In this document: one piece after another, positions 1 through 64,000 of the stretch
Layout of the letters: each line of letters starts with the position of its first letter
Numbering within the stretch: the first letter of the stretch is position 1
Assembly: GCA_944387555.1 (NCBI GenBank)
Contig: CALXFH010000003.1
Location: forward strand, 1 to 64,000
Source of the DNA: an uncultured Clostridia bacterium
Lineage (GTDB): Bacteria; Bacillota; Clostridia; TANB77; CAG-508
Length of the DNA: 64,000 nucleotides
Reading direction: 5' to 3'
Made by a program: the position numbers and the translations under genes
The notes under the pieces: model-generated
What the model saw: only the letters and a program-made list of their open reading frames with translations
Told to the model about the DNA's origin: nothing
The model's database searches: none

Positions 1-82
1 TATATGGCTCTTTTTCTCTTTTACACATAAGTATTTTATTTTCTTCTTTATTATAAACAATTATTATATTTAACTTTCTCAT
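1..82 (-). CDS. Nudix hydrolase, N-terminal fragment (cut by window edge)
   Basis: Only the first 27 residues are visible. They start with ATG at position 82, after a GGAGT ribosome binding site. The stretch NIIIVYNKEENKILMCKR is the usual first strand pair of 8-oxo-dGTP-type Nudix hydrolases, which is followed in the family by the Nudix box, here outside the window. It lies 13 bp downstream of the neighbouring acetyltransferase gene on the same strand, so the two are probably co-transcribed. The family is inferred from a short stretch only. Confidence 0.55.
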   Translation of the reverse strand, partial: MRKLNIIIVYNKEENKILMCKREKEPY

Positions 83-95
83 TTTTTACTCCAAT

Positions 96-509
96 CTACA
101 TTTTTAATATCATTCCTTCTCCTAAATTTGCTTCTTCTCTAGTTATGAACCCAAACTTTCTATAAAAATCCTCTACTCCTTTTGATGCTCCTAAATACGT
201 TCTTATACTAGGATTTAATTCTTTAAATTCATTAACCTTTTTTAAAATCATTTTCATTATATTTGTTCCTACTTTTTGTGATTGATACTCTGGAATAACC
301 ATTATATCTTGAATATATAGAAAAATAGTTTTATCTCCTATAATTCTTCCATATCCTATCATCTTGTCCCCATCATAAGCACAAATTGAATATAACGATT
401 TATTTAAAGCTATCTCTACTATTTTATTATCTCTTGTTCCCCATCCTACTGCATTTGTTATATAATTATACTCCTCTGATGTTGGTATTTTTTCTTTATA
501 TTCTACCAT
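96..509 (-). CDS. GNAT family N-acetyltransferase
   Basis: A 137-residue single-domain GNAT acetyltransferase that would transfer an acetyl group from acetyl-CoA to an unknown amine. The acetyl-CoA binding motif is at about residues 75-85 (YQSQKVGTNIM), and the C-terminal GVEDFYRKFGF is the usual strand 6-7 end of small GNATs. The start is ATG at 509 after AAAGGAGG. It overlaps the end of the upstream GNAT gene by 14 bp, so translation of the two is probably coupled. The substrate cannot be told from the sequence. Confidence 0.85.
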   Translation of the reverse strand: MVEYKEKIPTSEEYNYITNAVGWGTRDNKIVEIALNKSLYSICAYDGDKMIGYGRIIGDKTIFLYIQDIMVIPEYQSQKVGTNIMKMILKKVNEFKELNPSIRTYLGASKGVEDFYRKFGFITREEANLGEGMILKM

Positions 510-978
510 TATCTGCCTCCTTTAGATATAGAGTATATTCACTACTATCAAATTCATCTCCATATCCTCTACCTATTGTTTTAGTAAATCCTAATTTAAA
601 ATATATATGTTTAGCTATTTCATTATCATCTTCTACTCCTATTGTAAATTCAGTATAACCTTTACTTTTTAAATCATTTATACAATGATTAATTAATTTT
701 TGTCCCAAGCCTTTTCCTCTATAACCTTCATCTACTCTAAAAGCTTCTAAATATGCTCTTACTCCAAATTTTGCTTCTTTTTCCAGTTTATTACTTTTAT
801 AATTCGCTGTAACTTCTCCTATAATCTCTTCATTATTCTCTATTACAAATATATCTATTTCTTTATTTTTAAATTTTTCTAATTGCATTCTTTTATATTT
901 TTCCCATAGTTTCTCTTCTCCTGGAAATAATTTCTTTAATTTATCAAATTCTTCTATTCCTACTTTTCTAAATTTCAC
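496..978 (-). CDS. GNAT family N-acetyltransferase
   Basis: A 160-residue GNAT acetyltransferase. The pyrophosphate-binding loop RGKGLGQ is at residues 87-93, and the C-terminal AKHIYFKLGF is typical of the fold. The likely start is GTG at 978, preceded by GGAGGGGAG. It is the upstream member of an overlapping pair with a second GNAT, in the same transcription unit as a probable Nudix hydrolase. The acceptor substrate is unknown. Confidence 0.85.
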   Translation of the reverse strand: MKFRKVGIEEFDKLKKLFPGEEKLWEKYKRMQLEKFKNKEIDIFVIENNEEIIGEVTANYKSNKLEKEAKFGVRAYLEAFRVDEGYRGKGLGQKLINHCINDLKSKGYTEFTIGVEDDNEIAKHIYFKLGFTKTIGRGYGDEFDSSEYTLYLKEADNGRI

Positions 979-1095
979 AACTCCCCTCCATTTTATTTTT
1001 TAATGTTCATTTTCTTAAATATTATATGCTTTCTATTTAGTTCTTTTATTTTATTTCTATTTTTAAATTTTCTTCAATTTCATCTTCACATGCTT

Positions 1096-1617
1096 TCATA
1101 CTTGTAATGTTCTATCTAATAAAGTATCTAATTCCCAACCTAATTGTTCTGCACCAGTTCTAATAGTATCTCTTGAACAACCAGCTGCAAATTTTTTATC
1201 TTTAAATTTCTTCTTCAAACTTTTAAGTTCCATATCTTTTGTACTTTTAGATGGTCTCATTTTTGCTGCAGCCCAAATAATTCCTGTTAACTCATCTACT
1301 GCAAATAAAATTTTTTCCATTTTCTTTTCTGGTTTTACATCTGAACAAATTCCGTATCCATGACTACAAATAGCATGTACCATATCTTCACTTGCATTAA
1401 TTTCTTTTAATAACTCTGGTGCTTTTTTACAATGTTCATCTGGATATTGTTCAAAGTCAACATCATGTAATAATCCTACTTCTCCCCAAAAATCTTCATC
1501 TTCTCCTTCCTCTTTTGCAAAATATCTCATAACAGCTTCTACTGTTAAAGCATGTCTTATGTGAAATTCCTCCTTATTGTATTTTTTTAATAAATTAATT
1601 GCATCTTTTCTTTCCAT
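1096..1617 (-). CDS. HD domain phosphohydrolase
   Basis: A 173-residue HD-superfamily protein. His-19/22 in HIRHAL and the His-51/Asp-52 pair in GLLHDVDFEQYP form the metal-binding signature, followed by a third histidine region (ICSHGYG). Small HD proteins of this kind are metal-dependent phosphohydrolases, often acting on nucleotides, but the substrate is not evident. The start follows AGGAGGAAG. It lies 37 bp from the start of the downstream RNA methyltransferase gene. Confidence 0.8.
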   Translation of the reverse strand: MERKDAINLLKKYNKEEFHIRHALTVEAVMRYFAKEEGEDEDFWGEVGLLHDVDFEQYPDEHCKKAPELLKEINASEDMVHAICSHGYGICSDVKPEKKMEKILFAVDELTGIIWAAAKMRPSKSTKDMELKSLKKKFKDKKFAAGCSRDTIRTGAEQLGWELDTLLDRTLQV

Positions 1618-1654
1618 AACAATCTTCCTCCTATATATTAATTTTTTATTATCA

Positions 1655-3013
1655 TTACTTTAATTTAAGAAATGTAATTACTTCACAATGCTTGCTAAAC
1701 GGAAACATATCAACAGGTTTTATCATTTTAATTTCATACTTTTCTTCTAATTTAGCTAAGTCTCTAACTAGCGTTGCTGGGTTACAACTAATATACACTA
1801 GTTTTTTAGGACTAACTTTTAAAATGTTTTCTATACTTTTATTATCTAATCCCTTTCTTGGTGGGTCTATCATAATAATATCTGGTATAATTTTTTTATT
1901 ATTTATTAAATCGTCTAATACTTCTTCTACATCTCCTGCAATAAACTCTGTATTATCTACTTTGTTTAATTTAGCATTCTCTTCGGCATCTTTTACAGCT
2001 TCTTCAACAATTTCTATTCCATAAACCTTTTTTGCATATTTTGACATAAATAGTGAAATTGCACCAATTCCACAATATAAGTCAAAAACAATATCAGCTT
2101 TAGAAATATCAGCCGCTTCTACCCCAATATTATATAACTTCTCTGCCTGAACAGGATTTACTTGGTAAAAAGAAAGTGGTGATATTTTGAACTCATAATC
2201 TCCTAAAATATCTCTTATGTATCCATTTCCATATAAATTAATATTTTCTTTTCCCATAATAACATTAGTATTTTTAGTGTTAATATTTTTTACAATTGAT
2301 TTTACATTTGGAAACTTTTCTAAAACTTCTTTTACCAATTCATCTTCTTTTGGAATTTCTCTACCATTTATAACTAAAACTAGCATTACTTCATTTGTTT
2401 TAATACCAACCTTTGTTACAATATGTCTAATTAAGCCTTTTCTAGCTTTCTCATCATATATAGAAATACCATTTTTCTTAATAAATTCTAAAACAAATTT
2501 AGCTAATTTTTGGCTTGCTTTATTTTGAATTAAACATTCTTTAATTGGAATAATTTCATGTGTTCTATTTGCAAAAACTCCGATAATAGGATTTCCTTCT
2601 TTATCTAGTCCTACTGGATATTGTGCTTTATTCCTATAAAATAAAGGATTCTCCATTTCAACAGTTTCTTCTACTTCTATTTTTTCTTTTAAAGTCTTAT
2701 TTACTAAACTTTGTACTGCATTTTGTTTCATTTTAAGTGTTTCATTATATTCAACATGTCTTAAATCACAACCACCACAACGCTTGTAGGTTTCACAATC
2801 ACTTGTTTTTCTATATTTTGATGGTTTTATTATTTCCAAAGCTTTTCCAAATGCATGTGATTTTAAAACTTTAACTATTAATATTTTTACTTTTTCACCT
2901 TTTATAGTGTTTGGTATAAATATTGTAAAACCATCTATTTTAGCAATTCCTTCTCCTTCAAAACCATTGTCCATTATTTCTACTACATATTCTTTATTCT
3001 TTTCTACTGGCAT
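1655..3013 (-). CDS. rlmD: 23S rRNA (uracil-5-)-methyltransferase, RlmD/RumA family
   Basis: A 452-residue SAM-dependent enzyme that would methylate C5 of uridine in 23S rRNA. An N-terminal TRAM RNA-binding domain occupies about residues 1-60. Cys73, Cys79, Cys82 and Cys160 match the four [4Fe-4S] ligands of the family. The SAM loop is FDLYCGIGAISLF, followed by DPPRKGLD and the catalytic cysteine in SCNPATLVRDL. In Firmicutes the single homologue may modify two sites (RlmCD), so the exact target uridine is not certain. The start follows AGGAGAG. Confidence 0.92.
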   Translation of the reverse strand: MPVEKNKEYVVEIMDNGFEGEGIAKIDGFTIFIPNTIKGEKVKILIVKVLKSHAFGKALEIIKPSKYRKTSDCETYKRCGGCDLRHVEYNETLKMKQNAVQSLVNKTLKEKIEVEETVEMENPLFYRNKAQYPVGLDKEGNPIIGVFANRTHEIIPIKECLIQNKASQKLAKFVLEFIKKNGISIYDEKARKGLIRHIVTKVGIKTNEVMLVLVINGREIPKEDELVKEVLEKFPNVKSIVKNINTKNTNVIMGKENINLYGNGYIRDILGDYEFKISPLSFYQVNPVQAEKLYNIGVEAADISKADIVFDLYCGIGAISLFMSKYAKKVYGIEIVEEAVKDAEENAKLNKVDNTEFIAGDVEEVLDDLINNKKIIPDIIMIDPPRKGLDNKSIENILKVSPKKLVYISCNPATLVRDLAKLEEKYEIKMIKPVDMFPFSKHCEVITFLKLK

Positions 3014-3022
3014 TTTTCTCTC

Positions 3023-3514
3023 CTACTTTTTTATATAATCTATCATTTCATCTAAGTTTTTGCTATTTACAAAACTTGCACCTTCGTTAAATATTCTAAT
3101 TAGTTCTTCACTACCGTCTTTACCCTTATTATTTTTTTCTAAAGCATTTCCAACTATCTTTATGATAAGCTTCTTATAACCTTTTAGATTTTTAAAATTA
3201 ATTCCTCCTCTTAAGTAAAATAGTTTTTCTTCTTCCAAACCATTTGACTTTCTTAAAGACTCTATGTAATTATCCTCTTTTGGAAAAGCACCAACTGCTC
3301 CATAACATTTTACTTTATATTTGTTTCTTACTTTATTTACTCCTTTTATACTACCTGCACATATCCAAGCCAAATACACTATTTCATCTTGTTTATTTAA
3401 TTTTTTCTTTGCTTCTTCTAATGTATAACAAGGAATATTTAGTTTATCGGATAAATTTTCAGCATATTCTTTTGTAAAACCCGTTTCACTTTTATATACA
3501 ATTGCTTTTACCAA
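3023..3514 (-). CDS. flavodoxin-like protein
   Basis: A 163-residue protein with a flavodoxin fold signature: an N-terminal beta strand and FMN phosphate-binding loop in AIVYKSETGFTKEYAE, then a typical alternating fold. It may be a protoporphyrinogen-oxidase-like or electron-transfer flavodoxin. It is close to rlmD (9 bp gap) and read in the same direction. The partner is unknown. Confidence 0.75.
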   Translation of the reverse strand: MVKAIVYKSETGFTKEYAENLSDKLNIPCYTLEEAKKKLNKQDEIVYLAWICAGSIKGVNKVRNKYKVKCYGAVGAFPKEDNYIESLRKSNGLEEEKLFYLRGGINFKNLKGYKKLIIKIVGNALEKNNKGKDGSEELIRIFNEGASFVNSKNLDEMIDYIKK

Positions 3515-3555
3515 TATAATTTCCTCCTACCTGTATATAATATCACAAATATTCA

Positions 3556-3646
3556 TTTGAGACAAATAGGGACGGGGCATTTTTGTTTCATTTTGTAAAA
3601 TAATGGAAAAGTGAGACAAATAGGCCCGTCCCCTATTGTCTCACAT
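3556..3646. repeat. REP-like inverted repeat with GAGACAAATAGG arms
   Basis: Two copies of GAGACAAATAGG lie at about 3558 and 3612, and GGGACGGG pairs with CCCGTCCC. The second copy forms a hairpin with CCTATTGTCTCAC. Such GGGACG-rich palindromes occur as scattered REP elements in Clostridia. The last codons and the stop of the TVP38-type gene lie inside the repeat, so insertion has probably replaced its original 3' end. Confidence 0.6.
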
Positions 3647-4361
3647 CATCTAATATTTCTTTTGTCAATTTTGTTTTATCTCTTTTTTCTGCAATAAATA
3701 TTATTATTCCTACTAATAAAAATGTTAATGCATATAAAATAACTCCAAACTTCCAATTCCCTTCTACTATACTAGAGCCCGCAACTGTTGAAGATATAAA
3801 AGATGGAATTCTTGCAAATGTTGAAATAACTATAAATCTTAATGGTTTTATTGGAAGTAATCCTCCAATATATACTAATAAGTCTTTTGGCGTACCTGGA
3901 ATTAGGAATAATATTAACATTATATATTCTATTTTCTTAGAATTTTTAAATAATTTACTATTTTCTAGTTTCTTTATCTTTTCTTCACTACATACTCCAT
4001 ATACAAAACTTCTTCCTAATTTTCTTACTGTAAAAAATATTAATGCTGTAACCAAAAATACTGATATAAGTAAAAATACCAATCCTCCTATTGGTCCATA
4101 ACACATTCCTGCTAATATTTCTATTGGCTCTCCTGGAAGTATTGGAAGTAATATTTGTACTGCCTGTAATCCTAACAAAATAAGCATTCCTGTAAATCCT
4201 GAAGATTGTATTTCTTGTTTAAAAGTTTCTCTTCCTTGAGGATCAAATAATTTTTTTGCCATTGGAAACAAATATATTGTTAAAGCAATTAATAAAAGAA
4301 TTGCAATTATTAATATTACTATTTTTAATACTTTATATTTCTTTTTCTCTTCGTTACTCAA
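3633..4361 (-). CDS. TVP38/TMEM64 family (DedA-like) membrane protein
   Basis: A 242-residue integral membrane protein. An N-terminal membrane segment at about residues 13-30 is followed by the SNARE-associated/VTT domain with the conserved PGEPIEILAG and FLIPGTPKDLLVY motifs. DedA/TVP38 proteins are linked to lipid flipping and envelope homeostasis; the specific role here is unknown. The start is TTG at 4361 after AAAGGAG. The C-terminus runs into a REP-like hairpin. Confidence 0.85.
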   Translation of the reverse strand: MSNEEKKKYKVLKIVILIIAILLLIALTIYLFPMAKKLFDPQGRETFKQEIQSSGFTGMLILLGLQAVQILLPILPGEPIEILAGMCYGPIGGLVFLLISVFLVTALIFFTVRKLGRSFVYGVCSEEKIKKLENSKLFKNSKKIEYIMLILFLIPGTPKDLLVYIGGLLPIKPLRFIVISTFARIPSFISSTVAGSSIVEGNWKFGVILYALTFLLVGIIIFIAEKRDKTKLTKEILDDVRQ

Positions 4362-4486
4362 GATTCTATCTCCTTTTTATTGCTAAACTAGATAATATTA
4401 TAGCATATAATATTAATATTGCAAATAATAGTAAGATTATTAATTAATTCTTAAGAATTCATATTATTTTTATAATTTATAAAAGA

Positions 4487-4520
4487 AAAACTAAATTCCA
4501 AAAAATTAGAATTTAGTTTC
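4487..4520 (-). terminator. rho-independent terminator
   Basis: An 11-bp stem (AAACTAAATTC paired with GAATTTAGTTT), followed on the minus strand by a T-rich run. It lies downstream of the DIP1984-like gene. Confidence 0.6.
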
Positions 4521-4530
4521 CCTTTTCGGC

Positions 4531-4724
4531 TATCTTTCTATATATTTATTTGACAAATCATCCATAATAATATTCACATCTAACATATTTAATAATATGT
4601 GTTTAATTGTAATTTTAACTTGTAACAAAACAAATAAATTGTGAATTGTTTATAATCCTTAATTTGTATTTGAATTATATATTTCTTTTTAAAATCCTAA
4701 TATTTACATGTATATAGAAAGATA
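4531..4724. repeat. MITE-like sequence with 14-bp terminal inverted repeats
   Basis: The perfect inverted repeats TATCTTTCTATATA (4531-4544) and TATATAGAAAGATA (4711-4724) enclose about 166 bp of very A+T-rich DNA with no open reading frame. The size and arrangement resemble a miniature inverted-repeat element. The bases around it do not show a clear target duplication. The rest of the 4.36-4.79 kb gap shows nothing else. Confidence 0.4.
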
Positions 4725-4786
4725 ACCATAGGCTGTTTGTTTCTTTCACATTTACCTTATTGAATAACTTTATAAGCACCTATTTT

Positions 4787-5293
4787 TTATATATCTACAT
4801 CAAATTCTATAGAATTTAATTTAGATATCTCAAAGTCTGTGTCTTGGATTTTTTGTTCTATTTCTTTGTATTCTTTTTCTATTTCGTTTGCATCAAAGTT
4901 AATTGTTTTACACTCGAAATAAGAGTTGTTTACTTCTGTAATTCTTCTTTTGCTATTTTTCTTTGTCATTAGAAAATCATATACCATTTTCATTTTTCTT
5001 AAATTACTATTATCAATAATAGCCTCTTGAATTGTTCTTCCATCTGGTAGTTTAAATGTATTATTTTTCTCATGTATTATTGATTTTATTTTTGTAAGTC
5101 TTTCTCTAGTATTTTTGTATTCTTCTAAAGCTTTTGTAAAGTTATCTTTGTAGTCTTCAATTATGTTTACAGTTCCGTTTAATTCTTGTGTTGAAACACT
5201 GTAAGCATTGTCCTTTACTTCGTAGCCTAGGGAAGAAAATTTTCTTTCCTCCTCTGCAGCAATACTCATAAGATTTGCTAAATTAGTTTTCAT
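4787..5293 (-). CDS. DIP1984 (septicolysin)-like protein
   Basis: A 168-residue, mostly helical protein. The segment KLPDGRTIQEAIIDNSNLR and the later charged helix ending KIQDTDFE follow the order of conserved blocks in DIP1984/septicolysin-like proteins (DGRT..A, then a long helix and IQ..NW). Similarity is partial, so the assignment is tentative and no function is established. It starts after AAAGGAGG, 31 bp downstream of dinD, and is probably co-transcribed with it. Confidence 0.5.
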   Translation of the reverse strand: MKTNLANLMSIAAEEERKFSSLGYEVKDNAYSVSTQELNGTVNIIEDYKDNFTKALEEYKNTRERLTKIKSIIHEKNNTFKLPDGRTIQEAIIDNSNLRKMKMVYDFLMTKKNSKRRITEVNNSYFECKTINFDANEIEKEYKEIEQKIQDTDFEISKLNSIEFDVDI

Positions 5294-5324
5294 AGCTATT
5301 CCTCCTTTAATTTTAATATTTATT

Positions 5325-6152
5325 TTATTGTTTTTTTAAACTCATTTTATTTTCCTTTTCAAGTTGCTTTAAACTCTTTTTAGGTGTAGGTAAATCCTCT
5401 GGCATTGTTCCGCCTGCTTCTTTAATAGCATTTCTAACAATTTTTCCAATTTTATTATGGGTATCACAAGCTCTTTTCTCGTTATCTACTTTATCTCTTT
5501 TTAATCTTGCTTCAGTTTGTGTAATACGAAATAGATTTGCTGCAAGTTCTTCACTTCCCATATTATCTAAAATATCCTCTCTATATCTTAAGCCTTTTCT
5601 TTTTGCAATATCATCTGCTGTTTCTCCATTATATAAACCTTTATATCCACAATTATGGAATTTATCAAAATTCTTAACACCTGCATTTTTAGCTGCTTGA
5701 TTAAGTGAGTAATTTCCTTTTCTAGTTAGATTTCTCTGATAAAATCTCTTTTCATCTTCTGTTAATAAACTATATTCTTTTTCACTAATTTCTTGTTTTC
5801 TAGTTTGAACTGCAAAATATGTTTGTGCAAGACTTATTACTTTTTTTCTTGGGTCACCATTTTGTGCAATTAAATAACAAGCATATCGAGTTAACTTATA
5901 ATCTATTTGTTTTCTCTTAGCTCCAGAACCTATCTCTACCATTTTGTCGGCGTCGACAAAATGATAGGCCTCACTTATACCAGTGTTTTCACAAGCTTTT
6001 TTGGCTTTTTCTATTACATTGTTAAATTTTCTCCATTCTTTATAATCTAGAACTACTTGTAATTCTCTTGCATACCAAAATTCAATTCCATTTTCATCAA
6101 CATGTTTTATATCCTCAAAAGTTTTATTAGTATAATTTTCTAGTTCTTTCAT
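5325..6152 (-). CDS. dinD: DNA damage-inducible protein D (BRO-N domain)
   Basis: A 275-residue protein with the N-terminal BRO domain: FWYARELQVVLDYKEWRKF, then KLTRYACYLIAQNGDPRK. The C-terminal half is the DinD-specific region. E. coli DinD inhibits RecA filaments and is LexA-regulated; the same role here is an inference. It is the first gene of a two-gene unit with the DIP1984-like gene, next to the disrupted tRNA-Leu and so just outside the integrated element. Confidence 0.88.
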   Translation of the reverse strand: MKELENYTNKTFEDIKHVDENGIEFWYARELQVVLDYKEWRKFNNVIEKAKKACENTGISEAYHFVDADKMVEIGSGAKRKQIDYKLTRYACYLIAQNGDPRKKVISLAQTYFAVQTRKQEISEKEYSLLTEDEKRFYQRNLTRKGNYSLNQAAKNAGVKNFDKFHNCGYKGLYNGETADDIAKRKGLRYREDILDNMGSEELAANLFRITQTEARLKRDKVDNEKRACDTHNKIGKIVRNAIKEAGGTMPEDLPTPKKSLKQLEKENKMSLKKQ

Positions 6153-6353
6153 CTACATCATCTCCATTTTTATTTTACTATTATATTACATGTTAATAAA
6201 TAAGTAAATGCAGCTTTAAAAATCTATTTACTACATTTAATCATTTAACCAAACTTTTTCAATTGTGGAAATATTAAGATTTATAATTTTATGAAATTCA
6301 TCTGAATGTAAAAAATAATAATTTTTAAGTATTTTATGAATGTATAAATTTAA

Positions 6354-6405
6354 TGGTGCGGATGAAGGGACTTGAACCCCCACGCCATAGGCACTGGTTC
6401 CTAAG
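6354..6405 (-). pseudogene. 3' half of a split tRNA-Leu(UAG) gene
   Basis: On the minus strand this gives the anticodon loop CTTAGGA, variable arm, T arm and acceptor ATCCGC-ACCA. Its acceptor pairs perfectly with GCGGAT at the 5' fragment 9.8 kb away (16191-16236), but not with the G at the sixth pair of the intact copy at 16156. The two halves are therefore one former gene, cut by insertion of the 6.4-16.2 kb element. It has no 5' half here and cannot give a tRNA. Confidence 0.88.
6392..6405. other. attachment-site core, left copy
   Basis: CACTGGTTCCTAAG is identical to 16191-16204 and covers the anticodon loop and 3' anticodon stem of tRNA-Leu(UAG). It is the expected crossover core of a tyrosine integrase. 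Confidence 0.85.
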
Positions 6406-6605
6406 TCTAGTTGCTTAAACCATACAAAACCAGAAAAAACCAAATTAACCTTTAAATTCCAATAAAAATAGTTGTTATTTATTTTTTACAATTATTATTA
6501 ATTTTTTATATTATAACATGCAATTGGTTAATTTGTTAGAAAAAATTTAAAAAAATGTTAGAAATTTTTTAATATATTATTAAGTAAGCTACGACGAAAA
6601 TATGA

Positions 6606-6650
6606 AAAAAATTGATTCCTCGCATTTAGTAAGAGGATTCAATTTTTTTT
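6606..6650. terminator. terminator-like hairpin at element left end
   Basis: ATTGATTCCTC pairs with GAGGATTCAAT (one mismatch) across a short loop, flanked by A and T runs on both sides. It can work in either direction. Confidence 0.5.
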
Positions 6651-6795
6651 ATCAAATAATTGGACTCAATTATTTGATACCTATAAAATTTTTTATTAAG
6701 CATTAATGAAAAATTTTACTTATATTAATACTTGCGTTAAGCAAGTATTAATATATTATGATAAATTTTTTAATGCAATTAAATAATTTATCATA
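6651..6795. repeat. cluster of palindromes upstream of oriT
   Basis: The inverted repeat ATCAAATAATTG (6651-6662/6667-6678) has a 4-nt loop. A 15-bp perfect inverted repeat, TATATTAATACTTGC (6721-6735/6741-6755), has a 5-nt loop. Between and after them lie weaker palindromes with AAAATTTTTTATTAA and GATAAATT arms. This density of hairpins beside a relaxase gene suggests a role in transfer-strand processing or lagging-strand priming; that is inference. Confidence 0.5.
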
Positions 6796-6830
6796 TAAAA
6801 GGGTTGTAGGGATTTTCCCTGCCACACATC

Positions 6831-6875
6831 AGAACACTTTTTTTAAAAAGTGTTCTAGTGTGTTAGAACACTTTT
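6831..6875 (+). other. oriT: origin of transfer (oriT) of the pMV158/MobV type
   Basis: Three copies of the half-site AGAACACTTTT, in alternating orientation, make two overlapping hairpins (6831-6856 and 6846-6875). The loop of the second carries TAGTGTGTTA at 6856-6865, identical to the nick region TAGTGTG/TTA known for the pMV158 MobM relaxase. The expected nick is between 6862 and 6863. The MobV relaxase gene starts 41 bp downstream. Overlapping, mutually exclusive hairpins are also a feature of pMV158 oriT. Confidence 0.85.
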
Positions 6876-6915
6876 AATTTAGTGTTTATTTAGAATTGTC
6901 AAAGGAGGTTTTAAT

Positions 6916-7851
6916 ATGAGTTATGCTATTATAAGGAATACCAACTATAAGATAAAAAATCTAGCCGGAATTTATCGTCATAACGAGAGGAAAAATACAA
7001 ATTATTCTAACAAAGATATTAATAAAAATAGTACAATTAAAAATTACTCTTTAAAAAAACCTAAGACTACTTATGAGAAATTATTTAAAATTATTAAAGA
7101 AGAATATAATTTAAAAGGTCAAATAAAATCTGTTAGCAATGTGGCTTGTGAATATATAATTACTTCTGATAAAGAATTTTTTGAGGATATTGGACAAGAA
7201 GAAACAAAAAGATTTTTTAAAACTGCTTATTCTTTTGTTTGTAATTATAAAAATTTAGGAGAACAATATATTTTATCTGCTAAAGTTCATATGGACGAAA
7301 AAACACCTCATATGCATATTGTTTTTATTCCTGTAATTCATACTAAAGATAAAAAAGGAAATAATATTGATAAAATTGCTTGTAGTATGTTTTGGAAAGG
7401 AAAAAATAGCTACAAAATATTACAAGATACATTTTATGACTATATGATTTCTAACGGTTTTAATTTAGAAAGAGGCAAAGAATCCGATAAAAAACATATA
7501 TCAACAGAACATCTAAAAAATTTAACTCACTATGACCAAATAAAAAAAGAAATAGAAAATACTCCAATTAAACCAATAGAAACAAATTCTTTAGATGTAG
7601 CATTAAAAGAAAATAAAAAACTTGTTAATCATTGTAATAGATTACGTGAATATTGTATTACCTCTGCCCTTACTTATGAAAAATGTGATAATTATAAAAA
7701 CGAAATAAATAACTTGAAAAAAGAAAATTCTAAACTAAAAAATAAAATTAAATTTTTAAAAGAAAAAATGATTTCAACTTTAAAAAGAATAAGTATTGTA
7801 TTTAAAATCCCAGAAAAAATACTTATTGATTTTTTAGACAAAAATCGATAA
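6916..7851 (+). CDS. mobV: MobV family relaxase (Pre/Mob)
   Basis: A 311-residue relaxase that would nick the adjacent oriT and pilot the single strand to a recipient. It has the MobV N-terminal motif (SYAIIRNTNYKIKNLAGIYRH) and the catalytic metal-binding motif HxDExxPHxH at residues 125-134 (HMDEKTPHMH). The C-terminal 70 residues form a lysine-rich coiled coil. The start follows AAAGGAGG. Unlike the broken relaxase at 38.8-40.2 kb, this one is intact. Confidence 0.93.
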   Translation: MSYAIIRNTNYKIKNLAGIYRHNERKNTNYSNKDINKNSTIKNYSLKKPKTTYEKLFKIIKEEYNLKGQIKSVSNVACEYIITSDKEFFEDIGQEETKRFFKTAYSFVCNYKNLGEQYILSAKVHMDEKTPHMHIVFIPVIHTKDKKGNNIDKIACSMFWKGKNSYKILQDTFYDYMISNGFNLERGKESDKKHISTEHLKNLTHYDQIKKEIENTPIKPIETNSLDVALKENKKLVNHCNRLREYCITSALTYEKCDNYKNEINNLKKENSKLKNKIKFLKEKMISTLKRISIVFKIPEKILIDFLDKNR

Positions 7852-7860
7852 TTTCTTATA

Positions 7861-7930
7861 CTATTCGCTTTATTAGGGATATATGTATAAAAAAATAATT
7901 GTACAATAATATCTATAATAAAGCGAATAG
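7861..7930. promoter_or_regulatory. 15-bp inverted repeat upstream of XRE regulator
   Basis: CTATTCGCTTTATTA (7861-7875) and its perfect complement (7916-7930) flank 40 bp immediately before the XRE gene, and the second arm reaches to its ribosome binding site. The spacing of half-sites suggests an autoregulatory operator, or a terminator for the relaxase transcript. Confidence 0.5.
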
Positions 7931-7939
7931 GTGATAGTT

Positions 7940-8185
7940 ATGAAAATAAACAAATATAATAATTTTAAGAATGTTTCTGGAAGTGTATTAAGAGATTTAA
8001 GGCAAAAGGCAAATATTTCTCAACAAGAATTAGCTCAAAAACTTCAATTAGAAGGTATTAATTTAACAGCAAAAGAAATTTCAAAAATTGAAACTAATAA
8101 CAGATTAGTACAAGATTTTGAATTATTTGCTTTTGCAAAAATTTTTAATGTGTCTACAGATATTTTTAATTCAAAGAACGGTTAA
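7940..8185 (+). CDS. XRE-family transcriptional regulator
   Basis: An 81-residue DNA-binding protein consisting almost entirely of one Cro/CI helix-turn-helix (LRDLRQKANISQQELAQKL, then KEISKIETNNR). I take ATG at 7940, preceded by AGGTGAT, rather than the upstream GTG. It lies between the relaxase gene and a convergent small gene, after a 15-bp inverted repeat that may be its operator. It probably controls element transfer or integrase genes; the target is inferred. Confidence 0.85.
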   Translation: MKINKYNNFKNVSGSVLRDLRQKANISQQELAQKLQLEGINLTAKEISKIETNNRLVQDFELFAFAKIFNVSTDIFNSKNG

Positions 8186-8187
8186 TT

Positions 8188-16506: not shown

Positions 16507-16624
16507 TTTATCTACATCCTTTTTTATTTCTTCTATATAAATATACTATTTTCCCTGTAAAAAGTCAATAACTGACGGCATCTTACAAAGGAAAATAGTA
16601 TTATTTTTCATTTATTATTTTTAG

Positions 16625-16654
16625 TGCCGTTTTTTGACCCATCCCAAAAACAGC
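16625..16654. repeat. hairpin repeat, copy 1 (TTTTTTGAC family)
   Basis: CCGTTTTTTGACCC, a short loop, then CAAAAACAG. It is related to hairpins at 27380-27408 and 48130-48162. It lies just after recG and may work as its terminator. Confidence 0.5.
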
Positions 16655-16658
16655 TTTT

Positions 16659-18705
16659 TTATATTTCAATTCTTTTTGTGAATTTATCTCTTATTAAATC
16701 TTTTAACAACTTGTTCTTTTCTTTTTCTAACTTTGGATCATCTAACAATATCTTTGTTGCTACACTTTGTACCATTTTTAATATATCTACATCTTGGAAT
16801 AAATTTGCTATCTTAAATTCTGGAAGTCCATGTTGCATTGTTCCAAAGAAATCTCCTGAGCCTCTTAATTCTAAGTCTTTTTCAGAGATTACAAATCCAT
16901 CATTTGTCTCACACATTACTTTCATTCTCTTTCGTACAGTATCGCTTTTTCCTTCAAATTTTAGAATACAATATGATTGGTAATCTCCTCTTCCTACTCT
17001 TCCTCTTAATTGATGTAATTGTGCTAGTCCAAATCTTTCTGCATTTTCTATTACCATTATATTACTATTTGGAACGTCTACACCAACTTCTATTACTGTT
17101 GTAGATATTAATATATCTATCTCATGGTTTTTAAATCTTTCCATTATACTGTCTTTTTCTTTTGGTTTCATTTTTCCGTGTATGTACTCAACTCTATATT
17201 CTGGAAATACTTCTTTACTATATGTCTCATATATTTTTTCTACTGATTTTAAGTCCATTTCTTCATTTTCTTCTACTAATGGACACACAATATATGCTTG
17301 TCTTCCTTCTTCTATTTGTTTTTTTATAAATGCATTTACTCTATTAGTCATATTCTTATTTACTGCAAATGTTTCTATTTTCTTTCTATTTGGTGGTAAT
17401 TCATCTATTATTGATATATCCAAATCTCCATATAGTATTAATGCTAAAGTTCTTGGTATTGGTGTTGCTGTCATTACTAATACGTCTGGATTTTCTCCTT
17501 TTTCTGCAATTTTTGTTCTTTGTTTTACGCCAAATCTATGTTGCTCATCTGTTACAACTAGTCCTAAGTTTTTAAATATTACATTGTCTTCTATTAATGC
17601 ATGTGTTCCTATTAATATATCTATTTCGCCATTTTTTAATCTTTCCAATATATCTTCTTTTTTCTTTTTTGTTATTCCTGATATTAACAGTTCACATCTA
17701 ATTCCTAATTTTCCTAATATATTATTAAAATTTTCTAAATGTTGAGTAGCAAGGATTGCTGTTGGTGCCATTATCGCTGCTTGATATCCTGATTTTACTG
17801 CTTTATATGCAGCACACATTGCGACTACCGTTTTTCCAGAACCTACATCTCCTTGTAATAATCTATTCATATTTTTAGTACTTTCCATATCATTATCAAT
17901 TTCTTCTAACACTCTTAGCTGTGCTTTTGTTAATTTAAATGGTAATGTATTTATTACATCTGACATTTTAGCATCTTTAGAAAACTCTATTCCTTTTATA
18001 TCATTATTATAGCTATTTTTTAATTCTAGAAGTGCTAGTTGTACTGATAATAATTCTTCAAATACTAATCTTTTTCTTGCAATATTAAAATCTTTGAATT
18101 CATCAGGAAAATGAATATGTTTAGTTGCATTATTTATATCTTCTAAGTTATATTCTTTTAATAAATAATCTGGAAGTGTTTCTGGTAAGTTTCCATATAC
18201 TTCTTTTATCCCTGCTTCCATAATCTTTCTTAATTGATTTTGTGAAAGCTTATATGTTAATGGATATATTGGAATAATTCTTCCTGTATTTTTTGTATTT
18301 TCTTCTTTATCAAATACAGGTGAATTGAATGTTACTTTACCTGTTTTTCTACTTACTTTTCCAAAAAACTTATATTTATGTCCTACAACAAACTGATCTT
18401 TTAAATATGGTTGGTTAAACCATGTAATTAAACAAGAGTCTGTTTCATCTCTAACTAGTAGTCTTTGCATAGTTTTTCCTTTTAAACGTATATTATTTAG
18501 TTTGCTACACACAACCGCTTCTATTAAAACCTCTTCACCATCCACGCAATCACACAAGTATTTAGGCTTACTTCTATCTTCATATGTTCTTGGATAATAT
18601 GTAATTAAATCTTTTAGTGTAAATATTCCGAAGTTTATTTAAAAGTAGAACTCTATTTGGTCCTACTCCTTTTATATATTTTACATCTTTATTTAAATCT
18701 ATCAT
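16659..18705 (-). CDS. recG: ATP-dependent DNA helicase RecG, read through a CGGA +1 shift
   Basis: RecG remodels stalled replication forks and Holliday junctions. The start ATG at 18705 follows AAAGGAG, and residues 1-25 (MIDLNKDVKYIKGVGPNRVL...) are the normal RecG N-terminus. In-frame CGG at 18628-18630 is followed by A. Skipping the C gives KL-GIFTLKDLITYYPRTYE and continues to the normal end. The total length, about 681 residues, is normal for RecG only with the shift. The wedge domain, Walker A (QGDVGSGKTVVA), DEQH box and TATPIPRT motif are all present. Without the shift the product would end soon after residue 26. Confidence 0.92.
18628..18630 (-). other. +1 recoding site in recG (CTT CGG A)
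   Basis: In-frame CGG follows 25 codons. Reading GGA in the +1 frame gives glycine and restores the RecG sequence. Confidence 0.85.
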
Positions 18706-18788
18706 AATTGCTCCTTTTATGGATTTTTACAATTGTATTTTTGTTTTATCTTATTACTTCTCAACTTTATTTTCTTTGATATTTCTAT

Positions 18789-19493
18789 TTATTCTATTTT
18801 TATTAATTTAAAATCTACTCCATCTGCACTTACTAATTTGAAATTAATTCCAAAATGTTCTCCTTCTACCGCTTCTTTTATTGATGTACTATGTAAGTGA
18901 CCATAATAACATTTTTTTATATTATATTTCATAAGAATTCTTAACATATCATTTAATTCGTTATTTAATAGACTTGCCTTTGTTATTGGTGGATAATGAG
19001 TAAATGCAATAAATTCTTTGTCTTCTCCATATTTTTTTATTCCATCTTGGATAGATAATTCTAATCTTAATGCTTCTCTTTTAAATAATCGTATATCTTC
19101 CGCTTCTTCTGAAATACTCCACCCTCTTGCTCCTACTATTACTTTTCCTTCAAATTCATAAGAATTATTATAAAGAAAATCTATATCTTTAAAATTATTT
19201 TCTTCTAGAAATTCTCTCATTTTATTTAAAGTAGCCCACCAATAATCATGGTTACCTTTAAGTAGTAATTTCTTTCCTGGTAATTCATTTAAATATCTAA
19301 AATCTTCATCTGTATCTTTTAAATATGTAGCCCATGAAAAATCTCCTGGTATTACTACCAAGTCTTCATTTCTTACTTTTTCTAGCCAATCTTTTTTTAT
19401 TTTTTCTTCATGTCCACTCCAATTTTCTCCAAATACACTCATTGGCTTATTTTCTTTAAAAGACAAATGTAAATCCCCAATTGTATAAATCAT
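18789..19493 (-). CDS. metallophosphoesterase
   Basis: A 234-residue calcineurin-type phosphoesterase. The metal-binding motifs are in order: GDLHLS (residues 6-11), GDFSW, GNHDYWW, a histidine in FTHYPP, and GHLHS near residue 198. It resembles the YkuE/uncharacterised MPE group of Firmicutes, and the substrate is unknown. It lies directly after the zinc-ribbon protein gene (3 bp gap). Confidence 0.85.
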   Translation of the reverse strand: MIYTIGDLHLSFKENKPMSVFGENWSGHEEKIKKDWLEKVRNEDLVVIPGDFSWATYLKDTDEDFRYLNELPGKKLLLKGNHDYWWATLNKMREFLEENNFKDIDFLYNNSYEFEGKVIVGARGWSISEEAEDIRLFKREALRLELSIQDGIKKYGEDKEFIAFTHYPPITKASLLNNELNDMLRILMKYNIKKCYYGHLHSTSIKEAVEGEHFGINFKLVSADGVDFKLIKIE

Positions 19494-19496
19494 TTA

Positions 19497-19934
19497 CTAC
19501 TCTCCTAATAATTCATTTCTTTGTTCTTTTATATCTTCACTTAATTTCTTTCCACAAAAGTTACAACGGTCTAGTTCTTTTGCGCACTTATCACATATAT
19601 CAGCTCTCATACTTGAGTCTTCAAATTCTGCTCCACATATTGCGCATGTATGCTTAACCAAATCTCTTGTTGCCATGTGTAATACTGAATCACAATATTC
19701 ATCTCCAAATACTTCTTTAGCTTTTGCCTCTTTGTTGTTTCTATTACTAAAACTAAATACCATTACACCTGCAACAATTACTATAATTATACCAATTATA
19801 AGAATTAACCATTTTTTATAAAATCCTTTTTTATAATCTATATTATCTTCTTGTTTAATTTCTTTTACTTCTTTTTGTTCTTTTACTTTTTCTACCTTTT
19901 CTTCTTTATTATCATTATTTTCTTTTTCTCCCAT
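19497..19934 (-). CDS. membrane-anchored zinc-ribbon protein
   Basis: A 145-residue protein. A lysine/glutamate-rich first 37 residues are followed by one membrane segment (about 38-62) and a C-terminal part with CAICGAEF...CDKCAKELDRCNFCGKK, six cysteines that fit two zinc ribbons. The function is unknown. It lies between tsaD and the phosphoesterase gene on the same strand. Confidence 0.7.
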   Translation of the reverse strand: MGEKENNDNKEEKVEKVKEQKEVKEIKQEDNIDYKKGFYKKWLILIIGIIIVIVAGVMVFSFSNRNNKEAKAKEVFGDEYCDSVLHMATRDLVKHTCAICGAEFEDSSMRADICDKCAKELDRCNFCGKKLSEDIKEQRNELLGE

Positions 19935-19959
19935 TATATTTTCCTTTCTTTGGTTAATT

Positions 19960-20959
19960 TCAGTTAATTTTTAAATTTGGAACGGCATTTAATTCTAGTC
20001 CGTCTTTTTTTCCATTTATAAAGTTATAATACCCTGCACTTGCTATCATTGCTGCATTATCTGTACATAGTTTTAAGTCTGGCATATATACTTTTATTCC
20101 TTCTTTTTCTAACTCTTTAAAAGCTTCTCTTATATATGAGTTTGCAGATACTCCTCCTGCTAAACTAATTTTTTTCATACCTGTAATCTTTATTGCTCTT
20201 TTTACATGTTCCATTAAAGTGTCTGTTACATTTTTTTCAAAACTTGCACATAAATCTGCTTTATTTATATTAGGCTCCTTATGATGTAAGTTTATTACTG
20301 CTGTTTTTATTCCACTGAAACTAAAATCTAATGTTTCTTCTGCAAAATGTGTTTTTGGAAGTTCAATACTTGGCTTTCCTTCTTTTGCTAGTTTATCTAC
20401 TTTTGGTCCTCCTGGATACCCAAGTCCTACTACTCTTGCAACTTTATCAAATGCTTCTCCTATTGCATCATCTCTAGTCTTACCTAAAACTTCAAATTTA
20501 GTATAATCTTTTACATGTATTATTTGTGTGTTTCCTCCTGACATCATTACACATAAAAATGGTGGCTCTAATTCTTTATATGTTAAATAATTTGCTGCAA
20601 TATGACCTTCTATATGATTTACTCCAACTAGCGGTATATTATTTGCAAAAGAAATTGCTTTTGCATAAGATAAGCCAACTAGTAATGCCCCAACTAGTCC
20701 TGGTCCATATGTTGGTGTTATTGCTGAAATTTCAGATAAGCTAACATTAGCATCATCCATTGCTTTTTTATACACTCTTGATATTGCTTCTATATGATTT
20801 CTTGATGCTATTTCTGGAACTACTCCGCCATATTTTTCATGTATAGGTATTTGTGTATCTATTACATTTGATAATATTTCTCTTCCATTTTTTACTATCG
20901 CAACTGATGTTTCATCACAACTTGATTCAATTCCGCATTGTTAGAATGTCTTTACTCAT
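19960..20959 (-). CDS. tsaD: tRNA threonylcarbamoyladenosine transferase TsaD, read through a CGGA +1 shift
   Basis: TsaD transfers the threonylcarbamoyl group to A37 of tRNA and is essential in most bacteria. ATG at 20959 follows AAAGGAAG. After eight codons comes CGG (20933-20935), then AAT TGA. In the zero frame the product would be ten residues long. Skipping the C gives [16 protein letters not shown], the canonical TsaD N-terminus, and a 332-residue protein of normal length. The metal-binding HIEGH motif and [13 protein letters not shown] are present. A downstream start would lose the ATP-binding N-terminus. Confidence 0.93.
20933..20935 (-). other. +1 recoding site in tsaD (ATG CGG A)
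   Basis: In-frame CGG at codon 9, followed by AAT TGA. GGA in the +1 frame gives the conserved glycine before IESSCDE. Confidence 0.87.
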
Positions 20960-21026
20960 TTTTCTTCCTTTCTATACTAATACAGGCTTTAAACACCAAA
21001 AAGCATCTAAAACCTGTCTAAAACTT

Positions 21027-21761
21027 TTATAATATAAAACTACATATACTCATTATTCTATTTGCAAGCCATACTATTGCTGGTGATATTATTCTTCCTG
21101 CTATTCCTGTTATCCATATTACTATAAATACTATATAGAATATTTGCTCATTATTCATAAACCATTGTTTAGCCTTATATGGTAAAAATGGCATAATGAT
21201 TTTTGAACCATCTAATGGTGGCAATGGTATTAAGTTAAATACTCCTAAACCTACATTTGTTACAATTGTTGATTGTATCATCGCCATTATTATAACTCCT
21301 ACTGTAGAACTTAAGAAAGTTACTCCTGCATATTTTTCTATCACATAATATATAATTCCAAATACAAACGCAAGAATAATATTCATTAGAGGTCCAGCTG
21401 CTGATACTATTGCTTCTCCCTTTTCCATTGAGATTTTTCTTGTATAATTACTTGGATTTACATGTACTGGCTTTCCCCAACCAATACCAACAAATACTAG
21501 CATTAATGTTCCTATTGGATCTAAATGTGCAAATGGATTTAAACTTAATCTTCCTTCATTTTTTGCAGTATTATCTCCTAACCAATATGCTGTTATACCA
21601 TGTGCAAATTCATGGAATGTAATTGCAATTAGTACTCCCGGAAGTCCTAGTAATGTTAAAAATAATTCTCCAGGAGTAGCCAAAAGACTAACTACTGATA
21701 TTAATACTAATATTACAATTACAATATATAAAGTTCTTCTATCAAATGAAAAATTAAACAT
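21027..21761 (-). CDS. site-2 protease family (M50) membrane metalloprotease
   Basis: A 244-residue membrane protein with the zinc motif HEFAH (in ITFHEFAHGITAYWLGD) in the second membrane segment and the second-site motif LIPLPPLDGSKI. It belongs to the short YwhC/FtsW-neighbour type of site-2 proteases without a PDZ domain. Its substrate is unknown. It lies between lysS and tsaD. Confidence 0.88.
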   Translation of the reverse strand: MFNFSFDRRTLYIVIVILVLISVVSLLATPGELFLTLLGLPGVLIAITFHEFAHGITAYWLGDNTAKNEGRLSLNPFAHLDPIGTLMLVFVGIGWGKPVHVNPSNYTRKISMEKGEAIVSAAGPLMNIILAFVFGIIYYVIEKYAGVTFLSSTVGVIIMAMIQSTIVTNVGLGVFNLIPLPPLDGSKIIMPFLPYKAKQWFMNNEQIFYIVFIVIWITGIAGRIISPAIVWLANRIMSICSFIL

Positions 21762-21825
21762 ATTTACTCCTTTGTATCCACCTTTTATTTTTTACCAATT
21801 GTCTTTCTATGAAACTATATTAGTT

Positions 21826-23328
21826 CTATTTTTCTATTGGTTTCATTGTTGGGAACAATAATACATCTCTTATTGATGCAGAGTCTGTTAAAAGCATTAC
21901 AAGTCTATCTATTCCTATTCCTTCTCCTCCTGTTGGTGGTAATCCATATTCAAGAGCTGTAACAAAGTCTTCATCCATCATTCCAGCTTCATCATCACCA
22001 TTTTCTCTTGCTCTTATTTCTTCTTTAAATCTCTCATATTGGTCTATTGGGTCATTTAATTCTGAGAATGCATTTCCATATTCACGTCCACCAATAAATG
22101 CTTCAAATCTTTGTGTTAAACGAGGATCATTTTTACATTTTTTAGCAAGTGGTGATATTTCTATTGGATAATCATATATAAATGTTGGTTGTACTAATGT
22201 TTTTTCTACATATTCATCAAAGAACAAGCTAATTACATTTCCTCTTGTTTCTTTTCCTTTTGGAATCTCAATATTTCTTTCTTTTGCTAATTTAACTGCT
22301 TCTTCATCAGTTTCAATAGTATTAAAGTCAACACCTGTTACTTCTTTTATACTATCTATCATACTAATTCTTTTCCATTTTCCACCAAGTTCTATTTCTG
22401 TTCCTTGATATGTTATTTTAGTTGTTCCACAAACTTTCATTGCACATCTTTGGAATATTTCTTCTGTTATATCCATCATATCGTGATAATCTTGGTATGC
22501 TGAATAAAACTCAATTGAAGTAAATTCTGGATTATGTCTTATATCCATACCTTCATTTCTAAATATTCTTCCTATTTCATATACTTTATCATATCCACCA
22601 ACTATTAATCTTTTTAAGTTTAATTCTGTTGCTATTCTTAGATACATATCTATATCTAATGTATTATGATGTGTTACAAATGGTCTTGCTGTTGCTCCAC
22701 CTGATATTGTATTTAATATTGGTGTTTCTACTTCCAAATATCCTTTTTCATTTAAGATATTTCTTATTTCATTTATTATTTGTGTTCTTTTAATAAATGT
22801 TTCTTTTACTTCTGGATTCATTATTAAATCTACATATCTTTGTCTATATCTTAAATCTACATCTTTTAGTCCATGGAATTTTTCTGGAAGTGGTCTTAAT
22901 GATTTAGATAGTAATGTTACTTCTTTTGCATGTACTGATATTTCTCCTGTTCTTGTTTTAAATACAAAACCAGTAATTCCTATTATATCTCCTATATCAA
23001 ATGCTTTAAATGCTTTATAACTTTCTTCTCCTAAATCATTTATACTTACATAACTTTGGATTTTTTCATCGCTATCTAATATTGTACAAAATGATGCTTT
23101 TCCCATTATTCTTTTTGCTATCATTCTTCCTGCTACTGTTACATCTTTTTCTTCAAATTTTTCATAATTTGCTTTTATTTCTCCTGCTGTATTTGTTCTA
23201 TTAAATTTTGTTATTTCATATGGGTCTTTTCCTTCTTTTTGTAACTCAGCTAATTTTTCTCTTCTTATTTGCATTAAACGATTCATATCTAATTCTTCTG
23301 TTTCATTTCCGTTTTTGTTTTCTGACAT
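21826..23328 (-). CDS. lysS: lysyl-tRNA synthetase, class II
   Basis: A 500-residue class II synthetase. The OB-fold anticodon-binding domain covers about residues 45-160, then come motif 2 ([14 protein letters not shown]) and motif 3 ([13 protein letters not shown]). I place the start at ATG 23328, after AAAGGAGAG, rather than seven codons upstream. Length and order are normal for LysS. Confidence 0.96.
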
Positions 23329-23540
23329 TAATATCTCTCCTTTTCTCATAACTTACTCTGCTATTATACCTTATTTTTCCATAAAAGTAAAGAAGAACTA
23401 AGAGTTTTTATGAATTAGTTAAAAACAAATTTAAAAACACTAAAGTTCTAATTCTTACGTTTTATCAATTTTCCTTATCATAAATATGTACAAATGCATG
23501 CATTCTTTTGTTCTTCACTATAATTTTTTGACATAATTAA

Positions 23541-23596
23541 AAGCCTTCCAAATTTATTTTGCTTTGCATCTATGTTACTCTCACTTTAGAAGGCTT
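23541..23596 (-). terminator. rho-independent terminator
   Basis: The arms GAAGCCTT and AAGGCTT flank a loop of about 40 nt and are followed by a T-rich stretch on the minus strand. It is downstream of the pilin-like gene at 23.7-25.4 kb. The rest of the 23.33-23.74 kb gap shows no gene. Confidence 0.55.
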
Positions 23597-23735
23597 CAAT
23601 TCTTTTTAGTTTATCATTTAAATTTTTTATTTTGAATCATAAAAACACTTCTTTTACCTTTCCAAGTGAACCACCAATCACCTAAAGGATTGTAGATTTT
23701 ACGCTTCCATTTTATAAATAGCTTTAGAATTCATC

Positions 23736-25385
23736 TTATAAATACAAAATTGGTCGGAAAGAATAGTATTCAGCTAAATCGTCTTTACTCATATCAAAAC
23801 GAGTACTTGCCATAAGTGTAGTACTATTGTACCTACCTCCCCTAAAAACGCATGGGAAGCTACTTTTTGATGTTTCTGTTGACCATTCAACATAATTACT
23901 TGCCATATCATATATATTGCATACTACATCTTGTGTATCTAAATTATTTGTCCCTTTTGTTGCTAGATTAGTTCTCTTTAAACTATGTTGTTGTGAATAA
24001 TCTGTATTTTCTGTACATTTTTGTATAAATACTAAAGCTGTATCCCAAGCATAGCTATTTACTAGGTCACTTGTAAAGTTATCATTGTTATTATACATTT
24101 CTTGACTTAAACTTGCTGCTTGTGGCTGCGTTACTTTACCATAAACTGAGTAACTTCCATCTTCGATTACTTTATTACTATTTTTTCTTGCTTCATATCT
24201 CCCTATATAAAATCCCCCTGTTCCATCTGAACCTGCTTTTTCTAAAAAATCAGTTATATCTTTTGCTGGTGTGTTTCCATATGTTGAGCTTTCTAATTCT
24301 TGGCAAGAATCTTTATTATATTCAATTATATCCTTATCTCCTTGTGCCGTTTCTGTTCCACCGCTTGCAAAAGTATATCTATCTAAATTAATTGTTTTTT
24401 CTCCTCTACTTGTTTTTATTGTTCCTGTTGGTATCCATACAAATTGACTTCCTTCTGTTTTTGAACCTTCTCCGTTTGCATTTACATCTTCTATTACTAT
24501 TCCCTTTTCTACATTATATTCTTCTATTTTTATATTATCATCTGGTAGCACCACCTTAAATCCTGCTGGTACTTTTAATGTATTTCCATAATTATCTTCT
24601 ACTGTTGTATTTTCTGTCATTGGTTGTTCAATTACATCTGCCAATGTAACTTCTTTTTTCTCAATTAAAAATTGTTGTGAAGTTGATGTTATATCTCCGT
24701 TAACTATTCTTATACTATAATTTCCAGGTTCAGTTACTGTAAACTCTAAATCTTCACTAGTTGACCAATAATTTTGTCCTTCTTTTTGATATTTTACTTG
24801 CCATTTATCTATATAGCCATCATATTGTATGTTAGATACTTTTACCTTCCAAGTATTATTTTCATCTTCATCAACAGTAACATCAAATGATGGAATTTTT
24901 CCTTTATTTCTATCACTATATTCCACATTATATAATCCTTCTGGTAATTGGCCTAATGTATAATAAGTTACTCCTTCATATTCTAAACCCTCACGGCTTA
25001 CTACACTTCTTTTTTCTACATTAACATAGAATTCTCCATCTACTCCATCTATTCCTAACCCTTTGATTGTTGCTTGGTCATAATATCTATAGCCTGTGCT
25101 ATCTGTTATTCCGGAAGCCCCACTTGTAAAAACATTATTTGCTTGTTGCTTATCTGTATCTAAACCTTTTCCAAGATTTAATACATCCTCTCCATTATTA
25201 TATCTATCATATAAATCATTTACCTCTGTTTGCATAACCTTCATTTCAGTTGTAAATCTTTCTAATTTAGACTGTTTTATAAATTCTATTCCACTATAAG
25301 TTCCAATTGATGCTAAGATTATAAGTACTGCTATGGTTATTACTAAACTTACTAAAGTTATTCCATTATTTTTCTCTCTTTTCAT
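23736..25385 (-). CDS. pilin-like surface protein with C-terminal FGE-like domain
   Basis: A 549-residue protein. The prepilin-type start MKREKNNGITLVSLVITIAV is followed by an extended coiled region and a glycine-bearing helix. A middle segment, about residues 150-240, looks like a beta-rich Ig-type module. The C-terminal 300 residues include SQFVWIPTG, GGFYIGRYEAR, IYDMASNYVEWST and CVFRGGRYN...FRPILYL, the order of FGE-sulfatase/C-type-lectin domains. AGGAGG precedes ATG at 25385. It is probably envelope-anchored or pilus-associated; the ligand is unknown. Confidence 0.75.
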   Translation of the reverse strand: MKREKNNGITLVSLVITIAVLIILASIGTYSGIEFIKQSKLERFTTEMKVMQTEVNDLYDRYNNGEDVLNLGKGLDTDKQQANNVFTSGASGITDSTGYRYYDQATIKGLGIDGVDGEFYVNVEKRSVVSREGLEYEGVTYYTLGQLPEGLYNVEYSDRNKGKIPSFDVTVDEDENNTWKVKVSNIQYDGYIDKWQVKYQKEGQNYWSTSEDLEFTVTEPGNYSIRIVNGDITSTSQQFLIEKKEVTLADVIEQPMTENTTVEDNYGNTLKVPAGFKVVLPDDNIKIEEYNVEKGIVIEDVNANGEGSKTEGSQFVWIPTGTIKTSRGEKTINLDRYTFASGGTETAQGDKDIIEYNKDSCQELESSTYGNTPAKDITDFLEKAGSDGTGGFYIGRYEARKNSNKVIEDGSYSVYGKVTQPQAASLSQEMYNNNDNFTSDLVNSYAWDTALVFIQKCTENTDYSQQHSLKRTNLATKGTNNLDTQDVVCNIYDMASNYVEWSTETSKSSFPCVFRGGRYNSTTLMASTRFDMSKDDLAEYYSFRPILYL

Positions 25386-25404
25386 TAGTTCCTCCTATAA
25401 ATAA

Positions 25405-25437
25405 ACTAGCTTGTCCTTATGTAAAAACAAAGCTAGC
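25405..25437 (-). terminator. terminator-like hairpin after tRNA-Gln
   Basis: CTAGCTT pairs with AAGCTAG around a 17-nt loop, 11 bp downstream of the tRNA-Gln 3' end. Confidence 0.45.
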
Positions 25438-25447
25438 AAAAATATTA

Positions 25448-25522
25448 TGGCTGGGGTACTGTGATTCGAACACAGGAATGTCGGAACCAGAATCCGATGC
25501 CTTACCACTTGGCGATACCCCA
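25448..25522 (-). tRNA. tRNA-Gln(CUG)
   Basis: A 75-nt tRNA with CCA encoded. The acceptor TGGGGTA pairs with TACCCCA, and the anticodon loop TTCTGGT gives anticodon CUG. The T arm carries GTTCGAATC. The roughly 290-bp gap from here to fmt shows nothing else. Confidence 0.93.
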
Positions 25523-25813
25523 ATGTTTACTTTCATATTATAACAGATAAATTTTAAATTATAAATACTTTTTTCAAAAAAAATAAAAATCCACCAACTT
25601 ATCTAGAAAATTTTTATTGCTTTATTTATTATTTCTTTGATATTTAAGAAACTAAAAAACCACTCTTCAAATATCTATTTCGAAATATTAACATTACTTA
25701 AGTTTTGCTTCAGGCTTTGCTAAAGACTTTATTAAAAATAGAGGTATTATCTACCAATTAGGTAATAATTCCTCTATTTTTCATATTTTTACTTCTTATA
25801 TTTTTTTACAATA

Positions 25814-26770
25814 CTATTCAAAAACTTGGAATTCTTCTATCTTATTTCCTCTTAAAAAATCATTTATTTTCATTCTTTTAGCATTTTCTCCTTGTATTTC
25901 TAATACCTTTATAATTCCATCTTTAGCTTTTATAAATAATCCCTCTTTTGGGTTTGATACTAAAACTGTTCCATCTCTTAAAGGACTATTGTTTCCAAAC
26001 ATTATCTCATTACTTTTCGCAATATCTACTTTCCAGAATTTTATTTTCTTGCCATCTAAAAATGTATATGCTCCCATAATAGGATTTAAACCTCTAACTA
26101 AATTTTTTATCTCTTTAGCTGTTTTTTTATCCCAGTCTATTTTAGCCATTTGCTTATCTAGCATTGGTGCAACCGTAAAATCTTCTCCTTGTTTTATTCT
26201 TTTAGCTGTTCCATTTTCAATCTCTTTTAAAGTTTTTACTAAAAGTTCTCCACCAACTTTAGCTAGTCTATCCCATAATTCACCAGTTGTTTCATCTTCA
26301 CCAATTTCAACTTTTTCTTTTAAAATCATATCTCCTGTGTCCATACCTGCATCCATATACATAGTAGTAATACCTGTTTCCTTATCACCATTTAATACTG
26401 CCCATTGTATTGGAGCAGCTCCTCTATATTTAGGAAGAAGTGAACCATGAACATTAATACATCCAAGTTTTGGAATGTCTAAAATTTCTTTTGGTAATAT
26501 TTTTCCATAAGCTACAACACAAATAACATCTGGGTTTAAATTCTTTATTTGATTAATAAAATCTTCGTTCTTTCTCACCTTTTCAGGTTGCATAACATTT
26601 AACCCTTTTTCTAAAGCAAACTCTTTAACAGGTGACTGTTTTAATTTCATACCTCTTCCACTTGGTCTATCAGGATTTGTTACAACTGTTAAAATCTCAT
26701 GACCAGCATTATAAACCGCTTCTAAACTCTCTTTTGCAAAATCAGGAGTTCCCATAAAAACAATTTTCAT
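25814..26770 (-). CDS. fmt: methionyl-tRNA formyltransferase
   Basis: A 318-residue enzyme that formylates initiator Met-tRNA with 10-formyl-THF. The N-terminal formyltransferase domain has the SLLPKYRGAAPIQW motif with its preceding histidine (VHG) and DAGMDTGDM. The C-terminal OB-like domain is at about residues 205-310. It is followed in the usual fmt-def order by the deformylase gene on the same strand. Confidence 0.96.
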   Translation of the reverse strand: MKIVFMGTPDFAKESLEAVYNAGHEILTVVTNPDRPSGRGMKLKQSPVKEFALEKGLNVMQPEKVRKNEDFINQIKNLNPDVICVVAYGKILPKEILDIPKLGCINVHGSLLPKYRGAAPIQWAVLNGDKETGITTMYMDAGMDTGDMILKEKVEIGEDETTGELWDRLAKVGGELLVKTLKEIENGTAKRIKQGEDFTVAPMLDKQMAKIDWDKKTAKEIKNLVRGLNPIMGAYTFLDGKKIKFWKVDIAKSNEIMFGNNSPLRDGTVLVSNPKEGLFIKAKDGIIKVLEIQGENAKRMKINDFLRGNKIEEFQVFE

Positions 26771-26790
26771 ATTTTTATTTCCTTTCTTTG

Positions 26791-26846
26791 TCCTATTGGG
26801 GACGTTTCTTTTTAGGACATTCCCATTTGGAAACGTCCCTAATGGG
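26791..26846. repeat. GGGGACGTTTC palindrome (REP-like)
   Basis: ATTGGGGACGTTTC (26795-26808) pairs with GAAACGTCCCTAAT (26830-26843), one mismatch. It sits between def and fmt. Similar GGGACG palindromes occur as repeats in Clostridia; another type is at 3.56 kb. Confidence 0.55.
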
Positions 26847-26849
26847 TCA

Positions 26850-27338
26850 TTAATTTTCTTCTGGCTCTACATATTCTAATGTACCAGGTAATATTTTATC
26901 TATAAATAATTCTCCATTTAAATGGTCTACTTCATGAGCTATTGCTTGTGCTAACAATTCTTTTGCTTTTACTCTCATACGTTTTCCTTCTCTATCAGTA
27001 TATTCTGCAGTAACCTCAGCAGGTCTTATTACTTTTGCAAATTGGTTTGGAAAACTTAAGCATCCTTCTTCTACTTCTTGTTCTCCTTTTGTTTTAATTA
27101 TAACTGGATTTATCAAGACTATTGGTCCTTTATCATCATATAAATCTATTACAATTACTCTTTTTAATACACCTACTTGTACAGCTGCTAATCCTACTCC
27201 ATTATATTTATGCATTGTTTCTATCATGTCATCTATCAATATTTGTATTTTTTCACTTAAAATATCTTCTTCTGGAACTTCTCTTGATTTCTTTTTTAAT
27301 ATTTCGTCTCCTTCATATCTTAAATTTCTTATAGCCAT
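26850..27338 (-). CDS. def: peptide deformylase
   Basis: A 162-residue metalloenzyme that removes the N-formyl group from nascent proteins. All three motifs are present: GVGLAAVQVG, EEGCLSFP with the metal cysteine, and AHEVDHLNG with the HExxH metal site. It lies between priA and fmt, the usual order. Confidence 0.96.
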   Translation of the reverse strand: MAIRNLRYEGDEILKKKSREVPEEDILSEKIQILIDDMIETMHKYNGVGLAAVQVGVLKRVIVIDLYDDKGPIVLINPVIIKTKGEQEVEEGCLSFPNQFAKVIRPAEVTAEYTDREGKRMRVKAKELLAQAIAHEVDHLNGELFIDKILPGTLEYVEPEEN

Positions 27339-27379
27339 CCCTTTTTCTACTCCTTTCTTGTTACTATATTCTGTTTTTA

Positions 27380-27408
27380 CTGTTTTTCAGGACGAGGTCA
27401 AAAAACAG
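27380..27408. repeat. hairpin repeat, copy 2 (TTTTTTGAC family)
   Basis: On the minus strand, CTGTTTTTTGACCTC, a loop, then GAAAAACAG. It lies between priA and def. Confidence 0.5.
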
Positions 27409-27424
27409 CATTTTAATAAAATAA

Positions 27425-29660
27425 CTAAGCCATACTATTTGGATTTACGTCTACAGATATTCTAATATCTTTTAAATCCTTTTGATAAACATCTCTTAGA
27501 TAATTATTTAAAACTTCATTTGCTCTTTTGTTCATAACACCTTTTATTATTATTCTATAGCGATATCTATTTTGTATCTTGTCAATTGGTGCTGGCATTG
27601 GTTTAAATATGTTAAACTCATTAGCATATAAATACTCTTTTAAATAATTATAAGTTTTATTACTTATATCTATTAATTGTTTTTGATTTAAACCATTAAA
27701 TCCAATTACTATTATATCGCAAAATGGTGGATATTTCAACTGTTTACGTATTAAGATTTCTGTTTCATAAAACATTTCATAATCTTGTTTTTTAGAACAT
27801 AATATACTAAAGTTATCTGGATTATATGTTTGTACTATTACTTTTCCCGGCTTGTCCTTTTCTCTTCCAGCTCTTCCTGCTACTTGTGTTAGTATTTGGA
27901 ATGTCCTTTCATTTGCTCTATAGTCATCTATATTTAATGAACTATCTGCAGCTATTACTCCTACTAATGTTACGTTTGGGAAATGGTGTCCTTTCACTAC
28001 CATTTGTGTTCCAATTAGTATATCTATATTTTCATCTCTAAACTTTTTTAATATTTCTTCATGTGAGTTTTTCTTTGTTACTGTATCTACATCCATTCTT
28101 ATTGTGCTTGCATTTGGAAATTCTTTTTTTATTTCTTCTTCTAGCTTCTGTGTTCCTGTTCCGAAGTAACGTATTTTTTTGCTACCACACTCTGGACAAA
28201 CTGTAACTAAGTTTTCTTCATATCCACAATAATGGCATTTTAGTTTTTTCTCATAACTATGATATGTAAGGCTTATATTACAGTTTTTACATTTAGCAAC
28301 ATAGCCACATTCTCTACACATTACAAATGTTGAATATCCTCTTCTATTTAAAAACAAAATTGTTTGTCTTTTTTCTTTTAAATTTTCTTCAATTGAGGAA
28401 TATAATTCACGACTAAGCATTGAGCGATTTCCATTTGCTAGTTCTTGTTTCAAATCTATTATTGTAACTTTAGGAAGGCTTGCTTCATTTGCTCTTTTTG
28501 TTAATTCTAATAATTCTATTTTTCCTAAGTCTTTTGCTTTATAATAGTCTCCTAAATCTGGTGTTGCACTTCCTAAAAGTAATGGACAATTATTTTGTTT
28601 TGCTATATATTTTGCAACTTGTTTTGCATCATATTTTGGGTTTGATTCTGATTTATAAGAACTATCATGCTCCTCATCTATTATAATTATTCCCAAATTT
28701 TCTACAGGTGCAAATATTGCTGACCTTGCTCCTATTACTATTTTTGCTTTTCCTTCCCTTATTTTATTCCACTCATCATATCTTTCACCTAATGATAACT
28801 TACTATGTAAGACAGCAATTTTTTCTTTACCAAATCTTGATATAAATCTATCTAACATTTGTGGTGTTAATGATATTTCTGGAACTAATACAATTGCTGT
28901 TTTTCCTTTTTCTATAACTTCTCCAATTAATTGTAAATATACTTCAGTTTTTCCGTGAGCCTGTTACTCCATATAATAAAAATCTTTTATAAATATTATT
29001 ATCAATTGTTTCTTTTACTTTATTAAAAGCATTTTCTTGTTCTTCTGTTAATTTTAGAAAATTAGTTTTTTTAATATCTTTACTTTTTAATGGATCTCTT
29101 TCTATTTTTTTATCAAGTAATTCTAAGTAACCATTTTTTACTAATGTTTTTACTATTGCTCTTGAGCAATCTGTTATCATTTCTATTTCTGGTATTGTTA
29201 CTCCTTCATTTGCTTTTACAAAGTTAATTACTCTTTTTTGTTTTTCTGATTTTATTTTACCAGACTCTATACAAAAATCTATTTCTTCTATATCTTTCTT
29301 TAAATAAACCGCTTGAATCTTCTTATCTTGCATCTTTTTTTCTTTAGTTCTCGTTCCAGGCGTTAGCATTAATTTTATACAATCTGATACATTACAAAAA
29401 TATCTTTTTGCCATCCATCTTGCAAGCTCTATTTGTTTATCACTTAAATTATCTTCTAATTTTTTTATATCCTTTACTTCAAATTCTGTTTTTTCTTTTA
29501 AGTTTACCACAAATGCTTCTTCTAAATTATCTTTACTACCAAACGGAACTAAGACCTTACTTCCAATAATTATAAGGTCTTCTAATTCTTTTGGTACACC
29601 ATAATCAAATGTCCTATTTAGTTTTTTTGCTGTTCTATTTATTATTACTTCTGCTATCAT
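27425..29660 (-). CDS. priA: primosomal protein N' (PriA), read through a CGGA +1 shift
   Basis: PriA is the replication-restart helicase. The N-terminal 3'-strand binding domain covers residues 1-100. Residues 228-235 read YGVTGS, then comes CGG (28953-28955) AAA AAC TGA. Skipping the C gives GS-GKTEVYLQLIGEVIEKG, the Walker A motif with its lysine and threonine, and continues through PEISLTPQMLDRF, the DEEH box, the zinc cysteines and the C-terminal domain. The shifted length is about 744 residues, normal for PriA. Without the shift the protein would end three codons after the CGG, inside Walker A, and neither half would work. Confidence 0.93.
28953..28955 (-). other. +1 recoding site in priA (TCA CGG A)
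   Basis: In-frame CGG lies within the Walker A motif. GGA in the +1 frame supplies the invariant glycine of GSGKT. Confidence 0.88.
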
Positions 29661-29679
29661 TTGGTCTCCTTTAAAGAAA

Positions 29680-29711
29680 AAAGTGAGTTTTATATCTTAA
29701 AATCTCACTTT
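29680..29711 (-). terminator. rho-independent terminator
   Basis: AAAGTGAG pairs with CTCACTTT, extended inward by TTTTA/TAAAA. It lies between the kinase-like gene and priA. Confidence 0.6.
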
Positions 29712-29738
29712 ATGATTTTCATAAAAATATTTTTGTTT

Positions 29739-30300
29739 TTATTTTTCTAACCACTTTTTATATTCTTCTTCAATTTTATCTGCAACTTCATCTGGTGTAA
29801 GATAAGTTGTATCTAACACGAAATCATAATTAGACTCATCTTCTTTTCTAACACCATACAATTCTAAGTATCTTTCATTTTCTAGTTTATATCTTTTTTC
29901 TATATCAACTTTTTGTTCTTCTATGCTAGCAAATTTTCTTTCATTTATACGTACTTTATCTTCAAATACTCTTTTTGCTGCAACATTAATATCAACCTTT
30001 AAATATACTTTAAAAGATTGTGGCACAGCATACCATCCGAAGCCTTGCATCTATTATAAAGTTATCATGTTCTTTTGCATATTCTGAAGCACTATTTTCT
30101 ATCCTTCTATCTATTTCTGGATGGTCTTTTACATATTTATTAAAAGTAGTAACATCCATACCACTTTCTTTTGCTAATTTTCTAAAATAGTCACCATTTC
30201 TATATACAGTATAATTTAATCTTTCCATTAGGATTTTTGATACTGTCCCTTTTCCGCTGGCTAACTCTCCTCCTAATGAAATAATATGTTTCTTTTCCAT
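29739..30300 (-). CDS. cytidylate kinase-like protein, read through a CGGA +1 shift
   Basis: A P-loop kinase of about 186 residues. ATG at 30300 follows GGAGAGGGC. Walker A is GGELASGKGTVSK, followed by the nucleotide-binding block YRNGDYFRKLA. At residue 88 the frame meets CGG (30037-30039) followed by A. Skipping the C gives DARL-GWYAVPQSFKVYL and reads on through the lid region to EEYKKWLEK. This is the order of archaeal-type (d)CMP kinases. It sits between rpoZ and priA, near where gmk often lies, but the sequence is not guanylate kinase. Confidence 0.87.
30037..30039 (-). other. +1 recoding site in cytidylate kinase-like gene (CTT CGG A)
   Basis: In-frame CGG after 87 codons. GGA in the +1 frame joins the two halves of the kinase. 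Confidence 0.85.
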
Positions 30301-30319
30301 CGCCCTCTCCATTTCTTTT

Positions 30320-30559
30320 CTATTCTACTTTAATATCTTTTTCTATATCATCATTTTCATCTTCTGGCTCTTCTACTATTTTTACTTTTCCTTCTGCTAT
30401 TTCATTTGCAGCTAAAGTTACAGGTGATGTTTCTTTAACATCTGTCATTGGTTCATCTCCTGCTGCTATTTGTCTTGCCCTCCTTGCTGTTGCGATAACT
30501 AATTCATATCTGTTATCTGCCTTTGTTAATAATTCTGCTACTGTTGGTTTTACCATCAT
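30320..30559 (-). CDS. rpoZ: RNA polymerase omega subunit
   Basis: A 79-residue protein with the omega-family core VAELLTKADNRYELVIATARRARQ..., including the conserved RQI segment, and an acidic tail. It promotes assembly of RNA polymerase by holding the beta' subunit. It lies in the usual remA-rpoZ order. Confidence 0.92.
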   Translation of the reverse strand: MMVKPTVAELLTKADNRYELVIATARRARQIAAGDEPMTDVKETSPVTLAANEIAEGKVKIVEEPEDENDDIEKDIKVE

Positions 30560-30561
30560 TT

Positions 30562-30864
30562 TTAATCAACTCCTTTTAAATTATCTTTCATACTTTCGGC
30601 TAGTTGTTTTCCTAGCTCTTCAGGTGATACTGTTTTATCTATTCTTCCACCTACTGTTTCTGGTTGGACTGCTGATAATATCACATGTCCTGAATCCATG
30701 ATTAATACAGCTCTTGTTCTTCTTCCATATGTAGCATCTATTGCTGTTTTGTTATCTTTTGCTTCTTGTATAAGCCTTTTTATTGGTGCCGATTCTGGGC
30801 TTACTATTGCTACAATTCTTTGTGCTGAAACTATGTTGCCAAATCCTATGTTTACTAATTGCAT
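30562..30864 (-). CDS. remA: extracellular matrix regulatory protein RemA
   Basis: A 100-residue DUF370 protein with [17 protein letters not shown] and the conserved [17 protein letters not shown]. In B. subtilis RemA is a DNA-binding activator of matrix and osmoprotection genes. It is located next to yicC and rpoZ as is usual in Firmicutes. It is separated from rpoZ by 2 bp. Confidence 0.94.
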
Positions 30865-30879
30865 AAAATCAAATCCTTT

Positions 30880-31756
30880 CTATTCTATATTTTGTACTTG
30901 TTCTCTTAAGTTTTCTATTTCCGTTTTCATATCAATCACACCATTAGTAATCTCTAGGCTATTTGCTTTTGAGCCTATTGTATTAGTTTCACGATTCATC
31001 TCCTGTATTATAAAGTCTAATTTTTTTCCGGACCGCTTCATTTGAATTTAACAAATTATTAAATTGTGCTATATGACTATTTAATCTTGTTATTTCTTCT
31101 TCTATTGAACATTTATCTGCATATATTACAACTTCTTGTGCTAGTCTTTGCTTATCTATTTCCCCATCTTTTAAAATTTGTTTTATTCTTTCCTCTAATT
31201 TTACTACATATTCTTCAATAAGTCCAGTAGAAAGTTTAGCTACTTCATTTACTTTTCCTTGTATTAAATCTAGTCTTTCCTTTAAATCTTTTGCAATCTT
31301 TTCTCCTTCTACTTTCCTCATGTTTACTAAACTTTCTGCTGCTTCACTTATTACTTGAAGCATCTCCAGTTTAATTTCTTCATCATCTTGGTTATCTTGA
31401 ATTGTGAGTACATCAGGGTATCTTGCTATATCATTTACTTGCAAGTCAGATAGCAAATTTTCTTCTTCAGCTAACTTTCTTAGGTTCTTTATATAACCTT
31501 TAGCAAGACCTGTATTTATTTTTATTTCTCTTCCTTCCATAGAATTGTTTTCAAAAGTCACAAAAACATCTATCTTACCTCTCTTTACATTTTTAGATAT
31601 TTCTTTTTTTATTGCTTCTTCTAAATAACTTAAATTTCTTGGCATTTTTACTGATATATCTAAATATCTATGGTTTACACTTTTTATTTCTATTTGATAT
31701 CTCCTTGAGTTTTTTTCTAAACTTGCTTTTCCATATCCTGTCATACTTTTAATCAT
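30880..31756 (-). CDS. yicC: YicC family endoribonuclease-like protein, read through a CGGA +1 shift
   Basis: YicC-like proteins are about 290 residues long and have been linked to RNA turnover. [11 protein letters not shown] at the start and the coiled middle are typical. After codon 242 (...NEAV) comes CGG (31028-31030) AAA AAA. The zero frame gives 12 unrelated residues and a stop. Skipping the C gives [20 protein letters not shown], the most conserved block of the family, and ends at QVQNIE with a stop at 30880-30882. The total is 291 residues, as expected. The 5' end overlaps the upstream gene by 8 bp. Confidence 0.93.
31028..31030 (-). other. +1 recoding site in yicC (GTC CGG A)
   Basis: In-frame CGG just before the invariant LDF..QEMNRE block. 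GGA in the +1 frame gives the conserved glycine. Confidence 0.88.
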
Positions 31757-32528
31757 TGTCTACAACCTCTTTTTTTCTTGTTCTTCTTTTCTTTTTATTT
31801 TCTTCTTTCTTTACTTCTTTTTCTTCTTTATTGTCTTCTTGTTTTTCATTTTTTTCTACTTTATTTTTGTCTTCTTCCCTATTTACTTTTTTACCTTTTT
31901 GCTGTTTTTTAGTTGTTGTTTTTCTTTTGGTATCTTTTTTAGTTTGCTTTTCTTCTTTTTCCTCTTTTACATTTTTTTCTTCTAGTTCTTTTTTATTATT
32001 CTTTTCTTTTTTTGTTTTCTCTTCCTTATTATTAATCTCTTCTAATTTTTCTTCTTGTTTTTCTTGGTTTTCTTTAATATTTCTTACTTTTCTTCTCTTT
32101 TTTGCTTCTTTCTTTATTGGCTCTTCTTTTACTATTTCTGATATATCGCTTAATCTTTTTAGATACTCTCTTTTTTCTTTAGTATATATAACTATTGATT
32201 TTAATACATAGTATATTGCAAATATGTAAGAAGATGTTACTAAATAAGTTCTAAAGTCATATTGATAAAAAGTAATTACATGATTTATTGATAATGAATG
32301 CATAGATAAACATAAAAGTTCTATTCCACTTATTGCAATCTTTCCACTATCTTTTTTATACGCTCTTTCTAAAAATACTAATCCTAATACTAAAAATATT
32401 CCTGAAAATACTTCTATATCGTTCATTAATCTATCTACATTCATTCTTGTATAAGCAAAATTTAGAACTATAAAATATCCCATTATTCCTATTGCTTTTA
32501 ACAAATTTTTGAATATTGTATTTTTCAT
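31749..32528 (-). CDS. membrane protein with long charged C-terminal tail
   Basis: A 259-residue protein. Four or five hydrophobic segments lie in the first 125 residues, and then a tail of about 130 residues consists almost only of Lys and Glu with Thr/Arg/Asn. No known domain is seen. The tail is low-complexity and probably disordered and cytoplasmic. It overlaps yicC by 8 bp and follows rsmE with a 9-bp gap, so it is in the same operon. Confidence 0.7.
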   Translation of the reverse strand: MKNTIFKNLLKAIGIMGYFIVLNFAYTRMNVDRLMNDIEVFSGIFLVLGLVFLERAYKKDSGKIAISGIELLCLSMHSLSINHVITFYQYDFRTYLVTSSYIFAIYYVLKSIVIYTKEKREYLKRLSDISEIVKEEPIKKEAKKRRKVRNIKENQEKQEEKLEEINNKEEKTKKEKNNKKELEEKNVKEEKEEKQTKKDTKRKTTTKKQQKGKKVNREEDKNKVEKNEKQEDNKEEKEVKKEENKKKRRTRKKEVVDND

Positions 32529-32537
32529 TATTTCCTC

Positions 32538-33290
32538 CTAAACCTCTAGTTCGTACATTATTATACTTAATACATTTAACGCTACTGTTTCTGTTCTTAA
32601 TATTCTTTTTCCAAGTGTTACTGTTATTACATTGTCATTTTCTTTTATCATTTCTACTTCCTTAAGGTCTATTCCACCTTCTGGTCCTATTATAACTGCT
32701 ATTTTAACTTCCTTTTCTCCATATTTTTCTTTAATTTTCTTTAAAGCTTCTTTTAATGTTGTTTTTTCTTCTTTTTCATAAGCTAATAATACTATATCAT
32801 ATTCAGGTAATAAATTACAAATATTTTTTATAGAGATTATATTATTAATATTTGGAATAAAATCTCTTCCACATTGTTTTGCAGCAACCTCAGCTATTTT
32901 TTGCCATCTTTCTTGTTTTTTCTTTTTATCATTTTCTTGGAGTTTTACAACACATCTTTCCATCTCTACTGGTTGTATATCAAAACATCCAAGCTCAACT
33001 GATTTCTGGATTACTAACTCCATTTTATCTTTTTTGGGAATTCCTTGCATTATTGTTACTTTTACATTTGATTTAAAATCTTCTAATTCTCTTACTATTT
33101 TACATTCAATTGTTTCTTTTTCTACTTTTTCAATATCACATAAATAATTTTTTTGTTTATCACTATTACAAATAATTATTTCGTCTCCAACTTTTTTCCT
33201 TAAAACATTTCTTATATGATTTACATCTGGCCCTTCTACTTTTATTGTATTATTCTCTACTTGCTCATCTCTTACAAAAAACTTTGGCAT
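32538..33290 (-). CDS. rsmE: 16S rRNA m3U1498 methyltransferase RsmE
   Basis: A 250-residue SPOUT-class enzyme. The N-terminal PUA-like domain has the FVRDEQ..., NHIRNVLRKKVGDEI block. The C-terminal knot has VIIGPEGGIDLKEVEMI and LGKRILRTETVALNVLSII, the SAM-binding trefoil. It methylates N3 of U1498 in the decoding centre of 16S rRNA. Confidence 0.95.
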   Translation of the reverse strand: MPKFFVRDEQVENNTIKVEGPDVNHIRNVLRKKVGDEIIICNSDKQKNYLCDIEKVEKETIECKIVRELEDFKSNVKVTIMQGIPKKDKMELVIQKSVELGCFDIQPVEMERCVVKLQENDKKKKQERWQKIAEVAAKQCGRDFIPNINNIISIKNICNLLPEYDIVLLAYEKEEKTTLKEALKKIKEKYGEKEVKIAVIIGPEGGIDLKEVEMIKENDNVITVTLGKRILRTETVALNVLSIIMYELEV

Positions 33291-33350
33291 TTCTCTCTCC
33301 TTTATACCAAAGTATTATATCACATATTTTTATATTTTTCCAGAAAAAAA

Positions 33351-33390
33351 AGAAATTATATCTCATTTTCTTGAAATATAATCTCTTTTT
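33351..33390 (-). terminator. rho-independent terminator
   Basis: AGAGATTATAT pairs with ATATAATTTCT (one G-U), followed by a T run on the minus strand. It ends the rubrerythrin transcript. Confidence 0.65.
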
Positions 33391-33409
33391 CTTTAATTTT
33401 CTTTAAATT

Positions 33410-33949
33410 TTAGTAGTTTTCTGCTTTTATTTCGAAGTATGCTTTTGGATGACTACATACTGGGCAGATTTCTGGAGCATATTTTCCAATTACGATATGT
33501 CCACAATTTCTACATTTCCATATTCTTTCATCATCACGGCTAAATACTAATCCACCTTCAACATTTTCGATTAATTTTTTATATCTTTCTTCATGTTCTT
33601 TTTCTATTTTTGCTACTTCTGAGAATAAATATGCGATATGGTCAAATCCTTCTTCTTTAGCTTCTTTTGCCATTCTGTCATACATATCTGTCCATTCGTA
33701 GTTTTCTCCTTCAGCTGCTGCTTTTAAGTTTTCTACTGTTGATTTAATTTCTCCACCTTGTAATAATTTAAACCACATTTTAGCATGTTCTTTTTCATTA
33801 TTAGCTGTTTCTTCAAATATAGCAGCTATTTGCTCATATCCTTCTTTTCTTGCTTTGCTTGCAAAGTATGTATATTTATTTCTTGCTTGTGATTCTCCTG
33901 CAAATGCTTCCATTAAATTTTTCTCTGTTTTTGTTCCTTTTAAATCCAT
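33410..33949 (-). CDS. rbr: rubrerythrin
   Basis: A 179-residue peroxide-scavenging di-iron protein of anaerobes. The ferritin-like domain contains two ExxH-type sites ([27 protein letters not shown]), and the C-terminal rubredoxin-like iron site has CRNCG and CPVCS. It is preceded by a good AGGAGG and probably forms its own unit. It fits an anaerobic lifestyle. Confidence 0.95.
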
Positions 33950-34032
33950 TTTATATTCCTCCTTTAAATTTTATTTTTTTATTTTTATCGATGTTATTCT
34001 ATATCATAAACATAAAAAAGTCAAGCTAAAAA

Positions 34033-34072
34033 AGCAAAAAAAGGACTGCACTATTACTTACTAGCACAGTCC
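34033..34072 (-). terminator. rho-independent terminator
   Basis: GGACTG...CAGTCC with further pairing inside, followed by seven T on the minus strand. It lies downstream of the DUF4097-like gene. Confidence 0.75.
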
Positions 34073-34113
34073 AAAAGTAGTAGATTTCATTAAAAGACTT
34101 TATAGGCTAAAGG

Positions 34114-34560
34114 TTAGTTCTTCTTACTTTTTGGAACTATACCTTTTCCGACTTCAAGTTTCAGTTTCTTTACTGAAACTCGTTTTTCAACTTCTGCCTG
34201 ACCACAATTTGTTACAATTTGGATGTTGTACCTTTTAGTCTCTGGAAGCGAAACAACTAGCCTAGATTGTGCAATACTATCCACATCGCAAGTTGCATAG
34301 ATGCATAATGTTTTCTCATCTAACCTGAATACGTCAAAGTATTGCATATCTCCTCGTACACCAAGCAAAGTAGCAGTAATGTTTTTATCACTTGATGGTA
34401 AAACTGTTACATCTGCAGTTGTCGAGTAAATATATATACCTTTCACTTCTTTAACCCAGAGTTTCTTTGTGATATATTCACCTTCTTCTACATCAGCCAA
34501 GTACCTATCAAAGTCCATTCCGCTCTTGTCCATTTCCTTTTTTGTGTACTTCTTAGACAT
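34114..34560 (-). CDS. hypothetical protein, possibly DUF4097-like beta-helix
   Basis: A 148-residue protein. The middle (VKGIYIYSTTADVTVLPS, LVVSLPETKRYNIQIVTNCG) resembles the repeated strand pattern of DUF4097 'adhesin-like' proteins, but shorter. There is no signal peptide and no membrane segment. The start follows AGGAGAAA. Codon use here is less A+T-biased than in the neighbours, which may indicate recent acquisition. The function is unknown. Confidence 0.55.
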   Translation of the reverse strand: MSKKYTKKEMDKSGMDFDRYLADVEEGEYITKKLWVKEVKGIYIYSTTADVTVLPSSDKNITATLLGVRGDMQYFDVFRLDEKTLCIYATCDVDSIAQSRLVVSLPETKRYNIQIVTNCGQAEVEKRVSVKKLKLEVGKGIVPKSKKN

Positions 34561-34675
34561 ATTTTTCTCCTAACTACTAATCTTGCCTACTTTCCTATAT
34601 ACAAGAGGATTACTCCTCTACTCTAGCCATATTATATCATTATCTATTTTATTGTCAAATAATATTTTTCATTAA

Positions 34676-34700
34676 AAAATCGGCTTTAAAAGCCGATTTT
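34676..34700. terminator. bidirectional terminator-like hairpin
   Basis: A perfect palindromic stem, AAAATCGGCTTT/AAAGCCGATTTT, at an A/T run. The rest of the 34.56-34.92 kb gap is A+T-rich with nothing else recognised. Confidence 0.6.
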
Positions 34701-34916
34701 CTATTTTAACCTTTTGGTACCTAAGCTATTCTTATATGCGAAAAAATAATTATAACTATTGGCACAAAACATGATTAATCAACTTTAAGCATATTTTACC
34801 ACCAATCTTCCCAATTATCAATAAAAAAAGGAAAAAACAAAAATAGATAGTTAATTCATAACAAAATTTCCTACCTATTTATTAAAAAATGAAAGAAAAT
34901 CGTTTTAATAACTATT

Positions 34917-36512
34917 TTATTGATAATCTAATATTGGATAACCATTATTTATATTATTTGTATCTTCTTTAAATGCTTTTTCTCCATTAACAACACTTAA
35001 CACACTTGGAAAATCTTCAATACTATCACATTCTGTAACTCCTGTGGTTGTTCCACTTACGCCTACACCTACATCGTAAGTTCCTTTTAAATAATAACAA
35101 TTAGTAAATTTTTTAAAATCAACTCCTGAGATACTTCCTATTTCACTATTCCCATTTTCTAAATCTATTATTCCAATATTATATGCATAATTCATATTTA
35201 TATTACTTCCTCCATCTGTTGACCCATTTATTCCTCCTGCAACTAAAACCGTATTTGCATTTATTGTTAATTTACCTATGTTAAATACATTATTTACTGT
35301 GGCATTATTATATAAATTTCCTGTAATTCCTCCTATTATTAGCCTGTTTTCTGTTCCTATTATTTCTCCTGAATTATAGCAATTTGATAATTCTGTACTT
35401 ATTGCTCCTGCGATTCCAGCAATGTAAGCTCCATTTTCTTGAGAATTACCATTTGCTGTTACAGTAGCACTATTATAACAATTCTTAATATATCCGCCAT
35501 CTAAATGACCACAAATTCCTCCAACCATCATTGTGTTGTTAACAATCTTAGCAACAATTTTTCCTTTATTAAAGCATTTATTTATATTAGCATTTCCTTG
35601 TCCTAATATTCCACCACATCCAATATCAGCATCTCCCGTTTCTTCTTTAATATTTGTAACATTTATATTTGCTAAATTATAACAATTTTCAATATTAGCT
35701 TTTTCTTGCATTACTCCACATAAACCACCAACAGGCGTCCAAGAACTTCCTGTTACATTTATACTTCCTGTAACATAACAATTATATATATTATTATAAC
35801 TGGTTTTTGCTATTCCTCCTACTGATACTGATTGAGCTATTGCTGTTATATTAACATTAACTAATCCCAAATTTCTAATCTCTCCATAAGTAGCTACAAA
35901 AAGTCCTCCTCTTGCTACATCATCTTTATTTATATTTTCATATAAAGAACATATTGCTTTATTATCTCCGTCAAAAGTTCCATAGAAACTATTGGCTAAA
36001 TCTTGGCTTCCTATTGGCTTAAATCCTTCCCCTGTTGTTAATGCTTGTTTTAATGGTCCTGAATAACCATATTTATCAAAATCTGTTCTATTTGCATCTA
36101 TATAAGATTTATCTGAATTAAAATCTAAATTTGTTCCTAATTTTACAGTGTTCCCTTCATAAGTTGTTCCTTTTGTTGTTACATCATAAGAGAAAAATAC
36201 TAAATCTTCTATACTATTTATTACAAAAGTTGTATCATTTTTTTTTTCCAATTGGCCAGGATTTTCATCTGTTACTTGTGGTGTATTAATATTATTTTGA
36301 TATTCATTAATTAGAGACTCCATGCTTGCTAAGTCTGACATTTCATTTTTTTCTGCTTGTTCTGTTTTTTCTTTTGCTCTTTGTGCTTGTGTAAGTATTC
36401 CATTTTCTCCTGTAAGCATTGCAATTGATACTCCTGCTAAAATTAGAAGGACTCTGTTAGAGTATTCTTTTTCCTTCTTTGTTTTGCGTTTTGGATGCTT
36501 ATATTTTTTCAT
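34917..36512 (-). CDS. GLUG-repeat surface protein with damaged pilin-like N-terminus
   Basis: About 531 residues. At least eight GLUG-like repeats (GGLCGVMQEKANIENCYN, GGILGQGNANINKCFN, GGICGHLDGGYIKNCYN and others) form a beta-helical surface domain typical of adhesins. The N-terminus has only VLLILAGVSIAMLTGENGILTQAQ. The first half of the prepilin hydrophobic stretch (ITLIALVITII) is missing and replaced by KEYSNR, and no clear binding site precedes ATG at 36512. This fits a small deletion, so export may be lost. No CGG is involved. Confidence 0.65.
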   Translation of the reverse strand: MKKYKHPKRKTKKEKEYSNRVLLILAGVSIAMLTGENGILTQAQRAKEKTEQAEKNEMSDLASMESLINEYQNNINTPQVTDENPGQLEKKNDTTFVINSIEDLVFFSYDVTTKGTTYEGNTVKLGTNLDFNSDKSYIDANRTDFDKYGYSGPLKQALTTGEGFKPIGSQDLANSFYGTFDGDNKAICSLYENINKDDVARGGLFVATYGEIRNLGLVNVNITAIAQSVSVGGIAKTSYNNIYNCYVTGSINVTGSSWTPVGGLCGVMQEKANIENCYNLANINVTNIKEETGDADIGCGGILGQGNANINKCFNKGKIVAKIVNNTMMVGGICGHLDGGYIKNCYNSATVTANGNSQENGAYIAGIAGAISTELSNCYNSGEIIGTENRLIIGGITGNLYNNATVNNVFNIGKLTINANTVLVAGGINGSTDGGSNINMNYAYNIGIIDLENGNSEIGSISGVDFKKFTNCYYLKGTYDVGVGVSGTTTGVTECDSIEDFPSVLSVVNGEKAFKEDTNNINNGYPILDYQ

Positions 36513-36576
36513 TATGACCACGCACTAGCGTTTAGTACTAGATATAACATCTCTTTTTGTCGTGCCTGTTTTACAT

Positions 36577-36612
36577 AAAAATGAGCAAAATTAAAAATTT
36601 TGCTCATTTTTT
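36577..36612 (-). terminator. rho-independent terminator
   Basis: AAAATGAGCAAAATT pairs with AATTTTGCTCATTTT and has T-rich ends. It ends the pilin-like gene at 36.7-37.9 kb. Confidence 0.75.
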
Positions 36613-36689
36613 CCTAACTATCAGTCGAGATTTACGGTTCTAAAACTCTTGCATTGACTGTGTTTTATTAATTCTGTCCGGATATCAGT

Positions 36690-37914
36690 TTATCCTATTA
36701 TCTCATAAGTATTATCTCCTGTTTTTCTTAATTCGACATCAGATTTTAGACAAACTAGCGGACGCAACCCATTGTCAGTATTGTCATAGCCGCCACAGTT
36801 CACATAGCCGCTAAAGGCCACATACATAACACTGGCAGTATGATAGGCGGAAGGACTGGCAACCCACATTCCATAAGCGTTGCTAATTGAGTTGATTACA
36901 AAGGTTCTATCTGAACTATTTAAATAATCTGCACTATTTTGAATATTATAACTCCAATTACTTCCTCCATCTACACTTAGTCGGTATCCTATGCTACTTG
37001 CTTTTGCTTTATATTTTCCATCTGGATAACTTTCATTTGGATGTGCTTTATTATATGCTTCAAATAATAATTCTAGTGTTGGTCCTCCTATTGCATATTC
37101 TGCTTTATCTCCTTTAAATCCACTCCATACATCTGTATCTAACATATATGCTACTGATTTCATATTATTATTTGTACTTTTAAAATTATTATCTATAAAA
37201 TAACTTTTATTTAATTGTTTTCCTATTTCTGATACATCTGCTGAACCATTTGGATAATCATTTAATATATTTGTAAAATCTACTCCTCTTGGATGACTAG
37301 TATCTGAACCTATAGTTGGCTTGTTTATTCCGCTTTTTCCTGCTGGTACTTCTTTTATATAATCACTTGCTATTAAATATATATTATTTTCATCTATATT
37401 AAATATCATCCATTTTCCTGGTGCTTCTGTTTCTATTGCATTATTACTACTACATTCATAATTTGTTACATATTTTCCATATAATTCTTTCTTTTCATCA
37501 TCTGATAAATCTCCTGCTGTTATTGGTTTATCAGTTAAATTCCCTCCATATATTTCTGATACTTTTATTGTGTGATTTCCATTTTCTTGCGTTGTTGTTA
37601 ATTCTGTATCTAAAGTTATATCTGCTGGTATTTCAGTAAAATATCCACTATCATTTAATATTGTTTTTATATCATCTTTATATATTGGTTCCCCATCCAT
37701 TTGCTTTTCTAAAATTTTTAATTTTAAATCTTCTATTATTCCTGCTTTATCTGTTTCTCTACTTGCATTTGTTGCTTGAGTTAGTATTCCATTGTCACCT
37801 GTTAACATTGCAATTGAAACTCCTGCTAGAATTAGTAAAACTATTATAGTTATAACAAGGGCAATTAAAGTAATTCCGTTTTTCTAATTGTTTTTTTGCT
37901 TTAAATTTTTTCAT
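36690..37914 (-). CDS. pilin-like protein with hypervariable-type C-terminus, read through a CGGA +1 shift
   Basis: About 407 residues. ATG at 37914 follows GGAGAG. Twelve codons (MKKFKAKKQLEK) are followed by CGG (37876-37878) and A. Skipping the C gives EK-GITLIALVITIIVLLILAG, the prepilin segment also found in the protein at 12.7-14.1 kb. The C-terminus reads WVASPSAYHTASVMYV...NTDNGLRPLVCL, the pattern of C-type-lectin variable proteins of diversity-generating retroelements, and its DNA is clearly richer in G+C than the rest of the gene. It probably has an exposed ligand-binding tip. Confidence 0.78.
37876..37878 (-). other. +1 recoding site in pilin-like gene (AAA CGG A)
   Basis: In-frame CGG at codon 13. 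GGA in the +1 frame gives the glycine of GITLIAL. Confidence 0.82.
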
Positions 37915-38048
37915 CGTTTTTTCTCTCCTTTTCATTTGTTTTTAGTATTTTCTAAATTTTATAAATTATGCGTAACATATTTGTTATTTACTTATTCTAT
38001 TATTTTGAACATAATATATTGTGTATATATCTAGTATACAAAAAATAT

Positions 38049-38070
38049 ATGGTATTTACAAGTACCTTAT
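38049..38070 (-). promoter_or_regulatory. palindromic operator-like site, copy 2
   Basis: On the minus strand, TAAGGTACTTGTAAATACC, with dyad GGTACTT/AATACC. It lies about 136 bp before the pilin-like start and matches 14201-14222 at 18 of 22 positions. Confidence 0.5.
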
Positions 38071-38100
38071 TGTTACATTTTTGTTACAAAATTGTTACAC
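38071..38100. repeat. three direct repeats of TTGTTACA with 11-bp period
   Basis: Copies at 38071, 38082 and 38093 lie on one face of the helix, directly upstream (for the minus-strand gene) of the palindromic site. They may bind a regulator of the pilin-like gene. Confidence 0.45.
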
Positions 38101-38107
38101 ATCTTTT

Positions 38108-38140
38108 ACTATCATTAAATTGTTTATGATAGTCTTTTCG
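38108..38140 (+). terminator. terminator-like hairpin
   Basis: ACTATCAT pairs with ATGATAGT around a 10-nt loop and is followed by CTTTTCGTTTTTT on the plus strand. No plus-strand gene lies just before it. It may mark the edge of the 38-42 kb element. Confidence 0.4.
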
Positions 38141-38255
38141 TTTTTTATTTTACCTCTTTTTATTTTATAAGTCAATAGTGAATTCATTAATAATTTCATT
38201 TACGAATATATTCACATAAAAATTATTATATTAAAATCTACTTGAGGTGGTAAAA

Positions 38256-38453
38256 ATGGCTGATTTTATAATTAAAAGTAGAAAGAAAAAAGATTATACA
38301 CAATTTACTGCAAGAATAGAAACTGATGTTTTGGAAAGTGTTAGAAAAATTGTAAATGATAATAATCTAGTATCCATAAACGAATTTATTAATGATAGTT
38401 TAAAATTTGCAATTAAGAATTTGAAAATTATGGAAGATACAGATGATAATTAA
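38256..38453 (+). CDS. small ribbon-helix-helix-like protein
   Basis: A 65-residue protein. ATG at 38256 follows GAGGTGG. KDYTQFTARIETDVLESVRKIV, then VSINEFINDSLKFAI, has the strand-helix-helix pattern of Arc/MetJ-type DNA-binding proteins. It may control the element or act as an antitoxin, but no toxin gene is next to it. It is followed by a terminator. Confidence 0.65.
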   Translation: MADFIIKSRKKKDYTQFTARIETDVLESVRKIVNDNNLVSINEFINDSLKFAIKNLKIMEDTDDN

Positions 38454-38469
38454 TTTTCTATAAAAGTTT

Positions 38470-38495
38470 AAGGAGAGTTTTTGCTCTCCTTTTTA
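38470..38495 (+). terminator. rho-independent terminator
   Basis: AAGGAGAG pairs with CTCTCCTT around a TTTTTG loop and is followed by TTTTT. It ends the ribbon-helix-helix gene. Confidence 0.75.
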
Positions 38496-38822
38496 GTTTT
38501 GCTTTTTTATTATAGTTGAATATATATTAAATAATAGTTCGAATATAAAAATATCTTTTTCTTTTTTATTTAATTCCATAACTTGTGCTGATATTAACAG
38601 TAAGTGTTTATATTCAAGAAAATTTATAAACTCTGTTTTATTATATTCTGTATCACTTGTAGCTAATAATTTCTTTAAAAGATTTAAAGCTTTATCATTA
38701 TTAATATCTATATACTTGCTTTCAAAAATATTTATACCTAATCTTATTTTATCTTTAAAACTTAATGTTTTAACATACTTTAGTAGTTCTATAAGTTCTT
38801 CATTATCACATTTTAATATCAT
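38493..38822 (-). CDS. hypothetical element protein
   Basis: About 109 residues from ATG at 38822, which follows GGAGG. The longer frame upstream includes a CGG codon that lies in this binding site and is not translated. The protein is helical and Leu/Lys-rich with no known domain. It overlaps the start region of the broken relaxase gene's 3' end. Confidence 0.55.
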   Translation of the reverse strand: MILKCDNEELIELLKYVKTLSFKDKIRLGINIFESKYIDINNDKALNLLKKLLATSDTEYNKTEFINFLEYKHLLLISAQVMELNKKEKDIFIFELLFNIYSTIIKKQN

Positions 38823-38838
38823 TGTTTTATACCTCCGT

Positions 38839-40174
38839 TTATAATTCATAATTTCTATTTTTAGTAATTTTATTTTCTATTGTATCTATATCTTCTTTTC
38901 TTAAAACATTATCTTGTTTTAATTCTTCATATACTTTTTTGTAACTTTCATCTTTATAATATCTAACTCTATTCTTTAAGAATTTAACAAGTTTATTCCA
39001 TAAATATTTAAAAGGTTTTAATAAATTTATTTCTTTTTGTTGTCTTGAAATAGTGTTTTTTGCTATTTCTATATCATCCTTTAATTCTTTTATTTCTAAT
39101 TCTTTTTGTATAATTGTAGTATTTAACTTATTAATTTCTTTGCTATGATTATTTAAATCTTTCTCATATTCTTTAATAATTATATCTAAATCGCTTACTT
39201 TTTTCATTGACTTTGTTGTATCTTCTACATTTAAAATATAATTATTTATAACTTTTATTTGTTCTTGTGAAATAGTATAATTCTTTTTATTTACTACATT
39301 AGGTTTTAAATTAGATATTATACCTTTAACTTCTTTTCCACTTTTATTTACTAAATCTGTTTTTTCATTTGCTTGCTCTAATAACTTTTTATTCTTTTCA
39401 TATTGTTTTTTTACTTTATTATAATTTTGCATATCAGTTACTTTAATATCTTGATTTCTTCCCTTTTGTTTTTCTTTTAGTTTATAATTTTCTTGATATA
39501 CTTTATTAAAAGATTTTATACAACAATTTCTCATTTTATCTTGTATTTTTGTTAAAGATTCTTTGGTAAATATCTGTGATTTTGCAACTTGTTTTTTCAT
39601 TCCATTTTTATATCCGTTCTTTTACTGGAACACCTATTATATGCAAATGTGGTGAAGTTTCGTCAAAATGTATAGTAGCATTTGCTATCTTAAATTCTGG
39701 TAATATTTTTATTAAATCATCTATTTATTCTTTATAAACGTCTACCATTTTATAGCGATATTCTTGTGTTTTATCTTTCCAAAAGTTCATATCTCCAAGT
39801 TCAATTATTAGTTCACAAGCTAAATCTCTATTAGAATTTTTAGATATATGTTCAAAGTAATTTTGTATTTTTCTATCATCTCTTTTTTGTTTATTGTTAT
39901 ATTCAATTCTTGCATTTTCAAACTCTTGTAAATATAAATTTTTAACATCATTTACTAAATCATTTGTACCATAAATAATTTTTATTAGCTCTGTTTTATT
40001 ATCATATTTTCTCAAATTATGGTTATTTATTTTTGATAATTGTTTGCTATTTTGAATAGAATTATTACTAAAAGAAGTTGTATTAGACTTATTATTTTTT
40101 GCAATTTCTTTTGCTTTTTTAGTTTTATTTTTATCATTTCCAAGATGTATAGAATAGGCTAACATCTCACTCAT
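38839..40174 (-). pseudogene. MobV-type relaxase (TnpZ-like) with internal stop and a CGGA shift
   Basis: The full frame would encode about 444 residues. Residues 1-149 end at TAA (39725-39727), after MVDVYKE, where relatives have Gln, so a CAA-to-TAA change is likely. Reading on gives IANATIHFDETSPHLHIIGVP, the HxDExxPHxH catalytic motif. CGG (39614-39616) follows GAA; skipping the C gives KE-GYKNGMKKQVAKSQ, the family sequence. The 3' half is a coiled coil. The stop codon alone should inactivate it, whatever happens at CGG. Confidence 0.88.
39614..39616 (-). other. +1 recoding site in relaxase (GAA CGG A)
   Basis: In-frame CGG followed by ATA TAA. GGA in the +1 frame gives EGYKNGM. Confidence 0.78.
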
Positions 40175-40220
40175 TTTTCATACTTCCTTAACACGAGGAT
40201 TTTGACTTGTCATAAATCCT

Positions 40221-40263
40221 AACCCCCTATGAGTTTTGACATCATATCAAAACTCTGGGGGCT
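40221..40263. repeat. long hairpin between recombinase and relaxase genes
   Basis: CCCCCTATGAGTTTTGA (40223-40239) pairs with TCAAAACTCTGGGGG (40247-40261), with a small bulge. It lies upstream of the relaxase start and downstream of the recombinase stop, so it may be an oriT of the element or a terminator. It lacks the TAGTGTG nick motif seen at 6856. Confidence 0.5.
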
Positions 40264-40282
40264 CTGCGAGGCTAAGCATACC

Positions 40283-42133
<1,851 letters not shown>

Positions 42134-42294
42134 TTAAATAAAAAATAAGTGTCACATAGCACATAAGCTCTGCTATTGACACTTAAAGAGTTTTCTAATT
42201 TATATCTATCTCTTAATTTTCTTTTTATAAAATCACTAAATAAACCAATATAGTATAATTTTTAAAAACTCTAAAAATATCAATGCCTTGCTTT

Positions 42295-42618
<324 letters not shown>

Positions 42619-42655
42619 TCAAAAAAATAATCAACCTTTTCAAGTTGATTAATCT

Positions 42656-42682
42656 TAAAAAATCGTGGTGCGACGATTTTTC
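42656..42682 (-). terminator. terminator of tRNA-Leu(CAA)
   Basis: AAAATCGT pairs with ACGATTTT around GGTGCG, 5 bp after the tRNA, followed by TTAAGATT. Confidence 0.55.
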
Positions 42683-42686
42683 CTTT

Positions 42687-42769
42687 TGGTACCGATGGTG
42701 GGACTCGAACCCACATGGTTTCCCGCTGGATTTTGAGTCCAGTGCGTCTACCAATTCCGCCACATCGGC
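42687..42769 (-). tRNA. tRNA-Leu(CAA)
   Basis: An 83-nt tRNA with CCA encoded. The acceptor GCCGATG pairs with CATCGGT, the anticodon loop CTCAAAA gives CAA, and a long variable arm is present. It reads UUG. Confidence 0.94.
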
Positions 42770-42833
42770 ATATTAGGTTTGCTTTTTAGCAAACCTGATA
42801 CTTTTATATATTAACATATATTTAATTTATTGT

Positions 42834-45140
42834 CTAGCTTTTTTCTACATCAAACTCAAAAACATTAACAGTTTTTATTTCTATCTTAGAAAAATCATCA
42901 TGTTCATCTTCAAATTCTACCATTTTAAATTTAGTCTTAGCTTTTAAAGTTAAATCTAGTTTAGAAATATCTACTAATATCTTAGTTGATAGGTCTTGTC
43001 CAACTGGTAATGTCTTGTTTTGGTTATCATAGAAAATACAATTTGTATAGCTAACTGCGTTTGTTCCTTCTTTTAAGTTTATCTTATAGAAGTTTATTTT
43101 ATTATCTCCATTTTTAATAGCTTCACTTATTTCATGTTCAGGATTTATATCAAAAATGTTAATTTTTCTATCATCTATTTTATCATCTACAATAGCTTTA
43201 TAAACAGGAACATCCTCTGGAACTACAACCTTTGTTAAAGCTTCTTTTACATTTGTAATTACATTTTCTAAGGACATTTTAAATCCTATTTGTTTAGTAT
43301 TTTTACTAATTTCTAAGATATTAAATTTATCTTTTGGAAGCTCTCTATGTTTCTTATTTTTTATCTTTGATACTTTCCTATTATCTTGGAACATTCCACC
43401 GAAGATATCAAATTCTTCTTTTTCAGAAAGTGTTTTTGCTTCAACCGCTTCTTTCTTTATTTCTTTTAAGCTATTTTCAATATCTTTTGGTTGGAACTCA
43501 TTTATTTTTATTTTATTTAGTAAAGGTAAAAGATTAGTTGTTGTTATATACAAACTATCTGTCTCTTCTTTACTTAAATTTTTTCTTTGCATTTTGTCCA
43601 TTGTTTTTCCAAGATTTTCTAAGTCTTCTTCATAATCAAAAGTCTTAGCAATTTTCTTAATTATATTTACTTCCTCTTCTTCACCTTCTGGAAGTGAACT
43701 CATTTCATCTTTATTACTATATTTCCAAAATTCAAATATGCTCTTCTTATGGCTATCAATTTCAGCAATATAGGCTGTCGCATTTTCTATTTTCTTTTGC
43801 ATATTTTTATTTTTTAACTTCAAGCTATTAATATCCATCATAATATTTTTAAGTTCAGTTTCTTTTTCGTCTATTTCTTTATATAAAGCAACTAATTCTT
43901 CAATATTATAATTTTCTTTTTTTGTTCTTCTTCTTTTTGGAAGTTCTTCTAATTCTTCTTCATCTTCTATATCTACTTTTTCTTCTACTTCTTGGTTTTT
44001 CATCTTGTTCTTATTTTTCTTTTTACTGTATTTAAAATAATATTTAAATTTTCCAAAGAAGGTCTTTTTACATTCTAAGAATGTAGATATTTGTTTTTCT
44101 TTTGCTAAATATTCTATTTCCTGTGCAGCAATTTCTACCTTTAAATCTTGAAGTCTTTTATTATTTTTACTAATTAATTCATCCGCTTCAGCTTCTTTAT
44201 CTAGTCCTATAGAATATTCACTATTTATCCATTCTACAATATTTCCATATTCTACTTTTCTATCTTCTATATAAAATTCTATTTCGCCTGATTTCCCAAT
44301 ATTAGTCTTGAATTCAAAATAATGTGGTATTTCTGTTTGCAAGATAAACATTGCTTTCAATAATTTATAAAAATCATTTGCTTCTTCTTTACTTTCTAAC
44401 TTAATTCTATAAGGACTTTTTATTTTTTGATATACTTCTGTTTCTCCTACTATTTGGATACTTAAGTTATCACTTTTATCATATACCTCATATATTAGTG
44501 GCCAGTCTTTTGTAAATAGCCATAAATAATTTTCTATATCTTCAAATTCTGACTTCTTTAAAAATTCACTAGAATATTCTACGTTTCTAATTGGTACAAA
44601 TACTTTTCCTGTTCTTCTTTTTTCTAATTGTTTTTTTAACAAATAGAAAAATGTTGAATAATCAGAGTCTTCTGTTGGTACTAACATAAAGTATTGGTCA
44701 GTATTTTCTGAATAGTATATTTGCCATAAGTAATTATTTTCATATTTAACTTTAAAAGGTATTTTCTTATTTAAGTTTGCTTGTTCTTCTTCTACTTTTT
44801 CTACATCTTCTATTTTAAAATTATTTAACATATTTAGAAAAGTAGTATGTTTTATAATATTTTCTTCTGATTTATTATCTAAATAATCTGCAAGTGGACT
44901 TGCTTTTTTATATTTTTCTTCTATTTCATCCATTCTATTTGTTGGAGAAAGTAATATTTGAATATCTTTTATTGGAACATATCTATATTGTCTATATTGT
45001 TTTTCATCATAAAATTTAGGAATTCTAAATTCTAGTGGTTTATATTGTTTTATACTTCTTGGTATTTTATCTAAATCTAATCCTAAATATTCTAATTTTT
45101 CTTTTATAGTTTCATTTTTTTCTACTGTTTTTTTAGGCAC
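42834..45140 (-). CDS. large coiled-coil protein of unknown function
   Basis: A 768-residue cytoplasmic-looking protein with no signal peptide or membrane segment. Residues 1-300 look globular, and residues 310-480 are mostly coiled coil with a Lys/Glu-rich linker. The C-terminal third (KFNILEISKNTKQIGFKMSLENVI, then VDISKLDLTLKAKTKF) is a second globular part. I do not recognise a family. It lies 17 bp upstream of tRNA-Leu on the same strand as the deacetylase gene and may share its transcript. Confidence 0.7.
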   Translation of the reverse strand: MPKKTVEKNETIKEKLEYLGLDLDKIPRSIKQYKPLEFRIPKFYDEKQYRQYRYVPIKDIQILLSPTNRMDEIEEKYKKASPLADYLDNKSEENIIKHTTFLNMLNNFKIEDVEKVEEEQANLNKKIPFKVKYENNYLWQIYYSENTDQYFMLVPTEDSDYSTFFYLLKKQLEKRRTGKVFVPIRNVEYSSEFLKKSEFEDIENYLWLFTKDWPLIYEVYDKSDNLSIQIVGETEVYQKIKSPYRIKLESKEEANDFYKLLKAMFILQTEIPHYFEFKTNIGKSGEIEFYIEDRKVEYGNIVEWINSEYSIGLDKEAEADELISKNNKRLQDLKVEIAAQEIEYLAKEKQISTFLECKKTFFGKFKYYFKYSKKKNKNKMKNQEVEEKVDIEDEEELEELPKRRRTKKENYNIEELVALYKEIDEKETELKNIMMDINSLKLKNKNMQKKIENATAYIAEIDSHKKSIFEFWKYSNKDEMSSLPEGEEEEVNIIKKIAKTFDYEEDLENLGKTMDKMQRKNLSKEETDSLYITTTNLLPLLNKIKINEFQPKDIENSLKEIKKEAVEAKTLSEKEEFDIFGGMFQDNRKVSKIKNKKHRELPKDKFNILEISKNTKQIGFKMSLENVITNVKEALTKVVVPEDVPVYKAIVDDKIDDRKINIFDINPEHEISEAIKNGDNKINFYKINLKEGTNAVSYTNCIFYDNQNKTLPVGQDLSTKILVDISKLDLTLKAKTKFKMVEFEDEHDDFSKIEIKTVNVFEFDVEKS

Positions 45141-45157
45141 AGTTTTTTCTCCCTTCT

Positions 45158-46069
45158 TTATTTTATAATTTCATAGAAATTCTTAAATTCATATCCTTGA
45201 CTTCTTAATGTTGCAATTATCTGTGGCAAAGCATCTGCTGTTACGCTTTTTAATGGTGAGTCATGCATTAATATTACTACACTATTTTTATTCTCCGTTG
45301 TTTCGTTTAATCTTTGTATTTCAAAATCGACAGATAAATTATTTGTTTCCGCATCTCCATTTAAAGCATTCCAGTCCACATGTACAATATCATTTTGCAA
45401 AAGTAAATCATTTGCTTGGGCTTTTAAATCATTATAAGGTCCTCCTACTAATCCACCTGGGAACCTAAATAAATGTGAGTTATATTCACTTTCTCCAATC
45501 GCTTTTCTTACTTCTTCATTACAAGCGTTATACTCATCTAACACTGCTTGTGGAGAACTATATATACTAGAATATACATGTGAATATCCATGATTTCCTA
45601 TAAAATGACCTTCATCATACATTCTTTTTACTAATTCTGGATTTTTCTTTACATTTGAACCCAAAACAAAAAATGTTGCTTTTACATTTTCTTGTTTTAA
45701 TGTATCTAATATCCTTGGAGTAACAGAAGATGGGCCATCATCAAATGTTAAAAACGCTTGCTTTTTATCTGAATGATAAATATTTTCTATATTTTTCTTT
45801 CCCTCATCTGTTAATTTTGGAAGTTTTGCTTGTCTCTGTCTTTCCAACTCTTCTTGCTTTGCTACTTCTTCTTGTTTTAAGCTAATTATTTGTGCTTCAT
45901 ATCCTTTATATACATTATAACTTTTAATGGCTTTTGAAATATTTATAAATGTAAATATAATACAAATAATAGATAATAAAAGTAGCCCTACAATTAACAC
46001 TTTTTCTTTATTTATTTTATCTTTTATACGAATTTTATAAATTGCTAATTCTTCTCCCTTTTTCACCAC
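45158..46069 (-). CDS. peptidoglycan/polysaccharide deacetylase (NodB domain)
   Basis: A 303-residue protein anchored by one N-terminal membrane segment (about residues 22-47), followed by a short coiled stalk. The NodB domain has FLTFDDGPSS with the catalytic Asp pair, GNHGYSH with the metal histidines, FRFPGG and LMHDSP. This fits PgdA-like removal of acetyl groups from peptidoglycan, which gives lysozyme resistance. The start appears to be GTG at 46069. Confidence 0.9.
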   Translation of the reverse strand: MVKKGEELAIYKIRIKDKINKEKVLIVGLLLLSIICIIFTFINISKAIKSYNVYKGYEAQIISLKQEEVAKQEELERQRQAKLPKLTDEGKKNIENIYHSDKKQAFLTFDDGPSSVTPRILDTLKQENVKATFFVLGSNVKKNPELVKRMYDEGHFIGNHGYSHVYSSIYSSPQAVLDEYNACNEEVRKAIGESEYNSHLFRFPGGLVGGPYNDLKAQANDLLLQNDIVHVDWNALNGDAETNNLSVDFEIQRLNETTENKNSVVILMHDSPLKSVTADALPQIIATLRSQGYEFKNFYEIIK

Positions 46070-46144
46070 TTTTATTACCTCTTATCTCATACTTTTGTTT
46101 TACATTTTCTTTTTTCTTCTTTCTTTTTAATTTTCTTTAGTTTT

Positions 46145-47716
46145 CTATTTTTTCATTAAATTTTTAATATATTCTACTTCTTCCTCAGGATTTAATCTCA
46201 TAAATATTGGTTCTCCCTTTTCTATTACCTTTATGTCTTTTAATCTATCATATTGTTTTAAAGAGTCCCAATTTATAAGTTTTTCGTCTTTTACTCCTAT
46301 TTGGCGTAATATATTATCTGCTGTATCATTCATAAATGGTTTTATTAATATTGCAATCTTTCTTAAGTTTTCTATTAAATGATACATTACTGACTCTAGT
46401 TTCTCAGTATCTCCTTCTTTTGCTAAGCTCCATGGCATTGTTTCATCTATATATTTATTTGTTCTAGAAATTAATGTCCATATTTCTTGTAATCCATTTG
46501 CTATTTCATAGTTTTCCCATTTTTCTTCAAATGTTCTTATTTGTTTTGTGCAAGCTTCTTCTAATTCTTTATCAACATCATTTGGTGTACCATTGTATGT
46601 TGGAACTTGTCCACCAAAATATTTATTTACCATTGATACTGTTCTATTTAATAAATTACTTAAGTCATTACATAGGTCAAAATTATATCTTTCAACAAAA
46701 CTCTCTGGTGAGAATATTGCATCTTGAGTTACTGGCATTTCTCTTAATAAGAAATATCTTACACTATCTAAACCATATCTATCTATTAACTGTTCTGGAT
46801 ATATTACATTTCCTTTTGATTTAGACATTTTACCATCTTTCATTGTAACCCAGTTATGAACTAGTATTGTTTTTGGTAGTGGTAAGTCTAAAGCCATTAA
46901 GAATATAGGCCAATAAATTAAGTGAAATCTTGCTATATCTTTTCCAACTATTTGCAAATCTGCTGGCCAATATTTTTTGAATAATGTATCATCATCGCTT
47001 CCATAACCTAAAGCTGTTAAATAATTTGTTAAAGCATCTACCCATACATATATTACATGTTTTGGATCTTTTAATACTTTTATTCCCCAATCAAATGTTG
47101 TTCTTGTTACACATAAATCTTCTAATCCTGGTTTTATAAAGTTATTTATCATTTCATTTTTTCTAAATTCTGGTTTTATAAAATCTGGATGTTCTTCATA
47201 ATATTTAAGTAATCTATCTGCATATTTTTTCATATTAAAGAAATATGCTTCTTCTTTCATTAATTTTACTTCTCTACCACAATCAGGGCATTTTCCATCT
47301 ACTAATTGTGTTTCTGTAAAATAACTCTCACAAGGAATACAATACCAACCTTCATATTCTCCTTTATAAATATCTCCTTGTTCCATAAATCTATCAAAGA
47401 TTTTTTGAACAACTTTTACGTGTCTTTCGTCTGTTGTTCTTATAAAATCATCATAATCTATTTTCATTTTAGCCCATAGGTCTTTTGCATACGCTGCCAT
47501 TCCATCTACATATTCTTGAGGTGTTTTTTCTTGTTCTTTTGCTTTTTCTTCTATTTTTTGTCCATGCTCATCTGTTCCTGTAAGCATATAACAATCTTCA
47601 CCTTTTAATTTATGATATCTTTTCATACTATCTGCTAAAACTGTTGTATAGGCTGTTCCTATATGAAATTTTCCACTTGGATAATATATTGGTGTTGTTA
47701 CATAAAATTTATTCAC
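46145..47716 (-). CDS. metG: methionyl-tRNA synthetase
   Basis: About 523 residues. I choose GTG at 47716 because AAGGAG lies nine bases upstream. The class I signature is YPSGKFHIGTAYT, the zinc knuckle is CIPCESYF...CPDCG and the second signature is DGKMSKSKGNVI. There is no C-terminal dimerisation domain, so it is the short form. The rest of the protein is the helical anticodon-binding domain. Confidence 0.96.
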   Translation of the reverse strand: MNKFYVTTPIYYPSGKFHIGTAYTTVLADSMKRYHKLKGEDCYMLTGTDEHGQKIEEKAKEQEKTPQEYVDGMAAYAKDLWAKMKIDYDDFIRTTDERHVKVVQKIFDRFMEQGDIYKGEYEGWYCIPCESYFTETQLVDGKCPDCGREVKLMKEEAYFFNMKKYADRLLKYYEEHPDFIKPEFRKNEMINNFIKPGLEDLCVTRTTFDWGIKVLKDPKHVIYVWVDALTNYLTALGYGSDDDTLFKKYWPADLQIVGKDIARFHLIYWPIFLMALDLPLPKTILVHNWVTMKDGKMSKSKGNVIYPEQLIDRYGLDSVRYFLLREMPVTQDAIFSPESFVERYNFDLCNDLSNLLNRTVSMVNKYFGGQVPTYNGTPNDVDKELEEACTKQIRTFEEKWENYEIANGLQEIWTLISRTNKYIDETMPWSLAKEGDTEKLESVMYHLIENLRKIAILIKPFMNDTADNILRQIGVKDEKLINWDSLKQYDRLKDIKVIEKGEPIFMRLNPEEEVEYIKNLMKK

Positions 47717-47765
47717 ATAAATCATCTCCTTATCATTCCCAAATATCTTATCACGTTTTACCTAA

Positions 47766-47812
47766 AATAGCAATAAGCAAGAGATATCTTTATTAAGATT
47801 TTCTCTTGCTTA
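47766..47812 (-). terminator. rho-independent terminator
   Basis: A 12-bp stem, AATAAGCAAGAGA/TCTCTTGCTTAT, between metG and a small membrane protein gene. Confidence 0.7.
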
Positions 47813-47833
47813 TGCCCTTCTTTTGTAATTCCC

Positions 47834-48031
47834 TTACTTCATTAGTGTTTTAAAATAAAATACTAACAAATATATTCCAGCTATAGCAACAGATATTGCT
47901 GCTATAGTATTTTCTTTACCAAATAAAATCGTCGGCAAAGCAATTATCAAAACAGGAATTACACCTACCTTTAGAATGACTCCTTCAAGCTTCCTTCCAG
48001 TAGTACCTTTAACCTGGAAAAATTTTTCCAT
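47834..48031 (-). CDS. small membrane protein
   Basis: 65 residues from ATG at 48031, after GGAGGGAGAGG. Two hydrophobic segments (VGVIPVLIIALPTILFG and IAAISVAIAGIYLLVFYF) follow a short polar start. The function is unknown. The longer upstream frame crosses a hairpin repeat and is not used. Confidence 0.65.
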   Translation of the reverse strand: MEKFFQVKGTTGRKLEGVILKVGVIPVLIIALPTILFGKENTIAAISVAIAGIYLLVFYFKTLMK

Positions 48032-48129
48032 GGCCCTCTCCCTCCAATAGAGGTTTATAAAAATATTTTCTAGTATACTCCTCAAAATCTCTACTGTCAA
48101 GAGTAAATTTTGACTTCTTTTGTCGAAAA

Positions 48130-48162
48130 TGCCGTTTTTTGGAACGGAGTCAAAAAACAGTA
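48130..48162. repeat. hairpin repeat, copy 3 (TTTTTTGAC family)
   Basis: On the minus strand, CTGTTTTTTGACTCC, a loop, then AAAAAACGGCA. Related copies are at 16625 and 27380. The remaining 48.16-48.40 kb holds no other recognised feature. Confidence 0.5.
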
Positions 48163-48401
48163 CCAAATTAATTTTTGACTTTTCAACGTGAAAAGTAAGC
48201 AAAAATGAAATCTATTATTTTAGCTGCAAAATTTTATCCTTCATTTATCTGCTTCTCCATATGTCTAACTTCTTAAATTTTATATTACATTTTTATTACA
48301 ACTGTATTTTTTATTTTTAACAAACTGTGACTCATATTATTTATGAGTCACTTTCTAAATCATTTCTTTTACCAAAGTGGCCTTCTTGGGTCATTTAAAT
48401 C

Positions 48402-51128
48402 TTATTCATCTTTTGCAGTATTAATTTTAAATAGTTTGAATAATTCAACAATAACAATTGGTGCTATAATTAAGCAAATTAACTCTATAACATTTTGTGT
48501 TGGTAAATGTGGTATACTAAATACTTCTCTTAAGAATGGAATTCCTAAAATAATAAACATTAATGCTGCTGATGCCACAACTGCAAGTATTAACTTCTTA
48601 TTATTTGCAATTCCTGTCTTAAATATAGATTCTTTATTATTTCTAACATTAAATACGTGAACTAACTCAGAAAGAGCTAAAGTAACAAATGCCATTGTTT
48701 GACCAACTTCTATTTTAGACTCATCTAAAGTTAAACCATCGATTGGTTCTGTAGTAGTAGCTAAACCTATCATAAATGCTCCAAGAGTAAGTAAACCTAT
48801 CATAATACCTTGGTATATAACTCTCCAAGTCATACCTTTTGTAAATACACCTTTACCAGGTTTATTTGGTTTTCTATTCATTATATCTTTGTTTGCTGGG
48901 TCAAATGCTAATGCTAAAGCAGGAAGTGAGTCTGTTACTAAGTTAATCCATAATATATGAATTGGAAGTAATATCTCTAAATGTCCTATATCTGTAATTC
49001 CAAACCATTGTGCAAATAGTGGTGTACAAAGTGTTGCTAAGAATAACACAACAATTTCACCAACATTGCTTGAAAGCAAGAATTGAATTACTTTTAGGAT
49101 ATTATCATAAATACGTCTACCTTCTTCTACTGCTGATACTATAGTTGCAAAGTTATCATCTGTAAGAATAACATCTGCCGCTTCTTTTGCAACATCAGTT
49201 CCAACAACACCCATAGCACAACCAATATTTGCTTGTTTTAATGCAGGGCTATCATTTACACCGTCACCTGTCATTGCAACTATTTCACCGTTTTTTTGCC
49301 AAGCTTTAACTATTCTTACTTTATGTTCTGGTGATACTCTAGCATATACTGAATAATGTCTTACATTTTTCTCTAATTCTTCATCTGACATTTTTTCAAG
49401 TTCTGTACCTGTAATTGCTTCATCTTCATTTTCTAATATTCCAAGCTTTTTAGCAATCGCTGTTGCTGTAATTTTATGGTCTCCTGTAATCATTACAGTT
49501 TTAATTCCTGCTGTTTTACATTTTTCAACTGCTTTTTTAGCTTCTTCTCTTGGTGGGTCTATCATACCTACCATACCAACAAATATTAAATCATTTTCTA
49601 TATTTGCCATTTCTTCATCTGTTGGTTTATGGTCTAATTCTTTATAGCTACAAGCTAATACTCTTAGAGCTTCTTTTGCCATTTCTTCATTTTTTTGTCT
49701 AACTATTTTTGAATAATTATCTAAATCTTGTTTTATTTCTCCTCTTAATAAATAACTATTACATCTAGCTAAAAGTTCATCTACTCCACCTTTTGTATAA
49801 ACAATGTATTTACCATTTACTTCATTTACTGTTGTCATTAATTTTCTATCTGAATCAAATGGAACTTCACCTACACGTGGCATCTCTTCATAAATGCTTG
49901 GCTGAAAATCTAATTTAAATCCCATATCTACTAATGCTGTTTCTGTTGGGTCTCCAGTTAAACTTCCATCATTTGATATTTTTGTATCATTACATAGCAT
50001 ATTTGCATATACTAATTTTTCTAAATCTAAATCATTACTATCTTTATATTGTTCTATATCCTTTGTTTCTTCATTTATAAAGATTTTTTCAACTGTCATT
50101 TTGTTTTGTGTTAAAGTTCCTGTTTTATCAGAACATATAACTGTTGCACTACCTAATGTTTCAACAGCTGGAAGTCTTTTAACAATAGCATTTTTCTTAA
50201 CCATCTTTTGCACACCAATAGCTAAAACTATTGTAGATACTGCAACTAAACCTTCTGGTATTGCTGCAACTGCTAATGATACAGCTGTCATAAACATATG
50301 AATTGGCTCTTTTCCTTGAATTAAACCAATTATAAATATTACAACACATATTGCTAAAGCTGCTATACCTAAAGTTTTACCAAGTTTATTTAATTTTTCT
50401 TGAAGTGGTGTTATTTGTTCTTCTGTATTATCTAACATTCCTGCAATTTTACCTACTTCTGTTGTCATACCTGTTTCAACTACAATACCTTTTCCTCTAC
50501 CATAAGTAACTAAACTTGAAGAAAATAACATATTTAATCTATCACCAATTCCAACTTCCGTATCTTCTATTTTTTCTATATTTTTCTCTACTGGAACTGA
50601 TTCACCTGTTAATGATGATTCTTGTGATTTTAAGTTTACTGCTTCAATTATTCTTAAATCTGCTGGTATGTAATCACCTGTATCTAATACTACAATATCA
50701 CCTGGTACTAATTCTTTTGCAGGAACTACTGTTACTTCTCCATTTCTAATAACTTTTGATGCATGGTCTGTTAATTTTTGTAAAGCTTCAAGTGATTTTT
50801 CTGCTTTTGCTTCTTGTGTTACACCAATTACAGCATTTACGATAACTACTATTAATATAATTATTGTATCTGTTATACCTTCTCCTTCTGCTACTCCAAC
50901 TACTCCTGATACAATTGCTGCAATAATTAATACTATTATTGAAAAATCTTTAAATTGATCTAAGAATTTTTGTAATAAAGATTTTTTCTTTTTAGCTTTT
51001 AATTCATTTAGTCCATATTTTTCTCTTCTTTTTTGTACCTCTTCAGTGGAAAGACCTTTATTTAAATCTGTTTGTAAATCTTTTTCCACCTCTTCTACAC
51101 TTTTGTTAAACCAATTATTTTTTTCCAA
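48402..51128 (-). CDS. P-type cation ATPase (Ca2+/Mn2+ type)
   Basis: A 908-residue P2-type ATPase. The actuator motif LTGES, the phosphorylation site DKTGTLTQNKMT, the KGGVDELL nucleotide-binding region, TGDGVNDSPAL and an IPEGL membrane motif are all in place, with about ten membrane segments. By motifs it is a Ca2+-ATPase relative (SERCA/PMR1 group). The yybP-ykoY riboswitch in its leader suggests that it exports Mn2+ when Mn2+ is high. The start is ATG at 51128. Confidence 0.93.
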   Translation of the reverse strand: MEKNNWFNKSVEEVEKDLQTDLNKGLSTEEVQKRREKYGLNELKAKKKKSLLQKFLDQFKDFSIIVLIIAAIVSGVVGVAEGEGITDTIIILIVVIVNAVIGVTQEAKAEKSLEALQKLTDHASKVIRNGEVTVVPAKELVPGDIVVLDTGDYIPADLRIIEAVNLKSQESSLTGESVPVEKNIEKIEDTEVGIGDRLNMLFSSSLVTYGRGKGIVVETGMTTEVGKIAGMLDNTEEQITPLQEKLNKLGKTLGIAALAICVVIFIIGLIQGKEPIHMFMTAVSLAVAAIPEGLVAVSTIVLAIGVQKMVKKNAIVKRLPAVETLGSATVICSDKTGTLTQNKMTVEKIFINEETKDIEQYKDSNDLDLEKLVYANMLCNDTKISNDGSLTGDPTETALVDMGFKLDFQPSIYEEMPRVGEVPFDSDRKLMTTVNEVNGKYIVYTKGGVDELLARCNSYLLRGEIKQDLDNYSKIVRQKNEEMAKEALRVLACSYKELDHKPTDEEMANIENDLIFVGMVGMIDPPREEAKKAVEKCKTAGIKTVMITGDHKITATAIAKKLGILENEDEAITGTELEKMSDEELEKNVRHYSVYARVSPEHKVRIVKAWQKNGEIVAMTGDGVNDSPALKQANIGCAMGVVGTDVAKEAADVILTDDNFATIVSAVEEGRRIYDNILKVIQFLLSSNVGEIVVLFLATLCTPLFAQWFGITDIGHLEILLPIHILWINLVTDSLPALALAFDPANKDIMNRKPNKPGKGVFTKGMTWRVIYQGIMIGLLTLGAFMIGLATTTEPIDGLTLDESKIEVGQTMAFVTLALSELVHVFNVRNNKESIFKTGIANNKKLILAVVASAALMFIILGIPFLREVFSIPHLPTQNVIELICLIIAPIVIVELFKLFKINTAKDE

Positions 51129-51198
51129 CTTTTTACCACTCCTTCTTTTTTCTTTTTATATTATTACACTTTTTAGTGTTTTTTAAAAGCTTTTTCAC

Positions 51199-51240
51199 AA
51201 AAAAAAGACTTTTAATAGGAATTTCCCATTAAAAGTCTTG
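51199..51240 (-). terminator. riboswitch-controlled terminator
   Basis: A 12-bp stem, AAGACTTTTAAT/ATTAAAAGTCTT, then eight T on the minus strand. Its 5' arm overlaps the 3' strand of aptamer helix P1, so ligand binding to the aptamer should prevent it. Confidence 0.8.
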
Positions 51241-51320
51241 CTAACTAATTTTATTTAGCTTACTAACCAGATTTTGTAATCGCGTCTGTTGATTAGTAAT
51301 TTAAAGCTACTCCCTTTTAA
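51231..51320 (-). promoter_or_regulatory. yybP-ykoY (Mn2+) riboswitch
   Basis: On the minus strand the RNA starts AAAAGGGAGTAGC and ends TTAGCAAGACTTTT, the two most conserved blocks of the yybP-ykoY class. P1 is TTAAAAG with CTTTTAA, an inner helix is TTACTAA/TTAGTAA and a small hairpin CTAA..TTAG precedes the end. It lies in the leader of a P-type ATPase, a usual target. Confidence 0.87.
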
Positions 51321-51439
51321 TTATTTATCTTTTTTATTTATATTCATTTTTTATTACTTTATGATTATAACATAAGATTTTTAGATGTCAACAAAAATTT
51401 TTAAATTAAAAATATTTTATAAAAAAATGTAAAATTTAA

Positions 51440-51468
51440 TTGATTAATTTATTTAAATATTGTATAAT
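51440..51468 (+). promoter_or_regulatory. promoter of the small hydrophobic peptide gene
   Basis: TTGATT (51440-51445), a 17-bp spacer and TATAAT (51463-51468). The transcript would begin near 51475. Confidence 0.75.
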
Positions 51469-51507
51469 ATTTTTGTGTCTGCCTTCCTAAAGGAGGTGAA
51501 ATTTATT

Positions 51508-51576
51508 TTGGCACACTTGTTAAAACTTGTTGTACTAATCTTAATCTATCTTATTTTAAAACTATTTGATGATTAG
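51508..51576 (+). CDS. 22-residue hydrophobic peptide, candidate type I toxin
   Basis: A start codon TTG at 51508 lies nine bases after a strong AAAGGAGGTG. The peptide begins MAHLLKLVV, is almost all Leu/Ile/Val in the middle (one membrane span) and ends LKLFDD. A promoter lies upstream and a bidirectional terminator starts 10 bp after the stop codon. An opposite transcript covers a near-copy of its ribosome-binding and start region. Small membrane peptides in this setting are usually type I toxins (Fst group). I do not recognise the sequence itself. Confidence 0.65.
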   Translation: MAHLLKLVVLILIYLILKLFDD

Positions 51577-51586
51577 TACATAAATC

Positions 51587-51624
51587 AAAAAAGACTAGTT
51601 GTTCTAGCTACTCTAGTCTTTTTT
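51587..51624. terminator. bidirectional terminator shared by convergent transcripts
   Basis: AAAAAAGACTA pairs with TAGTCTTTTTT around a 16-nt loop, so both strands end in a T run. Confidence 0.8.
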
Positions 51625-51703
51625 GTTGTGCCTTTATTTTGGCATTCCTGTTAAAACTATTACAGAAATTAGACATATTTTCAATTTTTTATTTTATTTC
51701 TGT
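51587..51703 (-). ncRNA. candidate antitoxin RNA
   Basis: About 116 nt, driven by a perfect minus-strand promoter and ended by the shared terminator. It has no reading frame with a binding site. It contains the complement of the start region of the peptide mRNA through the 26-nt repeat and can pair at the terminator stem too, as RNAII does with RNAI in par of pAD1. Confidence 0.65.
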
Positions 51704-51709
51704 ATTTAC

Positions 51710-51738
51710 ATTATACTTTAATAAACCTTATTTGTCAA
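51710..51738 (-). promoter_or_regulatory. perfect consensus promoter of the antisense RNA
   Basis: On the minus strand, TTGACA (51738-51733), a 17-bp spacer and TATAAT (51715-51710). Nothing but the short RNA lies downstream of it. Confidence 0.85.
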
Positions 51739-51773
51739 TATAATTCACTAAAATTTATTACATATAAGAAAAG

Positions 51774-51816
51774 CAAAAATCTATGTAAATTTATCATCCT
51801 AAACATTACATAGATT
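51774..51816 (-). terminator. terminator of tRNA-Glu
   Basis: AATCTATGTAA pairs with TTACATAGATT and is followed by TTTT on the minus strand, 6 bp after the tRNA. Confidence 0.7.
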
Positions 51817-51821
51817 CTAAG

Positions 51822-51896
51822 TGGTGACCCCTACGGGAATCGAACCCATGATTCCACCTTGAGAGGGTGGCGTCTTAACCGCTTGACCAAGGGGCC
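51822..51896 (-). tRNA. tRNA-Glu(CUC)
   Basis: A 75-nt tRNA with CCA encoded. The acceptor GGCCCCT pairs with AGGGGTC, and the anticodon loop CTCTCAA gives CUC. The D arm TTGGTCAAGCGGTTAAGAC is typical of glutamate tRNA. Confidence 0.92.
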
Positions 51897-51936
51897 ACAT
51901 ATTTAACACCTATTATTTATACCATTTTTTTTATAA

Positions 51937-52347
51937 TTAGTCAAGTGGTTTTACCTCAATTAAACTTAAAATTTCTTTTAATCTACCATCTTTTTTAGTT
52001 AAATATAAATATCCAATTAAAGCTTCAAAAGCTGTTGAATACATATAATCCTGTACACTTGCATTTTTAGGCAAATGATGGTTTTCTGCGTTTCTTCCAC
52101 GTCTTACAACATCTAGTTCTTCTTCTGTTAGTTTTGGCATAATTTCTTGTAAAATCTCTACTTGTTTACTTGCTTTAACATAATTAATTGCATCTATATG
52201 TAATTTATGTGGTTTTAAATTTGTTTTATTAATTAATTCCTGTCTTACATATAATTCATAAACACAGTCACCAATATATGCCCAAGTAAGTGGTGACATC
52301 ATATTTACATCTTTTTCATCTCTTCTTCTTTCTATTAATTCTTCCAT
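51937..52347 (-). CDS. mrnC: Mini-ribonuclease III
   Basis: A 136-residue RNase III-like enzyme without the double-strand RNA binding domain. AYIGDCVYELYVR carries the catalytic Asp, and STAFEALIGYLYL the second acidic motif. MrnC matures 23S rRNA in B. subtilis. It lies next to rbgA, a ribosome assembly GTPase, on the same strand. Confidence 0.94.
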   Translation of the reverse strand: MEELIERRRDEKDVNMMSPLTWAYIGDCVYELYVRQELINKTNLKPHKLHIDAINYVKASKQVEILQEIMPKLTEEELDVVRRGRNAENHHLPKNASVQDYMYSTAFEALIGYLYLTKKDGRLKEILSLIEVKPLD

Positions 52348-52383
52348 TTAAATCTCCTCTATTTGTTCTATTTTAATAGTATA

Positions 52384-53277
52384 TTAATTAGGAAATTCTA
52401 AAGTTACTCTTCCTAATTTACCATTTTTAAATTCATCTAATATAATTTTTGCTGTTTTTTCTTCATCTATATTTCCACCTGAGATTATACAACCTCTTTT
52501 TCTTCCTACTTCTAACATAATATCATAAATATTAAAATTCTCTGGATTATCTCTATTTAATATTTCTTCTATATATTCATTTGTAAAACCATATCTATTA
52601 CAAAAATTTTCTCTTGCATTTTTTAATAAGAATTTTACAAGTTGATATGCTACTTCTGTTATTTCAAGTACATCTTCTTTTATTGTTCCAGTAAAAGCTA
52701 AGTTTAATGCAACTTCTTCACTTTCAAATTTAGGCCATAACACACCTGGTGTATCTAGTAATTCTACTTTTTCATTAATACGTATCCATTGTTTCTTTTT
52801 AGTTACTCCTGGTTTATTTCCTACTTCTGCCGTTGTTCTTTTAGATATTCTATTTATAAATGAAGATTTGCCTACATTTGGAATTCCAAGTATCATAGCC
52901 CTTATTTTTCTTCCAACTCTTCCTTTTTCACTTTGTTTTGCTTTTTCTTCTTCCATCATTTTTTCTATTTTTTTGATAACATTATCAATTCCTCTTCCAC
53001 TATTTGAGTCAACTAAAACTGCTGGAATTCCTTTATTTTCAAAATAAGATACCCATTTTACATTTTCCTTTTCATCTGCTAAATCACATTTATTTAATAC
53101 AACTATTTTCTTCTTACCTTTTATGATTTCTGCTATGTCTGGATTTTGGCTAGAAATTGGAATTCTTGCATCTAATAATTCTATTACAATATCTACTATT
53201 TTTAAGTCTTCTGCAATTTGTTTTCTAGTTTTTGCCATATGTCCTGGATACCAATTTATGTTCATATTATTGCTCAT
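52384..53277 (-). CDS. rbgA: ribosome biogenesis GTPase RbgA/YlqF
   Basis: About 297 residues from ATG 53277 after AAGGAGAG. The circularly permuted GTPase order is clear: INWYPGHMAKTRKQI, then G4 NKCDLAD, then G1 GIPNVGKSSFINR, G2 GVTKKKQW and G3 DTPG. The C-terminal ANTAR-like helical domain binds 23S rRNA. RbgA is required for late 50S assembly. Confidence 0.96.
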   Translation of the reverse strand: MSNNMNINWYPGHMAKTRKQIAEDLKIVDIVIELLDARIPISSQNPDIAEIIKGKKKIVVLNKCDLADEKENVKWVSYFENKGIPAVLVDSNSGRGIDNVIKKIEKMMEEEKAKQSEKGRVGRKIRAMILGIPNVGKSSFINRISKRTTAEVGNKPGVTKKKQWIRINEKVELLDTPGVLWPKFESEEVALNLAFTGTIKEDVLEITEVAYQLVKFLLKNARENFCNRYGFTNEYIEEILNRDNPENFNIYDIMLEVGRKRGCIISGGNIDEEKTAKIILDEFKNGKLGRVTLEFPN

Positions 53278-53429
53278 TTTTTTCACTCTCCTTCTTCTCT
53301 ACTTCTTCTAATAATAAATCAAAATCTGATTTATATAATTTATCCTGTTTTACTATAGTCATGCATAAAATAATAATTTTACCACATTATTTTACCACAA
53401 AATTCTTTTAAAGTCTAATAATCAAAAAA

Positions 53430-53461
53430 TAAAAAGATTAGAAACACTCTTCTAATCCTTT
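53430..53461 (-). terminator. rho-independent terminator
   Basis: GATTAGAA pairs with TTCTAATC and is followed by TTTTTATTTTTT on the minus strand. It is downstream of the 53.5-kb membrane protein gene. Confidence 0.7.
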
Positions 53462-53480
53462 TCTTAGTTTTTCTATTCCA

Positions 53481-53963
53481 TTATAATGTTCTATAATTAT
53501 TCTTATCTGCTCTTTCATCCAACTTCCTATCAAATTTTTCATTTGCGTAAAACCAATCAGTTTTCTTATCTTTTGGATGAAGTTTTCTATTCTTATCCAA
53601 AAGTAAATCAAGCATTACTGCTATTGGAAGTATTACTCCTATTAAAGATATAAATAAATTCATATATAAATTAATATCTACTGTCTCTAGAGCATTAACT
53701 AAATTTTGTATGTTATTTACTATATCTGTTCCAAAATATAATCCATAAGCAAGTAAATAAAGTAATCCACCTATCATTTTTCTTTTAACAACTAATATAA
53801 TACATACTAAAACCACAAATAATAAAATTACTTCCATTTGCATATTAAGTGGTTCTATTCCTGCAAAATCCCAGTGCAATTGTGCTGCTAGTGCAATTAT
53901 AACTCTAAGTACCCAATACATACCCATAAACATTACCAAAATCCATGTTGAGAAATTTTTCAT
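53481..53963 (-). CDS. hypothetical four-helix membrane protein
   Basis: A 160-residue protein with membrane segments at about 5-25, 40-58, 63-80 and 97-115 and a charged C-terminal tail of 40 residues (LDKNRKLHPKDKKTDWFYA). No family is recognised. It stands as a single gene between terminators. Confidence 0.65.
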   Translation of the reverse strand: MKNFSTWILVMFMGMYWVLRVIIALAAQLHWDFAGIEPLNMQMEVILLFVVLVCIILVVKRKMIGGLLYLLAYGLYFGTDIVNNIQNLVNALETVDINLYMNLFISLIGVILPIAVMLDLLLDKNRKLHPKDKKTDWFYANEKFDRKLDERADKNNYRTL

Positions 53964-53986
53964 TTGTTCACATCTCCTTTATTTTA

Positions 53987-54045
53987 AAATAAGGTAAAGG
54001 TAAGAATGTTACATTCTTTTCCTTCACCTTCTTACTTTACTTTCC
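53987..54045 (-). terminator. terminator-like hairpin
   Basis: AAGGTGAAGGAAAAGAATG pairs with CATTCTTACCTTTACCTT with a few mismatches. It is downstream of the DUF1292 gene. Confidence 0.5.
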
Positions 54046-54064
54046 ATTCTAATTGATTATTTTA

Positions 54065-54364
54065 TTAATCTACAAAATCAAAGTCATCTTTAAATTTTTC
54101 TTTGAATATTTCAAATACTTTGTTTAATGTATCTTCATCATCAATACTTACATATGACTCTTCATCAGAATCCTCATCATCATTATCTTCTACTTTTAAG
54201 ATAACAACTTCTCCTTCTTCCTCTTCTCCTTCATCTGTTACAGGTAGTAATACTACATATTCCTCATCATCTAATTCAACTAAATCTAAAAATTCAAATT
54301 TAACCTCATTTCCATCTTCATCATTTAGAATTATAATGTTATCTAATTCTTCATTTTCATCCAT
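54065..54364 (-). CDS. DUF1292 family acidic protein
   Basis: A 99-residue, strongly acidic protein. The N-terminal part NIIILNDEDGNEVKFEFLDLVELDDEEYVVLLP and the later VVILKVEDN are the DUF1292 pattern (YrzB-like). It lies at the end of the ireB-ruvX-DUF1292 order conserved in Firmicutes. The function is unknown. Confidence 0.9.
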   Translation of the reverse strand: MDENEELDNIIILNDEDGNEVKFEFLDLVELDDEEYVVLLPVTDEGEEEEGEVVILKVEDNDDEDSDEESYVSIDDEDTLNKVFEIFKEKFKDDFDFVD

Positions 54365-54417
54365 AATTTTTCTCCTTTCGTTTTTAATTATATTTAATTT
54401 TAATTATAATAACATAT

Positions 54418-54855
54418 TTAAGCTTTTTTTGAAATAGCATTTTTTGATTTATTTAAATAAGTTTCTAAAATATATACTGCAGATATAGTATCAACTATAT
54501 TTCTTTTTTTATTCTTTTTAACATCCAAAAAATTCATTGTTCTATGAGCTTCAACTGTTGTTAATCTTTCATCTACTGTCTCTATTTTCATTTTATTATA
54601 TTTACATCTTAATTTATGGACAAACTCTTCTGTTATTTCAGCCCTTTTAGAAATTGTACCATTCATATTTAGAGGCATTCCTACCACGATAGTTCCTACT
54701 TCATATTTTTCAAATATTTCATCTAATCTACGAAGTATCACTTTATCAGAGCCATTTCTTTGGATTGTCTCTAGACCTTGTGCTGTTATATTTAATTCAT
54801 CTGTAATTGCTATTCCAACTCTTGCTTCTCCATAATCTATTCCTAGTATTCTCAT
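54418..54855 (-). CDS. ruvX: Holliday junction resolvase-like RuvX/YqgF
   Basis: A 145-residue RNase H-fold protein. GIDYGEARVGIAITD, VGMPLNMNG and VDERLTTVEA carry the acidic catalytic residues. YqgF is linked to pre-16S rRNA 5' maturation and to Holliday junction cleavage. It is 3 bp from ireB and so in the same operon. Confidence 0.94.
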   Translation of the reverse strand: MRILGIDYGEARVGIAITDELNITAQGLETIQRNGSDKVILRRLDEIFEKYEVGTIVVGMPLNMNGTISKRAEITEEFVHKLRCKYNKMKIETVDERLTTVEAHRTMNFLDVKKNKKRNIVDTISAVYILETYLNKSKNAISKKA

Positions 54856-54858
54856 AAT

Positions 54859-55113
54859 TTAATCTTCTAATCCTATATATTTTTTAACCATTTTTTCTAG
54901 TAATTCGTCTCTTTCAATTGTTCTTATTTTATTTCTTGCATCATTATGACTTGTAATATATGTAGGGTCTCCTGATAAAATATAACCAACTATTTGGTTA
55001 ATTGGATTATATCCTTTTTCCACTAAAGCCTCATATACCTCTTTTAAAACTTCTTGGCATTTTGTATTTTCTTCTCTTTCTACCTCAAAACTCATTGTTT
55101 TGTCAAACTCCAT
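54859..55113 (-). CDS. ireB: IreB family regulatory phosphoprotein
   Basis: An 84-residue protein. [20 protein letters not shown] and [20 protein letters not shown] match IreB, a substrate of the IreK Ser/Thr kinase linked to cephalosporin resistance in Enterococcus. The N-terminal threonine corresponds to the phosphorylated region. It lies upstream of ruvX. Confidence 0.93.
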
Positions 55114-55141
55114 AACGACACTCCTCCTTTATTTACTCATT

Positions 55142-56278
55142 TTATATATTTGTTATATCACTTTCATTTGGATCTGCATTATCTAAATATTCTTCAAGTT
55201 TCTTTAATACTTCTTCTAATCCTGTTCCCTTATAATAAGATGAAATAACAAAATTCAATTTTGGTACCGCAATATCTTTTGCCATTTCTTTTCCTAATTT
55301 TTTAGTAGAATTTACCTCTAAATTCAAAGCTTGTATTTCTTCTTCTGTCAAGCTTATTTTCATAGACTCTATTTTTTCTTTTATATCATTTAAGAAATCC
55401 GCAACAGAATTTGCTTCTACCCCTGAAAAAGCAATAACAAATTTAGGTCCCATATATCTTACAAACACATACTCTTTTGATAAATTATCTTTTACATAGT
55501 TACTAATTTCAGTTATTACCTTATTTCCTAATTCTCTTGAATAGTCTTTGTTTATTTGTTGTATATTAATTATTTTAAACATACATATTGTTGATATTGT
55601 ATATTGGTCTATTATCTTTTTACCTTCACCATATAGATATTCTTCTGAATATAAGCCTGTAAATAAATCTTTTCTTACAATTGACTCTAATGTTTTTTGA
55701 TGTACTACAGTTTTTAATACTGAAACAATATTTTCTTTTATAACCTCTAAAACTGTTGTATCAACATTATCAAAATCATGTGGTGTTCCACTTTCTATTA
55801 TCCAATACCCAATATATACATTATCAATATACAAAGGAAAGAATATAGCAGATTTTGCTCTTCCAAATTCCATTTTTTGATATGGAAGTCTTTCATTTTC
55901 ATTATTTACTGTTACATATTTTGGTGTTGCTGTTTCAATACTATCCTTAAACATATCTATTTCATGTAAAGATTTTAATGAATCCCAATGTTTTGGATCA
56001 ACATTTGATGCTTTTATTTGATATTCTGCACCATCAAATACTACTATTGTAGAATATTTTATTTCATATCTTTCTATCAAAACATCATTTATCTTCTTGA
56101 TTTTCTCTTCTACTGTAGATGTTTCACCTATAGCATTCATAAAATCTTGCACTACATATAGATTTGTAATTTTTTGATTTAGGTTTTTAAATTTTTGTAT
56201 TTTTTTATGTATTGTTACGTTATAGACTATTAGTCCAATTACAATTAAAACTAATATGACAACTACTGCTATAATCAC
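55142..56278 (-). CDS. membrane GAF-GGDEF protein with degenerate GGDEF motif
   Basis: 378 residues from GTG 56278. An N-terminal membrane segment (residues 1-25) and a coiled linker are followed by a GAF-like domain at about 40-195 and a GGDEF-fold domain at about 205-330 (LFTGLYSEEYLYGEG). The active-site loop reads RYMGPKF in place of RYGGDEF, so it should not make c-di-GMP and may bind a nucleotide or act as a scaffold. It follows the CpaE-like ATPase gene with a 21-bp gap. Confidence 0.82.
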   Translation of the reverse strand: MIIAVVVILVLIVIGLIVYNVTIHKKIQKFKNLNQKITNLYVVQDFMNAIGETSTVEEKIKKINDVLIERYEIKYSTIVVFDGAEYQIKASNVDPKHWDSLKSLHEIDMFKDSIETATPKYVTVNNENERLPYQKMEFGRAKSAIFFPLYIDNVYIGYWIIESGTPHDFDNVDTTVLEVIKENIVSVLKTVVHQKTLESIVRKDLFTGLYSEEYLYGEGKKIIDQYTISTICMFKIINIQQINKDYSRELGNKVITEISNYVKDNLSKEYVFVRYMGPKFVIAFSGVEANSVADFLNDIKEKIESMKISLTEEEIQALNLEVNSTKKLGKEMAKDIAVPKLNFVISSYYKGTGLEEVLKKLEEYLDNADPNESDITNI

Positions 56279-56299
56279 TTGGGATTTTCCTCCTTTGGT

Positions 56300-58612
56300 T
56301 TAATAATTATTTCTCATCTGGTTTAAAGTACTATTTATATTTGGTGAAAACGTATTTCTTGTAGTATAACCTTTTGCTGTTGGTGGTTTGTATCCAGCAT
56401 TACTTACTTGATATACCATATTTCCTAATTCTCTCAATGTTTGCATAAACATTTTTGAATAACCTTTTAAAGAAATTTCACATTCTATAATACCTTCTAA
56501 ATATTTCACATAAATTTCTTCTTCAAAAGGTATTGAAACATATTTTATCAAAGTTCTATCAAATAATTCTGTCATAAATGACATTGAAGGATCATTATAA
56601 AATGCCATACCTCCAATAATTGTTTTGTCTGTTACGCCTTTAATTTTTACTGATTTATTTAAAACTATTCTTAATTTCTTTTCATCAAGAATATTCTTTG
56701 CTTTTAATTCTCTTAAGAAAGCTGTTAGTGGTTGTATTGTCAACACATCAAATGTTTGTACCAAATATGTTTCTTGTGATTGTTCAAAATATCTTAAAGG
56801 TGTGCCAAAGTCTGTATCTATCAAAATCAATGAGTGATTTTTTAATAAAGTCTCTAAAATTCTATCAGCATGTACAATGTCTTCTCCTTCATCTGGAAGT
56901 GATGTATATACTGTAAGATTCTTATTTACTGGTATCCCATTTGCTGTTCCATTTGCTAATCCTTGAATTGAATGTGATGCTATATCTCTTAAATTTTCCT
57001 CATTTTTAGTATATATATAATAAGAATTTCTATTTTTAGTTGTATCAAGTATTGCTACATTTACTCCTGATGTTGATAATAATTCTGCTATATTATTTAC
57101 AATAAAAGATGTACCATTTTTTCCAGTTCCAACAAATGTGACAATTTTTTTATCTGGTGTTAAAAGATTTGTCAAATCCACTGTTTCTGTTTGTACATTT
57201 CTTTCTATTCTTGGTGTTTCTCTAACAATATTATTTTGCATATAATTGTTTGAAACATAATTGCTAGGCTTATAATTTTCATTTAAATCATTTGAAAAAG
57301 TATTTAAATTATTAACTGATTCAGAACTATTATAGCTATTATAACTATTATTAAATTGTTCGCTATTATAAGAAACAGGTTCTTCTGAAATACCTGGTAA
57401 TATAGTTTCTTGTGGTTCTTCTTCAGGTATTTGATCTAATCCTGGTAAAACAGTTGCACTTTCTTCTACTTCTTGTTTTACCGGTTCTTGTACAACTGGA
57501 ACAGGATTTTTTCTTGGTCTTCCTCTTCCTCTTTTTACTGGTGTTTCCTGCATTTCTGTTGTTTCTTGTTTAACTTCTGGAAGTGGATTTTTTCTTGGTC
57601 TTCCTCTTCTTTTCTTTGGAGTCTCTATCACTTTCTCTGGCTCTGGTTTAATTGTTTCGACCTGTTCAAATTGTTCTTGCTTTAAATTAACATCTGGTCT
57701 ACTTTGTGACATTTGTTCCATAACTGGTACTGTTGTCTGTTGCTCTTGCACTTGTTTTACTCTAGCCAACTTCTTTGCTCCACTCATATTAACAGAAGAT
57801 GGAATTACTACAGGTCCAGATATTCTTTGTTCTCTAGTCTTTGGAGTTAATAATTTTTCACTTGGTCCTTCTACTTCTTCATTTTTAGGTTTTCTTAATT
57901 TATCAGATACACTATTATTAAATGACATTATTTGTTGATATTTTGGTGATCTTTCTTCTAGTACTGCTCTTACATTTAATGGTAAAAACTTACTTATAAT
58001 TCTTAACTGTGTATCATTATACTGAGCTGCTATATTATTAAAGCTTTCTAGATATTTATCTTCATTTTTACCTAATCTTTTATAATAAGCAAGTATATTT
58101 TGAATTTCTATTTCACTAACATCATTTTCATTTTCACTTTGATAATTTACATTTTCAGAATCTATTTGGTAATAAATTTTAGCATCTTTTTTAGAACGTG
58201 GTCTATTTATTAGCTTGCAAACTTCTTCTACACTTCTATCTGTTCCAAGTACAGCATTATATATTCCTATTCCAAATAGCTTTACAAGCATTTCTTCTCC
58301 TTTTACTCTTCTGTCAGCACAAATCAAGATAATAGGAATATCGTTTCCCTTTGTATTTGATGCTTCATCACTAATACCATCTAATTTTTCAAAAATAAAT
58401 TTATCAATTTGATCGTATTGTGTATGTGTAAAAGCTTCTAATTCTTCACTTATAACTATTCTATCATAAGTTTTATCTTTTTGTAATTCTTTTAAAATTG
58501 CATTAAAGTAATAAACATTCTTATATGAAATAATTTGTTTATATTCTTTTTGATATCTCTTTACTATTGATTCTGAGATTTCTTCATTACTTACAGCAAA
58601 TAAGACTTTCAT
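56300..58612 (-). CDS. CpaE/MinD-like ATPase with two AT-hook motifs
   Basis: A 770-residue protein. The first 150 residues resemble a receiver-type fold (MKVLFAVSNEEISESIV...YDRIVIS...IPIILICADRR), as in CpaE. A long disordered Glu/Pro/Gln-rich middle has two AT-hook cores, RRGRPRKNP and GRGRPRKNP, near residues 335-375. The C-terminal 270 residues form a ParA/MinD-type domain, with the deviant P-loop KIVTFVGTGKNGTSF and AILDTTKNRNSY. It may position an envelope or pilus complex; DNA binding by the hooks is possible but unusual. Confidence 0.75.
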   Translation of the reverse strand: MKVLFAVSNEEISESIVKRYQKEYKQIISYKNVYYFNAILKELQKDKTYDRIVISEELEAFTHTQYDQIDKFIFEKLDGISDEASNTKGNDIPIILICADRRVKGEEMLVKLFGIGIYNAVLGTDRSVEEVCKLINRPRSKKDAKIYYQIDSENVNYQSENENDVSEIEIQNILAYYKRLGKNEDKYLESFNNIAAQYNDTQLRIISKFLPLNVRAVLEERSPKYQQIMSFNNSVSDKLRKPKNEEVEGPSEKLLTPKTREQRISGPVVIPSSVNMSGAKKLARVKQVQEQQTTVPVMEQMSQSRPDVNLKQEQFEQVETIKPEPEKVIETPKKRRGRPRKNPLPEVKQETTEMQETPVKRGRGRPRKNPVPVVQEPVKQEVEESATVLPGLDQIPEEEPQETILPGISEEPVSYNSEQFNNSYNSYNSSESVNNLNTFSNDLNENYKPSNYVSNNYMQNNIVRETPRIERNVQTETVDLTNLLTPDKKIVTFVGTGKNGTSFIVNNIAELLSTSGVNVAILDTTKNRNSYYIYTKNEENLRDIASHSIQGLANGTANGIPVNKNLTVYTSLPDEGEDIVHADRILETLLKNHSLILIDTDFGTPLRYFEQSQETYLVQTFDVLTIQPLTAFLRELKAKNILDEKKLRIVLNKSVKIKGVTDKTIIGGMAFYNDPSMSFMTELFDRTLIKYVSIPFEEEIYVKYLEGIIECEISLKGYSKMFMQTLRELGNMVYQVSNAGYKPPTAKGYTTRNTFSPNINSTLNQMRNNY

Positions 58613-58615
58613 TTG

Positions 58616-59029
58616 TTACCCCCTTCCAAATTTTACAAACACTGCAAAAGCTAGTGGTAATATTTGGCATATAATTAATATTGTTACAAATGTGACTATT
58701 AAAGCCATACCTTTTTCTAACGTATCTAATTTTCTTATACCAATTATATATTGGTATATAGCTCCTATAGCAATACCTAAAAAGCATAGAGGTATACTAT
58801 AAATTCTAACTAAATTTAATATATATGCAACTGTTCCATATACATTAGAGCCATATTTTTCTTGGTAATCCTCTAATGATTTTGCAGCATTATCCTTTAT
58901 TTCAATTATTTTACTTTCTGTTTCTTCATCTATTGCTTGATCTGCTGCATAAACATTTGACGCTACTAAAAACACTCCGATTACTATTACAAATATGGAA
59001 ACTATTATTAGTGCTTTTTTCATATTCAT
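58616..59029 (-). CDS. small membrane protein with signal peptide (VirB2/TrbC-like layout)
   Basis: A 137-residue protein. A signal peptide ends near residue 28 (ASNVYAADQ). A short polar segment is followed by two hydrophobic helices (residues 68-92 and 105-130). This layout is that of VirB2/TrbC-type pilin subunits, but the sequence is not diagnostic. It is 3 bp from the CpaE-like ATPase gene, so the three genes 55.1-59.0 kb form one unit. Confidence 0.6.
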   Translation of the reverse strand: MNMKKALIIVSIFVIVIGVFLVASNVYAADQAIDEETESKIIEIKDNAAKSLEDYQEKYGSNVYGTVAYILNLVRIYSIPLCFLGIAIGAIYQYIIGIRKLDTLEKGMALIVTFVTILIICQILPLAFAVFVKFGRG

Positions 59030-59125
59030 TTAAGCCCCTTTCTTAAGTCTTTTGGCAATTTTTTCCGTTTTTAACCTTATACCCTTATATAATACAATAA
59101 ATTGTAAAAAATATCAAGGAATTTT

Positions 59126-60361
59126 TTATAATTTGTTATATAAATATTGCATCTGTTTATATACTGCATTTGCCCAGTTCTTATCTGTTGCATATCTAGT
59201 GTTTACTCCAGATAATGTTGGGCCGTTATAATATTTACCAGATGCTTGTTCTTCTCCATAAATAGATGTTCCTTTTGGATTTAAATAATATTTAACAAAC
59301 ACTCTTGCAATTAAATCTATACTTTCAGAATAATCTGTAAATTCATAAGCTCCACTATATGGATTTGAATCATATGCACCATATCCAAATAAATTATGTT
59401 TGTCCTTTGATATTCTTGATGTTCCCCAGTTACTTTCATGTATTGCTACTGCTGCAACAAACACTCCATTTATATTATATTGTTGTTCTATATAATAGAA
59501 ATATTCTGCATTATTCTGCATAACTTTATTTGTATCTTTGCTATCTGTTAAAACTTTCTTAAATTGCTCTAGGCTTAATCCACTTGGTTTATTTAAAGCC
59601 ATATCAAAACTTAGAGCTGTAACACTTCCTCCTGAAGCTGCGTGCTCTTGTGAACTTTCTTCTTCATAAACTTCATTTTGATTTATATATGTAGTATTTT
59701 CTGATTTTATATACCCTCTTGCAGTTCCACTTACTTGATACCAATCTCCACTTATTCCTAATACTGTTAGCTCTGTTCCTTTTTCTAGTGTTGCAACTTT
59801 TTGCGCCTCTTCACTTGGCTCTACTCTTACTTCTGTTCTATCTGATGTGGTATATACAACATCTCCTACTTTTACTTGATATGTACTTTTTCTACTTCCA
59901 GATCCCACTTCTACTATCTTATCTACAGAAGCTTTTGTTACTTTACTACTTACTTGCTCTTCTGATACTACTTGTCCATTTTCATAAGTTTTTTTAGTCG
60001 TTACTTCTTGTTTTCCGTCTCTTCCTTCCTGTACAACTTGGATTACTCCTGTTGGAAGTTCAGGATTTTCATTATATTTTGTTATATATTCTAAATCAAC
60101 TTCTTCTGTGACATATTCTTCACTAGCACCACCTGAAGTATTTGCATTTATTAGTTCATCTAAATTTATAGTAGCTGCATTACTAATTTTTACATCTGTA
60201 CTCTCAACATCTGCATCTGTTTCTTTTGCTAATACCTCATTTTCTGTTAAATAGTAATTATAACATGCAACTAAGCATAGCAGAATTGTTACAAAAGCAA
60301 AAAATATGATTATATTCTTAAGAGACAAACCTCTCTTTTTTACCTTATCTTTTGATTTCAT
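59126..60361 (-). CDS. cell-wall glucosaminidase with G5 and SH3 domains
   Basis: About 411 residues from ATG 60361 after AGGTGAT. An N-terminal membrane anchor is at residues 13-35. A G5 domain (VTTKKTYENGQVVSEEQ...VDKIVEVGSG) lies near residues 105-155, and a bacterial SH3 (TEVRVEPSEEAQKVATLEKG) near 175-230. The C-terminal glucosaminidase domain has AAVAIHESNWGTSRIS with the catalytic Glu, NLFGYGAYD, and TDKNWANAVYKQM. It probably hydrolyses peptidoglycan during cell separation. Confidence 0.9.
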   Translation of the reverse strand: MKSKDKVKKRGLSLKNIIIFFAFVTILLCLVACYNYYLTENEVLAKETDADVESTDVKISNAATINLDELINANTSGGASEEYVTEEVDLEYITKYNENPELPTGVIQVVQEGRDGKQEVTTKKTYENGQVVSEEQVSSKVTKASVDKIVEVGSGSRKSTYQVKVGDVVYTTSDRTEVRVEPSEEAQKVATLEKGTELTVLGISGDWYQVSGTARGYIKSENTTYINQNEVYEEESSQEHAASGGSVTALSFDMALNKPSGLSLEQFKKVLTDSKDTNKVMQNNAEYFYYIEQQYNINGVFVAAVAIHESNWGTSRISKDKHNLFGYGAYDSNPYSGAYEFTDYSESIDLIARVFVKYYLNPKGTSIYGEEQASGKYYNGPTLSGVNTRYATDKNWANAVYKQMQYLYNKL

Positions 60362-60820
60362 ACTATCACCTATTATAATTCTACATTTTAACTCTTCTTT
60401 TGTCAATTAAAAAAAACCTAAAATCCGCATAGAAACCAAATTGTAATAAAGATTTAATATTTCTGTAACAAAAAGGAAACACAACGTGGTTTGTGTTCTT
60501 TAAAAAGTTTTAATATTTAGTTTGGTTCCAACTAATATCTTATCTCTTCATTTATTTAATATTTTTCTTTAGTTCTTTAATTTTTTCAATAGATAATCTA
60601 CTAACTTTGCTTGCTGCTTCTACTGTATATCCTTTTTAAACATATTCCCACTTTTTCTATCTAATTATTATAACTTTTTGTCATAAAATAATTTAGGATT
60701 AATATAATAATAGTATCCACTATTTTGTCAAATGGTTTTTATTGCTCTATATTATGGATAAAAATACTTGATTTTCTCTTGTTTTTATAATATTATATAA
60801 GTGTTTACAAAGGAGGAATT

Positions 60821-61678
60821 ATGGATAGAAAAAAGAAAAGAAAAACAAATGTAAAAAAGAAAAAAATAGATTTAAAAAATATAGATAAAAAGAAAGCTAT
60901 TTTAACAGCCATAGCAATTATATTGTTTATTATTGTTTTTGTACTTTGTTATTTAGTATTTTATAAATATGTATTAAAAAGAAATTTTGAAAATACTGTT
61001 CTTGATTTTTCTAATAAAAATGAAGAAACTATTTTTGAGATTAATAACATAACATTTTTTAGTAGTTGTGATGCTAAAAATAAATCAGCATCTAGAAGCA
61101 ATTTTACAATTGAAAATTTATATCAATATACAGATATGGCATTATTTATCACAAGTCCTAAAGAAGAAAAAACATTGAAAAACACTTTAAAAAGTGTATA
61201 CATAGATAATATTCAATATACAAAAACACCAACTTTGGGAACACCAAGTTTATATTATAAAAACATAAATAATTTTGCAAAAAGTGATATAATAGATACT
61301 AATTTAATAAATGATAGATTAGATTTTAATGTAACTTCTGAAGATGAAGCAAACTTAGATACACCTACTCTTTATAATAACTTAGCAAACCCAATAGTTT
61401 TAAGCTATGTAAATAGTAATATAAAAACAGATTATACTTTAACAGATACAAGCTCACCAATAACATATGATGGTACATTACTTAAAAAATGTGACGTTTT
61501 ACTAAATTCCATAAGTTCTAGTCTTTCTTTTGATATATATATTACAAATAATTTGGATGAAGAATTTAAATGCACAGTTTATATAGACATACCTTTAGAA
61601 AGTGATAGTGAATCAATTTACAATGGAAGTGTCACATTAAAGAAAGATACTAATTTTATATTTTATCGTTATAAATAA
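60821..61678 (+). CDS. hypothetical membrane-anchored protein
   Basis: A 285-residue protein. The first 32 residues are almost all Lys/Arg/Asn, then comes one membrane segment (about 31-50) and an extracellular beta-rich domain with many Asn/Ser/Thr. No family is recognised. ATG follows AAAGGAGG. It is 15 bp upstream of the acyl-CoA synthetase gene, so the two form one unit. The 460-bp divergent gap before it shows no further gene. Confidence 0.65.
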   Translation: MDRKKKRKTNVKKKKIDLKNIDKKKAILTAIAIILFIIVFVLCYLVFYKYVLKRNFENTVLDFSNKNEETIFEINNITFFSSCDAKNKSASRSNFTIENLYQYTDMALFITSPKEEKTLKNTLKSVYIDNIQYTKTPTLGTPSLYYKNINNFAKSDIIDTNLINDRLDFNVTSEDEANLDTPTLYNNLANPIVLSYVNSNIKTDYTLTDTSSPITYDGTLLKKCDVLLNSISSSLSFDIYITNNLDEEFKCTVYIDIPLESDSESIYNGSVTLKKDTNFIFYRYK

Positions 61679-61693
61679 TATAGGAGGTAAATT

Positions 61694-63415
61694 ATGAAAG
61701 AAGAATTAACAGTAGCAGAAAAATTAAAGAAAAAATACCATAAGGTTGAAGAAGTAACTAATTTAAAGGACATGTTATATCGTTCAGGAGACATATACCG
61801 TAGTAGAACAGCTTTTAAATTAAAAGATGAAAATGGTAATATAAAATCTATTACATATGAAGAATTTAAAAATGATGTTATCTATCTTGGGACAAGCTTA
61901 ATTAAAAAGGGATTTTTAAATAAAAGAATTGCTGTTATTGGTAAAAATTCTTATAAATGGTGTGTTTCATATATGGCAGCAACAATAGTAGGTATTGTTG
62001 TTCCAATAGATAAAGAGCTACATTCAGATGATGTTATTAATTTTATGAATGTATCTCAAACAGTATGCATATTAGGTGATAAGAAAAATCTAGATACTGT
62101 ATTAGATAATATTTCTAAAGTAGAAAATCCTGATACTTTATTTATTACTTTTGAGAATAAATTTAATAGTCTATTAGAAGAAGGTAAAAAACTTTATGAA
62201 GCTGGTTTTACTGATTTTGATGATATAAAAATTGACCCAGATGAAATGAGAATTTTACTTTTTACATCTGGAACAACAGGAAATGCAAAAGGTGTTTGTT
62301 TATCACAAAGAAATGTATGCTCTAACCTACTTTCAACATATGGAATAGTAAAAGTAAAAAGAAGTGATTTATTCTTTTCAGTACTTCCACTTCATCATAC
62401 TTATGAATGCACATTAGGTTTTCTACTTCCAATATATAGCGGAGCATCTATTTGCCATTGTGAAGGTTTGCGTTATATTGTAAGTAATATGCAAGAATTC
62501 CATCCTTCTGTTATATTATGTGTTCCACTATTATTAGAAAAAATGCATAAAACAATTATTAAAAACATGAATAAATCTTTACCTAAAAAATATGTAAAAG
62601 AAGGAGAAGAAAATCCATACAATAATCTACCATTCTTTTTAAAGAAAATTGTTAAGGCAAAAGTTAAAAACACTTTAGGCGGAAGATTACGTGTATTTAT
62701 TGTTGGAGCTGCAAGTTGTAACCCTACTGTCCTATCTGATTTTAGGGCTTTAGGTTTAAATTCTCTTCAAGGATATGGTTTAACAGAATGTTCTCCTTTA
62801 GTTGCAGGAAACACAGACTTCTTCCAAAAAGATGACGCAGCAGGACTTCCTATTCCTAATGTAGAATATAAAATTGATAACCCAAATGAAGATGGTATTG
62901 GAGAAATACTTGTTAAAGGTCCAAATGTTATGCTTGGATATTACGAAGATGAAAAGAAAACAAAAGAAACAATTGTAGATGGTTGGTTCCATACAGGTGA
63001 CTTAGGTAAAGTTGATAAAGATGGTTATTTATATATTACAGGTAGATGCAAATCTGTTATTGTTACTAAAAACGGTAAAAATATTTATCCTGAAGAGGTT
63101 GAATATTATTTGAATGATAATCCTCTTATTTCTGAATCTTTAGTTTTGGGAATTCAAAAAGAAGATGATGATGAAACATATGTAAATGCTCAAATTTATC
63201 CAAATATAGAAGCAATTAAAGAATACTTAAAAGGAAGTGTTCCTACAAAAGAAGAGATTAGAAAATTGATTTCAGATGTAGTTTCAAGTGTTAATAAAAA
63301 GCTTCCTAATTATAAACACATTAAAAATTTTGTTATTCGTGATAAAGAATTTGAAAAAACAACTACTCAAAAAGTTAAACGTTATGGTGATAATATCAAG
63401 ATGAACAAGGATTAG
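61694..63415 (+). CDS. long-chain acyl-CoA synthetase (AMP-forming ligase)
   Basis: A 573-residue ANL-superfamily enzyme. The P-loop LFTSGTTGNAKGVCLS, the adenylate-binding YGLTECSPLV, GWFHTGDLGKVD and the hinge GRCKSVIVTKNGKNIYPEEVE are in order. It would activate a fatty acid (or similar carboxylate) through an acyl-AMP. The start follows AGGAGG. Substrate length is not evident. It is followed by a terminator. Confidence 0.93.
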   Translation: MKEELTVAEKLKKKYHKVEEVTNLKDMLYRSGDIYRSRTAFKLKDENGNIKSITYEEFKNDVIYLGTSLIKKGFLNKRIAVIGKNSYKWCVSYMAATIVGIVVPIDKELHSDDVINFMNVSQTVCILGDKKNLDTVLDNISKVENPDTLFITFENKFNSLLEEGKKLYEAGFTDFDDIKIDPDEMRILLFTSGTTGNAKGVCLSQRNVCSNLLSTYGIVKVKRSDLFFSVLPLHHTYECTLGFLLPIYSGASICHCEGLRYIVSNMQEFHPSVILCVPLLLEKMHKTIIKNMNKSLPKKYVKEGEENPYNNLPFFLKKIVKAKVKNTLGGRLRVFIVGAASCNPTVLSDFRALGLNSLQGYGLTECSPLVAGNTDFFQKDDAAGLPIPNVEYKIDNPNEDGIGEILVKGPNVMLGYYEDEKKTKETIVDGWFHTGDLGKVDKDGYLYITGRCKSVIVTKNGKNIYPEEVEYYLNDNPLISESLVLGIQKEDDDETYVNAQIYPNIEAIKEYLKGSVPTKEEIRKLISDVVSSVNKKLPNYKHIKNFVIRDKEFEKTTTQKVKRYGDNIKMNKD

Positions 63416-63441
63416 CATTTGCTAATTCTTGTTTTTTGTGC
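63406..63441 (+). terminator. rho-independent terminator
   Basis: ACAAGGATTAGCA pairs with TGCTAATTCTTGT, then TTTTTTG. It ends the acyl-CoA synthetase gene and overlaps its stop codon. Confidence 0.8.
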
Positions 63442-63499
63442 TATAATTAAATTTATAGCTTACAGCTATTTGTACATAAGCCTATTTTAAGGAGGAAAA

Positions 63500-63856
63500 A
63501 TGAAAGTAGGCATTGCTACCGCAAAAATCGACCTTAGCCAAAAAATGCACAAGTTTAAAGGTTGGGTTTGGGATATCTTGTTCTCAGATGCATCTACTAC
63601 TCTTTTTAGTAACCTTCGTATTTCTTTCTATGAAGATAAAAAGAAATCAAAAAAGAGGAAAAAAGAGATAAAAGATGTGTTTAAAGAAATTGATATAAAA
63701 ACAGGTAGCACAGTAACTATCCTTTTCGACCTTGAAAGTCACGATATTCTTTATATTGGTGCTTTTGAAAAGGATTTTTGGATTAGTGTGAATGACGATT
63801 ATGCTCTTACAGAGCCTAAACTAGAGATTAAATCTCTTATGTCTTTTATCTACTAA
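63500..63856 (+). CDS. hypothetical protein
   Basis: A 118-residue basic protein. KVGIATAKIDLSQKMHKFKGW and the later TVTILFDLESHDILYIGAFEKDFW are predicted to be strands, but no known family is recognised and there is no membrane segment. AAGGAGG precedes the ATG. It is a single gene between two terminators. Codon use is close to that of the window. Confidence 0.6.
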   Translation: MKVGIATAKIDLSQKMHKFKGWVWDILFSDASTTLFSNLRISFYEDKKKSKKRKKEIKDVFKEIDIKTGSTVTILFDLESHDILYIGAFEKDFWISVNDDYALTEPKLEIKSLMSFIY

Positions 63857-63857
63857 T

Positions 63858-63903
63858 CAAAAAGCTCTCTTATCCGTTTAATAAGCGGTTTAAGGGAGCT
63901 TTA
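63858..63903. terminator. bidirectional terminator
   Basis: AAAGCTC...GAGCTTT with further pairing of TTAAACCGCTTA and TAAGCGGTTTAA. It lies between the plus gene at 63.5 kb and the converging minus gene. Confidence 0.7.
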
Positions 63904-64000
63904 TCTTTCTTCATCTTCTATAGAATGTTCTTTCATATTAAAATAAATTCTGTCTAATCTTTTTAATTGAGCTCTATACTCTTCTACTAATTTATCATCT
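63901..64000 (-). CDS. C-terminal fragment of a charged protein (cut by window edge)
   Basis: The minus strand reads DDKLVEEYRAQLKRLDRIY and continues for 13 more residues to a TAA at 63901-63903. It is highly charged and helical. The family cannot be told from 32 residues. Confidence 0.5.
   Translation of the reverse strand, partial: DDKLVEEYRAQLKRLDRIYFNMKEHSIEDEER

Follow-up and report, generated by a model that had tools for sequence, protein, structure and literature searches.

Must a par-type antisense circuit be built around an Fst peptide? The question is raised by a chromosomal locus of an uncultured gut Clostridia species, located at positions 51440-51738 of the window, the 64,000-nt stretch of DNA analysed here. 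The par layout consists of convergent promoters, a shared bidirectional terminator, a direct repeat at the start codon, a 5' stem-loop that sequesters the Shine-Dalgarno (SD) sequence and a short hydrophobic peptide (PMC7472228). In all these layout features the window locus resembles par of pAD1 (Fst/RNA I-RNA II) of Enterococcus faecalis, and we consider it very likely to be a type I toxin-antitoxin module of the par type whose peptide toxin represents a new family; its toxicity and transcription we infer. All elements that the first-pass annotation had listed for 51440-51738 were found in place, correct to the base. The anatomy, observed directly except for the predicted RNAs and fold, is as follows:

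51440-51468, plus strand: promoter of the peptide mRNA (RNA I-like), TTGATT-17-TATAAT, 10/12
51475-51627, plus strand: predicted peptide mRNA (RNA I-like) of about 150 nt, its ends placed by the promoter and terminator positions and the fold
51480-51498, plus strand: 5' stem-loop predicted by folding to sequester the SD, TGCCTTCCTAAAGGAGGTG
51490-51496, plus strand: SD AAGGAGG, seen in the sequence
51502-51527, plus strand: direct repeat copy 1 (DRb-like) over the start codon, TTTATTTTGGCACACTTGTTAAAACT, supported by the swap test below
51508-51576, plus strand: ORF of the 22-aa hydrophobic peptide MAHLLKLVVLILIYLILKLFDD, TTG start at 51508 and TAG stop at 51576, supported by a conserved family and its codon-position pattern
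51587-51624, both strands: bidirectional intrinsic terminator with a 12-bp perfect stem (arms AAAAAAGACTAG at 51587-51598 and CTAGTCTTTTTT at 51613-51624), a 14-nt loop and a T-run on each strand
51587-51703, minus strand: predicted antisense RNA (RNA II-like antitoxin) of about 117 nt, its ends placed by the promoter and terminator positions
51633-51658, plus strand: direct repeat copy 2, TTTATTTTGGCATTCCTGTTAAAACT, its complement within the antisense RNA
51710-51738, minus strand: promoter of the antisense RNA, TTGACA-17-TATAAT, 12/12, a perfect consensus

The convergent promoters and the shared terminator had been claimed from the letters alone and are both confirmed, as are the strong binding site and the hydrophobic reading frame. 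The claimed 26-nt repeat over the start codon, with its complement in the minus-strand RNA, also holds, the two copies sharing 23/26 identities. In addition, an inverted repeat TACAGAAAT/ATTTCTGTA (51661-51704, minus strand) lies where the antisense RNA is predicted to start and has similar counterparts in several relatives; it may form a protecting 5' hairpin.

Promoters, a terminator and an ORF might coincide by chance in AT-rich intergenic DNA. Consistent with such a coincidence, the promoter-like sites alone are non-significant in this AT-rich region, with 4 seen and 3.7 expected from shuffles. The SD stem-loop of the window locus is no tighter than with shuffled leaders. The repeat behaves otherwise: 100 dinucleotide shuffles yielded no 26-mer match better than 20/26, against the observed 23/26, and the gapped repeat score of 37 was reached by 5 of 20,000 dinucleotide shuffles. 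Among the 11 SD-led short ORFs of the 64-kb window, only that at 51508-51576 has a comparable repeat.

Comparison with homologues is more decisive. We assembled 57 loci from the genus and family, of which 46 are non-redundant (<75% identical over the locus), and scored the start-codon region of each locus against the post-stop region of every locus. This swap test is informative because a par-type start-codon region has to correspond to the antisense RNA from the same locus, with no need to match any other. The repeat score averaged 32.5 for own-locus pairs, compared to 16.9 +/- 0.55 for permuted pairings, and none of the 20,000 permuted pairings, the highest of which scored 19.4, reached the own-locus value. 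The own 3' half was the best partner in 38/46 loci, and an earlier swap test on 29 loci gave an agreeing outcome. The start-codon repeat is thus private to each locus, a covariation that is observed directly. An SD, a terminator and a second repeat copy past the terminator, scoring above the cross-locus 99th percentile, occur together in 36/46 loci; the repeat does not exceed this percentile in 10/46.

The remaining RNA features are conserved as well. A terminator is present in 45/46 loci, compared to 23% of shuffled sequences, with an A-run on its left arm in 40 loci. Promoter-like sites do reach significance across the homologues: the antisense promoter scores at least 10/12 in 98% of them (11% of shuffles) and the mRNA promoter in 52% (5% of shuffles), with a spacer of nearly always 17 nt. 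Across the 46 loci the native leaders hide the SD more than shuffled ones do (p=6e-5). For the second repeat, DRa, the score was 19.5 versus 17.6 for permuted pairings (reached by 0/20,000), and the own partner was best in 4/46 loci, weakly suggesting that this par feature also occurs in the homologues. The shuffles and the cross-locus permutation test together rule out a chance repeat in AT-rich DNA. Since the repeats match locus by locus in 46 divergent, conserved homologues, coincidence is refuted as an explanation of the locus, and we assign it a negligible probability.

The same specificity appears in predicted duplexes. The mRNA of the window locus pairs with its own antisense RNA at -37.6 kcal/mol. 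An orthologue at the same site in another genome (G127) carries a different repeat, matched on both its sides; its own duplex is predicted at -36.5 kcal/mol, and the two cross pairings between the loci at -27.7 and -15.5 kcal/mol.

The first-pass annotation had stated that its reading would be refuted if relatives did not conserve the peptide and repeats; both in fact recur in many species, with locus-specific repeats similarly placed. At the DNA level, a relative of nearly full length turned up in another species of the genus (G026), along with shorter matches. Searching 211 congeneric genomes with a peptide profile gave matches that sit in the same layout; of the best 30, 26 have a usable SD ahead of a peptide of 18-26 aa. 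A richer profile found the peptide in 68/287 genomes sampled from the order, representing 15/45 genera, nearly all of the host family. Among genomes from the rest of the class it was found in 2/341, both of the host family and one being the window's own genome, and among those of the phylum in 2/348, one again being the window's own; one provisional profile match (G745) falls outside the host family. Because matches beyond the host family are so few in class and phylum, the peptide family looks restricted to it, as far as these profile searches indicate. When 84,980 named genomes were scanned with a degenerate DNA pattern, the matches that had an SD-led short ORF came almost only from uncultured Clostridia MAGs, many of animal gut origin. 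A further match in the window's own genome (G000:C11) is a stop-broken piece of another sequence and was rejected.

Conservation at the codon level distinguishes the peptide core from its N-terminus. Between loci, variation at codon positions 1/2/3 is 0.41/0.08/0.60 in the core, the pattern that would be expected of a constrained, conserved hydrophobic helix. By contrast, the N-terminal codons under the repeat vary freely (0.56/0.39/0.65).

We then asked how this peptide relates to Fst, which the first-pass annotation had judged it not to resemble. No match came from PHROGs, nor from Pfam or NCBIfam with the cutoff relaxed to E<=10; the Fst_toxin profile PF13955 does not match the peptide and is absent from the genome. 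None of the 46 peptides has a PxxxG-type motif (P/D/S/TxxxG) in the transmembrane helix, and none has a Trp, the residue conserved before the charged tail in Fst/Ldr. The conserved Trp position of Fst/Ldr is a Val in Fst-pAD1. Alignment scores against four Fst-family peptides were 19-26, little higher than those of shuffled peptides (17-19). By these tests the peptide belongs neither to Fst/Ldr nor to any named Pfam, NCBIfam or PHROG family, which bears out the earlier judgement; without a profile match, PxxxG or Trp, and with near-shuffle alignments, the peptide was therefore filed as a new family and not as an Fst member. Our searches of these three collections gave it no family name, and no publication on it turned up in the literature searched. 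At the RNA level, the only Rfam candidate, RefA9, was rejected, with 25.3 bits and E 0.18 against a gathering score of 49, and is missing from twelve other loci.

A related reading accepts the same mechanism and differs only on ancestry, holding that the peptide descends from an Fst-related one. Shared descent would fit the layouts, which are identical and place the repeat alike with respect to the start codon; Fst and window peptides also resemble each other in being short and single-helix with a charged tail. Weighed against the missing profile matches, the lack of PxxxG and Trp in all 46 peptides and a likeness barely exceeding that of shuffled sequences, we regard such an ancestry as rather improbable, at about one chance in several, and retain the new peptide family as our preferred reading.

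Known systems were compared on the same footing. As a positive control, the same script was run on four Fst-family loci, either annotated as such or supported by the literature, that are carried by plasmids of Lacticaseibacillus, Lactobacillus and Macrococcus; they were fetched with the published Lpt conserved core (PMC11352940) as query, the ends of which are approximate. In these loci the repeat spans -10 to +27 around the start codon and has a copy past the terminator, placed as in the window locus, which supports the claimed pAD1 par layout (RNAI/RNAII). Compared to par of pAD1, the window peptide is shorter (22 versus 33 aa) and shows neither the PxxxG motif nor the Fst signature of Pfam; moreover, DRa is weak, and the predicted antisense RNA of the window locus measures about 117 nt. 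The Lpt and Lpt-like systems of Lacticaseibacillus plasmids, also of the Fst family, have convergent RNAs, a 24-nt repeat that spans the start codon and a hydrophobic peptide of about 29 aa (PMC5608710). The window locus shares the start-codon repeat, the hydrophobic peptide and, by prediction, the convergent RNAs with Lpt, the layout of which we measured in one such locus (L237), whereas the APLLVG-type Fst core of Lpt is not in the window peptide. Type I systems of Clostridioides difficile (CD2517.1-RCd8, CD2907.1-RCd9, CD0956.2-RCd10 and others) have convergent overlapping RNAs and small membrane toxins and occur also in prophages; direct repeats are not mentioned in the text of the review (PMC6563280). 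By prediction, the window locus shares with them convergent overlapping RNAs and a small membrane peptide, but the C. difficile toxins are of 34-59 aa with a lysine-rich tail and a long continuous antisense overlap, unlike the window locus.

The layout is also found with other peptides. Two loci of the same genome, at C3:106667 and C8:11534, encode the different peptides MGNNDLIVFLVMLVIVLAYGNKDQD and MDSNQLIVFLVTLVIVLAFGNKDKS, respectively, both with repeats, and the variant peptide MGKWLKLLAKIYVLTLLYKIFKDFCD occurs in relatives. The stretch TACATA-AAAGACTAG before the terminator occurs exactly three times in the genome, namely at the window locus and at these two loci. Judging from these sequences, at least one further peptide type uses the same RNA layout. 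Predicted duplexes favour the own partner: the mRNA of the window locus, at -37.6 kcal/mol with its own antisense RNA, reaches only -14.3 and -15.5 kcal/mol with those of the two paralogues. We tentatively suggest, at somewhat less than even probability, that the RNA circuit of par acts as a modular chassis for several unrelated toxin peptide families, the repeats of which diversify fast enough to stop cross-talk between coexisting copies. These families would include Fst in Bacilli, and at least an IYLILK-type and a LIVFLVMLVIVL-type in the host family of uncultured gut Clostridia. The window module would mean that antisense circuits of the par type can do without an Fst peptide and are common among uncultured gut Clostridia, and dozens of natural repeat variants are on offer for testing how antitoxin specificity evolves.

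By analogy with par and Lpt, we propose a working mode in which the plus-strand mRNA would encode a single-helix hydrophobic membrane peptide, and the strong convergent promoter would constitutively produce the antisense RNA. The latter would pair with the mRNA via the shared terminator hairpin and the start-codon repeat, thereby blocking ribosome entry, the 5' stem-loop keeping the SD closed until this pairing. Once the antisense RNA drops, upon DNA loss or stress, the peptide would be made and damage the cell membrane. Transcription of both RNAs, the antisense block of translation, membrane toxicity and a stabilising or addiction role are all drawn from these two models.

The same antisense circuit could instead hold at a low level a non-toxic, small regulatory membrane protein. 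The toxic effect of the window peptide is argued from analogy, no function has been proven for chromosomal homologues of par (PMC7472228) and the window locus lies among housekeeping genes, all of which would suit a regulatory role. The genomic distribution points the other way, and we hold this alternative to be unlikely. The window copy sits between a P-type ATPase gene, which has a Mn2+-riboswitch-like leader, and tRNA-Glu; this gap is 693 bp here, compared to about 80-460 bp, free of the locus, in most relatives, so that presence and absence at one site are observed directly. A family member lies next to the same riboswitch-like motif in G127, and G103 holds two family-1 copies in the gap, one without a stop codon; other relatives have a Fic-family gene or other ORFs there. 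The family is also observed on phage contigs, with the degenerate DNA pattern placing the locus on five IMG/VR contigs, once inside a phage head/tail gene cluster. Patchy sites together with phage-contig, tandem and decayed copies are, as far as sequences tell, what a mobile and decaying module of the addiction type would leave behind, and suit the par-type toxin-antitoxin reading better than a regulatory protein.

When viral contigs were searched for related loci, tblastn confirmed no relative, perhaps owing to the shortness of the peptide, where the degenerate DNA pattern succeeded; tblastn found no match in annotated collections of phages and plasmids either, but the low-complexity filter may hide such a peptide. 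The chassis pattern gave mostly chance matches in viral contigs. One family member (L168, about 9000-9100, minus strand) directly precedes the tape measure gene within a cluster of phage structural genes. Three family members stand in tandem, about 310 bp apart, in G232:C99 (2312-2999), and two loci (L249 and L259) retain the TACATA stretch and terminator remnants without a peptide ORF, as decayed copies.

Two species hold a Fic/DOC-family gene in the ATPase/tRNA-Glu gap (L224, 1926-2579, minus strand, Pfam E 3e-8; L216, by resemblance only), and the gap therefore looks like a small insertion hotspot in these sequences. The ATPase leader element itself (window 51243-51327, minus strand) is conserved in 25 congeneric loci and ends in a terminator hairpin; ranked by E-value, the Rfam family that matches it best is the Mn2+ riboswitch yybP-ykoY (RF00080), with 18.6 bits and E 0.0014, far below the gathering score.
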